Shown here piece by piece: positions 1-47,125 of a DNA stretch of 47,125 bases (positions are counted from its first letter, which is position 1; every line of letters starts with the position of its first letter). Both the position numbers and the translations under genes were made by a program. The DNA is from Candidatus Desulfovibrio gallistercoris (GTDB lineage: Bacteria > Desulfobacterota > Desulfovibrionia > Desulfovibrionales > Desulfovibrionaceae). Location: NCBI GenBank assembly GCA_019118745.1, contig DWYJ01000062.1, positions 1 through 47,125 of the forward strand, written 5' to 3'. The notes below the pieces were generated by a model, which worked only from the letters and a program-made list of their open reading frames with translations, was not told the DNA's origin and did no database searches.

Positions 1-113
1 ATATGTTTGCTCGATTGAAAGACTGGCGCCGCATAGCCATGCGCTATGATCGCTGTGCCCATACATTCCTTTCGGCAATCCATATTGCTGCCATTGTCAT
101 TTTTTACCTTTAA
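1..113 (+). CDS. C-terminal end of an IS5-family transposase (cut by window edge)
   Basis: Only the last 36 or so codons are inside the window; the stop is TAA at 111-113. The peptide begins ..MFARLKDWRRIAMRYDR and ends in a hydrophobic tail IVIFYL. This is the typical C-terminus of IS5-group DDE transposases: the Lys of the YREK signature followed by the RRIAxRYD block. The catalytic D, D and E residues lie outside the window, so whether the copy is intact cannot be judged. It lies immediately upstream of the TauE-type permease region and would mark a mobile-element boundary there. Confidence 0.8.
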   Translation, partial: MFARLKDWRRIAMRYDRCAHTFLSAIHIAAIVIFYL

Positions 114-129
114 TGAGTCCTGACCCTAA
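114..129. repeat. Probable right terminal inverted repeat of the IS5-type element
   Basis: Directly after the transposase stop comes tgagtcctgaccctaa. IS5-group elements that carry this transposase tail usually end a few bases after the stop in a sequence of this kind. The partner repeat lies outside the window, so the exact IS end and target duplication are inferred, not seen. Confidence 0.45.
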
Positions 130-381
130 GACTCATGGGCACTTTCCCTTGCGTATTTGAGGGAAAGGGCCCCCCTCCGCCAGCGCGGGAGGCGCTCCTC
201 TTTTTGCCAAACGTGGAGCGCATCATATCAAGAGCTCCTGACGGCCGCCCTGCTCTTCGAGTTGACCGAGGAGACAATTTGTTACACACCAGTGCTGCGC
301 CGCCCGGTCGAGACCATCATAGCGCCTGGCCTCGCAAGGCCGCGTGACGCAGCAACGACGCACAGAGGAGCAGGCAGAGAT

Positions 382-1185
382 ATGTTGAGCGCCATCATTA
401 CGTATTGTTGTCTTGGAGCATTCGCGGGCATCCTTGCCGGATTGTTGGGCGTGGGCGGCGGCATCGTCATCGTGCCCATGCTGGTCTTTGCCTTCGGCTG
501 GCAGGACTTTCCGCCGCAGTACATCATGCTGCTCGCGCTGGGGACTTCCCTGGGCAGCATCATGTTCACCTCGGTCTCCAGCGCCCTTTCCCACAGCCGC
601 AGGGGTGCGGTGGACTGGCGCGCCGTGGTGCGCATCACGCCGGGCATCATGGTGGGCACCTTCTGCGGCTCGCACCTGGCCGCCCTGCTGCCCAAGAAGG
701 GCTTGCAGATCTTTTTCGTCTGCTTTCTGGCCTATGTGGTCAGCCAGATGCTGCTGGGCAAAAAGCCCAAGGCCAGCCGCGAGCTGCCGGGCATGGCGGG
801 CATGAGCTGCGCGGGCGGGATCATCGGGGTCATATCGAGTCTGGTGGGCATAGGCGGCGGCACGCTCTCCGTGCCCTTCCTCATCTGGCATAATGTGGAG
901 ATGCACCGCGCCATCGGCACTTCGGCGGCCATCGGCTTCCCCATTGCCGTATCGGGTTTCCTCGGCTATCTGGTGGCGGGCTGGGGGGCGGCGGGCCTGC
1001 CCGCGGGCTCGCTGGGCTACGTCTATCTTCCGGCGCTGTTCAGTCTGGTCATCTGCAGCATGATCACGGCCCCGCTGGGCGTGCGCATCTCCCACAGCCT
1101 GGACGTGCCGCGCCTCAAGCGCTGCTTTGCCGTGCTGCTCATCGTGGTGGGCGCCAAGATGCTCTGGGATGTGATCGGGAGCTAG
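382..1185 (+). CDS. TauE/SafE-family sulfite/anion exporter, membrane protein
   Basis: A 267-aa polytopic inner-membrane protein of the TauE/SafE (old DUF81) family, thought to export small sulfur or organic anions such as sulfite or sulfoacetate. It shows the two-repeat structure of the family: glycine motifs GVGGGIVIVPML near residue 23 and GIGGGTLSVPFL near residue 157, each followed by several hydrophobic helices. I chose the ATG at 382 because the hydrophobic N-terminus starts there and GAGGAG lies upstream; the open frame extends further but reads as low-complexity arginine-rich sequence. The substrate cannot be read from sequence; an anion-exporting role in a sulfate reducer is only plausible. 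Confidence 0.85.
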   Translation: MLSAIITYCCLGAFAGILAGLLGVGGGIVIVPMLVFAFGWQDFPPQYIMLLALGTSLGSIMFTSVSSALSHSRRGAVDWRAVVRITPGIMVGTFCGSHLAALLPKKGLQIFFVCFLAYVVSQMLLGKKPKASRELPGMAGMSCAGGIIGVISSLVGIGGGTLSVPFLIWHNVEMHRAIGTSAAIGFPIAVSGFLGYLVAGWGAAGLPAGSLGYVYLPALFSLVICSMITAPLGVRISHSLDVPRLKRCFAVLLIVVGAKMLWDVIGS

Positions 1186-1348
1186 GCGCGCCCTGCGCCA
1201 GCGGATGAGCGCAGCAGTCCCCTGCGGACGACACGAGACCTCCTGCCGCGTTTATGCCCCAGCCATCCGCATCCGGCAGGGACCGGCGCGTAGGCTCCGC
1301 GTCATCCCCGGGCAAAGCGGGACTCCGCAAGACGAGTGAAGAAAACAA

Positions 1349-1380
1349 GAGCAGGCATACGTTTACACGTATGCCTGCTC
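1349..1380. terminator. Hairpin between convergent genes (bidirectional terminator)
   Basis: Perfect 13-bp inverted repeat gagcaggcatacg / cgtatgcctgctc with a 6-nt loop. It is followed on the plus strand by aatttt and on the minus strand by ttgttttc. It lies between the rightward permease gene and leftward ssb and probably ends both transcripts. Confidence 0.75.
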
Positions 1381-1509
1381 AATTTTGGTGATCCTGCCAG
1401 ACAAAACACAAAGCCGGATGGCACGCAGGCTTTTCACGGCACGCGGAGCAGCCCGCCCCTGGACGAAAGCGAAGCGTGTACGGTGGACTTGTCTTGGCTG
1501 CGGCAAGCC

Positions 1510-2055
1510 CTAGAACGGCACTTCGTCCATGCCGGCCGTCGCTTCGGACGGGAAAGCCGGGCCGAGGTCGTCATCATGCGGCGCGGGTTGGGGCTGCCGC
1601 CGGGGAGCCGGGCGCTGTCCACCGCCCTGCCCCTGCGGAGCATTGCGGTAGGACTGCCGCTGCGGCGCGGGGGCGTAATCGTCCTCATAGCCGCCGGAGG
1701 GCCCGCCGTCGCCTCCGCGCGGGCCGTCGCCGCGCCGGTCGAGGAACTGCACGCGCTGGGCCTTGATCTCGGTGGTGTAGCGATCCTGCCCGTTCTGATC
1801 CTGCCACTTGCGGGTCTGCAAGCTGCCTTCGACGTAGACAAGGCTGCCCTTGGCGAGATAGTTGGCGCAATTTTCCGCCTGCCGCTGGAAAACGGAAACG
1901 CGGTGCCATTCGGTGCGTTCCACCTTGTTGCCGTCGCGGTCCACATAGGACTCGTCAGTGGCGATGTTCAGGCTGGCGATGGGGGAACCGGTCTGGGTGT
2001 ACCGCAGTTCGGGGTCTCGACCCAGGCGGCCGATGAGCATGACTTTATTGAGCAT
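1510..2055 (-). CDS. ssb: Single-stranded DNA-binding protein
   Basis: A 181-aa SSB. The N-terminal OB-fold (about residues 1-108) opens MLNKVMLIGRLGRDPELRYT and contains the usual WHRVSVF and VEGSLQTRKWQDQ blocks. A Gly/Pro/Gln/Arg-rich disordered linker follows, then the acidic tip DEVPF, the conserved docking site for DNA-repair and replication partners. The start at MLNK is preceded by GAGG about 7 nt upstream; an upstream in-frame ATG (2092-2094) would add 13 poorly conserved residues. It is the last gene of the leftward block and is followed by the hairpin at 1349-1380. Confidence 0.95.
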   Translation of the reverse strand: MLNKVMLIGRLGRDPELRYTQTGSPIASLNIATDESYVDRDGNKVERTEWHRVSVFQRQAENCANYLAKGSLVYVEGSLQTRKWQDQNGQDRYTTEIKAQRVQFLDRRGDGPRGGDGGPSGGYEDDYAPAPQRQSYRNAPQGQGGGQRPAPRRQPQPAPHDDDLGPAFPSEATAGMDEVPF

Positions 2056-2114
2056 GGGATAACCTCGGACGTTTGGCCGCGCAAAGGGCGGCATAAGAGG
2101 GGATCAGTCGGGGA

Positions 2115-2870
2115 TCAGTCTCGCAGCTTGCGGCCGAAGATGGCCCAGAGGCTGCGCTTGGGTTGAGGGGTCGCGCCGCTGCCGTAGGGCATGGCCTGTT
2201 CCAGCCGGGTCAGCAGCTCTTCGATCTGGTCGCTGAGCCGGTTGGCCGTGCGCGGATCGTTCATGCTGCAGGCGGTCTCCAGCGCATGCCAGCGGGCCCC
2301 AAGCTCTTCCAGCAGACGGCCGATGGCCGGGTGGCTCTCCGCCGTCCAGCCGTGGCGCTGCCCCAGGCTGCGCAGGGCCTGCACCATTTCGGCCACCCCC
2401 TGCCCTGTCTCGCCGCTGCGGTCAAACAGCCGGGTGAACAGGGTCGGCCAGAGCTTGGGCAACAGGGAGGGGTTCCAGCTGTCGGCCTGGGTGCGGAGTT
2501 GCAGGACGGCCAGATCCACGGGCGGCTGCTGCACGATGCCCTGGAGGGCGGCCAGCTTTTCCTCGTGGATATCCAGCCGGCTTTCCAGTTCGCGGGCGGC
2601 GCGCGTGGCGGCGTCCACCTGCCACATGCCCAGGGCGTCCTCAAGGCGCGACACGGCACGCACCACGGGCTCGGCCTCGTTCAACGACAGACGCAGGGTC
2701 TGCGGCAGAGCCCGGGCCAGATCCAGCACGCTGCGGCAGGCCGGGAGCTTCGGCAGATCGTCGTCCGTAATGGCATCACAAATGCGTTGGGAAAGCTGCG
2801 GCCAGCGCGCCGATACCTTGTCGACATCCGGCGTGACGGCCATCAGGCGGATTTGCAGCGCCTTACCCAT
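2115..2870 (-). CDS. Unrecognised helical protein, downstream of the carboxylase genes
   Basis: A 251-aa predicted soluble, mostly alpha-helical protein (many Leu, Ala, Glu and Arg; short amphipathic repeats such as LEELGARWHALETAC), with a basic C-terminus RSLWAIFGRKLRD. I do not recognise a family, catalytic motif, signal peptide or membrane segment. It starts 12 nt after the biotinyl-protein gene and so is probably co-transcribed with the carboxylase genes. That position makes an accessory role possible, but nothing in the sequence shows one. Confidence 0.75.
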   Translation of the reverse strand: MGKALQIRLMAVTPDVDKVSARWPQLSQRICDAITDDDLPKLPACRSVLDLARALPQTLRLSLNEAEPVVRAVSRLEDALGMWQVDAATRAARELESRLDIHEEKLAALQGIVQQPPVDLAVLQLRTQADSWNPSLLPKLWPTLFTRLFDRSGETGQGVAEMVQALRSLGQRHGWTAESHPAIGRLLEELGARWHALETACSMNDPRTANRLSDQIEELLTRLEQAMPYGSGATPQPKRSLWAIFGRKLRD

Positions 2871-2882
2871 ACGATGCTGTCC

Positions 2883-3530
2883 TTATTTTTCCGTCCATTC
2901 CGTCCTGACGCGCATGATCACGTCCTGGATGGCCGGGAGCTGGTCCTGCGGGCAGACGCCGATGAGCGGCGCGCCCGCGTCGATATTTTCGTTGTATTTG
3001 AAATAAACCGCGTAGATGACCCCTTCCGGACCGCTGTAATGCAGGGGGACCTCACGCTTCATGCGGGACATGATCATGAGTTCCATGCCGTCGCGCACCA
3101 TGACCGAGTGGGCGTCCGCGGCGCGGATCTTCTTGTCCACTTCCGGCGTGAAATAGTACTTTGCCCGTTCCGGCGCCAGGAAAAGATGGAGCGTCTTCTT
3201 GAGGATGAGGTATTCCACCTCCTCCTTGGTCAGCATGTGGCGGATGACCATAAGGGGCGTGCCGGCCTCCACGAACTGACCTTCCAGGTCGCTATGGATG
3301 CTGTCGATGATGCCCTTTTCCGTGGCGCAGATGGGTTTGGGGTTGCGTTCGCGCTCCAGAGTGGCCAGCAGGGTGCCGGGGCGCTCCTTCCACTGGCCCT
3401 GCGGGCCGAGCACTTCCTGGCCCGGTTGCAAACCGGCAAAGGTCACCCGGCCGGTATGCGGCGTCCTGACCGTGATCTCCCGGTAGGGAGATGCCTTAAT
3501 TTCTTCCAGCAATTCGGAGATGTTGATCAT
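2883..3530 (-). CDS. Biotinyl/lipoyl-domain protein, putative carboxyl carrier of the adjacent carboxylase
   Basis: A 215-aa protein with two segments resembling biotinyl domains. Residues about 66-96 carry the second half of such a fold (EKGIIDSIHSDLEGQFVEAG then PLMVI). Residues about 150-192 carry a fuller copy with SRMKRE (Lys158) aligned to the biotin-accepting A/V-M-K-M motif, then GVIYAVYFKYNENIDAGAPL. The Lys is present but its neighbours differ from the usual AMKM, so biotinylation by BirA is likely rather than certain. It lies 18 nt downstream of the carboxyltransferase gene and upstream of the 251-aa unknown, which fits a BCCP role in the same complex. Confidence 0.75.
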   Translation of the reverse strand: MINISELLEEIKASPYREITVRTPHTGRVTFAGLQPGQEVLGPQGQWKERPGTLLATLERERNPKPICATEKGIIDSIHSDLEGQFVEAGTPLMVIRHMLTKEEVEYLILKKTLHLFLAPERAKYYFTPEVDKKIRAADAHSVMVRDGMELMIMSRMKREVPLHYSGPEGVIYAVYFKYNENIDAGAPLIGVCPQDQLPAIQDVIMRVRTEWTEK

Positions 3531-3548
3531 ATGCTTTCCTGCCGCGCG

Positions 3549-5801
3549 CTAGCGGTAGTACAGATTGCGCCCGCCGATGGTGAGCAGGGCCTGCTTGAGG
3601 TTGGCACGGATCTGGCGGCGATCCCAGATGCCCTGGATGTGACCGCGAGAAAGGGCGTGGTAGGAGCGATGGTACTTGGGCGGGATGTCCATGCCCGTGG
3701 TCTCCTTGATGACGCCCGGCCCGGCAAAGCCGATGTTGGAAGAGCGCACCGCGAACTGATACGGCGAGCAGCCGAGGAAGCTGGCCACCGGTCCGGCAAA
3801 GGAATTGGTGTCGTAAAGCACCATGTAGAGACCGCCGGACTCCACATAGCGGCGCACGGCCACCGTGCAGCGCGGCATCTGGATGACGCCGTTGGTGCCC
3901 TCCTGGATGCGTATGCCTGCCGTGCCGTGCACGTAGGCCAGGAAGGGATAGCGCTTCTTCTGGGCCCGCTGGGCGGCCTCCACGAACTTGTAGCCCTCGG
4001 CCGCGCCCACGGAACCGCCGCGGAACGTGCCCATGAGCATGGCCACCACCATCTTGATGCCGTCGATGCGGGCCTCGAAGGTCATGCAGCCGCTCTTGGT
4101 GCTGTTCTTTTTCTGCGCTTCGGCGATGCGTTCTTCAAAGCCGGGGAACGCCAGCGGATTGCCCGCCTCGATCTCGCTGTTGAACTCGTAGACCGAGCCC
4201 AGGTCAAAGACGTTCTTGACGTACCATTCCGGCTCCATCGGGAAATGGTGGCCGCAATGGCTGCACACGCCCGCGAATTCCGCGAAGAGGTCGGGCCCCC
4301 AGAGGTCCAGACAGCCGTAAGATTCGCTGTTGGGGCAGGTCAGGGTACGGTCGATCTTGTAGCGCGGGGAGAGATAGTTCCAGCGGCTGCGGCGGGAGTC
4401 GTCCGTCCAGGTGGACAGCGCGGTCAGCTCCTGCACCTTGTCTTCCGCCTGACGGCCGGGCAGGCGGCGGGTCATCTTGTACCACGGGCTGAGGAGGCGG
4501 TTCTTGAACATCTCCACCTCGTTGCCCACTTCTTCCATGAAGGTGCTGATCTTGCGCTGATGCTTGCGGAAGAAGTCGTACTTGACGTGCATCCACGGTT
4601 CGCTCAGCCAGTCTTGCAGCGCGGCCATGTTCTTGGCCATGAAGGGCCGGTTGTCGATGGCCGCTTCCCGCGAGAGGCGCAGGAATTTCTGCTGCCGGTG
4701 CTCCACCATGCGGTCCTTGGCGGCCGCGCTGAGGCCCCAGCGGGTGTGCATCTCGTCGAGATTGGCCTCAGGATTGCGCACGCGGGCCACGGCAAGCCCG
4801 CGGAAGCCCGGCCACTTGCGGTGGCTCAGCACCACCTCGTCCGTGGCGCGCAGCACTTCCTGCCGCAGGGAGCGGAAAAAGTCGAAATGATAGGGACGGG
4901 CGCCCAGCGGCGGCTCCTGCACCACACGGTCGATATAGCCGAAGGCAAGGTTGTCCTGCGCGGTGATCTTGAGGCTGCCGGCGCAATGCTCGATGAGTTC
5001 GGGCGTGGCGCGCTGTCCGGCCTTGAGGCGGCCTTCGATGGCCGCGGCCCCTTCGGGCGAGATGACCGAATAGTAGCCGTGGGAGAGCATGAGGCGCTTG
5101 TCCGCAAGGCCGATGGCCTCGGCCCCGCCGGAACCGCCTTCGGAGATGACGGCCACGATGGGCACCCGCAGCCCCGCCATGCCGTAGATGTTGCGGGCGA
5201 TCTGCTGGGCCGCGCCGGGATAATCCTCGATGGGATAGGAGCCGGGCGTGAAAATGTAGGTGTGGATGGGGATGCCTTCGGTCTCGGCGACGTTCATGTA
5301 GTGCAGGGCCTTGGCGTTGCCCCAGGGCTTCACCGAACCGCCGTTGCGGAATTCCGCCCCGTGGCCCTTTTCCTGCCCGATGACCATGACCGACTGGGTG
5401 TAGGTCTTCTTGCCGCGCCGCCGGGTGATGACGGCACGCGCGATGAGCATGCTGGGGTCGAGGCTGTGTTCGTCCTGCCCGCCGACCTCGGTGAAGTTGT
5501 CATAGACGTTTTCGAGGATGTCCCGCAGGCAGATGCGTTGCGGATGCCGCACGATGCGCACCTTGTCCATGGGGGTCACGGCGTTTTCCAGCCGTTTTTC
5601 CACAAAGCCGAAGAGCTCTTCCAGCGCCACCACGTCATTGTAGGGGTCTGCCAGCTCGCCGCGCTGGGCGCGTCCCACGAAGACCGCCAGCTTCTCTTCC
5701 AGCAGCCGGATGTCTTCCTCATGCTTGCCGGCAAAAATGTCACGGGCGTAGGTGAGCCTGTCCGTCAGCCCCTGGATGCGTTTTTCAATATTGTTGTCCA
5801 T
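3549..5801 (-). CDS. Fused AccA/AccD-type carboxyltransferase (acyl-CoA carboxylase)
   Basis: A 750-aa crotonase-fold carboxyltransferase that would move the carboxyl group from carboxybiotin to an acyl-CoA, probably acetyl-CoA. The N-terminal half is AccA-like (SVMVIGQEKG, FTPGSYPIEDYPG, GGSGGAEAIGLADKRLM, YSVISPEGAAA). The C-terminal half is AccD-like, with a zinc-finger region near residues 487-515 (CPNSESYGC, CSHCGHHF) and GGSVGAAEGYKFVEAAQRA. The order alpha-then-beta in one chain is the reverse of the common accD-accA gene order. The start MDNNIEKR has GGAA upstream; an ATG 22 codons earlier (5865-5867) is possible. It sits between biotin carboxylase and the biotinyl protein. Confidence 0.88.
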   Translation of the reverse strand: MDNNIEKRIQGLTDRLTYARDIFAGKHEEDIRLLEEKLAVFVGRAQRGELADPYNDVVALEELFGFVEKRLENAVTPMDKVRIVRHPQRICLRDILENVYDNFTEVGGQDEHSLDPSMLIARAVITRRRGKKTYTQSVMVIGQEKGHGAEFRNGGSVKPWGNAKALHYMNVAETEGIPIHTYIFTPGSYPIEDYPGAAQQIARNIYGMAGLRVPIVAVISEGGSGGAEAIGLADKRLMLSHGYYSVISPEGAAAIEGRLKAGQRATPELIEHCAGSLKITAQDNLAFGYIDRVVQEPPLGARPYHFDFFRSLRQEVLRATDEVVLSHRKWPGFRGLAVARVRNPEANLDEMHTRWGLSAAAKDRMVEHRQQKFLRLSREAAIDNRPFMAKNMAALQDWLSEPWMHVKYDFFRKHQRKISTFMEEVGNEVEMFKNRLLSPWYKMTRRLPGRQAEDKVQELTALSTWTDDSRRSRWNYLSPRYKIDRTLTCPNSESYGCLDLWGPDLFAEFAGVCSHCGHHFPMEPEWYVKNVFDLGSVYEFNSEIEAGNPLAFPGFEERIAEAQKKNSTKSGCMTFEARIDGIKMVVAMLMGTFRGGSVGAAEGYKFVEAAQRAQKKRYPFLAYVHGTAGIRIQEGTNGVIQMPRCTVAVRRYVESGGLYMVLYDTNSFAGPVASFLGCSPYQFAVRSSNIGFAGPGVIKETTGMDIPPKYHRSYHALSRGHIQGIWDRRQIRANLKQALLTIGGRNLYYR

Positions 5802-5873
5802 CTTGTTCCGCACACGCCGCAAAGCGCTCTGTTTGTCGTATGGGGGCGCCGCGCCCTGGCGCGGCATCCGGCG

Positions 5874-7304
5874 CTAGAAGCGCAGGATCCGTTCCGTATT
5901 GGCCCTGAGGAAGTTGACGTTGGATTTCAGCTCCTCACCGGCATTGTTCCTGCCTTCGAGGCGCAGATCGTCCAGGAAGGAAAGGCCGCGCGCCTTGGCT
6001 TCCTCCAGATCCTTGCCCCAGATGATGGCCAGGGCGAGGTTGGGGTCGAATTCCGTAGGGATCTCGTAGGGCTCGTCCGTGGGCACATGGGTCAGCATGG
6101 TCAGCCACGGCTGCGGTTTCCACTGGAAGCGCTCGATGCGGCCCACCCAGGGCGTGAAGCGATTGTCCGGGTCTTCGGCGATGAGGCGGTACTCCACGCC
6201 CACGCCGTCAAAGCTGATGTCGTCCTGCGTGTAGCCGAGCGGCTGGCCGAGGCCGATGCGCACCTGTTCGGCCAGCAGGTCCACGTCGTCGATGTAGTGC
6301 CCGTCCTTGTTGATGCGGGATATCCGGGCCGACACGCCGTTCTCCACCTGGATGCGGGTGTTCACTTCCATGAGGAAGGGCTCGCCCTTGCGGGTGACGA
6401 TCCATTCCCAGGTGCCCACGTTGTCATAGCCCACCTTGCGGGCCATGGTGAGGGAATAGTCCACGATGTCCGTGAGCACCTTGGAGGCATCGAAAGAATA
6501 GGTGATGGGGCCGGGGGCGAAGCCGGGGGCCACCTCCACGCGCTTTTGCAGGCCCGTGGACTGGATGGAGCAGTTGCGCGTGCCGAAATGCACGGGATTG
6601 CGCCCCGTGCGGTCGGACACCACCTGCACTTCCAGATGGTTGAAATCGGTGATGCGCTGCTCGATGAGCACGCCCTCGTCCTTGAACTGCCGCAGGGCGT
6701 AGTTGCGGATGCGGCGGTAGACGGAGCGGAAGACGTCGATGTCGTACACTTCCTCGATGCCCATGCCGCCGCCGCCGGCCGAGGCCTTGACCAGCACGAG
6801 CGGCCGCCGGATGCCCTGCTGTTCCTGGAATTCGAAGACGCTGCGGGCGATGCGTTCGGCTTCCATCTCGTCATAGATGGGCCGGTCGGAACCGGGCACC
6901 GTGGGCACGCCCAGGCTGCGCGCCAGGCGCTTGGTGTTGATCTTGTCGCCCAGTTCCCGGATGATCTTCCACGAGGGACCGATGAAGATCATCTTGCGGT
7001 CGCGCTTCATGACCCGGCGGGCAAAGCGGAAGTCCTCGGCAAAGAAACCGTAGCCGGGATGCACGGCGGTGCAGCCCGCCTCGTCCGCCACGGACATGAG
7101 CTCGTTGGCGTCATGGTAGGAGGAGACGCGGTAGAGGCTTTTCTCCCCGCCGGTCTCGCGGGCAAGCCGCACATGGCCGGACGCGGCGTCCTCCGCGGTA
7201 TAGATGGCCGTGAAGGCCACTCCCAGCTTGCGGCAGGCCCGCATGATGCGCATGGCGATTTCGCCGCGATTGGCCACAAGGACTTTGTGGCTTTCCAGCG
7301 GCAT
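5874..7304 (-). CDS. Biotin carboxylase
   Basis: A 476-aa ATP-grasp enzyme that carboxylates biotin on its carrier using ATP and bicarbonate. It opens with KVLVANRGEIAMRIMRACRKL (BC N-domain). The glycine-rich ATP loop KASAGGGGMG lies near residue 170 and the active-site stretch FLMEVNTRIQVEN near 312-322. The canonical motif is usually EVNxRxQVEH, and here the final His is Asn, a small departure worth noting. The start at MPLESHK was chosen by alignment to family N-termini, with AGGA upstream. First gene of a leftward group with the carboxyltransferase and the carrier protein, divergent from the phosphorylase gene. Confidence 0.9.
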   Translation of the reverse strand: MPLESHKVLVANRGEIAMRIMRACRKLGVAFTAIYTAEDAASGHVRLARETGGEKSLYRVSSYHDANELMSVADEAGCTAVHPGYGFFAEDFRFARRVMKRDRKMIFIGPSWKIIRELGDKINTKRLARSLGVPTVPGSDRPIYDEMEAERIARSVFEFQEQQGIRRPLVLVKASAGGGGMGIEEVYDIDVFRSVYRRIRNYALRQFKDEGVLIEQRITDFNHLEVQVVSDRTGRNPVHFGTRNCSIQSTGLQKRVEVAPGFAPGPITYSFDASKVLTDIVDYSLTMARKVGYDNVGTWEWIVTRKGEPFLMEVNTRIQVENGVSARISRINKDGHYIDDVDLLAEQVRIGLGQPLGYTQDDISFDGVGVEYRLIAEDPDNRFTPWVGRIERFQWKPQPWLTMLTHVPTDEPYEIPTEFDPNLALAIIWGKDLEEAKARGLSFLDDLRLEGRNNAGEELKSNVNFLRANTERILRF

Positions 7305-7462
7305 GGCATAGAGATCCTGTAGGTTCAGCAAGATACACTCCTGCCGGCCGGAAGCTTCGCTTGAACTGCGAGACAGGCCGGGATATGATGCGCGCAAATG
7401 CGACCGCCTGCCGGCGGCAGGAGGGCGCATACACGAGAAACTGACGAATACGAGGGTATTTT

Positions 7463-8305
7463 ATGCAAAATCTGCCAGAAGTCCAGCTTGCCGTAACAGC
7501 GCTGAAACAAAAGCTTTCCGAGGCGGGACGCACGGGGCGGGCCGCCAAGCCGCGTGTGGGCATGGTGCTGGGCACCGGGCTTTCCGGACTGGTGGCGGCC
7601 ATGCGCGACCCGGTACGCGTGCCCTACGGCGATCTGCCGGGCTTCCCCGTCTCCACGGTGGACTCGCACAGCGGGGCCTTCGTGCTGGGGGACGTGGCGG
7701 GCATCCCCGTGCTCGCCCAGCAGGGCCGCTGTCATTTGTACGAAGGCTACAGCCCGGCGCAGGTCTGCATGGGCGTGCGGGTCATGGCCGGTCTGGGCAT
7801 CGGTTCCCTTGTCGTCACCAACGCCGCCGGGGCGCTCAATCCCCAGTTCGACGCCGGTTCGCTCATGCTCATGACCGATCAGATCAACTTTACCGGCGCC
7901 ACGCCGCTGGCCGGTCCCAATGTGGAACAGTGGGGGCCGCGCTTCCCGGACATGAGCTGCATCTTCGACCCGGAGCTGCGCGCGCTGGCGCTGGAGAGCG
8001 CCGCCATGCTGGGCATCCGGCTGGAGCGCGGCGTCTACATCGGCGTGCACGGCCCGCAGATGGAAAGTCCGGCCGAGACGCGCATGTACCGCCAGTGGGG
8101 CGCGGACGCCGTCGGCATGAGCACCGTGCTGGAAGTGCTGGCCGCGCGGCATCTGGGCCTGCGGGTGCTGGGCATCTCCTGCCTCAGCAACAAGAACCTG
8201 CCGGATTGCATGAGCCCCGTGCCCATCGAGGAAGTCATCGAGGTGGCCGGGAAGGCCGGCCGCCAGCTGGAGCGCCTCCTGCTGGACATGGTGACAAAAT
8301 TCTGA
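7463..8305 (+). CDS. Purine nucleoside phosphorylase (trimeric type)
   Basis: A 280-aa cytosolic enzyme that splits purine nucleosides with phosphate in purine salvage. Family signatures seen: phosphate-binding [11 protein letters not shown] near residue 34, [26 protein letters not shown], the catalytic-Glu segment [14 protein letters not shown], the MGMST-like VGMSTVLEV, and SCLSNKN carrying the base-binding Asn. The length is normal for the family. The start ATG has GAGGG about 6 nt upstream. It is transcribed divergently from the biotin carboxylase gene; the 158-bp gap between them should hold both promoters. Confidence 0.92.
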
Positions 8306-8424
8306 AAAACGCATACATCTTCTGCCCGCCCTGCGGGACGGCCGGCCTGCCCCGTCCGTCTGCGGGGCGGTCTGCGTCCTCGGGGGGCGCGCTTTTCACG
8401 CAACGGCAGGCAAAGGTCTCTTTC

Positions 8425-10253
<1,829 letters not shown>

Positions 10254-10254
<1 letters not shown>

Positions 10255-10286
10255 AGCGCTCTGCCTTTTTCAAAGGCAAAGCGCTC
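10254..10286 (+). terminator. Hairpin just after typA
   Basis: Imperfect inverted repeat starting at the last base of the typA stop: gagcgct / agcgctc outside and tgccttt / aaaggca inside, with single-base internal mismatches and loop ttc. No U-run follows, so it may pause or stabilise the message rather than terminate alone. Confidence 0.5.
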
Positions 10287-10349
10287 CAACAGGCTCCGGG
10301 ACGGCATCGGTCGCCTGCCTCCCGGGGCATCTTTGCGTTTAGATCGTTC

Positions 10350-10396
10350 AAAGGCCGCCGTCCCCGCATGCGAGAAGCGAGGGTGGCGGCCTTTTT
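10350..10396 (+). terminator. Rho-independent terminator downstream of typA
   Basis: Arms aaggccgcc (10351-10359) and ggcggcctt (10385-10393), with the right arm running into ttttt on the plus strand. This fits termination of the typA transcript ahead of the convergent deacetylase gene. Confidence 0.7.
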
Positions 10397-10420
10397 CCGT
10401 GCAAAAGCTGTCTGCCGGGG

Positions 10421-11674
10421 TCAAAAGGTGTCCGAAGCGGCTGCTGCCCGCGAGGGGCGCGGCTCCATGTCTCCCGCGCGTCCCTTGGTGCTGCGTCCTG
10501 TCCCGGCCCGGCTGGCCTGGGGCAGCGGATAGGGCTGCACCACACGGTAGCGCGGCGCGGCTTTTTCCTGACCTGGCGCGGCAGCCGCAGGCCGGGGATG
10601 GACGACCCGATACACCGGGGCCTTTCCCTGCCGTGCGTTCGGGCTGTCCTGTGCGGCAGAGGCCTGATGGACGCGACGCGGTCCCGTTTCGGAAGAAGCG
10701 GCCGCCTGCGGCGCGGCGGACGGTTCGGGAAGGGCCTGGACCGTCCCGGACGAGGCGGCGGCCTGATCCGCCGTCAGCGCGGCACGGGGCGGGGCGGTCG
10801 AAGCCGCCGGCGTCCAGGGCTGACTGCAACGGGCCATGGGGACAGGGGTGCTGCCCGCGGGGATGCTGCCGCTGGTCGCCATCATGGCGTCGGGGAAGCT
10901 TTCCGGCGGCATCTCTTCCGTCTGTTCCGAATGCGGTTGCGGCGTCCTGCGGGTCATGAGCAGGGGCGGCGTGTCGTCCAGCACGTCCAGATACTCGCTG
11001 ACGGTCACGAAACGCTGGCAGCCTCCGGCCCGCAGCTCGGCGATGATGCGCGGCAGGTCGTCCACGGTCCGCTTGAGCGAGTCATGGAAAAGGAAGATGC
11101 CGCGCAGCTCGCCGGGGCCGTAGACATGGCCGAGCGTATTGGGCAGCAGGGCGTAGTTGACGGGCAGGCGCTTCCAGTCGTGGCTGTCCTGTGACCAGAG
11201 CATGATGGAAAGGCCCAGATCCCCGGCAAGATCCACCGTATCTTCATTATAGGCCCCGTAAGGGGGGCGGATATGGCGGGGGCTTGCGCCCAGTTCCCGC
11301 AGCAGGGCGTCTGTCCTGGCCAGTTCCTCGTATTGCTGCTCCTTGTTGAGCGCGCGCAGCTTGGGATGCGACCACGAGTGGTTGCCGACTTCGTGCCCTT
11401 CGGCCACGATGCGCTGCACGAGGGCGGGGCGCAGAGCCGCATTCTTGCCAAGCAGGAAGAAGGTGGCGTGGATGCCGTAAGAGGACAACATGTCCAGCAG
11501 GCGGCCCGTATTGCGGGAAGGGCCATCATCAAAGGTGATGGCGCAAAGGTTTTCCCGCATCTGCTGCCGGCTGATGCTCGGGCCGTCATAGACGACCGCA
11601 GCCCCGCGGGCGATGCCGCCCAGAGGCGGCCATGCCGCCAGACACAGCAGCACTATCAGACTTTTCCACCGCAT
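10421..11674 (-). CDS. Secreted polysaccharide deacetylase (NodB domain, CE4)
   Basis: A 417-aa protein with an N-terminal signal or anchor (MRWKSLIVLLCLAAW then small residues). The CE4 NodB domain shows the five family motifs: TFDDGPS (near residue 46), HSWSHPKL (metal-binding His pair), RPPYGAYN, DSHDW and FLFHDS. Such enzymes remove N- or O-acetyl groups from peptidoglycan or exopolysaccharide outside the cytoplasm. The last 150 residues are Ala/Pro/Ser/Arg-rich low complexity, probably a disordered tail. Upstream in-frame sequence reaches 11740, but the hydrophobic signal begins at the chosen ATG. Convergent with typA; the specific substrate is unknown. Confidence 0.85.
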   Translation of the reverse strand: MRWKSLIVLLCLAAWPPLGGIARGAAVVYDGPSISRQQMRENLCAITFDDGPSRNTGRLLDMLSSYGIHATFFLLGKNAALRPALVQRIVAEGHEVGNHSWSHPKLRALNKEQQYEELARTDALLRELGASPRHIRPPYGAYNEDTVDLAGDLGLSIMLWSQDSHDWKRLPVNYALLPNTLGHVYGPGELRGIFLFHDSLKRTVDDLPRIIAELRAGGCQRFVTVSEYLDVLDDTPPLLMTRRTPQPHSEQTEEMPPESFPDAMMATSGSIPAGSTPVPMARCSQPWTPAASTAPPRAALTADQAAASSGTVQALPEPSAAPQAAASSETGPRRVHQASAAQDSPNARQGKAPVYRVVHPRPAAAAPGQEKAAPRYRVVQPYPLPQASRAGTGRSTKGRAGDMEPRPSRAAAASDTF

Positions 11675-11851
11675 ACTCCGCAACCCCTCTCTTCTGCCTT
11701 TTGGCGGCGCTTGCCGCCGCAACGAGGCTGTATCTACCATTGCCTTGTGCCCGCCGCAAGCAAAGCGGCAATAAAGTATGTAAAATTTATCAGTTATTAT
11801 AATGCGTTATAATTTTTCTCAAAAAATATTCCTCTTTTTAAAATTTTTTGC

Positions 11852-11880
11852 TTGACGAAAGGGGGGTGTTTGCGTAGAAC
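11852..11880 (+). promoter_or_regulatory. Sigma70-type promoter of the tRNA-Val/tRNA-Asp unit
   Basis: -35 TTGACG at 11852-11857, 17-bp spacer, -10 TAGAAC at 11875-11880, about 14 nt before the tRNA-Val 5' end. The preceding DNA (11780-11850) is very A/T-rich, as an UP element would be. Confidence 0.75.
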
Positions 11881-11894
11881 CAATCTTGCGACGA

Positions 11895-11970
11895 GGGCAG
11901 TTAGCTCAGCTGGTAGAGCACCGCCTTCACACGGCGGGGGCCACAGGTTCAAGTCCTGTACTGCCCACCA
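11895..11970 (+). tRNA. tRNA-Val (anticodon CAC)
   Basis: A 76-nt cloverleaf. Acceptor gggcagt / actgccc, discriminator A with encoded CCA. Anticodon stem ccgcc / ggcgg around loop ttcacac gives anticodon CAC (reads GUG, Val). T-arm caggttcaagtcctg. It is the first tRNA after the promoter at 11852-11880 and is separated from tRNA-Asp by 3 nt. Confidence 0.95.
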
Positions 11971-11973
11971 CCC

Positions 11974-12053
<80 letters not shown>

Positions 12054-12078
12054 CGCACCTCCCCCAAGGGAGTACGAT

Positions 12079-12118
12079 ACCTTTACCCTGGAATGCTTCG
12101 GCATTTCGGGGTAAAGGT
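12079..12118 (+). terminator. Strong UUCG-loop hairpin just inside attL
   Basis: An 18-bp stem (acctttaccctggaatgc / gcatttcggggtaaaggt, two G-U pairs) closed by a ttcg tetraloop, 28 nt past the tRNA-Asp CCA. The U-rich stretch follows only after about 13 nt. It probably ends or processes the tRNA transcript, replacing the host terminator that the element has moved to 41153. Confidence 0.65.
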
Positions 12119-12178
12119 GTTTCCGCATTCTTTTTCGTTTTCCTCCACTCATCCTGTGCTTTTTTCGCGCATCTCCTC

Positions 12179-12231
12179 AGCCCCATTGGCGTTGCAGTCC
12201 GCAGCAACGTCAATGGGGCTTTTTCTTTTTT
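12179..12231 (+). terminator. Rho-independent terminator at the element's left end
   Basis: 17-nt arms agccccattggcgttgc / gcaacgtcaatggggct with an 8-nt loop and one mismatch, followed at once by tttttctttttt. It would insulate the element from tRNA readthrough, or in the circular form end transcripts crossing attP. Confidence 0.85.
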
Positions 12232-12373
12232 CCATCAGCTACTTCGATAAGGCGAAACGCGGCCGACACCTTTGTGACCGGGCGCGTCGTCGTGGGATCG
12301 GTATCCACGGCCTGACGAGCCAGCCGCTTGCACCGCTCAAAGGAGACGCATTGAGCAAAACGTAGGACACAAG

Positions 12374-12438
12374 AAAAAAGGCTTTCGTGTAGCACCACGA
12401 AAGCCTGATCTGCGGGAGTGATCCACCACAGATTTGAT
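12374..12438 (-). ncRNA. Predicted small RNA with two hairpins; loop complementary to the initiator-gene SD
   Basis: Minus-strand unit of about 65 nt. A promoter (separate entry) places the start near 12438. The RNA would fold as hairpin 1 (AUCUGUGG / CCGCAGAU, 12426-12433 with 12408-12415, loop UGGAUCACUC) and hairpin 2 (AGGCUUUCGUG / CACGAAAGCCU, 12396-12406 with 12379-12389), ending in six U, a typical terminator. The loop sequence GAUCACUCC (12415-12423) is perfectly complementary over 9 nt to GGAGUGAUC at 12515-12523, the SD region of the next gene. Promoter, folding and complementarity are seen; expression and antisense function are inferred. The same repeat could instead be a protein operator. 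Confidence 0.55.
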
Positions 12439-12444
12439 GGATCG

Positions 12445-12473
12445 ACTCTAGCCGGAAGGCTTAGCGGCGTCAA
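12445..12473 (-). promoter_or_regulatory. Sigma70-type promoter for the predicted small RNA
   Basis: On the minus strand: -35 TTGACG (12468-12473), 17-bp spacer, -10 TAGAGT (12445-12450). An inverted repeat gatccatca / tgtggtggatc-type (12420-12443) overlaps the expected start site and could be an operator. Confidence 0.6.
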
Positions 12474-12515
12474 GCTCCGCAGCTCTCTTTTACGCTTTTT
12501 TTTGTGGCCTGTCTG

Positions 12516-12527
12516 GAGTGATCACTC
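12516..12527. promoter_or_regulatory. 12-bp perfect palindrome over the SD/start region (possible operator)
   Basis: gagtgatcactc is a perfect palindrome ending at the base before the ATG at 12528. Its half gagtgatc recurs at 12416-12423, and a variant gatcgactc lies at 12441-12449 next to the small-RNA -10 box. This spacing of related sites fits binding by a dimeric regulator, possibly the helix-turn-helix protein encoded next door. An alternative reading is RNA-level pairing, described under the small RNA. Confidence 0.4.
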
Positions 12528-13505
12528 ATGGAAAAGGAAACTTTCCGCCCCCGTGGCAATATTTCAGGCCCCATTCTCCCGCGCTACGCGCTGACGCTGA
12601 AAATCTCGCTTGGAGCAAAGATGCTGTACACATTGCTGTGTGATTACGCCGGTGACAAGGATCACTGCTGGCCCTCGCAGGCGACGCTTGCCCGTCTGCT
12701 CGGTTGCAGCGTGTCCAGCATCAAGACGTATCTGCGCGAACTTGCCGGGCAGCGGCTCATTGCCGTCGAGCTGCGCGAATGCAGATCCTCGACCTACTAC
12801 CTGCTCAAGCCGTCCTTTCTTTCCGCTCGCGCGGGCCAGTCAAATTCTGACGGGGGGGAGGCAAATTCTGGCTACATAACGAACTGTAGGAAGAAAGAAA
12901 CAAATTATCCCCCTACCCCCACGCCTCCGACAGCAAAAGAACCTCCTTCGACGCGACAGCCTCGCCGGGGGGTGGGGGATTTTTTCTCTGCCAATTTAGA
13001 TTTTGAAAAGCTGTGCCAGGCATACCCGCGCAAGGAGGCCAAAGAGCTTGCCCGCGCGGTGTGGCATCGGCTCTGGCGGCATGGTCAGCTTCCTGGGCTG
13101 GATGTGCTGATAGCGGCGCTGGACAAGTTCAAGGCATCGGCCATGTGGCTTAAGGAGCATGGCCGTTTTGTGCCGCAACTCGTCAACTGGCTGCGCGGGC
13201 AACGCTGGCTGGATGAGCTGCCGTCATCTCCTGCCGCCGTTGCGACGGACAATGACGCCAAGGTGCGGGCCTGGGAGGCCGCACAAGAGCGGCGGCAGGC
13301 CGATCCCGATCTTGAGGCGATGCGGCCGCAATTCGAGGCGTTCCTTGCCCGCTTCCGGGATACACGCCTGCGCGGTCCGGCATGGGGTCTGTGGACGCTG
13401 CTGCACAAGGCCGGACGCGCCCCCCAGGCGCACGACGTGGCCGATACCGCTTCCTGCTTGTTGCCGCTTGATTTTCTAAAGCAATGGAAACGCGCCCATG
13501 CGTAG
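12528..13505 (+). CDS. Helix-turn-helix replication-initiator-like protein
   Basis: A 325-aa protein with a winged-helix (HTH_36 type) N-terminus: CWPSQATLARLLGCSVSSIKTYLRELAGQRLI near residues 45-80. A Pro/Thr-rich linker (about 125-150) follows, then a C-terminal block (YPRKEAKELARAVWHRL ... FVPQLVNWLRGQRWLDE) of the kind seen in phage and plasmid replication proteins. It is the first gene of the element, as initiators or master regulators often are. The start has GGAG 9 nt upstream within the palindrome at 12516-12527. Whether it initiates replication of the excised circle or only regulates transcription is not decided by sequence. Confidence 0.7.
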   Translation: MEKETFRPRGNISGPILPRYALTLKISLGAKMLYTLLCDYAGDKDHCWPSQATLARLLGCSVSSIKTYLRELAGQRLIAVELRECRSSTYYLLKPSFLSARAGQSNSDGGEANSGYITNCRKKETNYPPTPTPPTAKEPPSTRQPRRGVGDFFSANLDFEKLCQAYPRKEAKELARAVWHRLWRHGQLPGLDVLIAALDKFKASAMWLKEHGRFVPQLVNWLRGQRWLDELPSSPAAVATDNDAKVRAWEAAQERRQADPDLEAMRPQFEAFLARFRDTRLRGPAWGLWTLLHKAGRAPQAHDVADTASCLLPLDFLKQWKRAHA

Positions 13506-13530
13506 TTTCCAACGAAGCATGTGAACGCCA

Positions 13531-13857
13531 ATGGAAAAAAAATGTCTGCCGGGTGAGGCGCGAGTGCAGTTCATAGCGTGTCTTGAACGCATTGAAAGCA
13601 TGGTGGCCAAAGGACACACCATCAAGTCAATATACAGGACACTGTGCTCTGAAAAAAAGATTTCCATGACTTACAGAACAATGTGCACGTTATGGAAAAA
13701 AAAGCATCCAAAAGAGATGAAAAAGCCTCCTGCCGCGCCTGCCGGGCAGGCCGCTCTCCCCGCTGTGGCGGAACGCAACAACGCGCCTGCCGTTGCCGCT
13801 GAGGAAAAGAAATCATTCGGACAAGACCCGCCGAAGGAATACACGGATATCATATAA
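13531..13857 (+). CDS. TraK-like oriT-binding/conjugation protein
   Basis: A 108-aa basic protein. Residues about 8-50 (ECLERIESMVAKGHTIKSIY-like, then KKISMTYRTMCTLWKK) match the general pattern of the short N-terminal domain in IncP TraK-type proteins, which bend and wrap oriT DNA. The C-terminal half is Ala/Pro-rich. It opens the tra/trb gene run and precedes traL and traM, the same order as in IncP plasmids, which is the main support. The SD is weak. Unlike RP4, it lies far from the oriT candidate in the integrated form but comes next to the int end once the element circularises. Confidence 0.55.
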   Translation: MEKKCLPGEARVQFIACLERIESMVAKGHTIKSIYRTLCSEKKISMTYRTMCTLWKKKHPKEMKKPPAAPAGQAALPAVAERNNAPAVAAEEKKSFGQDPPKEYTDII

Positions 13858-13862
13858 GTGCC

Positions 13863-14009
13863 ATGAACATAAGCAAAGGAAAATTGTTTTGGCATGTGCT
13901 GGCTCATACTGTGATAATTTTACTTTTCATAGGCCCTGCCGCCATAACCATTATTGGGTTTATCATCATAGTCATTTCGGCAGTTCATTCTTTAGTTTGT
14001 CATTTTTAA
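13863..14009 (+). CDS. Small hydrophobic membrane protein (48 aa)
   Basis: A 48-codon frame from ATG 13863 to TAA 14007-14009. After a short polar start (MNISKGKLFW) it is almost entirely hydrophobic, with one long or two short membrane segments (IILLFIGPAAITIIGFIIIVIS). It starts 5 nt after the traK-like stop and ends 26 nt before traL. Its A/T-rich base use differs from traL. I see no strong SD and no recognised family; an inner-membrane accessory of the transfer apparatus is one guess. Confidence 0.4.
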   Translation: MNISKGKLFWHVLAHTVIILLFIGPAAITIIGFIIIVISAVHSLVCHF

Positions 14010-14035
14010 TGAACACCATATAAGGGAGTGTTACG

Positions 14036-14764
14036 ATGGCAACAACGCATTTCATCTTGCAGGGAAAGGGCGGCGTCGGCAAATCCATGATCGCCGGCCT
14101 GCTGTATCAGTCCCTGCTGAAGGCGGGAAAGGACGTATGCGCCTTTGATACCGACCCGGTCAACGCCACGCTTTCGGGCTATGCGGAGTTCAACGTCACC
14201 CGCATCGAGATCATGCGGAACGGCGACATTGACCCGCGCCAGTTCGACCAGCTTTTTGAGGGCCTGATGTCGGCTCCCGCATCCTCGCATGTGCTTGTGG
14301 ACAATGGCGCGTCCTCCTTTGTGGCCCTCGGCGCGTACCTCCAGCAAAACGAGGTGCTGCCCACGCTGGCCGAGGAAGGGCACACCGTCTTTTTCCATAC
14401 GGTCGTAACCGGCGGCCAGGCCGTGGTCGATACGGCCAGGGGCCTTTATCAGCTCGCGGACGGCTTTCCGACCACGCCCCTTGTGGTGTGGCTCAATCCC
14501 TTTTTCGGAGAGATCGTCCTTGATGGCAAGCAGTTTGAGGAGTTCAAGGTCTATCAGCAATTCAAGTCGCAGTTCCATGCGGTCATCCGCCTGCCTGACG
14601 CGCCCAGGGCCACCCTGGGCAGGGACTTGGAAGAACTCTTTGCCAAGCGGCACTCATTCGAGGCGGGCATGGCCTCCAGCACCACCAATATCGCCGTCAA
14701 GAGCCGTCTGCGGCGCTACTGGGCCGAAGTGTACAGGCTCATTGAGCAGGCACAGATTTTCTAG
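14036..14764 (+). CDS. traL: TraL-type conjugation P-loop protein
   Basis: A 242-aa MinD/ParA-related protein with the deviant Walker A loop GKGGVGKS at residues 10-17 and DTDPVNATL after the first strand. It matches IncP TraL in size, opening (FILQGKGGVGKS) and position between traK and traM. TraL belongs to the Tra1 core and is needed or helpful in transfer; its exact role is not established. SD GGGAG lies 8 nt before the ATG, and GGGAGUG there also matches 7 nt of the predicted small RNA loop region. Confidence 0.82.
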   Translation: MATTHFILQGKGGVGKSMIAGLLYQSLLKAGKDVCAFDTDPVNATLSGYAEFNVTRIEIMRNGDIDPRQFDQLFEGLMSAPASSHVLVDNGASSFVALGAYLQQNEVLPTLAEEGHTVFFHTVVTGGQAVVDTARGLYQLADGFPTTPLVVWLNPFFGEIVLDGKQFEEFKVYQQFKSQFHAVIRLPDAPRATLGRDLEELFAKRHSFEAGMASSTTNIAVKSRLRRYWAEVYRLIEQAQIF

Positions 14765-14772
14765 GAGCGGCC

Positions 14773-15204
14773 ATGAGCGAAGTGAATGAAGAAAGAGCCG
14801 CTGAAAACGGCACGCCCGCTCCCCTGCCGGACGGCGTCGGCCTGAGCATAGAGGATGTCCGCGAACTGCTTTTCAGGCGGCACAATGTCGCGGTTCCGGC
14901 TGACGACCCGACGCTCATGCAGGTGACCATCGCCAATGCCCTGCTCACGGAACAGGAAAAACTCCATGAGCGGCACAAAGAGGCGCTGACCCGCTTCATG
15001 GGGGAGCTGACCGACGCCTATGCCGCCACGGTGCGGGAAGGCGCGGAAAAGGTGACGGATACCCTGTCCGCCCTGACGGCGCAGGGCCTGAATGAGGCGG
15101 CGCGGGATATGGTGAAGTTTCGGACGACGCTTTTTCTCTGCACGGCCATAAGCGCGGTGTCCGCCCTGCTGATCGTGGCCGTCTTCGTGCTGAAGGGGGC
15201 ATAG
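14773..15204 (+). CDS. traM: TraM-type conjugation protein
   Basis: A 143-aa protein with an acidic N-terminus, a long amphipathic helical middle (LTEQEKLHERHKEALTRF and onward, possible coiled coil) and one C-terminal membrane helix (FLCTAISAVSALLIVAVFVL). This layout and the place directly after traL match IncP TraM. It is followed 2 nt later by trbB. The name rests on order and topology more than on motifs. Confidence 0.65.
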   Translation: MSEVNEERAAENGTPAPLPDGVGLSIEDVRELLFRRHNVAVPADDPTLMQVTIANALLTEQEKLHERHKEALTRFMGELTDAYAATVREGAEKVTDTLSALTAQGLNEAARDMVKFRTTLFLCTAISAVSALLIVAVFVLKGA

Positions 15205-15206
15205 CC

Positions 15207-16187
15207 ATGCTGGATGACGCCACACGGGAACGGCTGCTCAAGAGCCTGGAACACAACTGCGGCCCGGTCATCATGGATGCCGTGCGCGATCCGGCGGTCA
15301 TTGAGATCATGCTCAATCCCGACGGGAAGATTTGGACGGAAAAATATGGGGAAGATCAGAAATGCGTCGGCGAACTTTCGCAGGCCCAGAGCCGTCTGAT
15401 CCTGTCCCTCGTGGCCAGCGCACTGGATGAGACGGTCAGCGCCCGCAGTCCCGTGGTGGAAGGGCTGTTCCCTCTGGACGGATCACGTTTTGAGGGGACA
15501 TATCCGCCCATTGTCGGGCCGTGCGCGTCCTTCTCCATGCGGAAAAAGGCGTCGCGCATCATCACCCTGCCGGAATACCTGGAACAGGGAGTGATCACGC
15601 CCGATGTCATCCCGCTGCTGAAAGAGGCCATACTCGCGCGGCAGAACATTGTCGTCGTCGGCGGCACCAGCTCCGGCAAGACCACCTTCGTCAACGGCGT
15701 CATCCACTTTCTGGACGAACTTTGTCCGCATGATCGCATCGTGATCCTGGAAGACACGGCCGAACTCCAGTGCCAGTCGCCCAACGCGGTCTTTTTCCTG
15801 ACCTCGGAACTGGCCGGCATCACCATGCGCGACCTGACAAAGGTCTGTATGCGTTATGCGCCCAAGCGCATCTTTGTGGGCGAAGTCCGGGATGCCGCCG
15901 CGCTGGAACTGCTCAAGCTGTGGAATACGGGACACCCCGGCGGCATCGGCACGTTCCATGCCGATTCGGCCACCGACGCCCTGGAGCGGCTGGAAGAGCT
16001 GGTGGAAGAGGCCGGCGCAGGCCCCAAGCAAAAACTCATCGGCCGGGCCATCGATCTCATCGTCTTCATGACCAAGACGGCGCGCAATACCCGCGAACTG
16101 CGGGAGATCGTGCGCGTCAAGGGCTACAGCAAGAAGGATGACGCCTATGTGACGGAAGTCGTCTATCGGAGGACGGACAATGGATAA
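15207..16187 (+). CDS. trbB: VirB11/TrbB-type traffic ATPase
   Basis: A 326-aa hexameric secretion ATPase that powers pilus assembly and substrate passage at the inner membrane. Seen: N-terminal domain with IEIMLNPDGKIW, Walker A GGTSSGKTT (near 152-160), Asp box ILEDTAELQ, Walker B RIFVGEVRD, His box HPGGIGTFHAD and the C-terminal RxxR-like AIDLIVFM. Length is normal for TrbB. First gene of the trb secretion set; its 3' end overlaps the Com-like gene by 8 nt. Confidence 0.93.
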   Translation: MLDDATRERLLKSLEHNCGPVIMDAVRDPAVIEIMLNPDGKIWTEKYGEDQKCVGELSQAQSRLILSLVASALDETVSARSPVVEGLFPLDGSRFEGTYPPIVGPCASFSMRKKASRIITLPEYLEQGVITPDVIPLLKEAILARQNIVVVGGTSSGKTTFVNGVIHFLDELCPHDRIVILEDTAELQCQSPNAVFFLTSELAGITMRDLTKVCMRYAPKRIFVGEVRDAAALELLKLWNTGHPGGIGTFHADSATDALERLEELVEEAGAGPKQKLIGRAIDLIVFMTKTARNTRELREIVRVKGYSKKDDAYVTEVVYRRTDNG

Positions 16188-16383
16188 GGCGTCCCTCACC
16201 AATGCCCACGGCCTGCAAGCGATACGATGCGGGAAATGCCGGAAGGTCATCGCATATGGCTATGTCATTCGCGGCCATATCGAACTGAAGTGCGCTTCCT
16301 GCGCAACCACAAACACCCTGAGGGTCTTGAACCCCAACCAAGAGCCGCATGACGGCCCCGCACAAGAGGCTTTTCATGCGTAA
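16180..16383 (+). CDS. Com-like zinc-finger protein inside the secretion operon
   Basis: A 67-aa protein with two Cys pairs (IRCGKCRKV and LKCASCATTN) spaced as in Mu Com, the small zinc protein that binds mom mRNA and opens it for translation. Its start has a perfect SD GGAGG 7 nt upstream, inside trbB. Its stop overlaps the trbC start by 8 nt (atgcgtaa). So it is translationally wedged between trbB and trbC, where I know of no equivalent in RP4. Com family by pattern; an RNA-binding role here is inferred. Confidence 0.7.
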   Translation: MDKASLTNAHGLQAIRCGKCRKVIAYGYVIRGHIELKCASCATTNTLRVLNPNQEPHDGPAQEAFHA

Positions 16384-16693
16384 CGCCAGATTCCTTGCTT
16401 TCGTTCTCCTTGCCTGCGGCCTTCTGTCCCTGCCGGAAGCGGCTTTTGCCTCCGGCGGCATCTCGGAATTTTCCGGGCCTCTGGAAAAGGTGGTGGGCAC
16501 GGTGACCGGCCCTGCCGGCAAATGGATCTCCATCGTGGCAATGGCGCTCTGCGGCATCATCTTCATCATGAACAAGGATGACATTTCGGGCGGCTTCAAG
16601 CTGCTGCTGTCGGTGGTGTTCGGCATTTCGTTCATTGCGTTCGCGTCGAGCATCGTCAACAGCGTCTTCAGCTTTTCCGGGGCGCTCATCTAG
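16376..16693 (+). CDS. trbC: TrbC/VirB2-type pilin precursor
   Basis: A 105-aa protein with a long signal sequence (FLAFVLLACGLLSLPEAAFAS, residues about 6-26) and two membrane helices (WISIVAMALCGIIFIM and LLLSVVFGISFIAFA), the layout of VirB2/TrbC conjugative pilins. Maturation after AFA would leave about 75 residues; TrbC pilins are cyclised by the TraF peptidase, and a traF gene is present at 29088. I chose the ATG at 16376 (SD AAGAGG); an ATG at 16349 in the same frame lacks one. Confidence 0.85.
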   Translation: MRNARFLAFVLLACGLLSLPEAAFASGGISEFSGPLEKVVGTVTGPAGKWISIVAMALCGIIFIMNKDDISGGFKLLLSVVFGISFIAFASSIVNSVFSFSGALI

Positions 16694-16701
16694 GTTCGGC
16701 A

Positions 16702-17004
16702 ATGGAAGTCCGCAAGATTGCCGTGCATCAATCTCTCCAGCGGCACAACTTCGTGATGGGGGCGGAGCGTGAGCTTGTGATGACCTCCGCTCTCATCGCG
16801 CTGCTTGTGGGCATCGGCGGCCTGACGCTGCTTTCCGGCGCGGCAGCCGCCGTCTTCTGGATCGTCGCGGTCTTCGTGCTGCGCCGCATGGCCAAGGCCG
16901 ATCCCATCATGAGCAAGGTCTGGATGCGGCACGTCAAACAGAATGACTTTTACAGCGCAAAGGCAAGCCGCTGGCGGCCTTTGGGCGGGTTCAGGGTGAA
17001 GTGA
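16702..17004 (+). CDS. trbD: TrbD/VirB3-type inner-membrane protein
   Basis: A 100-aa VirB3-family protein. The family opening (VRKIAVHQSLQRHNFVMGAERE) is followed by two adjacent membrane helices (ALIALLVGIGGLTLL, AAAVFWIVAVFVL) and a basic tail. VirB3 proteins associate with the VirB4 ATPase, whose gene starts at the last base of this stop codon (TGATG). Confidence 0.85.
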   Translation: MEVRKIAVHQSLQRHNFVMGAERELVMTSALIALLVGIGGLTLLSGAAAAVFWIVAVFVLRRMAKADPIMSKVWMRHVKQNDFYSAKASRWRPLGGFRVK

Positions 17005-19427
17005 TGCTTGACCTCAAAGGCTTTCGCTCCAGGGCGACAGGATTGCCCGATCTGCTGACCTATGCCGCGCTCGTCGATCCGGGGATCGTCCTGCAAAAGG
17101 ACGGCTCCTTTCTGGCGGCCTGGGAGATACGCGGACAGGACACGGCCAGCTCCACGCCGGAAGAACTGGCCTACGTCTCGGAACAGTTCTCCCAGGCGGC
17201 AAAGCGCCTCGGCACGGGCTGGATGCTTCATGTGGATGCCTGCCGCGCCACGCAAAAAGCCTATCCCGAACCGGAACGCTCCCACTTCCCGGACAGGGTG
17301 TCGCAAATGCTGGACGACACACGCCGGGCCTTTTTCGGGCAGGATGTCTGCTACAGCACGGCAACCTATCTGACGGCCACCTATCTGCCGAACTTTCACG
17401 CGGCCAAGATGGCCGGGGTGGCAAAGATCGGCGTGGAAAGCCAGTCCGCATTGGAAAAGGGGCTGGAGACCTTCAAGACGACGCTGCTGGAACTGGAAGA
17501 CGCGCTGTCCGCCGTGCTGCGTCTGACCCGCCTGACGGAATATGAGCTGTTCGACGACGCGGACGCTCCCTTCACCCATTCGGATCTGCTTGCCTTTCTG
17601 GAGTATTGCATCACGGGCCGCCTGCATCCCCTGCGCGTACCGCATACGCCCATGTATCTGGACGCCCTGCTTGGCGAACTGCCCCTTGTGGGCGGCCTGA
17701 TCCCCTCCTTTCAGGATGGAGCGGAAACGCGGCATCTGGCCGTGTTGAGCATTGACGGCCTGCCGCAGGAATCCTGGCCGGCCATGTTCGCCATGCTGGA
17801 TTCCGCCCCCTTTGCCTATCGTTTCAGCTCGCGTTTCATCTGCCTTGACCAGTTCGACGCCGAAAAGGAGGTGACAAGCTACGTCAAGGGCTGGAATCAG
17901 CAAGTCCTGGGCTTTCTGGATCAGTTCTTCAACAATCCCAACGCCAAGGTCAACCGCGACGCCCTGCTGATGCGCGAAGATGCGGAAGTGGCCAAGACGG
18001 AGATCCAGGCCGGCATCGTCGGTGCGGGCTACCTGTCGTCCTGCATCATCCTCATGGATACGGATGTGAACGCCTTGCAGGACAATGCCCGCGAATTGCG
18101 GCGACAGATTCAGACAAACGGTTTCGGCGTCCGTATCGAGTCCATCAATGCGCTTGAGGCATGGCTCGGCAGTCTGCCGGGCAACGGCTATGCCAACTTG
18201 CGCCGTCCGCTCGTCAATACGCTCAACCTTGCGGACTTTCTGCCGCTGCAAAGCATCTGGGCCGGTCAACCGGCCTGTCCCTGCCCTTTCTATCCGCCGG
18301 ATGCGCCGCCCCTGGCCGTATTCGTGACGGAAGGGGAAACCATACCGTTCTGGTTCAATCTCCATGTGGGCGATCTGGGGCATACGCTGATCTTCGGCCC
18401 GACAGGCGCGGGCAAGTCCACGCTGCTGGCCACGCTGGCCTGGAACTTCCGGCGCTATGCGGGGGCGCGCCTGTATGCCTTTGACAAGGGCATGAGCATG
18501 TATCCGCTCTGTGCCGGGGTCGGCGGCGATCACTATGATGTGGGGCAAAGCCTTTCCTTTGCGCCGCTCCAGCGCATCGCGGAGTCGGCGTCGGAAATGG
18601 CGTGGTGCGAAGAATGGCTCATCGGCCTGCTGGAACTCCAGAAAATAACGGTGCTGCCGTCGCACAGGAACGCCATACACGAAGCGGCCCTGCTGCTGGC
18701 CGAACAGCCGGAGAACATGCGTTCCCTGACCAATTTCGTGCATCTGGTGGCGGATATGTCCATCCGGGAAGCCCTCATGCACTACACCAATGCCGGGGCA
18801 ATGGGCCGCCTGCTGGATGCCGAAACGGACAACCTCGGTTTTTCGCGCTTCATGGTCTTTGAGATCGAAGACCTCATGAATCTGGGCAATGAGAACCTGA
18901 TCCCCGTTCTGCTCTATCTCTTCCACCGTATCGAAAAGAGCCTGGACGGCGCGCCCTCGTGGATCATCCTGGATGAAGCGTGGGTCATGCTGGGGCATCC
19001 CGTGTTCCGCGCCAAGATCCGCGAATGGCTGAAAGTGCTGCGAAAGGCGAATTGCGCCGTCATCATGGCCACGCAAAGCCTTTCGGACGCCCGAAACAGC
19101 GGCATCATGGATGTGCTTGTGGAGTCCTGTCAGACGAAAATCTATCTGGCCAACCCCTTTGCCCGCGACGACGAACAGTACGAGCTTTACAAGTCCTGCG
19201 GCCTGAACGACCGGCAAATCTCCATTCTGGCCCGCGCCACGCAGAAGCGGGACTACTACATGACCAATGCCTACGGGCGGCGACTGTTCCAGCTCAAGCT
19301 CTCCCGGAAGGAACTGGCCTTCGTCGGCGCATCGGACAAGGAAAGCATCGCCGCCATAAAGGCCCTGCAAGGGGAATACGGCGAGCACTGGGTCGAACAT
19401 TGGCTTGAACAGCGCAATGCGCTTTAG
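17004..19427 (+). CDS. trbE: TrbE/VirB4-type secretion ATPase
   Basis: An 807-aa ATPase, the largest subunit of the secretion channel, acting at the inner membrane in pilus assembly and transfer. N-terminal VirB4 domain, then Walker A FGPTGAGKST near residue 465, Walker B WIILDEAW near 652, and the conserved ATQSLSDA and SCQTKIYLANP region. Length matches TrbE. Start: ATG 17004 overlapping the trbD stop; a GTG at 17001 in the same frame is an alternative. Confidence 0.95.
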   Translation: MLDLKGFRSRATGLPDLLTYAALVDPGIVLQKDGSFLAAWEIRGQDTASSTPEELAYVSEQFSQAAKRLGTGWMLHVDACRATQKAYPEPERSHFPDRVSQMLDDTRRAFFGQDVCYSTATYLTATYLPNFHAAKMAGVAKIGVESQSALEKGLETFKTTLLELEDALSAVLRLTRLTEYELFDDADAPFTHSDLLAFLEYCITGRLHPLRVPHTPMYLDALLGELPLVGGLIPSFQDGAETRHLAVLSIDGLPQESWPAMFAMLDSAPFAYRFSSRFICLDQFDAEKEVTSYVKGWNQQVLGFLDQFFNNPNAKVNRDALLMREDAEVAKTEIQAGIVGAGYLSSCIILMDTDVNALQDNARELRRQIQTNGFGVRIESINALEAWLGSLPGNGYANLRRPLVNTLNLADFLPLQSIWAGQPACPCPFYPPDAPPLAVFVTEGETIPFWFNLHVGDLGHTLIFGPTGAGKSTLLATLAWNFRRYAGARLYAFDKGMSMYPLCAGVGGDHYDVGQSLSFAPLQRIAESASEMAWCEEWLIGLLELQKITVLPSHRNAIHEAALLLAEQPENMRSLTNFVHLVADMSIREALMHYTNAGAMGRLLDAETDNLGFSRFMVFEIEDLMNLGNENLIPVLLYLFHRIEKSLDGAPSWIILDEAWVMLGHPVFRAKIREWLKVLRKANCAVIMATQSLSDARNSGIMDVLVESCQTKIYLANPFARDDEQYELYKSCGLNDRQISILARATQKRDYYMTNAYGRRLFQLKLSRKELAFVGASDKESIAAIKALQGEYGEHWVEHWLEQRNAL

Positions 19428-19436
19428 GAGGCACAC

Positions 19437-20234
19437 ATGAAGAAAGGGATACTGACGCTTTGCTGGCTTGCTCTTGCGGCTCCGGCATATGCCGGAACCG
19501 TCTATTGCACGAACTGCTCCACGTCCGCCATGCAGGCGTTGGAACGGGCCATTGCCGACTCACAGCTTGCGGAACTGAAGACGGCCTATGACCAGTATGT
19601 GCAACAGACGGCCGCGCAACTGCAAATGGTACAGCAGAATATCGAGCAATATGCCAACATGGTGCAAAACACCGTACAGCTTCCGGCAAACCTCATCGGC
19701 GAAATATCCGGCGAACTGTCCAAGCTGGGGAAGATAACCGGCACGCTGAACACGCTGCGCAATGACATTACAGGCATGGCCGGCGTTTTTGACGAGTTGT
19801 ACCGCACGCGGGACGAACTCAAGGAACTGGCGAACATGCCCAAGGAACTGCTGTCCGGCGAAGGTTCGACCAGGTATGAGGGTTATTGGGACAACTGGTC
19901 GAAGCGGGTGGATGACGCCGCCAAGTCCACGTTCCAGCTTTCCGCCAGCCAGTTGCAGGAGCTGGAAAACTCCGGGCAGCTTGAGGACTACATCAACCGC
20001 CTGCTGTCCACGCCGGACGGCCAGCAGAAGGCGATCATGGCGGGCAACCAACTGGCCGCGCTCCAGATTCAGGAATCCCGGCAACTGCGCGAACTGGTGG
20101 CCACCAAGTTCCAGTCGGATCTGTCTGAACAGCAAATGCGGCAACGGCAGAAACAACTTTCGGAGGAGATCAACCGAGCCAAGACGGATTTCTCCTCACT
20201 TAACTTCACTCCCAAGGATGACCCGCGCTACTGA
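19437..20234 (+). CDS. trbJ: TrbJ/VirB5-type pilus-associated protein
   Basis: A 265-aa exported protein with a cleavable signal peptide (MKKGILTLCWLALAAPAYAG) and a mature chain dominated by Gln-rich helices (YDQYVQQTAAQLQMVQQNIE, YANMVQNTVQLP) typical of TrbJ/VirB5. These act at the pilus tip or in the periplasm. A mature CTNC pair could form a disulfide. SD AGGAGG precedes the ATG. The normally following trbK is replaced by an opposite-strand gene. Confidence 0.88.
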   Translation: MKKGILTLCWLALAAPAYAGTVYCTNCSTSAMQALERAIADSQLAELKTAYDQYVQQTAAQLQMVQQNIEQYANMVQNTVQLPANLIGEISGELSKLGKITGTLNTLRNDITGMAGVFDELYRTRDELKELANMPKELLSGEGSTRYEGYWDNWSKRVDDAAKSTFQLSASQLQELENSGQLEDYINRLLSTPDGQQKAIMAGNQLAALQIQESRQLRELVATKFQSDLSEQQMRQRQKQLSEEINRAKTDFSSLNFTPKDDPRY

Positions 20235-20239
20235 TGCAG

Positions 20240-20269
20240 AAAAAAGGCGGCCTCGTCACTGAGGCCGCC
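20240..20269 (-). terminator. Minus-strand terminator of the reverse gene between trbJ and trbL
   Basis: 9-bp arms ggcggcctc / gaggccgcc (20246-20254 and 20261-20269). On the minus strand they are followed by six T (20240-20245), right after the 20290-20643 gene. On the plus strand there is no U-run, so trb readthrough should be possible. Confidence 0.8.
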
Positions 20270-20289
20270 CCTGTGGACTATTCGGCAAA

Positions 20290-20643
20290 CTATTTTGGAC
20301 ACTCTATGCGTTTATACGCTTTACCTTTTGTTGGCGATGTCTGTTTTTTCTTGCTCACCATGAAAGAATCATCGGTGATGGATTCTCGTAAAATATATCG
20401 AATGGTTTCTCGTTCTTTAAGTTTTGGATGCCTTGTTTTCATAATAATATGTGTATCTGTTTCTTCAAAATTTAGCTCAAATTCAACATCGTTTGAAATT
20501 TTCTTATAATAATTATCATTTATTTCATAGTTGCTTCCATAGGATCGCCAACATCCTTTCAGTTTATCAATGTCAGAATCGGCATTGCAGACGCCAATGG
20601 AGAAAAGCACCATGCAACAGGCAAGCAGAATGATTTTTTTCAT
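20290..20643 (-). CDS. Small exported protein on the reverse strand in the trbK position
   Basis: A 117-aa protein with a signal sequence (MKKIILLACCMVLFSIGVCNA; cleavage after CNA or lipidation at a Cys is possible). The polar mature part has two further Cys (KGCWRSYG, RIECPK), suggesting a disulfide. Strong SD AAGGAG 7 nt before the ATG. Low-GC relative to trb genes. It has its own terminator and reads against the operon; its first 32 nt overlap the start of trbL head-to-head. RP4 has the entry-exclusion lipoprotein gene trbK exactly between trbJ and trbL, so an exclusion role is a reasonable guess by position only. I do not recognise the family. Confidence 0.72.
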   Translation of the reverse strand: MKKIILLACCMVLFSIGVCNADSDIDKLKGCWRSYGSNYEINDNYYKKISNDVEFELNFEETDTHIIMKTRHPKLKERETIRYILRESITDDSFMVSKKKQTSPTKGKAYKRIECPK

Positions 20644-21742
20644 GGGGATACTCCTTGTGGTGTGTGTTTTCTTTTCCGAAAACGCCAGTGCCGCATCTGG
20701 AGCAAATTCTGACATAATTGCCAATATTGTCAATAAATATCGTGAGCAATCTCAACAAATTATCAGTGTAACGACAAAATATGCCCAGAGCCTCTTTGGT
20801 CTCTGTGTCGTGCTGGAAATAGCCTGGCTGGGCGTCAATGCCGCGCTGGGCAGGGCGGATATGGGGGATGTTATCAAGAAATTTTGCATCACTCTTGTGG
20901 TGTGTGGTTTCTTTCTTGCCGTGATCAACAATTTCTATCCCTGGACACAGCAGGTCGTGAACGGACTGCAAGACATTGCCGGAGAGGCTGTCGGTTCCAA
21001 TGATTCTTCTGATCTCGCCTTCAAGAAAGGACTCCAGCTATGCAACGATATGTTTACAGCAATAGATGATATGGATTTTATGGATGATGCAGGATTGATA
21101 TTGCTGTGGATTTTTACTCTGCTTATTGTTCTTGTCATTTTCTGCATGATTGCGGCTCGTGTCATCGTCTACAAATGCGAAGCCCTCATTGCGATGGCCG
21201 CATCCTGCCTGCTGCTGGGCTTCGGCGGTTCCAGCGTCATGCGTGAATTTGCCATGAATACCCTGCGCTACATCCTGTCCGTGGGCTTCAAGCTGTTCAC
21301 CATGCAGCTCATCATCGTCGCCGGCTACCAGTTCATCACTGATCTGGTGATGCAGGAGCCTGACGTGCCTCTGGCCCTGACCATCCTCGGCTGCGTCATC
21401 GTGCTGTTTGTCCTGCTCAATACGCTGCCCGGCATTGTGGCCGGACTGGTGACCAGCGCGTCCGGCGGTTCCGGCACTGGCCTCGGCGCTCTGGGCAAGA
21501 CCGCCCTCGGCGCGGCTGCCGTTACCGCCGCCGGGGCCTATGCCGCCGGTCGCAATGTAGGCATGGCGGCTTCCATTGCCCGCGCGGACGGGGCAACAGG
21601 GCTGGGCCTGGTGAGCGGCACGGCCCGGAACCTGTGGAACGCCTCGCGGGACTCCGCGCACAACAGGGAGGATCGCCAGAACACCGTGGGTTCGTCGCTG
21701 CGGACGATGCTCGAAGCCACAAGGTCGAAAAATCTCAAGTGA
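20612..21742 (+). CDS. trbL: TrbL/VirB6-type polytopic membrane protein
   Basis: A 376-aa inner-membrane channel component with a signal-like first helix (MIFFMGILLVVCVFF), then about six membrane segments between residues 60 and 290 (e.g. FCITLVVCGFFLAVI, LILLWIFTLLIVLVIFCMIA, ALTILGCVIVLFVLL). A Gly/Ala-rich C-terminal region follows, as in TrbL. Start chosen at ATG 20612, which has GGAG 9 nt upstream; ATGs at 20570 and 20597 are in frame. The first 450 bp are lower in GC than the rest, perhaps a trace of the insertion that brought the reverse gene. Confidence 0.87.
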   Translation: MQQASRMIFFMGILLVVCVFFSENASAASGANSDIIANIVNKYREQSQQIISVTTKYAQSLFGLCVVLEIAWLGVNAALGRADMGDVIKKFCITLVVCGFFLAVINNFYPWTQQVVNGLQDIAGEAVGSNDSSDLAFKKGLQLCNDMFTAIDDMDFMDDAGLILLWIFTLLIVLVIFCMIAARVIVYKCEALIAMAASCLLLGFGGSSVMREFAMNTLRYILSVGFKLFTMQLIIVAGYQFITDLVMQEPDVPLALTILGCVIVLFVLLNTLPGIVAGLVTSASGGSGTGLGALGKTALGAAAVTAAGAYAAGRNVGMAASIARADGATGLGLVSGTARNLWNASRDSAHNREDRQNTVGSSLRTMLEATRSKNLK

Positions 21743-21762
21743 ACAGGGAGGGAGGATATTCC

Positions 21763-22485
21763 ATGGGATTCTTCAAGAAAAAAGCGCCGGTCGAACCGGA
21801 AGGCGAAAAGCGCCCCTCTTCTGCCGGCAACCCCTATCTCAACGCCCGCACGGAATGGCTGGAACGCTATGGCTCGTACATCAGCCGGGCCGCGCAATGG
21901 CGCGCCGTGGCCTTCATCACGCTCATCATTGCCGTGATGTCCATCGCCTGCAATGTGATCCAGGCAAATCAGGTGAAAACCGTGCCGTACATCATCGAAG
22001 TGGACAAGCTCGGCAAGTCCATCGTGGTCAACCGTGCGGACACGGCAAGCGCGGCCCCCCTGCGACTGGTACAGGCGACCATTGCCAACTGCATCCAGGA
22101 ATGGCGCACGGTCACTGCCGACATTGAGCTGCAACAACAGATGATCCAGCGGCTTTCCTTCTTTTTTGCCGGAAGCGCCAAGGGGGTGCTGAAGGAATGG
22201 TACGCCACCAACAATCCCTATGAGATCGCCAAGGCCGGGCGGCTTGTCCATGTGGAGATCAAGTCCCTGCCCTTGCGCGTGTCGGAAAACAGCTACCGCG
22301 TGGAATGGCTGGAAACCACCCGTTCCCACGCTGGGGCCACGCTGGAATCCCGCATGTATGAGGCCACCGTCACCATCCAGATCACGCCGCCCACGTCCGA
22401 AGCCGTACTGATCCACAATCCCGGCGGCGTCTACATCACTCAACTGTCGGCAAGTCGCATCTTTGCCGCCTCCAGGAGCAACTGA
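21763..22485 (+). CDS. trbF: TrbF/VirB8-type assembly protein
   Basis: A 240-aa bitopic inner-membrane protein: basic cytoplasmic N-terminus (MGFFKKKAP), one membrane helix (VAFITLIIAVMSIACNVI, residues about 45-63) and a periplasmic VirB8 domain (VKTVPYIIEVDKLGK ... VHVEIKSLPLRVSENSYRVEW). VirB8 proteins nucleate channel assembly. The start is fixed by the strong SD GGGAGGGAGG. Stop overlaps the trbG start (TGATG). Confidence 0.92.
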   Translation: MGFFKKKAPVEPEGEKRPSSAGNPYLNARTEWLERYGSYISRAAQWRAVAFITLIIAVMSIACNVIQANQVKTVPYIIEVDKLGKSIVVNRADTASAAPLRLVQATIANCIQEWRTVTADIELQQQMIQRLSFFFAGSAKGVLKEWYATNNPYEIAKAGRLVHVEIKSLPLRVSENSYRVEWLETTRSHAGATLESRMYEATVTIQITPPTSEAVLIHNPGGVYITQLSASRIFAASRSN

Positions 22486-23408
22486 TGAAAAAGCTGATCC
22501 TTGCCCTGCTGTTGGCCCTGCCCTCCCCTGCCCTTGCGGCGCAGGCGGCGCAACCGTCCGGCTATCCCCCGCAACTGGACTACGGCTCCGGGGGCACGGC
22601 GTCCGCAAAGCCCCTGCCGGATTATCTGGGGCTGGATACCGTGCCGCTGACCAAGGGCGAACAGCGCGCCCTGCGCCTCTCGCGGGAATGGACGGGGCGC
22701 GGGCCTGCGCCGGTGCTCTCTTTTTCCGGCAAGCTGATCTACGTCCACGGGGCCAGTATGCCCACCATCCTCGCCTCGCCCATGCAGGTCTGCGACGTGG
22801 AACTCCAGAAGGGAGAGAAGGTGCACGAGATCGTCATCGGCGACTCGGCCCGCTGGATGATCGAGAGCGGCACGGTCGGAACAGGCTCCGGGGAAACCGT
22901 GCATCTGTTCATCAAGCCGGTGGATGCCGGGCTGGAAAGCACGGCCGTCGTCACGACCGACAGGCGCGTGTACCATCTGCGCCTCATTTCGCAACGCTCC
23001 GGGCACACGCCCTATGTGGGCTTCACTTACGCGGATCAGTTGAAAATCGATCTGGCCGAACGGCGGGCGGCCGAAGTGCGCGCGGCGCACTGGAACTCCA
23101 CCGAGGTCGAGGGACAGCGCGTCGATTTGAGCAAGCTCAACTTCGGCTATGTGGTCAAGGGGAAAGCCGCCTGGAAGCCGCAACGGGTCTATGACGACGG
23201 ACAGCAAACCTTCATCCGCCTGCCCGACGGGAACAAGACGGCTGAAATGCCGGTGCTGCTCGTCCGCAAGGGCAAGCAGGATGTCATGGTCAATTATCGC
23301 GTCGCGGACAAGGCCATGATCGTTGACGGCATCTTTGACACCATTTCCCTGGTGCTGGGCGTCGGCTCGGCGCAGGAAGAAGTCATCATCAGCAGGAGCG
23401 GGAAATGA
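22485..23408 (+). CDS. trbG: TrbG/VirB9-type outer-membrane core protein
   Basis: A 307-aa secreted protein with a signal peptide (MKKLILALLLALPSPALA). The VirB9/CagX fold is seen in GEKVHEIVIGDSARWMIE, HLFIKPVDAGLES, TTDRRVYHLRLIS and a C-terminal beta domain (FGYVVKGKAAWKPQRVYDDG, TFIRLP). It builds the outer core ring with TrbH and TrbI, whose genes follow with 4-nt overlaps. Confidence 0.93.
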   Translation: MKKLILALLLALPSPALAAQAAQPSGYPPQLDYGSGGTASAKPLPDYLGLDTVPLTKGEQRALRLSREWTGRGPAPVLSFSGKLIYVHGASMPTILASPMQVCDVELQKGEKVHEIVIGDSARWMIESGTVGTGSGETVHLFIKPVDAGLESTAVVTTDRRVYHLRLISQRSGHTPYVGFTYADQLKIDLAERRAAEVRAAHWNSTEVEGQRVDLSKLNFGYVVKGKAAWKPQRVYDDGQQTFIRLPDGNKTAEMPVLLVRKGKQDVMVNYRVADKAMIVDGIFDTISLVLGVGSAQEEVIISRSGK

Positions 23409-23911
23409 AGCGTCTTCTTTTGCTCATCCTCTGTCTGGGCCTCACGGCCTGCGGCTACAAGGGACTCGGCGGCTCCTTTGTGGGCAGCCTGCCGGATGCC
23501 GACGCCACGGCGGCCATTGCCTCGGATGCGGCCGCCTTTCTGGCCTCGGAATACGCTCCGGGCCATACGACGATTTTTGTGCCGTCCCCGGAAAAAGATG
23601 CCCAAAACGGCTTCTCGACCGCCTTTGAGGCGGCATTGCGGCAGCGCGGCTTCAGCGTTTCCCCGGAAAGCGGCGGAAATGCGCTCACCGTGGCGTATAC
23701 GCTGGATGATCTGAAGGGGGAAGACGGCAGCAACGGCGGCGCATGGTATCTGCACCTTCGTATTTCCGACGGACAAGCCTTTGCGCGTTCCTACCTGCCT
23801 TCCGGCCGTCCCGAAGCCGGACGCAGTGCCACCACGCTGGAAAAGGGCCTCGGCGGCAGGCTTTCGGACAAGGCGTCCGACACATTTGACGCGGCCAGGG
23901 AGGCCCTATGA
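23405..23911 (+). CDS. trbH: TrbH/VirB7-like lipoprotein
   Basis: A 168-aa lipoprotein: lipobox LTACG at residues 13-17 after a hydrophobic signal (MKRLLLLILCLG), giving a lipidated Cys16. The mature chain is longer than short VirB7 proteins but fits TrbH of IncP systems. It overlaps trbG by 4 nt and trbI by 4 nt, so it is part of the outer-core gene block. Confidence 0.85.
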   Translation: MKRLLLLILCLGLTACGYKGLGGSFVGSLPDADATAAIASDAAAFLASEYAPGHTTIFVPSPEKDAQNGFSTAFEAALRQRGFSVSPESGGNALTVAYTLDDLKGEDGSNGGAWYLHLRISDGQAFARSYLPSGRPEAGRSATTLEKGLGGRLSDKASDTFDAAREAL

Positions 23912-25116
23912 GCGGTGATGCCTCGCCCAACGGGCTGCAACTCAACGCGCAACCCCGCATCGCCAGAATGGGCAAATGGCCCATTTACGCCGTGCTGCTG
24001 GCTCTCCTGATCCTGGGGGCCGTGCTCGTATACAGCGTGAATTTCGCCCACGATCAGGAGGAAAAGGAGGAAACCAAGGAAGCCGTGGTGCGGGAGGAAG
24101 ACAAGCCGCTCTGGTTGGTGGAAGGCTCCGGGCTGGCGCTCAACCCCAACGGAGACAGGACAAGCGGCGTTCTGGCTCCCGAACGTCCGCAGGAGCCTGT
24201 CGTCATCATCCAGCGCAACACGGAAGAGCAGAAACAGGTCGATCAGGAGGCCGAAAATATCCGTCGCCAGCGGGCGCAGGCGTATCTTTCCGCGCTGTCC
24301 GCGCCGCTCATGGCCAAACGCGAAAAGCGGGAGGACGGCGGGCAGGCCGCGGCCCCTGCGGCAGGCGGCGGGAACGCCGGGATGGATACGATCTCCGCCG
24401 ATCCGGTTTCGCAGGGTTCCTATGATCCCGCCGCCGACAGGGACAAGGAAGCCTTTTTCTCGCGGGCGCGCAAGGATACCTCATGGACGCTTGCGGAGCA
24501 GCGGACGGCGGGGATGCCGCTGGAACTCAAGACCGGCGCGGTCGTGCCCGGCGTGATGCTGACCGGCATCAATTCGGACTTGCCGGGCAACATGATCGCG
24601 CAGGTATCGCAGAACGTCTATGACACGGCCACGGGGCGGAACCTGCTCATCCCGCAGGGGGCGCGCCTTTATGGCGTCTATGATTCCCGCGTCGTCTACG
24701 GTCAGCAGCGCGTTTTGATCGCCTGGAACCGCATCATCTTCCCGGACGGGTCGTCCATGTCCATCGGGGCCATGCCCGGCGCGGATATGGCCGGCATGGC
24801 GGGTTTTTCCGACGAGGTAGACAATCACTATCTGCGGATTTTCGGCTCGGCCGTGCTGATGTCGCTGGTCACGGGCGGCATGGCCTACGCTATGGATTCG
24901 GCCAACAGCAACGTCGGTTCCTCGGATAACGGCACGTCCATGCAGGATGAGATGACCTCGGCTCTGGCCGCACAGCTCGGCCAGACGACGACCACGCTCC
25001 TGCAAAAGAATCTGAACATCAAACCGACGCTGGAAGTGCGGCCCGGCTATCAGTTCAACATCGTGGTGACAAAAGACCTGGTCTTTCGGCAGCCCTATCA
25101 GGCATGGGGACGCTAA
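23908..25116 (+). CDS. trbI: TrbI/VirB10-type core protein
   Basis: A 402-aa protein spanning the envelope: one N-terminal membrane helix (WPIYAVLLALLILGAVLVYSV, residues about 25-46), an acidic/coiled linker (EEKEETKEAVV; EEQKQVDQEAENIRRQRAQ), then the VirB10 beta-barrel domain with LKTGAVVPGVMLTGINSDLPG, ARLYGVYDSRVVYGQQR and VRPGYQFNIVVTKDL. It energises the outer-membrane core. Last gene of the trb run; cargo follows after 14 nt. Confidence 0.94.
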   Translation: MSGDASPNGLQLNAQPRIARMGKWPIYAVLLALLILGAVLVYSVNFAHDQEEKEETKEAVVREEDKPLWLVEGSGLALNPNGDRTSGVLAPERPQEPVVIIQRNTEEQKQVDQEAENIRRQRAQAYLSALSAPLMAKREKREDGGQAAAPAAGGGNAGMDTISADPVSQGSYDPAADRDKEAFFSRARKDTSWTLAEQRTAGMPLELKTGAVVPGVMLTGINSDLPGNMIAQVSQNVYDTATGRNLLIPQGARLYGVYDSRVVYGQQRVLIAWNRIIFPDGSSMSIGAMPGADMAGMAGFSDEVDNHYLRIFGSAVLMSLVTGGMAYAMDSANSNVGSSDNGTSMQDEMTSALAAQLGQTTTTLLQKNLNIKPTLEVRPGYQFNIVVTKDLVFRQPYQAWGR

Positions 25117-25130
25117 ACATGGGGGAAAGC

Positions 25131-25580
25131 ATGGCTGACGAACAAAATAAACGCTGGCTTGTCACGCTGAATCTCAACAATACGTCTTTCGTTTTGGAAG
25201 AAGAGCTTATTGATAAAGATTTTCAGCGGGAAAATACGAACTGCATGATTTGGGGAATCGGCAGCACAAGGGAAGATGCCGTCAAAAATGCTGTTGATAA
25301 TTTGTTGGTCGATGATGTGTTGCATTGTTCACTGTCAGATTCCGATCTCTGTGACTTCGTCGAAAACCACGGAGGTAGGGAAGCCGTTATCCACTCGTGG
25401 TTCGATGACGATGGCGATCCTCATTTGCTCCCTTATGGGGATGTGCTGGCGGATTTTTGCAAGCGCCACAACCTTTCCCAAGCGGCACGCTTGGAGCTTT
25501 CCAATTTATTCAGCCTTTCCTGGAAAAGGGGTGATACTCCCGACATGTTTCTCCCCTCGCCGGGCAAGAACAGCGGATAG
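25131..25580 (+). CDS. Unrecognised acidic cargo protein (149 aa)
   Basis: A 149-aa acidic, soluble protein with no signal or membrane segment (DSDLCDFVENHGG, WFDDDGDPHLLPYGD). The start at 25131 has GGGGG about 9 nt upstream; an ATG at 25119 in frame is possible. It lies directly after trbI and is lower in GC than the trb genes, suggesting separately acquired cargo. I do not recognise a family. The upstream sequence taaacatgggg recurs before the next frame (25594-25604). Confidence 0.65.
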   Translation: MADEQNKRWLVTLNLNNTSFVLEEELIDKDFQRENTNCMIWGIGSTREDAVKNAVDNLLVDDVLHCSLSDSDLCDFVENHGGREAVIHSWFDDDGDPHLLPYGDVLADFCKRHNLSQAARLELSNLFSLSWKRGDTPDMFLPSPGKNSG

Positions 25581-25611
25581 CAAACAATACGATAAACATG
25601 GGGAAAAACAT

Positions 25612-26124
25612 ATGCGGACGGACAAGTATGACACAGGATTTCGGCAATCGCTGCGGCTCTTTCTGAAAGAGGTATCATTCTGTTTTCAGAGGGCACATTG
25701 CTGCTCTTTCAGCGAGGTGACGATCTATGTCCCCAAATTCGCATTGACGCCATCTTGTCGCTCAAGTCTTCGTGATTGCATATACGGTCGCAAGATTATC
25801 ATCGAAATGCGGCTTGAGAATATGCTGGCGCAACTGATCATCACGCTAAGTTCTGTAACAGACTTCTGTCATCCCGTTCATACCACCAACCGGCATGATG
25901 TCGATCCCCGCTATCAAGACAGGAAATATTTGCGGACGGAGAATTTAAGACTGACTGTATCACTAGCCCACAAATTTATTTTGGAAATTATTCCTCAAAT
26001 GCACAGTCGTTTATTGAACGTGATAACGGTCTCTCCCGGAGCGGAATCGAGCTTGATCCATTCTTTTGGTTCCTCAGACGATCCCAAGGGGGCATTTACG
26101 AGGGTTTTGCTGGCGAACATATAA
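25612..26124 (+). CDS. Doubtful open reading frame (170 aa)
   Basis: An open frame with SD-like ggggaaaaa upstream. Composition (many Ser, Cys, His, Ile; no conserved-looking block) is unlike a folded protein, and its last 130 nt run antisense to the better supported gene 25995-26972. It may be a decayed or chance frame. Without it, 25581-25994 (414 bp) is a mid-GC stretch in which I see no other feature. Confidence 0.25.
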   Translation: MRTDKYDTGFRQSLRLFLKEVSFCFQRAHCCSFSEVTIYVPKFALTPSCRSSLRDCIYGRKIIIEMRLENMLAQLIITLSSVTDFCHPVHTTNRHDVDPRYQDRKYLRTENLRLTVSLAHKFILEIIPQMHSRLLNVITVSPGAESSLIHSFGSSDDPKGAFTRVLLANI

Positions 26125-26972
26125 ATGCAGCAATATTCCTTGGTTTTTGCGGCAATATCCAGCGCATCATAGGGATGTTCAGTAAGGAGATCGCCTTGTT
26201 TCAGAGGGAAAAAAATAGAAGCCTCAAGGCCGGGCTTTTCTGGAAGATACCTTTTCACACGCTCTTTAAAGTAAGCGCGAAATCCATCACGATTACGATA
26301 AATACGGGCTGAACCATAATAAATATGTGGCCATGTCTGCCATTCTTCCATGTAACGGATATGCTTAAACGCCGTCCCATATTTCATTTTTTGGCCTTCA
26401 ATGCTCAGAGTTGGAATGTTTCTTTGGTTTATTTCAAGCCTTTCAAATGCGTCGACAACAATTTTTAGGGAGCGAGTTTTATGTTTTGCCCGGCATATTC
26501 TATCTTCAATAGATTGCTTGCTAAGAGAAGATATTTTTTCATGCTTACAAGAACTTTCATTTTTATTCATTCGTAATTTTTCAACTTCGCGGCGTGGCTG
26601 AAAAATGTCAGGGAATGTTTCTGACTCAGGAATATCAAGAAAAAGATTTCTATCAAAATTTCTCCTATAGGAATCTTTATGGCGAAGCATTTCACGCAAG
26701 GTGTTTTCATAAAGTCCAAGCCAACATGTTTCACTGTGCTTGTAATTTTTATTTATACGAAAGTGCATTGCTTTTATAAATGTTTCCTTGTCATAGTTCA
26801 CGCCTGTAATTTTTGGATGGAAAATTTTACGACATTCTTCATCTGGACATTCAAAATTAAGGCGTTTTTGTTCACTATTCAATGGGGAAAAATAATAATC
26901 ATTTGCTTCAAATATAGTTACATTTCGATTCATTTCAACACAATATGCCTCATCAATATGATGATTTGTCAT
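25995..26972 (-). CDS. Low-GC cargo protein with CoiA-like zinc-type N-terminus
   Basis: A 325-aa protein on the reverse strand, strikingly A/T-rich against its neighbours. Residues about 10-75 (EAYCVEMNRNVTIFEAND, ECPDEECRKIFHP, AMHFRINKNYKHSETC) loosely recall the CoiA-like N-terminal domain, with possible Cys/His zinc ligands. The rest is a charged helical region and a C-terminal domain (RYMEEWQTWPHIYYGSARIYRN, YCCIYMFASKTLVN) I cannot place. Good SD GGAG 8 nt before the chosen ATG. It interrupts the plus-strand transfer genes between trbI and traG, a typical cargo slot. A defence or nucleic-acid role is only a guess. Confidence 0.65.
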   Translation of the reverse strand: MTNHHIDEAYCVEMNRNVTIFEANDYYFSPLNSEQKRLNFECPDEECRKIFHPKITGVNYDKETFIKAMHFRINKNYKHSETCWLGLYENTLREMLRHKDSYRRNFDRNLFLDIPESETFPDIFQPRREVEKLRMNKNESSCKHEKISSLSKQSIEDRICRAKHKTRSLKIVVDAFERLEINQRNIPTLSIEGQKMKYGTAFKHIRYMEEWQTWPHIYYGSARIYRNRDGFRAYFKERVKRYLPEKPGLEASIFFPLKQGDLLTEHPYDALDIAAKTKEYCCIYMFASKTLVNAPLGSSEEPKEWIKLDSAPGETVITFNKRLCI

Positions 26973-27081
26973 AAGTTCTTCTCCAGATGTCATTGGTGGA
27001 AAGCAATGCCATGAAATTAACCTGCCAGATTACACTTGGCAAGGCATTCTCTGAACATATGGAACAGGCGCGGAGGGTTAT

Positions 27082-29085
27082 ATGAAGCACAACTACGGTA
27101 TACAGGAAACAGCCGCAAAGGGCGGCAAGGGGCTGAAAACCGCCCTGCTGCTCTGCGTCCTCGCGCTTGCGGGCCTCGCGGCCATGTGGACGGCGACGGA
27201 AAAAGCGGCGTTCGAGTACGGCTTTCAGCCCGCGCTCGGCAAGCCCCTGTTCGTGACCGGCGGCTTTGCCTGGTATCCGCCCTGGGCCATTTTCTCGTGG
27301 GCGGACGCGCTTGACCCGGACGTGCTGGACAGGGCGCAGACGCTTGGCCAGATCGTCTTCATCCTGCCACTGCTGCTGGGCGGCGCGCTCTATGCCGCCT
27401 CCCGCAAGCAAAAGGGTAATGCCACGCTGCACGGTTCGGCCCACTGGGCCACCAAGGCGGAAATAGAGGCCCTGTCCTATTTTTCCGGCAAGGGCGTGTA
27501 CGTCGGCGGCTGGTGGGACAAGAAAGCCCGGCAACAGCGGTATCTCCGGCACAACGGGCCTGAACATATCCTGTGCTTCGCGCCCACGCGCTCCGGCAAG
27601 GGCGTGGGCCTGATCCTGCCCACCCTGCTCTCGTGGCCCGGTTCGTCCATCGTTCTGGACATCAAGGGCGAAAACTGGGCGCTGACGGCCGGCTGGCGCA
27701 AGCAGCAGGGCCATACCGTGCTGCGGTTCGACCCCTCCGATGCGTCCGGCTCCGGCTGCTGCTTCAATCCTCTGGAAGAAATACGCCTGACGACGCTGGA
27801 ATGTATCCAGGATGTCCAGAATATGGCGCTCATGCTCGTTGACCCCGACGGCAAGGGGCTTGACGATCACTGGACAAAGGCGGCCTTTGCCTTCTTCTCC
27901 GGGCTTATCCTGCATTGCTGCGTCATGGTGCGCGCCCGGCAGGGACGCACGGCCACCTTGCACGATCTTACCCTGATGATGGCGGATGAGAGCAGGACGA
28001 CCGCCGAACTGCTTGACGAAATGCTGGGGGAAGATCACGCGGCCCTGTTTCACGAGTTCGCCCCTGATGCGGATGCGCGCGTCGGTGAGGCATGTCACAC
28101 CTTCATTGCCTCCAGTGCGCGGGAAATGGCCTCCAAGGCGGAAAACGAGGCATCCGGCGTCCTTTCCTCGGCGCTGGTCAACATGGCCCTGTATCGTGAT
28201 CCCATCGTCGATCTCAATACCCGTTCATCCGACTTCCGCATCCATGACCTCATGAACCGCGACAAGCCGGTTGACCTGTTCCTTGTGGTCAGTCCGGCGG
28301 CCATTGACCGGGTGCGGCCGCTCATGCGCCTGATCGTCGATCTCATCATCCGGCGCATCTGCGCCTCGATGGAGTTCAAGGACGGCGCAAGCGTGGCCGC
28401 CTACAAGCATCGCTGCCTGTTGATGCTGGATGAGTTCACCTCGCTGGGCAAGCTGCCCATTGTCGAAAAGGCCATTGCCTATATCGCGGGATACGGCGGC
28501 AAGATGTACATCATCGTTCAGGATACCAAGCAGTTGAACGGCGTGTACGGCAAGGACAACGCCATTATGGCCAACTGCCATGTCCGCATCGCCTATGCGC
28601 CCAACGATCCCGAAACGGCGGACTTGTTGTCGAAGATGACGGGCCAGACGACCGTTGTGGAAAAAAAGGTGTCCATCTCCGGCGGCAAGGGGGGCACGTC
28701 TCGCTCCACCAGCATCTCGGAGACCGCCCGGCCCCTGCTGACCGCCGATGAATGTATGCGCCTGCCCGGCGCACAAAAAAATGCGGAAGGCAAGGTGACG
28801 GCTCCGGGGCACATGCTCATTTTCACGGCCGGCAATTCCCCCATATACGGGATGCAGATACTCTATTTCCTTGACCCGGTCTTCAGCCGCCGGGCCAGGA
28901 TTCCGGCACCGGGCATTACCCCCCGATTCCCCGCCGGCATTTCCGACTCCCTGTACCATCCGCGCCCTGCGGACTGGTACGGGGAAGGGGAGGCCGTCGA
29001 ACCGACAGCGGCACAGCCGGAAGCCCCGAAAACCGCGCCGGAAGCACAGCCCGGAAAGCGGTTTGCGGATTTCCTTGAGGGCTGA
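27082..29085 (+). CDS. traG: TraG/VirD4-type coupling protein
   Basis: A 667-aa inner-membrane ATPase that brings the relaxase-DNA complex to the secretion channel. Two N-terminal membrane helices (TALLLCVLALAGLAAMW; LGQIVFILPLLLGGALYAA), Walker A APTRSGKGVGL near 167-176, SWPGSSIVLDIKGENW, Walker B CLLMLDEFTSLGKLP near 447-460 and the conserved GYGGKMYIIVQDTKQL. SD GGAGG precedes the ATG. It starts a second plus-strand tra run (traG, traF, primase, topoisomerase). Confidence 0.94.
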   Translation: MKHNYGIQETAAKGGKGLKTALLLCVLALAGLAAMWTATEKAAFEYGFQPALGKPLFVTGGFAWYPPWAIFSWADALDPDVLDRAQTLGQIVFILPLLLGGALYAASRKQKGNATLHGSAHWATKAEIEALSYFSGKGVYVGGWWDKKARQQRYLRHNGPEHILCFAPTRSGKGVGLILPTLLSWPGSSIVLDIKGENWALTAGWRKQQGHTVLRFDPSDASGSGCCFNPLEEIRLTTLECIQDVQNMALMLVDPDGKGLDDHWTKAAFAFFSGLILHCCVMVRARQGRTATLHDLTLMMADESRTTAELLDEMLGEDHAALFHEFAPDADARVGEACHTFIASSAREMASKAENEASGVLSSALVNMALYRDPIVDLNTRSSDFRIHDLMNRDKPVDLFLVVSPAAIDRVRPLMRLIVDLIIRRICASMEFKDGASVAAYKHRCLLMLDEFTSLGKLPIVEKAIAYIAGYGGKMYIIVQDTKQLNGVYGKDNAIMANCHVRIAYAPNDPETADLLSKMTGQTTVVEKKVSISGGKGGTSRSTSISETARPLLTADECMRLPGAQKNAEGKVTAPGHMLIFTAGNSPIYGMQILYFLDPVFSRRARIPAPGITPRFPAGISDSLYHPRPADWYGEGEAVEPTAAQPEAPKTAPEAQPGKRFADFLEG

Positions 29086-29087
29086 TC

Positions 29088-29624
29088 ATGAAACGCCTTC
29101 TTCCCCTTGCCTGCTTTTTGCCCGCTTTGCTCATGGGCCTTGTCGCCCTGGGACTGACCGGCGGCTATGCCGTCAACGTCACCCCCTCGCTTGAGCGGGG
29201 CATCTACAAGGCTTCGACGGCGTCTCCCTCCCGTGGGGACATTGTCGGATTTTGCCTTGACGGCGCAGGCGCGCATCTTGCGGCGGAACGCGCCTACCTT
29301 GCGCCCGGCTCCTGCACGTCGGGACTCCGGCCGCTGCTGAAGTATCTGGCCGGGATGCCGGGGGATGTCGTCACGGTGACGCCGGACGGCATCCTTTGCG
29401 GCCCTGCCGCCGGGCCGCGCTGCCTGTGGCCCGTCAAGGCTCTGCCCGTCGATTCGCAAGGCAGGCCCCTGCCCCCTTCCCTGCTGCATGACGGCGTCAT
29501 CCCCGCCGGGCAAGCCCTTGTGCTGACCGCGCATCCCGGCGGATTCGACAGCCGCTATTTCGGCCTTGTGCCGCTGGCCGGGCTGACAACCTATACCCCC
29601 TTTTTCATGACAGGAGGTCGCTGA
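29088..29624 (+). CDS. traF: TraF-type S26 peptidase (pilin maturation)
   Basis: A 178-aa membrane-anchored serine peptidase of the signal-peptidase clan; in IncP systems TraF trims and cyclises the TrbC pilin. Seen: N-terminal helix, catalytic-Ser motif VNVTPSLERGIYK (Ser34), Lys-box LLKYLAGMPGDVV (Lys near 85), and the C-terminal block GFDSRYFGLVPL. It follows traG by 2 nt and overlaps the next small gene at its stop. Confidence 0.9.
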   Translation: MKRLLPLACFLPALLMGLVALGLTGGYAVNVTPSLERGIYKASTASPSRGDIVGFCLDGAGAHLAAERAYLAPGSCTSGLRPLLKYLAGMPGDVVTVTPDGILCGPAAGPRCLWPVKALPVDSQGRPLPPSLLHDGVIPAGQALVLTAHPGGFDSRYFGLVPLAGLTTYTPFFMTGGR

Positions 29625-29809
29625 TGGACAAGGAATATGCCAATGCCGCCGCGCGTGATGCCTTTTTGCAGGCGGAAGACGGCTTTGCCGTGGAACTCGA
29701 CCCGGAACTGGCCGACGCCCTGGGGGCGTTCACGGAAGAGGCCCTGACCCTTCAGGATATCCTGGAGGACATTCAGGAGGCGCAGGAGGGCACGGATGTC
29801 GGCGAGTAA
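29624..29809 (+). CDS. Small acidic protein between traF and the primase gene
   Basis: A 61-aa, strongly acidic protein (about one third Asp/Glu) with no signal or membrane helix. The start overlaps the traF stop by 1 nt (TGATG, SD GGAGG in traF), and the 3' end overlaps the next gene by 14 nt, so it is surely embedded in the operon's translation. Such composition could suit a DNA mimic or a partner of the basic primase, but no family is recognised. Confidence 0.65.
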   Translation: MDKEYANAAARDAFLQAEDGFAVELDPELADALGAFTEEALTLQDILEDIQEAQEGTDVGE

Positions 29810-32072
29810 GGCGTTCCATGAAGAGTTTGCCGCCAGGGTCATCGCCATGCTGGAAAACGGCACCGCGCCCTGGCAAAAGCCCTGGACGCCCGCGAAGGAA
29901 CTTGCGCCCTACAATCCCATTTCCGGCGTCACCTACAGGGGCGGCAACCGCCTGTGGCTGTCCATGCTCTCCACGGGCGATCCGCGCTGGATGACGTTCA
30001 AGCAGGCCGTCAAGGCGGGCTACAAGATCAGGAAAGGCAGCAAATCCGTTCCCATTGAGTATTTCGTCACGCAGGTGACGGAAGACAGGCTGGATGAGAA
30101 CGGCCGCCCTGTCCTGGATGAGGACGGCAATCCCGAACGTGTGACCCGGCGTCTGGAGCGGCCCATGCTCAAGATCCATCGAGTCTTCAACGCGCAGGAT
30201 GTCGAGGGCTTGCCGCCCCTCGAAGTGTCCAAGCCGCTCTATGAATGGGAACCGCTGGAAAAAGCGGAGGAAATCCTGTCCAGGTCGGGGGCCGTCATCA
30301 AGCACGATCAGGCGGATCGCGCGTTCTACAGCATTGCGCGGGATGAGATTCACCTCCCGCCCAGGAGCAACTTTGACGCGCCCGACAAATACTATGCCAC
30401 GGCGCTCCATGAGCTTGGGCACTGGACGGGTCACGAAAGCCGCATGGATCGTCCGTTCGGGGTACGCGGTTCGGAAGGCTACGCCAAGGAAGAACTGCGG
30501 GCGGAAATAGCCTCCTGGATGCTCGGACAGGATATCGGCGTGGGGCATGACCCTGGTCAACATGCGGCTTATGTCCAGTCATGGATAGCCGACCTGAAGG
30601 ACGATCCGCTTGAGATACTCCGCGCCTGCCGTGATGCCGAACACATCAAGGAATACCTGATGGGCCTTGAGCGCGAGCACTCGCTCCAGACGGAACGCGA
30701 AGCGGACAACGAAAAGGGGCGGCGTTCGGCGGTTCTGGACAGGGGCGTTCCCGATGCCGGGCGCGAACCGTCACGGGCCGCTCCGGCTTCGGAAAAAACG
30801 TGGTTGGCCGTCCCCTACTCGGCCCGGCGGGAGGCAAAGGCCCTCGGCGCCAAATGGGATGCCCGCGAAAAGCAATGGTATTGCCCGGAAGGAGGCGATT
30901 TGGCTTCCCTGCAAAAGTTCATGCCGGGGGAAAAGGCCCCTGCGCCGGAAAAAACATGGCTGTCCGTACCCTACAGGGAGAAAAACGACGCCAAGAGTCT
31001 GGGGGCGAAGTTCGACTGGAACGAAAAACGCTGGTTCGCGCCGGAAGGTGTTGACCTTGGGCCGCTGCAACGCTGGCTTCCCGCCGTGGAACAGGATCGG
31101 CAGGAGCATCTTGACCCGGCGCAGGAATTTGCCGTCAAGCTGGCCGAACTCGGCCTTGACCTGAAGGGGCAACTGCCCGTCATGGACGGGCAGATCCATC
31201 GTGTGCCGCTGCTGGCCAAAAACGGCCGTGGCCTTGACGGCGCATACTGCCTCCATGCCGACGGTATCCCGGCCGGCTGGGCGCAGAATCACGTCCAGGG
31301 CGACAGAGTCACGCTCATTGCCTCCGGCGTGAGGCTTTCTCAGGCCGAAATGGAGCAACAGCGCGCGGAACGTGCGGCCCGGATTCAGGCGCAACAGCAG
31401 GCCCGTGCGCTGGAATACGACAATGCCGCCGTCCGCGCTCAAAGGCTGTGGGACAGCTTTGGACCCGCCGGAGATCATGCCTACCTGCAAGAAAAGGGCG
31501 TCGAGGCGTTCGGCATCCGGCAAGTGGAAGTGGAAGCGGGCAAGTCGCGGCTGGTTGTGCCGCTCCGCAATATCGACGGTGAGTTGCGAGGCTATCAAAC
31601 CATTGATGACGACGGGCAGAAAAGATTTTTCGCGGGCATGGAAAAACGCGGCAATTTTTGTCTGCTGGGCGACGAGGGCAAAGACTTGTCGCAAACGGAG
31701 ATCGTCATTTGCGAGGGCTACGCGACGGGGGCCAGCATCCACATGGCCACGGGCGCGCCGGTGGCCGTGGCCTTTGATGCGGGCAATCTCAAGCCGGTGG
31801 CCGAAGCCATCAGGGAAAGGTATCCCAACGCCGCCATAACCGTCTGCGCCGACAACGATCACGGCAGGGAACAGGAGACGGGCAGGAATGTGGGGGTGGA
31901 AGCCGCCCGCGACGCCGCCCGTGCGGTTCAGGGCAAGGTCAGAATCCCGATTTTCACAGCCGATGAAAAGCAACAGGGATTGACGGATTTCAACGACGTG
32001 CACAAGGCTCGCGGGCTTGACGCGGTACGGCGTCAGCTCGGCCGGGCGCAGGAAAAAGGAGTGGAGCGATGA
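29796..32072 (+). CDS. ArdC-like ssDNA-binding / zincin / TOPRIM primase fusion
   Basis: A 758-aa multidomain protein. (1) ArdC/TraC N-terminal ssDNA-binding domain (MLENGTAPWQKPWTP, YNPISGVTYRGGNRLWL). (2) Zincin peptidase with HELGH near 205-209 and downstream E. (3) Two tandem DUF5710-like repeats (KTWLAVPYSARREAKALGAKWDAREKQWY starts near 335; the second near 387, KTWLSVPY). (4) TOPRIM-type primase domain (VICEGYATGAS near 638, CADNDHG near 685). In IncP systems the TraC primase is moved to the recipient to prime the incoming strand, and ArdC protects it from restriction. Both roles are plausible here. Confidence 0.85.
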   Translation: MSASKAFHEEFAARVIAMLENGTAPWQKPWTPAKELAPYNPISGVTYRGGNRLWLSMLSTGDPRWMTFKQAVKAGYKIRKGSKSVPIEYFVTQVTEDRLDENGRPVLDEDGNPERVTRRLERPMLKIHRVFNAQDVEGLPPLEVSKPLYEWEPLEKAEEILSRSGAVIKHDQADRAFYSIARDEIHLPPRSNFDAPDKYYATALHELGHWTGHESRMDRPFGVRGSEGYAKEELRAEIASWMLGQDIGVGHDPGQHAAYVQSWIADLKDDPLEILRACRDAEHIKEYLMGLEREHSLQTEREADNEKGRRSAVLDRGVPDAGREPSRAAPASEKTWLAVPYSARREAKALGAKWDAREKQWYCPEGGDLASLQKFMPGEKAPAPEKTWLSVPYREKNDAKSLGAKFDWNEKRWFAPEGVDLGPLQRWLPAVEQDRQEHLDPAQEFAVKLAELGLDLKGQLPVMDGQIHRVPLLAKNGRGLDGAYCLHADGIPAGWAQNHVQGDRVTLIASGVRLSQAEMEQQRAERAARIQAQQQARALEYDNAAVRAQRLWDSFGPAGDHAYLQEKGVEAFGIRQVEVEAGKSRLVVPLRNIDGELRGYQTIDDDGQKRFFAGMEKRGNFCLLGDEGKDLSQTEIVICEGYATGASIHMATGAPVAVAFDAGNLKPVAEAIRERYPNAAITVCADNDHGREQETGRNVGVEAARDAARAVQGKVRIPIFTADEKQQGLTDFNDVHKARGLDAVRRQLGRAQEKGVER

Positions 32073-34210
32073 AGCTGCTGATTGTGGAATCTCCCGGCAA
32101 GATCAAGAAGCTGCAAAGTATCTTGTCGGCGGAATGGCGTGTGGCCGCCTCCGTGGGTCATATCCGGGATTTGCCCCAGGAGGGCTACGGGCTTGAGCCG
32201 CCCGATTTCCGGCCGGTGTATCAAATCACGCCGGAAAAGAAGGACGTGGTGGCCAGACTCAAGACGCTGGCCGCAGAAGCGGATGAAGTTTATCTGGCCT
32301 CCGACCCTGACCGCGAAGGCGAGGCCATTGCGTGGCATCTCAAGGACGTGCTCGGCCTGTCGGCCTGCAAGCGCGTGACCTATACGGCCATAACGAAAGA
32401 CGATGTTGAGGCCGGCATTGCCGCGCCACGCGACATTGATATGGCCCTTGTCCATGCCCAGGAGGCCCGCCGGGCGCTGGATCGTCTCGTGGGCTACAAG
32501 GTTTCCGGGCCGCTTTCCCGCGCCTGCTCGGAAAGCCGCCTGTCGGCCGGTCGCGTCCAGAGTCCCGCCGTGCGGATCGTCGTTGACAGGGAACAGGAGA
32601 TCAGGTCGTTCGTCTCCACCACGCATTACGGCGTGGAACTGACCTTTGACCGCGTGGAAAATGTCTCCGAAGGCTGGAACGCGGTCTGGCTGCCCAGGGA
32701 AGGCTGGCTGGATGAGGACAATCCCTATGTGCTTGACAAGGCCGTGGCCGACAGGGTGGCCGCCGTCAGAAGTCTGGATGTCCTTGCCTTTGAGGAAAAG
32801 GAGGCTGCCACGGCTCCGCCCGCTCCGTTCACCACATCCAGCTTGCAGCAGGCGGCGGGAAATGCGCTGAAATTCACGCCCAAAAAGACGATGGAGCTTG
32901 CCCAGAAGCTCTATGAAGCCGGACACATCACCTATATGCGGACGGACAGCCCGAACCTGTCCGAAACAGCCATAGCGGAGATTCGCGCCTATGCCGATGC
33001 CCGGGGGCTGCCCCTGCCGCCCGCGCCCCGAACGTGGAAAAGCAAGGATGGGGCGCAGGAGGCCCATGAAGCGATCCGGCCCACGCATATCGACGTGGAA
33101 GAAGCCGGAGAAAATGCGGATGAACAGGCGCTTTATGCGCTTATCCGGCTGCGCGCGCTGGCCAGTCAGCTTGCCGATGCGGTCTTTGCCGTGCGAGTGG
33201 CCCGCCTTGGCGCGGATGTGGACGGCAGGCAGGCGATCTTTGAGGCCAGAGGCCGCACGCTCGTGCATCCCGGCTGGAAACAGGTCATGGCGGCCGATGC
33301 CGCCGATGATGAGGATGCCGAACCGTCCAACAGTGTCCCCCTGCTGAAGGAAGGGGCAACGGCTGTCGTGCAACAGGGCACGGTCTCCACGAAAAAGACC
33401 AAGCCCAAACCGCGCTACAAGCAGACAACGCTTATCCGGGAAATGGAACGGCGCGGTATCGGTCGTCCGGCTACCTATGCGGCCATTCTGGACAACATCA
33501 TTGTCCAGAAAGCCTACCTGCGGGAGGAAAAGGGCTGGCTAGTGCCCACGCCACGGGGCGAAGCCATTGTGGCCGCCATGCAGCCCGTCTTTTCCTTCAT
33601 GAATCTTGATTTCACCAAAAGGCTTGAGGACGCCCTTGACGATGTGGCCGGCGGCAAGACTTCGTATGCCGACTGCGTGGGCCTCGCCTATGACACGCTC
33701 ATGGCCGAACTGGCCATGTTCCGCGAAAAGACGGCTGTCCCCTGCCCCGTCTGCGGGAACAGGGACACCTTCTATCACAACGTCAACCCTGAAAAGGGCT
33801 GGAATTACTGGAAGTGCAAGGAGTGCAACGCCTCGTTTGCGGATGACAACGGTCGGCCCGGCTCCAGAAAGGAAAAGAAGGAGACTCCGCTGTCGGAATT
33901 TGACTGCCTCGCCTGCGGCTCCGCCAAACTGCGCCGCATTACGGGCACAAAGAACAGCGCGGCCTACGATTTCTTCAAATGCTCAGACGACAACTGCGGC
34001 GCGACGTTCAACGTCGCTGACGACAGGCCCGTTCCGCGTGAGGAACCGACGCTCTCCGAATTTGCCTGCAAGCAATGCGGCAAGCCGCTGGCCGTCAAGC
34101 CTACGCGCAAGGGAGGCATCTACTTCTCCTGCACGGGCTATCCCAAATGCAGGCAACGATACTGGGCAAAGGACGACAACTCGCCGGACTATGAAAATCC
34201 CCCGAAATAA
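32069..34210 (+). CDS. Type IA DNA topoisomerase with three C-terminal zinc fingers
   Basis: A 713-aa topoisomerase. TOPRIM domain at the N-terminus (LIVESPGKIKKL, YLASDPDREGEAIAWHL). Catalytic-Tyr motif GHITYMRTDSPNLS near residue 289. SAGRVQSPAVRIVVDREQEI and IGRPATYAAIL are also present. Three four-Cys fingers near 560, 613 and 667 (CPVCGNRD, CLACGSAK, CKQCGKPL). The fold and fingers are closer to TopA than to plasmid TraE/TopB, which often lack some fingers. Probably decatenates or relaxes transferred DNA. Overlaps the primase gene by 4 nt. Confidence 0.92.
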   Translation: MKLLIVESPGKIKKLQSILSAEWRVAASVGHIRDLPQEGYGLEPPDFRPVYQITPEKKDVVARLKTLAAEADEVYLASDPDREGEAIAWHLKDVLGLSACKRVTYTAITKDDVEAGIAAPRDIDMALVHAQEARRALDRLVGYKVSGPLSRACSESRLSAGRVQSPAVRIVVDREQEIRSFVSTTHYGVELTFDRVENVSEGWNAVWLPREGWLDEDNPYVLDKAVADRVAAVRSLDVLAFEEKEAATAPPAPFTTSSLQQAAGNALKFTPKKTMELAQKLYEAGHITYMRTDSPNLSETAIAEIRAYADARGLPLPPAPRTWKSKDGAQEAHEAIRPTHIDVEEAGENADEQALYALIRLRALASQLADAVFAVRVARLGADVDGRQAIFEARGRTLVHPGWKQVMAADAADDEDAEPSNSVPLLKEGATAVVQQGTVSTKKTKPKPRYKQTTLIREMERRGIGRPATYAAILDNIIVQKAYLREEKGWLVPTPRGEAIVAAMQPVFSFMNLDFTKRLEDALDDVAGGKTSYADCVGLAYDTLMAELAMFREKTAVPCPVCGNRDTFYHNVNPEKGWNYWKCKECNASFADDNGRPGSRKEKKETPLSEFDCLACGSAKLRRITGTKNSAAYDFFKCSDDNCGATFNVADDRPVPREEPTLSEFACKQCGKPLAVKPTRKGGIYFSCTGYPKCRQRYWAKDDNSPDYENPPK

Positions 34211-34222
34211 GGAGGCGACAGA

Positions 34223-34399
34223 ATGACGCCAGAGGAAAAGCTGTATACGTTGATGGCCCATGCAGAGGACTTACAGCAGCACGCACAGACCTTGCAAACC
34301 TACGCAAAGACAACGCTGGAAAAACTCGACAGGCAAATTGCTATCTTTCAGGATATGGTAGGAAATTTAGGAAATCAGAACGGCAGTTCGTCGGATTAA
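34223..34399 (+). CDS. Small coiled-coil protein (58 aa)
   Basis: A 58-aa frame with excellent SD GGAGG 8 nt before the ATG. It is almost wholly helical with heptad-like Leu/Ile/Ala spacing (LYTLMAHAEDLQQHAQTL, LEKLDRQIAIFQDMV), suggesting a dimeric coiled coil, and ends in a Ser/Asn-rich tail. It lies between the topoisomerase and RdgC-like genes in the same direction. No family recognised. Confidence 0.65.
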   Translation: MTPEEKLYTLMAHAEDLQQHAQTLQTYAKTTLEKLDRQIAIFQDMVGNLGNQNGSSSD

Positions 34400-34410
34400 G
34401 GAGCGTGGTT

Positions 34411-35301
34411 ATGGCAGGCTTTCTCGGAAACACGACCTCTTTCAGCCTCTTTGAGGCTCCCGTCCCCCAACGGATGGATTTTGCCGATGCGGTGCGCGTC
34501 CTGCCCTTTTCCGATGCCGTCACGCCGGAAGGAAAACGCATGGGCTGGGTGGGCCTCGGCAATGCTGTGGACACGGATTTTTCGTTCGGTATCGACCACG
34601 GGCGCTTTGTCGCCCTCTCCCTGCGGGTGGACAGCCGCAAAGCCTCCGGCGCTGCCCTGAAACTCCAGCTTGCCGAAGCCGTCCAGGCGGAACTTGCCCA
34701 GGGCAAAAAAGTCTCCGGCAAGCGCAAAAAGGAGCTGAAGGAAGCCATAACGGCCAAGCTCATTTCCCGTGCGGAATGGACGCCCGCGCTCACTGACTGC
34801 CTGTGGGATCTGGAAAACGGCCGCCTGCTTGTGGCCGCCTCCCCCAAGGCCGCCCTGCCGCTGCTGGCGCAGTTCAAGGCCACCTTCGGCGTTGACGCGC
34901 AAGCCTTTGCCGCCGGGGCGGAGTTGCCGTCCTTCTTTGCCCGTCTCTCACGGGAAGATGTCGCCCTGAACGGCTGGGAACTCTCTTGCGCCGGGTCGGC
35001 CACGCTGGCCACGTCCGCCCAAACGGAAGACAAGGGGGCTGTGGCCGTCCAGAATTGCGAAAGCTCCATTGCTTCGGCCCTCAATGAGGGCCTGACCATC
35101 CAAAAACTGGCCATGACGGCCGTACCCGCCGACACCCCCGATGTGTCGTTGTCCTTCTCCCTGGACACGTCCATGACGGTTTCCGGCCTGAAACTGCCCA
35201 AGGCGGAAAAAGGCGCGGACGCGGATACCGACTTCCTGCTGAAGGCGGACACCTGCGCCCGGACGGCCGATCTCGCCCTGCTCATAGCCGATCTGGCGTA
35301 A
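34411..35301 (+). CDS. RdgC-like recombination-associated protein
   Basis: A 296-aa protein whose plan fits RdgC, a ring-shaped dsDNA-binding protein that limits RecA access: FSDAVTPEGKRMGWVGLG (cf. the GWVPP-type loop), HGRFVALSLRVDSRK, a Lys-rich helix GKKVSGKRKKELKEAI, WIDxxxxxLxV-like CLWDLENGRLLVAAS, and a C-terminal repeat of beta strands. AAGGAG lies 7 nt before the ATG (34411). Chromosomal RdgC is common in gammaproteobacteria; here it is ICE-borne, next to primase and topoisomerase, and may protect the incoming or excised DNA. Confidence 0.72.
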   Translation: MAGFLGNTTSFSLFEAPVPQRMDFADAVRVLPFSDAVTPEGKRMGWVGLGNAVDTDFSFGIDHGRFVALSLRVDSRKASGAALKLQLAEAVQAELAQGKKVSGKRKKELKEAITAKLISRAEWTPALTDCLWDLENGRLLVAASPKAALPLLAQFKATFGVDAQAFAAGAELPSFFARLSREDVALNGWELSCAGSATLATSAQTEDKGAVAVQNCESSIASALNEGLTIQKLAMTAVPADTPDVSLSFSLDTSMTVSGLKLPKAEKGADADTDFLLKADTCARTADLALLIADLA

Positions 35302-35323
35302 GCAAGAAAGACAGGAGAACGCC

Positions 35324-35434
35324 ATTCCGGCCCTCAAGCTGTACTATTCGCGCAGAAAAGAAGGGCTGGAAGCCATGAAAAAGGAGCTCGGCCAGGAAAA
35401 AACGCGCGGCCATGCCCAGGGATTGGCCCGCTAA
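35324..35434 (+). CDS. Possible 36-aa basic peptide with ATT start
   Basis: After the RdgC-like gene, AGGAG (35313-35317 region) is followed at normal distance not by ATG but by ATT at 35324, then an open frame to TAA at 35432: I/M-PALKLYYSRRKEGLEAMKKE, then LGQEKTRGHAQGLAR. The codon use is like the neighbours. Either ATT is used as a rare start, or an original ATG was mutated and the gene is silent. An internal ATG at 35375 would leave 19 residues. Confidence 0.35.
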   Translation: MPALKLYYSRRKEGLEAMKKELGQEKTRGHAQGLAR

Positions 35435-35471
35435 CTGTCAAACCGGCCCGTCGTTTCCTGTGTGTACAAAA

Positions 35472-35497
35472 AGGCCCGCTCCTCTGGGGGCGGGCCT
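35472..35497. terminator. Hairpin after the tra/rdgC run
   Basis: Arms aggcccgc / gcgggcct with a 10-nt loop. On the minus strand five T follow (complement of 35467-35471), on the plus strand none. It separates the long plus-strand transfer run from the promoter of the next cargo pair. Confidence 0.55.
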
Positions 35498-35525
35498 GTC
35501 GGCATATTGGTGAGCTTCCGGGGAC

Positions 35526-35555
35526 TGGACAACTGGCCTTCGGTACAGCTAGAAT
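35526..35555 (+). promoter_or_regulatory. Sigma70-like promoter of the 35589/35833 gene pair
   Basis: -35 TGGACA at 35526-35531, 18-bp spacer, -10 TAGAAT at 35550-35555, 34 nt before the first start codon. Together with the upstream hairpin it suggests the pair is transcribed on its own. Confidence 0.55.
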
Positions 35556-35588
35556 TTTTTCAATCACTTACCCCATAGGAGAAAAGCC

Positions 35589-35852
35589 ATGTCGCAAGCT
35601 GACGTTACGCGCAAGGAACCATACATGAAGTATTATTCGCCTGAAGAAATCAATAAAATGTGCTTGCAAGTTGCTGATTTGCTTTCCAAAGGAAAGCGGA
35701 ATGAAGCCAGTATGCTTCTCAAGGAAATTCCCTTGTTGCCAAAGTCGGCAAAGATCATGAAGGAAATGTTTGGTTGCAAGCATGTTATTGAATCAGGATA
35801 TAACCTTATTGAAGCAGTAGAGGAATTTGGCCATGAGTGGCTTAAGCAATAG
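35589..35852 (+). CDS. Unrecognised small cargo protein (87 aa), first of a pair
   Basis: An 87-aa soluble protein (YYSPEEINKMCLQVADLLSKG, a short SKGKRNEASMLLKEIPLLP helix block, and NLIEAVEEFGHEWLKQ). SD GGAG 8-10 nt upstream. Low-GC compared with the transfer genes. Its end overlaps the next gene by 20 nt, so the two are translated together from the promoter at 35526. The arrangement, small gene first with an overlap, is seen in toxin-antitoxin and other two-gene modules, but neither product matches a family I know. Confidence 0.65.
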   Translation: MSQADVTRKEPYMKYYSPEEINKMCLQVADLLSKGKRNEASMLLKEIPLLPKSAKIMKEMFGCKHVIESGYNLIEAVEEFGHEWLKQ

Positions 35853-36399
35853 TGAGCAAGATTTTTATTTAGGACTTCTTGCCACAAGCGAACGACTTCA
35901 TGAGGAAGCCGAAAAGATATGTGTTGAAAGAAAGGGGTATTCGCATATCATTCAAACCATGACAAAAGAATTTTCTGAAGCTCTTAAGAAAAAAGATTAT
36001 GAGTTGCTTCTTGATTTGGAAAAAGTTGCCCAAAAGCATGATATTGAATTTCATGCAGCGGATAAAGTACGTTCTTTTCATTTTACATTGGCGCTTGACG
36101 ATATAAAAAAGAGTTTTGTCGATGGGAAAGACGAAACTAAAGTTTCTCAACGATTTTTGCCGCTTGTACAGGAATTTAAAATGGATGCGGCAGATGTCAA
36201 AGACAAGACATTTGAAACGAATATCAAATCTCTCTGTCGCTTTATAAACAGTTTCAAAAGTCCTCGCTGCGTCCCTGCTGAAAATTTATATTATTCAAAG
36301 CGCGTTGAGGCGCTAAAATTGATCCAGAAAGAGCATCAGCAAAATATCGACCGTGCGCTTGGCGTATCCCGAAAAGCGCCTGGCCTAAGTCGCCCATAA
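35833..36399 (+). CDS. Unrecognised helical cargo protein (188 aa), second of a pair
   Basis: A 188-aa, highly charged, mainly helical protein (ERLHEEAEKICVERKGYSH, EALKKKDYELLLDLEKVAQK, VEALKLIQKEHQQNIDRAL). No signal, membrane segment or catalytic motif is visible. GAGGA lies 8 nt before ATG 35833, inside the previous gene; a TTG at 35827 is in frame. A/T-rich until the last 20 codons. A weak hairpin (aagtcgc / gcggctt, 36386-36406) follows, before the convergent relaxase gene. Confidence 0.65.
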   Translation: MSGLSNSEQDFYLGLLATSERLHEEAEKICVERKGYSHIIQTMTKEFSEALKKKDYELLLDLEKVAQKHDIEFHAADKVRSFHFTLALDDIKKSFVDGKDETKVSQRFLPLVQEFKMDAADVKDKTFETNIKSLCRFINSFKSPRCVPAENLYYSKRVEALKLIQKEHQQNIDRALGVSRKAPGLSRP

Positions 36400-36417
36400 G
36401 CGGCTTTGATGCTTCTT

Positions 36418-38214
36418 TCACCTTCCCCTCCCCTGCTTTCGCTGCCGTTGCCGTGACGCGGCAGGCCGTTCAAACTGCCGCTGCCCCTCATCCACGATCT
36501 TCTGGCCGTCGCTCAGGACAAGCACGGCCCTTCCCTTGCCGTCCTTCTCCAGACGCCGCACATGCCATTTGGCCGCCATGTAGGCCAGGGCCGTTTCCCG
36601 TGCGGACTCGCTGAAGCTGATCCGCCTCCCGGTATCGCAAATGCTGCCGCCGTTGGGCAGGGTGTAGATGATGACGCCATGCCGGGAAATTTTCATCGTG
36701 GTTCCGGGGGCGATACTCCGCATCAGGGCGTCGCTGAGCAGCGTTTTTTTCAGGCGGTCGGATACGCCCTTCCGCTCAAGGATTTCCGTCTTCCGGGCCT
36801 GCAAATCCGTCTGGCGCTGTATCTTTTCCTGTTCGGCCGCGAACTGTTCCGGCGCAAACTCCTCATGGCGGGATCGCAGGACGGCCAGCGCGGTTTCATT
36901 GCCCTGGGCCGCCTTTTGCCGCAGGAAGTCCATCCAGTTTGCCGGATAGCCGACAGTCAACTGATGCCGTTCCTGGGCGGCGTATTGGCGGGCCATTTTC
37001 AGGCCCGCACTCCGTGCTCGCCTGCCCACGGGCCTGCGCTGCAAGTCATCGCAGTAGTCCAGCCATTTCCGCTTGCTCGCCTCCAGCCTTTCCTGCTGCT
37101 CCTGCCGCGCGGCCTGAAATTCCTCCCACAGCTCTCCCCGGTTGGGCGCTTTCTGCAAGGGGGCTGCGCCATATCTGACACGGCTTTCGGGCATCTTTTC
37201 CTTGTCCGCCGCTGCAAACCTGCCGAAGCGTTCCTCCAGCTTCTTCAGCGACAGAGCGCGGTCGGCGGCGCTGGCCTTGGTCATCTGCTTGCCGTGCCGG
37301 TTCCGTATGACCAGCCCCGCGCCGCGCTTCTGCAAGACAAGGCCGCGTTCGGCCAGCAACGTATGCAGCTCCTCCCACGTTTGCAGGCTGTCCAGTCCGG
37401 CCACGATCTCCGACGCCTGTTCCTGGGCGTAGCCTTCAAAGGACTGCCTGCCGCTGTGCGCCTCCACGGTGGCCGCCGCGCTGCCCAGAGTCTTTTCCGG
37501 CCGCTTTTCCCGTCCGTTGTCCACCACAAGGCCATATTCTTTTTCCAGCTCGCGGCACAGCTTGTCGCGGGCGACATAATCCCGCCACGGCTCCACGCGG
37601 GTCAGCTTTTCGGGATGGATCAGATTATAGGCAACGTGCATATGCACGTTTTCGGTATTGATATGCACGCCGCAATGGCGCTGATGACCGGCAAGGCCCA
37701 GAGCCGCCGCAAAGCGTTCCTCAATGGCGCGGTAATCGTCGGGCGTCAGCCTGGGGGCGTCTTCCGGCCGAAAACTGACTATGAGGTGATACGTCTTTTC
37801 CTTGCTGGTGCGCGTGTTCAGGGCCTGGGTGTCGGCGACTTCCCGGATGCCAAGCTCGTAATCATCGCCTGCCCAGCAGCCGGACGCCCATTTCAGCAGG
37901 CACTTTTCTCCTGCGGCACGATCTGCGTCCCGTCGCAAACCAGCAGGGGCTTGTCGATCAGGGCGTGCATCAACTGACAGAAGACTTGCACCTGATCTTT
38001 CTTCGCCTTCTCGTCCCTGACGATGTGCCAAACCGAGTTCGGACAGCCGACGCAGGCGGTTTTCGGCAAGGTTTCCAAGCTCTCCAGGGTGATGCTGCGG
38101 TGTGTAGGTTCTGACATTCTTCCGCTCCCTTGCGTGGTCATGCCCGGCAATATAGTTCGCCAGCCGTGCATAGCTGTCGTTGGCGGGATGACAGGCGATG
38201 CGTTTGCTTATCAT
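36418..38214 (-). CDS. traI: MOBP/TraI-type relaxase with an N-terminal insertion
   Basis: A 598-aa relaxase that would nick oriT and stay bound to the 5' end. N-terminus MISKRIAC ... LANYIAG carries the probable catalytic Tyr21 (RP4 Tyr22). DTQALNTRTSKEKTYHLIVSF and the His motif HCGVHINTENVHMHVAYN (near 182-196) complete the relaxase domain. Between residue about 29 and 100 lies an extra Arg/Leu/Ala-rich segment, after which the conserved frame resumes at GEKCLLKWASGCW. That extra DNA carries a separate gene in another frame (37893-38117). The C-terminal half is basic and helical. ATG overlaps the traJ-like stop by 4 nt. Confidence 0.9.
   Translation of the reverse strand: MISKRIACHPANDSYARLANYIAGHDHARERKNVRTYTPQHHPGELGNLAENRLRRLSELGLAHRQGREGEERSGASLLSVDARPDRQAPAGLRRDADRAAGEKCLLKWASGCWAGDDYELGIREVADTQALNTRTSKEKTYHLIVSFRPEDAPRLTPDDYRAIEERFAAALGLAGHQRHCGVHINTENVHMHVAYNLIHPEKLTRVEPWRDYVARDKLCRELEKEYGLVVDNGREKRPEKTLGSAAATVEAHSGRQSFEGYAQEQASEIVAGLDSLQTWEELHTLLAERGLVLQKRGAGLVIRNRHGKQMTKASAADRALSLKKLEERFGRFAAADKEKMPESRVRYGAAPLQKAPNRGELWEEFQAARQEQQERLEASKRKWLDYCDDLQRRPVGRRARSAGLKMARQYAAQERHQLTVGYPANWMDFLRQKAAQGNETALAVLRSRHEEFAPEQFAAEQEKIQRQTDLQARKTEILERKGVSDRLKKTLLSDALMRSIAPGTTMKISRHGVIIYTLPNGGSICDTGRRISFSESARETALAYMAAKWHVRRLEKDGKGRAVLVLSDGQKIVDEGQRQFERPAASRQRQRKQGRGR
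37893..38117 (-). CDS. Cys-rich 74-aa protein nested out of frame inside the relaxase gene
   Basis: A 74-aa frame, wholly inside traI and shifted by +1. Strong SD-like purine run (GGGAGCGGAAGA) stands directly before its ATG. The product looks like a real zinc-type protein: TACVGCPNSVWHIV, QVQVFCQLMHAL, LLVCDGTQIVPQ (C-x2-C ... C-x3-H ... CDG). Short proteins of this style occur near IncP-type relaxase genes, to my recollection. The relaxase reading of the same DNA is low-complexity, so the nested frame is probably the one under selection here. Function unknown. Confidence 0.6.
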   Translation of the reverse strand: MSEPTHRSITLESLETLPKTACVGCPNSVWHIVRDEKAKKDQVQVFCQLMHALIDKPLLVCDGTQIVPQEKSAC

Positions 38215-38549
38215 AGCTTGAGGATGCGCTCTTTCAGCATGGCTTGCATCTGGTCAATCGTGTGCAACAGGCCGTGGATCCGCTCCCTGCTCTGCCCCTG
38301 GCTCAAGGCTTGCTTCAGCAAGCCGCCCAGACGGCCCAAGTCCGCGTTCACCTTCAGCAGCTCCCGCCGGGCCTGCAGGTCTTCCCTGCTCTCCACCCTG
38401 CTGCCCAGACATACCTTTCTGGCGAACTCCGAAAGTGACAATCCTGCCCTTTGGCTGGATGCCAGGATTTCGCCATATTCCTCCATGTTCACGTTGACCG
38501 TGATGCTCAGGCCCCGTTTTTGAGTGTCCGGCAGTTTGGGCCGTCCCAT
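38211..38549 (-). CDS. TraJ/MobC-type relaxosome accessory protein
   Basis: A 112-aa protein opening MGRPKLPDTQKRG, then a ribbon-helix-helix-like strand and helices (LSITVNVNMEEYGEILASSQRAG, SLSEFARKVCLG) and a helical tail. This is the pattern of IncP TraJ/MobC proteins that bind next to nic and recruit the relaxase. SD AGAGGG precedes the ATG. Directly upstream of traI, with a 4-nt overlap. The transglycosylase frame runs through the whole gene in another phase. Confidence 0.78.
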   Translation of the reverse strand: MGRPKLPDTQKRGLSITVNVNMEEYGEILASSQRAGLSLSEFARKVCLGSRVESREDLQARRELLKVNADLGRLGGLLKQALSQGQSRERIHGLLHTIDQMQAMLKERILKL

Positions 38550-39018
38550 GCTTCCCTCTCAAATGCCGCCAGACGCGCCATGCGTAGCGTCGTCCACGTT
38601 CCTTGTCCGGCGAGTGATATTTCCCCACGGCCTGCCAGTTGAACCCGTGCCGCCGGATTTCGCCGGCCAGAATGTGGACGCCGATTTCCACATTCCTTTG
38701 AGGGTCAAGCAGTTCCTCCGCCGTAATGCCCAACTTCCCGAACCATTGATTGTTGATTTGCATCAGGCCGACGTCATAGGATTTTTTTCCGGCCTCCGCC
38801 CTGCGGATGTAGTCGAGGGCCTGCCCGACGCTGCGCGGCCGCAGAGAGTGGCCCTGGATGTTGATGGCAAGATGGTTCAGGGAGGATTCCTGCCGGGCTA
38901 TGGCGACGGCCAGCTCACGCGGTATGCCCGCGCGGGCGCACGGTTCGCTGAACACATCGCCCGCACGGGATACTTGCGGCCACCATGCCAGCAGGCAAAG
39001 CAGCAGCCATTTTTTCAT
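38254..39018 (-). CDS. VirB1-type lytic transglycosylase, running on through traJ
   Basis: The frame encodes 254 aa, but only the first 155 or so look like a transglycosylase: signal peptide (MKKWLLLCLLAWWPQVSRAG), catalytic Glu44 in AIARQESSLN, YDVGLMQINNQWFGKLGI, and YAWRVWRHL. It would open peptidoglycan for the secretion channel (RP4 TrbN role). From about residue 157 the frame continues out of phase over the traJ-like gene and reads as Gly/Gln/Arg-rich. A TGA one base out of frame sits at the expected end, just before the traJ SD, so a recent frameshift or deliberate overlap are both possible. Overlaps the rha gene by 4 nt. Confidence 0.8.
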   Translation of the reverse strand: MKKWLLLCLLAWWPQVSRAGDVFSEPCARAGIPRELAVAIARQESSLNHLAINIQGHSLRPRSVGQALDYIRRAEAGKKSYDVGLMQINNQWFGKLGITAEELLDPQRNVEIGVHILAGEIRRHGFNWQAVGKYHSPDKERGRRYAWRVWRHLRGKHGTAQTAGHSKTGPEHHGQREHGGIWRNPGIQPKGRIVTFGVRQKGMSGQQGGEQGRPAGPAGAAEGERGLGPSGRLAEASLEPGAEQGADPRPVAHD

Positions 39019-39890
39019 TCATTGAGTTCCTTGCTTATGGTGATCCAGTCCACGGTATGCTGATAGGTCTGGTGCAAAAGATAGCCTGCGGTGGAAAGCA
39101 TCTTCTCCACATCGTGGGCGGAAAGCCTGCCGGGATGCAGGGGATTGACGCCCGTCAGTTTCTCGAAATACTCCGTGAAGTCCTGATCCCGCGTAAAGCG
39201 CCACTGCCCGCACGCCGTCAGCATGTGGCGCAACATGGTCATTTCATTTTGCGTCGCGCCCGGCCCTTCCATGTCGCCGGTGGGGCGGTTGCTCACTTCC
39301 CACAGATAATCGAAGGCCGCCTGGATGCGCTTGCTGTTTTCCTCCTCGGTGATGTCCTCCAGCCGTTCAAGCCCCACATGGATGGCCAGGGCCAGTTCCG
39401 CCACGGCATAAGGCAGCTTGTCCACAAAGGCCCAGTAGGCAATCAGGCCGCGCAGGATTTTGATGATGCGCTGCTGCCGCACGTCATCCGGCTCCGTGGG
39501 CGGCAGCGACAGGCAACGGCCCGGCGCGGTCAGTCGCCGCTCCATCGCGTTGAACGCCTCCAGAAACTTCTCTTTCCAGATTGCCGCCCTTTTCCCGGTG
39601 AACCCCATTGCGAGAAAGGCAAAACCGTCGCGGGTCAGCCGGTAGGCGGGAAATTCTCTCTTGGCTCCACTGCCGATCTCCGCCTCATAGACCATTGGCG
39701 CAAAATTGCGCTCATGGAACACCTTTGAGCACTCCAAATTGGAGATAGCTTTGAGCACGTCCTTATGCTCTTTCTCAAATGCTTCTGCGACGATCAGCGA
39801 CGTGGTGAACATGCCGCCGTCATCGGCTTCAACAATGTTTTCGACGGGTTGCGCGACAAGTTCCTGTGTGCTGTTCTGACAATCTTCCAT
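39015..39890 (-). CDS. Rha-family phage-type regulatory protein
   Basis: A 291-aa protein with the Rha (pRha) domain at residues about 18-110: TTSLIVAEAFEKEHKDVLKAI, ERNFAPMVYEAEIGSG, YRLTRDGFAFLAMGFTGKRA and WKEKFLEAFNAME. The C-terminal half is helical and unplaced. Rha proteins are lambdoid-phage regulators of unclear mechanism. Here the gene begins the minus-strand mobilisation operon (rha, transglycosylase, traJ, traI) and its 5' side abuts the oriT candidate, so it could regulate that operon. Start chosen at ATG 39890 (AGGAG upstream); the frame is open to 40097 without likely coding. Confidence 0.8.
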   Translation of the reverse strand: MEDCQNSTQELVAQPVENIVEADDGGMFTTSLIVAEAFEKEHKDVLKAISNLECSKVFHERNFAPMVYEAEIGSGAKREFPAYRLTRDGFAFLAMGFTGKRAAIWKEKFLEAFNAMERRLTAPGRCLSLPPTEPDDVRQQRIIKILRGLIAYWAFVDKLPYAVAELALAIHVGLERLEDITEEENSKRIQAAFDYLWEVSNRPTGDMEGPGATQNEMTMLRHMLTACGQWRFTRDQDFTEYFEKLTGVNPLHPGRLSAHDVEKMLSTAGYLLHQTYQHTVDWITISKELNE

Positions 39891-39957
39891 GTCCTTTGCT
39901 CCTTGTCTTTGAGCGTTGAGCCGCAGGCGAATAAGCAGCCCCCCACGGCGATTGAGT

Positions 39958-40000
39958 GGGCAGGACGATGTAAAGCACATTGCTTTACCTGTCCTGCCCT
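39958..40000 (+). other. Candidate oriT with IncP-like nic site
   Basis: Nested inverted repeats gtaaagc / gctttac (39970-39976, 39982-39988) and gggcaggac / gtcctgccc (39958-39966, 39991-39999). The sequence ttacctgtcctgccc matches, from memory, the RP4 nic region (ttcacctatcctg|ccc) at nearly all positions; the nick would fall between 39996 and 39997 on the plus strand. The inner repeat ends 8 nt before that point, as the TraJ site does in RP4. It lies in the 261-bp gap upstream of the operon encoding the TraJ-like protein and relaxase. Confidence 0.65.
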
Positions 40001-40010
40001 CTGTATTTGC

Positions 40011-40113
40011 TGCTTTTCTTCTGTCTTTTAATGCATTTTTCGCTTTCTCAGCAATATTTTTTTCAGAATGCAAAGAAAAGCACAAAAAGTCATACAAAAT
40101 GAAAAGAAAAGCA
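40011..40113. repeat. A/T-rich repeats beside the oriT candidate
   Basis: The motif aagaaaagca occurs at 40073-40082 and 40104-40113 and, inverted, as tgcttttctt at 40011-40020, in a strongly A/T-rich segment (40001-40130). Such DNA near oriT often binds bending proteins (TraK, IHF). No gene is visible between 39891 and 40151. Confidence 0.45.
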
Positions 40114-40151
40114 ATGGCGGTCAGAAAAAGTGTAAAGAAGTGCTTGCCATT

Positions 40152-41021
40152 TTAGGGCAAGACAGATATGCACAAAGAGTCGACGGCAGCTCGGTGCTGA
40201 CTTGGGGCAAGATGGGCATACCGCAGGGTCATTTTAAGACTGGCATGCCCAAGAAGCTGACTCACCACCTGCAAAGGAACGCCCCCCTGTACCAACCAGG
40301 AGGCAAACGTATGCCGCAGGGTATGGAAGCAGACTTGTGAGCGCCTGTCCGAGACTCCAGCGTTGAAACCGCATTGACGCACGGCCTCACGAAAATGTCG
40401 TGAATAAGGGTTGAGGGGATTTCCCTTCGCATGGAAGAGCGGCAAGGCGGATTCGCTGACGGCAAGATGTTTTTGTGCTATGTTCATCGCCGTGTCATTC
40501 AACGGAATTGACCGGGCATGAAAGGTCTTGCTTTCAAGGATATGGCACTCGCGGTTGGTCAAATCGATCTGGGATGGCAACAGCGATAGCAGTTCTCCGC
40601 GCCGTAGCCCCGTGTTAAGGTCAAAAACCGCGACATCAGCCCATATTGGTGAAATGGTGTACAGGGTGGACACGAGGTTCGCCGCTTCGGAATGTGTCAG
40701 ATAGCGAATTCGGCGATTATCGAATTTCGGCATACGAATTTTGGGAACTGGCCCCGAGTACAGACCCCATTCAACGGCGCGGTTGAGAATTCGCCTGAGA
40801 AGGGATAGGCAGTGACAAACGGTTTGTGGAGCAAGTTTTTTTTCAAGCAGCGTCGCTCGGAATTTTGCTATCGTCAGCGCATTGATCTGCTCCAGCTCGT
40901 ATGCCGCCAGCTCCGGTGCAATATGATGTTGCCAGCGTCCAGTCTCCGTTTGACGGCTACGGCTGGATGTGGCACACAGAACGTAGTCGTGGTACAATAA
41001 AAAGGCATCATGGATTTTCAT
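40152..41021 (-). CDS. int: Tyrosine recombinase (ICE integrase)
   Basis: A 289-aa integrase that would recombine attP with the tRNA-Asp attB and, probably with help, excise the element. Catalytic residues visible: Arg in NTGLRRGELLSL (near 137), HTLRHTFASWL (H-x-x-R, near 236), and LGHASLKMTLRYAHL with the His and nucleophile Tyr (near 267). The N-terminal SAM-like core-binding domain spans about 15-100. Start MKIHDAF has GGAGG 7-8 nt upstream. Only 75 bp separate the start from attR, and the open frame continues upstream into attR without a stop. No excisionase gene is recognised. Confidence 0.93.
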   Translation of the reverse strand: MKIHDAFLLYHDYVLCATSSRSRQTETGRWQHHIAPELAAYELEQINALTIAKFRATLLEKKLAPQTVCHCLSLLRRILNRAVEWGLYSGPVPKIRMPKFDNRRIRYLTHSEAANLVSTLYTISPIWADVAVFDLNTGLRRGELLSLLPSQIDLTNRECHILESKTFHARSIPLNDTAMNIAQKHLAVSESALPLFHAKGNPLNPYSRHFREAVRQCGFNAGVSDRRSQVCFHTLRHTFASWLVQGGVPLQVVSQLLGHASLKMTLRYAHLAPSQHRAAVDSLCISVLP

Positions 41022-41096
41022 TGGGAAACCTCCAATCAGGATTGATGGATATGGACATCCATTTCCCCAAATCGGAGAAGGTTGCACTAGCTGTTC

Positions 41097-41149
41097 CCGG
41101 CCTGTCACGCCGGAGGCCGAGGGTTCGAGTCCCTTCCGCTCCGCCAGAA
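41097..41149 (+). repeat. attR: 53-bp copy of the tRNA-Asp 3' end
   Basis: Identical to 12001-12053. It lacks the tRNA 5' half, so it is a remnant rather than a tRNA gene. It marks the right boundary of the element. Confidence 0.93.
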
Positions 41150-41152
41150 AAT

Positions 41153-41184
41153 AAAGCGCACTGTGTAAGCAGTGCGCTTTTTTT
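41153..41184 (+). terminator. Original tRNA-operon terminator, now past attR
   Basis: Perfect 11-bp stem aaagcgcactg / cagtgcgcttt, 6-nt loop, and a run of T. It lies 3 nt after attR, so before integration it stood 3 nt past the tRNA-Asp end and would have ended the tRNA transcript. Confidence 0.85.
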
Positions 41185-41232
41185 CGATATGTGGGGAGCT
41201 TCTGCGCCCCGGCGGGCAGTCTGCGGAAAAGG

Positions 41233-41261
41233 CTTGACAGCTGAAGGGAAGGGTGGTAAGC
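41233..41261 (+). promoter_or_regulatory. Possible promoter of the rimP-nusA-infB operon
   Basis: A perfect -35 TTGACA (41233-41238) with a 17-bp spacer to TAAGCA, which is a poor -10. It is the best candidate in the 229-bp gap before rimP. Confidence 0.35.
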
Positions 41262-41319
41262 AGTCTCAATTCAGCGTCAACGGCTCTGCCGGACGACGAC
41301 ATCCTGCGGCAAGCGTTCC

Positions 41320-41348
41320 GGGGTGGCCTGAAAAGGCCCCCTTTTTTT
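41320..41348 (+). terminator. Leader terminator/attenuator upstream of rimP
   Basis: Stem gg(t)ggcct / aggcc(c)cc with a GAAA tetraloop and one mismatch, followed by seven T, ending 30 nt before the rimP start. Placed downstream of the candidate promoter it could attenuate the operon. rimP-nusA-infB leaders in other bacteria are controlled by NusA at such sites. Confidence 0.55.
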
Positions 41349-41378
41349 ATTACCTGCAAAGCGGCCGGCGAGAAGAGC

Positions 41379-42131
41379 ATGAATCAGAATCCGATTGCGG
41401 AAGCGGTCATCCGCCTTGCCGCCCCGGTGGTGGAATCCCTGGGGCTGGTCATCTGGGGCGTGGAAGTCGCCCAGAGCGGCCGCATGGTGGTGCGCCTTTT
41501 TGTGGATGTGCCCTCGGACGGGCGCAATCCGCATGCCGTGGCCGAAGAACTGGCCGGCCTTGCGCAGGATGACGGCCCGGACGCCGCGCAGCCGGCGCTC
41601 CCCTCGGCGAGCATCGACCAGTGCGAGGAGATCTCCCGCCACCTGGGCCTTGCCCTTGAGGTGGAGGACATCATCCCGCAGGCCTATGTGCTGGAAGTTT
41701 CCACGCCCGGCTTCAACCGGCTCTTTTTTTCGACGGAGCAGATGCGCCCCTACGTGGGGGATATGGTGGAGGCCCGCATGCAGGCCGCCTATGCGCCGCG
41801 GGCGGACATGGCGCCGCGCCGCACCTGGCGCGGACGACTCGAAGCGGTGGAGGCGGAGGCCTTCCTGCTGGCCCCGGCCGGCATCACGCCCGAAGGGGAG
41901 GTGCTGCCCGAGGCCGTGGAGCCTGTGCGCCTGCCTTGGGACATGACCCGGCGGGTCGCCCGCGTGCATGTCTTCCGCGCGCCGGAAAAGCCGGGCAAGC
42001 CCGGCGGGGGAGGGCGGCGGAAAGGCCGGCGGGAAGCGCAGCCCGCCGCACCTGCCGGACGCGGGGGGCCGCGGACGCCGCGCAAGAATGACGCGCTGGA
42101 CGACGATGTGGCGTCCGCGCTGCAAGGATAG
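41379..42131 (+). CDS. rimP: Ribosome maturation factor RimP
   Basis: A 250-aa protein needed for 30S subunit maturation. N-terminal alpha/beta domain (AAPVVESLGLVIWGVEV) and the beta-barrel domain beginning IDQCEEISRHLGLALEVED, with YVLEVSTPGFNRLFF matching the family SPG-type motif. It is about 90 residues longer than E. coli RimP: an insert before IDQCEE (DGPDAAQPALPSAS) and a basic Gly/Lys/Arg tail (GGGGRRKGRREAQ). The start ATG 41379 fits the family N-terminus. Confidence 0.9.
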   Translation: MNQNPIAEAVIRLAAPVVESLGLVIWGVEVAQSGRMVVRLFVDVPSDGRNPHAVAEELAGLAQDDGPDAAQPALPSASIDQCEEISRHLGLALEVEDIIPQAYVLEVSTPGFNRLFFSTEQMRPYVGDMVEARMQAAYAPRADMAPRRTWRGRLEAVEAEAFLLAPAGITPEGEVLPEAVEPVRLPWDMTRRVARVHVFRAPEKPGKPGGGGRRKGRREAQPAAPAGRGGPRTPRKNDALDDDVASALQG

Positions 42132-42192
42132 CGACCCGGCAGACGCCTGGCCGGGAGGATTTTGAGGCCGCGCTGGCGGCACGGAGGCAATT

Positions 42193-43527
42193 ATGAATCT
42201 TGAACTCAAGAAGGCCATTGACCAGATCAGCAAAGATAAGGGTCTTGACCGTGATATGCTCATCGATACGCTGGAAGACGCGGTGCGTACTTCCGTGCTG
42301 CGCCGTTTCAGCGAGGACATGGATGTGGAAGTGTCCTACAATGACAATACCGGCGATATTGAAGTCTATCAGTTCAAGATCGTGGTGGAGGACGACGACC
42401 TGCTCAATCCTGATACGCAGATCGAGCTTTCCGAAGCCCGCACCCATGATCCGTCCGTGCAGATAGATGATGAAATGGGCTTCCGCGTCAAGGTGGAAGA
42501 CCTCGGACGCATCGCGGCCCAGTCCGCCAAGCAGGTCATCATCCAGCGCATGCGCGACGCCGAACAGGAGATCATCTACGAGGAATACAAGGACCGCGTG
42601 GGCGAGATCGTTTCCGGCATCGTGCAGCGCCGCGACAAGGGCGGCTGGGTGGTCAACCTCGGCCGCACGGAAGCCATCCTGCCGCGTGACGAGCAGATCC
42701 CCCGCGAGCACTACAAACGCAATGACCGGGTCCAGGCCCTGATCATCGAGGTGCGCAAGGAGGGCCGCGGCCCGCAGATCGTCATCTCCCGCGCCCACCG
42801 CGACTACATGGCCGCGCTTTTCCGGCGCGAAGTGCCGGAAGTGGACGACGGCGTGGTGCAGATCATGGGCGTGGCCCGCGATCCCGGTTCCCGCGCCAAG
42901 GTGGCTGTGCTCTCCCGTGAGCGCGACGTGGACCCCGTGGGGGCCTGCGTGGGCGTGCGCGGTTCGCGCATCCAGAACATCGTGCAGGAGCTGCGCGGCG
43001 AGCGCATCGACATCGTGGTCTGGAGCGCGGATATCGCCACCTATGCCCGCAACGCGCTTGCGCCGGCGCTGGTCTCCCGCATCGTGGTGGATGAGGAGGA
43101 GAACCTGCTGGAAGTCATCGTGCCCGACGACCAGCTCACCAACGCCATCGGCCGCAAGGGCCAGAACGTGAAGCTGGCGGCCCGCCTGCTGGGCTGGAAG
43201 GTCGATATCTTCACCGAGAGCCGTTACAACGAGGCCAACGCCATCGGGCACGGCCTGCAGCAGGTGGCCAGCGTGGCCGAAGTGCCTATGGAGGCCCTGC
43301 TGGAGGCGGGCTACTCCTCCTTGGAAAAGCTGCGCGAGGCAACGGACGAGGAGCTGGCCGACAAGCTGGCCATTTCCGATGCGCGCATCGCGGATCTGCG
43401 CTCCGCCATCAACTTCCTTGCGCCCGTGGTGGAGAAGACCCCCGAGTCTTCCGCCGTGGAACTGCTGAAGGCGCCGGAAGAGGCGGAGAGCGCCCGCGAA
43501 GCCGGGGACGAAAAACAGGACGACTAG
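42193..43527 (+). CDS. nusA: Transcription elongation/termination factor NusA
   Basis: A 444-aa protein that binds RNA polymerase and nascent RNA in pausing, termination and antitermination. N-terminal RNAP-binding domain (MNLELKKAIDQISKDKGLD), S1 domain (GEIVSGIVQRRDKGGWVVNL, near 135-200), KH domains (VDPVGACVGVRGSRIQNIV; DDQLTNAIGRKGQNVKLAARLLGW) and one C-terminal acidic repeat region. Second gene of the operon, followed after 11 nt by ylxR. Confidence 0.97.
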   Translation: MNLELKKAIDQISKDKGLDRDMLIDTLEDAVRTSVLRRFSEDMDVEVSYNDNTGDIEVYQFKIVVEDDDLLNPDTQIELSEARTHDPSVQIDDEMGFRVKVEDLGRIAAQSAKQVIIQRMRDAEQEIIYEEYKDRVGEIVSGIVQRRDKGGWVVNLGRTEAILPRDEQIPREHYKRNDRVQALIIEVRKEGRGPQIVISRAHRDYMAALFRREVPEVDDGVVQIMGVARDPGSRAKVAVLSRERDVDPVGACVGVRGSRIQNIVQELRGERIDIVVWSADIATYARNALAPALVSRIVVDEEENLLEVIVPDDQLTNAIGRKGQNVKLAARLLGWKVDIFTESRYNEANAIGHGLQQVASVAEVPMEALLEAGYSSLEKLREATDEELADKLAISDARIADLRSAINFLAPVVEKTPESSAVELLKAPEEAESAREAGDEKQDD

Positions 43528-43538
43528 AGAGTGGCGCC

Positions 43539-43757
43539 GTGTCTCATGTGCCTGAGCGCATGTGCGTTATCTGCCGGGAGCGCTTTGCCAAGGCCGCGCT
43601 CTCGCGGCATGTGAAGGACGAGCAGGGAAATTTGATTATTGACGCGACCAAGACCCGCCCGGGCAGGGGCTGGTACGTGTGCGACAGGCCGGAATGTCTC
43701 AAGCGTTTCGAGAAATACCGGCCCAACGCACGGCGCAAGGGGGGTAAGAATGCCTGA
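43539..43757 (+). CDS. ylxR: YlxR-family RNA-binding protein
   Basis: A 72-aa DUF448/YlxR protein: MCVICRERF, the Gly/Arg motif [10 protein letters not shown], and [10 protein letters not shown]. YlxR (RnpM in Bacillus) binds RNA and in that host modulates RNase P. The invariant position between nusA and infB supports the call. GTG start at 43539 with GAGAG upstream; ATG at 43560 is an alternative that would lose conserved residues. Overlaps infB by 8 nt. Confidence 0.88.
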
Positions 43758-46752
43758 AACGAAACAGAAAATCAAAGATCTGGCTGCCGAACTCGACGTG
43801 CAGCCCAAGGAAGTGCTGAACGTCGCTCGCGAACTGGGCATTTCCGCCAGGCAGAGCACGTCGCTGCTCGCGCCGGAAGACGTGGTCCGCGTGCGGGAGT
43901 ATTTTGCCGCTTCGCGGCAGAACGAAGTGACGCGCCGCGAAAGCGAGTCCGGCGTCATCGTGCGCCGTCGCCGTCGCGTGGTCGAGGAACCCGCTCCCGA
44001 GACATCCGCGACCGTGGAGGCAAAGGAAGAAAAGGCTGCGGAAACGGTGGCGGAACCTGCCGCCCCGCTGACGGAACCTGTTGCGGAACAGGCCCCCGCT
44101 GCGGAGAGCGTCGCGCCTGCCGCCGCGGAGGATGCTCCGGCTGCGCCGGAAGCGGCCGAGAAAGCGGCGGACGAATCCGCAGAGGAAAAGCCCGCCAAGC
44201 CCCGCAATGCCCGCATCATCGCGCCCGCCCGCGTCATCAGCCGCCCGCAGGAGACGGCAGCCGAGCCTGCCCCTGAGGAAAAAGCTCCCGCCGGCGTTGC
44301 CGAAGAGCCCGTGGCGGCCGCCCCCGCACCGGAGGCGAACGTTGTGGAACCGGCCGCCGAGGAGGCCCCGGCCCGTGCGCCGGAACAGGCTCAGGAAAGT
44401 GAAGGTGCCGAAAAGGCGCGGTCTGCCCGCCACGCCGCCCGTCCCGACGCTTCCGCCATGCCCGAAGGTTCTTCCGCGCCCACTCTGCCCCCGCGTGCGC
44501 CGGAACCCAGGGAAAAAGCGCCGGAAGAAGAGGCTGCGCCTGAAGTGGCGACGGTGCAGCGTGCCCGCGTCATCGCCCCTGCGCCGCAGGTGCGCGTCAT
44601 CAGCCGTCCCGCCCCGGGCAGCACGCCCGCACGGGATGCGGCCGCCCGCGACGACCGCGGCGGTCGCCGCGATGGCCGCCCCGGCGACGGACGCGACAGT
44701 CGTGATCGCGGCCCCCGGCCCGGCAACCGTCCGTCCTTCGGCGAAGGACGCGGTCCGCGTCCCGGCGCTGCCGCAGGCGGCTATGCCGCTCCCGCCCAGC
44801 CCACGCCGGTGGACAGCCGCGACGGCCAGAGCAAGAAAAAGCGTCTCAAGGGCCGCCGTACGGTGGATTTCCAGCAGGGGGATTTCGGGCATCAGGACGA
44901 GGATGATGTGCCGCGCATGAACCGCGGCAAGAGCCGCCGCAAGCCCGGCAAGGCCCTGCCCGCCGCGCAGCAGGCCACCCAGCCCCTCAAGGCCGCCAAA
45001 CGCAAGATCCGCGTGGATGAAGCCATCGTGGTGGCGGACATGGCCCATCAGATGGGCCTGAAGAGCACCGAGATCATCAAGGTGCTGTTCGGCCTGGGCG
45101 TCATGGCCACCATCAACCAGTCGCTGGATATCGACACGGCTACCCTCGTGGCGGCGGAGTTCGGCTACGAAGTGGAAAAGACCGGCTTCTCCGAAAGCGA
45201 TTACCTGCTGTCCGGCGAGCCGGACAAGCCGGAAGATCTCAAGCCGCGTCCGCCGGTGGTGACCATCATGGGCCACGTCGACCACGGCAAGACCTCTCTG
45301 CTGGACGCCATCCGCAAGTCCAATGTGACCAGCGGCGAAGCGGGCGGCATCACCCAGCATATCGGCGCCTACCATGTGAAGACCAAGCGCGGGGAGATCG
45401 TCTTCCTCGACACGCCCGGTCACGAGGCTTTCACGGCCATGCGTGCCCGCGGCGCGCAGGTCACGGACCTCGTCATCCTGGTGGTCGCCGCCGATGACGG
45501 CGTCATGGAGCAGACCCGCGAAGCCATCAACCACGCCAAGGCGGCCAACGTGCCGATCATGGTGGCGGTCAACAAGATGGACAAGCCCGGCGCCGATCCC
45601 GACCGTGTGCTGCGCGAGCTCTCCGAGCTGGGCCTCCAGCCCGAAGACTGGGGCGGCGACACCATCGTGGCCCGCGTGTCCGCCAAGACCCGCGAAGGTC
45701 TCGACGAACTGCTGGAGATGGTGGCCCTTCAGGCCGAGATCCTCGAGCTCAAGGCCAATCCCGACAAGCCCGCTCACGGACGCATCGTGGAAGCCAAGCT
45801 GGACAAGGGCCGCGGCCCCGTGGCCACCGTGCTCATCCAGGAAGGTACGCTGCGTCAGGGCGACACCTTCGTCTGCGGCCAGTTCTCCGGTCGCGTGCGC
45901 GCCCTGCTCAACGATCAGGGCAAGAAGGTCAAGGAAGCCGGCCCGTCCATCCCGGTGGAAGTGCAGGGCTTCGACGGCGTGCCGGAAGCCGGTGAAGAAT
46001 TCTTCTCCGTGGCCGACGAAAAGCTGGCCCGTCGCATCGCCGACGCCCGCGCCGTCAAGCAGCGTGAAAAGGATCTGGCCAAGGAGTCCCGCGTGACGCT
46101 GGAGACCTTCCTCTCGCGCCGGGCCTCGGATCAGGAGGCGCTCACCCTCAATCTCGTGCTCAAGGCCGACGTGCAGGGCACGCTGGAAGCCATCACCGAG
46201 GCGCTCAACAAGCAGAGCACCGACAAGGTGCGCATCAGCGTGGTGCATGGCGGCACCGGCGCCATCACCGAGTCCGACATCCTGCTGGCCTCGGCCTCGC
46301 AGGCCATCATCATCGGCTTCAATGTGCGGCCGACCGCCAAGATCAAGGATGTGGCCGAGCGGGAGAACGTGGATATCCGCTTCTATGACATCATCTACAA
46401 GCTTGTGGATGACATCAAGAGCGCCATGGCTGGTCTGCTGGCCCCCGTGCAGCGCGAGGTCTATCTCGGTCAGGCCGAGGTGCGCAATACCTTTAGCGTG
46501 CCCAAGGTCGGCATCATCGCCGGCTCCTACGTGGCGGACGGCAAGATCGCCCGCAATGCCGGGGTGCGCCTGCTGCGCGACGGCGTGGTGGTCTACACCG
46601 GCAAGATCAGCTCCCTCAAGCGCTTCAAGGACGACGCCCGCGAAGTGGTCAAGGGCAACGAATGCGGCGTCGGCCTCGAGAACTTCAACGACATCAAGAT
46701 CGGCGACATCATCGAAGCCTTTGAGACCGTTGAAGAAGCCGCTACGCTCTAA
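43750..46752 (+). CDS. infB: Translation initiation factor IF-2
   Basis: A 1000-aa GTPase that places fMet-tRNA on the 30S subunit. IF2_N module at the start ([20 protein letters not shown]), a 350-residue Ala/Pro/Glu/Arg-rich linker, a second IF2_N-like helix ([17 protein letters not shown]), the G domain ([14 protein letters not shown] near 508, [19 protein letters not shown]), and the C-terminal domains II-IV ending [13 protein letters not shown]. Start ATG 43750, SD GGGG/AAG overlapping the ylxR end. Confidence 0.96.
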
Positions 46753-46794
46753 CTTGACGACATCCCCCTGCTGACGCAGGGGAAGCAGTTTGTT

Positions 46795-46846
46795 GCGAGG
46801 GGGAGAGGGGAACCGTTTTTCAAAACGGTTCCCCTCTCCCCCTCGC
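46795..46846. repeat. Long inverted repeat downstream of infB
   Basis: 25-bp perfect arms (gcgagggggagagggg then aaccgtttt, and complement) separated by 2 bp. The purine-rich half-motif recurs imperfectly at 46847-46866. It may act as a strong transcript end for the operon; no U-run follows. The DNA from 46753 to the window end (373 bp) shows only such repeats and no convincing gene. Confidence 0.8.
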
Positions 46847-46944
46847 GCTCCCCCTCTCCCTTCCCCAAACTTTTGCCGGATCGCTGCGCAGTTCGTTTCC
46901 CTCGTGAGGCGTCCTTCGTTTTCCAGTCCCCCGGCGGCATCATT

Positions 46945-46973
46945 GAGCATTTTCCGTCAAACTGAAAATGCTC
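46945..46973. repeat. Inverted repeat / possible terminator
   Basis: 10-bp arms gagcattttc / gaaaatgctc around a 9-nt loop. A terminator-like hairpin without a clear T-run, in the non-coding DNA after infB. Confidence 0.55.
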
Positions 46974-47125
46974 TCAAGAGGAGAGCGGGGGAGGGGGGCA
47001 AAATGAGCTCCACCGCGGCGCCTCGTCGGGAGACCATTGGTCTGGGGACGCTCTGCTTGGGTGTCGTTTCCTGTCATCCTCCCGGCAGGAGTTTTTGAAG
47101 GGGAAAGGGGGGCGCGGGGGGAAAG

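Follow-up and report, generated by a model that had tools for sequence, protein, structure and literature searches.

The relaxase gene in a 47,125-nt stretch of DNA from Candidatus Desulfovibrio gallistercoris (contig DWYJ01000062.1; the whole stretch is called the window here) contains a second, smaller reading frame that is very probably a gene for a short homologue of the TraH core, translated from its own ribosome binding site on the traJ-traI mRNA into a small protein that would most likely steady TraJ and TraI at oriT as TraH of RP4 does. Nesting of TraH within traI is already known from RP4 and the IncP plasmids. What is new is a slot inside the catalytic domain, a short and non-acidic form of the protein, the breadth of its occurrence, and its movement; the window gene belongs to a wider and more movable set of nested genes than annotation suggests.

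The nested frame, its host and its product

The host gene encodes a TraI/MobA(P) relaxase by its score against NCBIfam NF041893 (408 bits, cut-off 250), and its matches to PF03432 and PF22863 (100.4 and 73 bits) are likewise above cut-off (Table 1). We take its Tyr21 to be the catalytic tyrosine, by analogy with Tyr22 of RP4 TraI. The TraJ/NikA-like product of the gene directly upstream reaches 68.7 bits against PRK13877 (TraJ), below the cut-off of 134. The window contains part of a conjugative element, with VirB11-, VirB4-, VirB6-, VirB9-, VirB10- and VirD4-like genes, and also carries an ArdC-like protein, an integrase and a type IA topoisomerase. Its nearest named locus (L002, uncultured Desulfovibrio) has a relaxase 99% identical to that of the window, and a search of plasmid DNA with the region returned one record alone, 10% covered and 70.7% identical. 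The structure model of the relaxase is poor, with a mean pLDDT of 67.2 and residues 1-121 below 50.

Table 1. Position of the nested gene and of associated features in the window
Feature	Coordinates	Strand	Remarks
traH-like nested gene	37893..38117	minus	74 codons plus TGA; +1 frame of the relaxase
Shine-Dalgarno-like AGGGAG of the nested gene	38125..38130	minus	7 nt upstream of the ATG
Extra segment in the relaxase frame, residues about 28-101	37912..38133	minus	missing from sister relaxases; holds nearly the whole nested gene
TraI/MOBP relaxase gene, 598 aa, host of the nested gene	36418..38214	minus	NF041893, PF03432, PF22863
Tyr21 codon of the relaxase	38152..38154	minus	presumed catalytic tyrosine, by analogy
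TraJ/NikA-like gene directly upstream	38211..38549	minus	PF21983 above cut-off; 4-nt overlap with the relaxase start

The nested frame lies wholly within the relaxase ORF, running from an ATG at 38117-38115, 97 nt from the relaxase start and hence in the +1 frame, to a TGA at 37895-37893. The preliminary description had placed a 74-codon +1 frame here, with a purine-rich Shine-Dalgarno sequence ahead of it; its coordinates are exact, and the AGGGAG has an anti-SD energy of -8.0 kcal/mol; among 428 other start codons in the +1 frame of 12 relaxase genes, 4.4% reach this value. The predicted 74-aa product, for which SITLESLETLPK is an example peptide, contains Cys22-x2-Cys25, Cys47-x3-His51 and Cys61-Asp-Gly. 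A start of its own, 21-28 codons ahead of the first cysteine, is present in all 12 insert-bearing Desulfovibrio loci (ATG in 11, TTG in L015). The Shine-Dalgarno energy is strong in five of these (window, L002, L014, L020, L007; -8.0 to -12.0), moderate in four (L003, L004, L015, L078; -5.6 to -6.9), and average in three (L018, L019, L022; about -3, the mean of the 428 other starts being -3.2).

Profile alignment with hhalign of 17 Desulfovibrio-type nested proteins (the L023 protein included) to eight other TraH proteins gave 99.2% probability and an E-value of 1.2e-19 over 62 columns, by which the nested product is a short homologue of the TraH core. Aligning 46 selected sequences, P0007 not included, leaves 11 columns invariant, and Cys22, Cys25, Pro26, Trp30, Cys47 and Cys61-Asp-Gly do not vary in this set; L018 and L019 read CEG in place of CDG. 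When one Desulfovibrio nested protein was compared with PLSDB by tblastn, 334 records matched at E <= 1, and the genes lying over the best 20 of the 334 were 11 named as relaxases, two for LPD7 proteins and one for an AAA ATPase, with no listed gene for six. The fetched plasmid host genes, read in +1, contain the same cysteine pattern, the exception being Sedimenticola (L045), which has none. A search with 24 diverse sequences returned 487 proteins; among the best 120 of the 487, six are named TraH by their source, one of them with 'relaxosome stabilization'. The corresponding ORF of R751 has 130 aa and matches, with 100% identity from end to end, the traH that the pB8 annotation places within traI, the annotation of pB5 includes a traH homologue, and a listing in PMC3614916 gives a 130-aa traH with a 100% match to R751 TraH. 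A passage of PMC7314908 describes an acidic TraH encoded within traI in a different frame, which stabilises the TraJ-TraI interaction at oriT.

The window form and IncP TraH, for which R751 was used in place of RP4, have in common the homologous core, the +1 frame inside a TraI/MOBP relaxase and a position downstream of traJ. R751 TraH (isoelectric point 4.30; P0148, 4.38) has an acidic N-terminal half, and its first cysteine falls at codon 596 of the 747 codons of traI, between LPD7 and the C-terminal domain. In contrast, the window form has 74 aa and a pI of 6.25 (five Desulfovibrio relatives, 4.95-7.68), and its first cysteine falls at codon 53, inside the relaxase domain. It is the C-terminal core alone and is not acidic; because the acidic Pro-rich N-terminal half is absent, we file the product by its sequence as a TraH-core homologue and not as TraH proper. 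Among known families, Pfam, NCBIfam, PHROGs and PDB sequences offered nothing above cut-off or convincing (the Pfam Mcm10 zinc motif scores 15.5 bits, cut-off 26.8), and a structure model of the small protein (pLDDT 73) had no Foldseek match with E <= 0.001. Its 'zinc-protein-like' nature is a guess from the four conserved cysteines. The view that overprinting of a catalytic relaxase is unusual stands for the slot within the catalytic domain; overprinting of a relaxase as such is not new, given TraH inside traI of IncP plasmids as reported in that passage of PMC7314908. Among the matches listed from the open PMC library, no title concerns TraH in Desulfovibrio or movement of TraH, and excerpts of PMC12857230 and PMC7690428 mention only other proteins called TraH.

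Conservation and selection in the two frames

A search with the nested product found 11 matching proteins, of which nine look intact; P0007 no longer has CDG at its end, and in P0011 relaxase and TraH sequence are joined as a hybrid. Of the 12 insert-bearing Desulfovibrio relaxases compared at the DNA level, all 12 have a +1 frame free of stops across the core. The significance of an open frame was judged against a null model in which the relaxase residues were held fixed and codons were redrawn from each gene's own usage in 5000 draws. In 16.5% of the draws for the window, and in 2.8-35.8% across six genes, the 68-codon segment used in the test remains open, and the six distant relatives are never all open together (0/5000). 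The nested-frame identity among these six loci is 0.536, compared to 0.215 +/- 0.014 under the null (maximum 0.285), about 23 standard deviations above it, and the draws keep on average 0.016 of the four shared cysteine columns and at most two. An open frame alone is thus unremarkable, but its conservation exceeds chance, and so the nested frame is a gene. The converse calculation, with the TraH residues fixed, gave a relaxase-frame identity in the insert of 0.435 versus 0.289 +/- 0.015 (maximum 0.354).

Shared descent inflates such identities, and ten overlapping windows downstream in the same genes served as a control. Alternative frames in these windows exceed their nulls by 0.003-0.098; the excess of the nested frame, 0.32, is far outside this range, and that of the relaxase frame, 0.146, is somewhat outside it. 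A cross-group comparison (17 host genes, Desulfovibrio against the rest, 42 pairs, 1000 draws) gave a TraH-frame identity of 0.365 versus 0.157 +/- 0.009 (maximum 0.186), an excess of 0.21, and a relaxase-frame identity of 0.263 versus 0.218 +/- 0.010 (maximum 0.253), an excess of 0.045. The small gene is the strongly conserved partner, and the relaxase frame for the most part follows it; the small excess that the relaxase frame retains lies above every draw and is larger within Desulfovibrio, and part of the conservation signal may come from the relaxase side. The preliminary description would have given up the nested gene had the frame been broken or the worse conserved of the two in relatives. 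It is open in all 12 insert-bearing Desulfovibrio relaxases compared as DNA and is the better conserved frame, but two of the 11 protein homologues, P0007 and P0011, look broken.

These measurements bear directly on what else the nested frame could be. The frequency with which single genes stay open under recoding is what one would expect if the relaxase frame and GC-rich codon use forced a frame that is no gene and only seems conserved. Such an origin is extremely unlikely given the joint openness of the six relatives, the size of the identity excess, the loss of cysteine columns in the null draws, and the occurrence of a homologous protein at other positions in other relaxases; a chance ORF was rejected on the null-model identity, the control windows and the cross-group comparison. 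The relaxase-frame excesses, within the insert and above the maximum of all 1000 draws across groups, would fit an insert that is primarily a relaxase domain with a role of its own, for example in oriT recognition, and a small ORF that is a secondary overprint. We regard this as unlikely, since the cross-group excess is about a fifth of that in the TraH frame, TraH homologues lie at other relaxase positions, and the segment is absent from 18 of the 105 classified relaxases and replaced by 15-31 residues instead of 79-88 in three more.

A further alternative concerns how the frame is translated. A programmed +1 frameshift could join the 5' part of the relaxase to the nested frame and produce a Tyr-helix-TraH fusion protein, and the hybrid P0011, a metagenomic protein of 107 aa, joins the relaxase N-terminus to the TraH frame in just this way. 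P0011 is a single record on a 1238-nt contig, and the nested gene has its own start in all 12 loci, which together make a frameshift very unlikely. Sequencing error, a lost copy and frameshifting are each compatible with the origin of P0011.

The favored interpretation, a TraH-core homologue with its own start, builds on the observed homology, nesting, frame, conservation of both frames, and existence of relaxases with and without the insert. The traJ-traI message would give rise to the TraJ-like protein, the relaxase and, from the internal start, the TraH-like protein, such that each relaxase message also yields the small four-cysteine protein and the supplies of all three would be tied together. 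Its four cysteines probably give the small protein a metal site, and, to judge from RP4, the protein would most likely associate with TraJ-TraI at oriT and stabilise this complex. In the host, traH DNA would be an in-phase insert after the catalytic-Tyr helix that the relaxase tolerates as a polar, Arg-rich loop.

Relaxases with and without the insert

Alignment identifies the segment that holds the nested gene as an insert in phase with the relaxase, about 72-81 residues long. It lies within the catalytic domain, where it separates the helix of the catalytic Tyr from the remainder of the relaxase domain, and the relaxase frame reads it as a polar, Arg-rich stretch. A relaxase search retained 585 proteins at E <= 0.001 among 7990 scored, and the best 120 of the 585 were combined with 12 insert-bearing and 12 insertless loci into 144 rows. 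The N-terminus or the EK motif was unrecognised by simple patterns in 39 of these (35 proteins, many with gene models that start downstream of the insert, and L020 and L061-L063), and they were left out; L061-L063 are without the insert on sight. In the 105 classified relaxases the spacing between YI of the Tyr helix and EK is 79-88 residues in 84, seven residues in 18, and 15, 20 or 31 in three. The relaxases with the seven-residue spacing read YIADASHQGEKSL or similar. P0091 and P0124 retain 20 and 15 residues, short remnants that look like in-phase losses, and P0110, with a gap of 31, is labeled as having the insert though it holds part only. The Pfam relaxase model is consistent with this division, matching the window relaxase from profile position 15 (residues 111-229) and that of the insertless L005 from position 1, at residue 21. 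The proposal in the preliminary description that a small gene fills an in-phase insert missing from relatives, with both products still readable, is borne out by alignment with relaxase homologues, in which sister relaxases lack residues about 28-101.

Gain and loss of the insert appear to be recurrent. A tree of the 105 Desulfovibrio-type relaxases and three outgroups (108 rows, 97 of them different) requires at least eight changes of the insert label, five of which are forced by well-supported branches, and bootstraps give 8-11. The empty P0081 and the filled P0024 match at 38-40 of 39-40 residues per block over alignment columns 161-400. Over the first 80 aligned residues P0081 instead resembles the empty lineage L058 (27/29, 12/12 and 39/40) more closely than P0024 (19/28, 10/12 and 33/40). 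This reads as one clear mosaic pair, known from proteins alone, in which filled and empty 5' ends were swapped between relaxases; P0082 and P0105 have a weaker version of the pattern, mainly in the first 29 residues. The DNA searched around insertless sister relaxases, a few kb per locus, contains no TraH match, from which it follows that such elements can in general do without the gene. A relaxase match (E <= 1e-20) is present in 23 of the 79 genomes of the genus, and the nested gene occurs in 10 of 288 genomes of the family and five of 395 in a sample of the phylum; a scan of viral contigs added one further carrier, L078. Relaxases with and without the insert on a near-identical backbone constitute a natural experiment on the role of TraH.

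Slots, frame and surroundings

The fetched loci contain 31 distinct TraH ORFs (32 rows, L038 appearing twice), comprising 13 from Desulfovibrio, 16 from plasmids (17 loci) and two others, and chosen by TraH or relaxase matches so that they are no random sample. All 31 are in +1 relative to the longest overlapping ORF on the same strand, and 29 lie fully inside it. The other two (L084 and L085, from another Desulfobacterota family) extend past the host 3' end, the relaxase ORF ending within the TraH-like ORF; this overlap at the 3' end is possibly an older arrangement. The host is a relaxase by a domain above cut-off, a clear match to the window relaxase or a traI annotation in 27 of 31. The hosts of L031 and L036 have no relaxase domain in Pfam and those of L040 and L047 have below-cut-off matches only; all four adjoin mobC or a relaxosome gene, and by N-terminal resemblance alone they are, less surely, divergent relaxases.

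Unannotated TraH-like ORFs with the same core and the same +1 frame are found in pTet (Campylobacter), a gonococcal conjugative plasmid, E. coli pNORD58_7, Polaromonas, Vibrio and Robbsia, but in other slots than in the window, with the first cysteine at host codon 228-236, 312-444 or 575-618. Relative to the relaxase domains, the window slot precedes the PF03432 match. In pNORD58_7 (codon 236) and Nitrosomonas (228) the slot is between the relaxase domain, which ends at 175-176, and the TraI middle domain, which starts at 286-299. In Polaromonas (codons 312 and 328) and L023 it follows the TraI middle domain, which ends at 284-301, and in Legionella geestiana (618) it is between LPD7 and the C-terminal domain, as in R751. 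L023 is the second relaxase of the sister genome G102, a relaxase-RepB primase fusion whose TraH-like ORF is also in +1 and differs from that of the window in having its first cysteine at codon 408 of 871. Two genomes carry a pair of relaxases, and every one of the four has a nested TraH-like ORF of its own (L018 and L022 in G096; L013 and L023 in G102). Fusion of a C-terminal domain cannot explain the first three of these slots, which implies that the gene moved or was captured more than once.

The constancy of the frame would follow from the avoidability of host stops by synonymous TraH changes. In +1, a host stop needs a preceding TraH codon ending in T, which always has a synonym. Accordingly, none of the 12 Desulfovibrio proteins has an unavoidable host stop in +1, and eight of the 12 have at least one in +2; the four that could live in +2 come, like all 12, from sequences already in +1. 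We tentatively propose, with slightly less than even confidence, that TraH is a portable, phase-locked overlapping gene. On this view it uses three or more slots when measured against the same relaxase domains, which requires two or more moves or captures, all of them into +1 since only that phase lets the host read any TraH through with synonymous changes alone; in Desulfovibrio, exchange of traI 5' ends would still be adding and removing it. The changing slot and constant frame offer a rare handle on the origin and movement of bacterial overlapping genes.

Most copies of TraH appear to have gone without annotation. Fifteen of the fetched PLSDB regions have a TraH-like ORF within a host gene that the PLSDB table lists; for 13 of these the table has an entry for the host only, and for the other two, pB8 and pB5, it has one for traH as well, in a table that is incomplete by its own account. 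With R751 TraH as query, 822 PLSDB records match at E <= 0.01; they include 209 from Campylobacter, 98 from Escherichia, 90 from Pseudomonas and 52 from Neisseria, with nesting checked in the fetched ones only. In hundreds of plasmids, a component of the relaxosome may thus have escaped notice.

Several features of the surroundings deserve mention in their own right. The relaxase ORFs of L014, L029 and L060 match residues about 255-357 of the window relaxase (TraI middle region) twice, beside the nested gene. In the window, a gene for a protein with a Rha-type phage regulator domain (PF09669; 39015-40097, minus strand) lies beside the conjugation genes and adjoins the integrase (40152-41108). 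A lytic transglycosylase ORF (38254-39018, minus strand) continues for about 100 codons beyond the conserved portion and shares 293 nt with the TraJ-like gene, which is read in a different frame; this tail looks incidental, because the length of the overlap varies from 32 to 293 nt across relatives.
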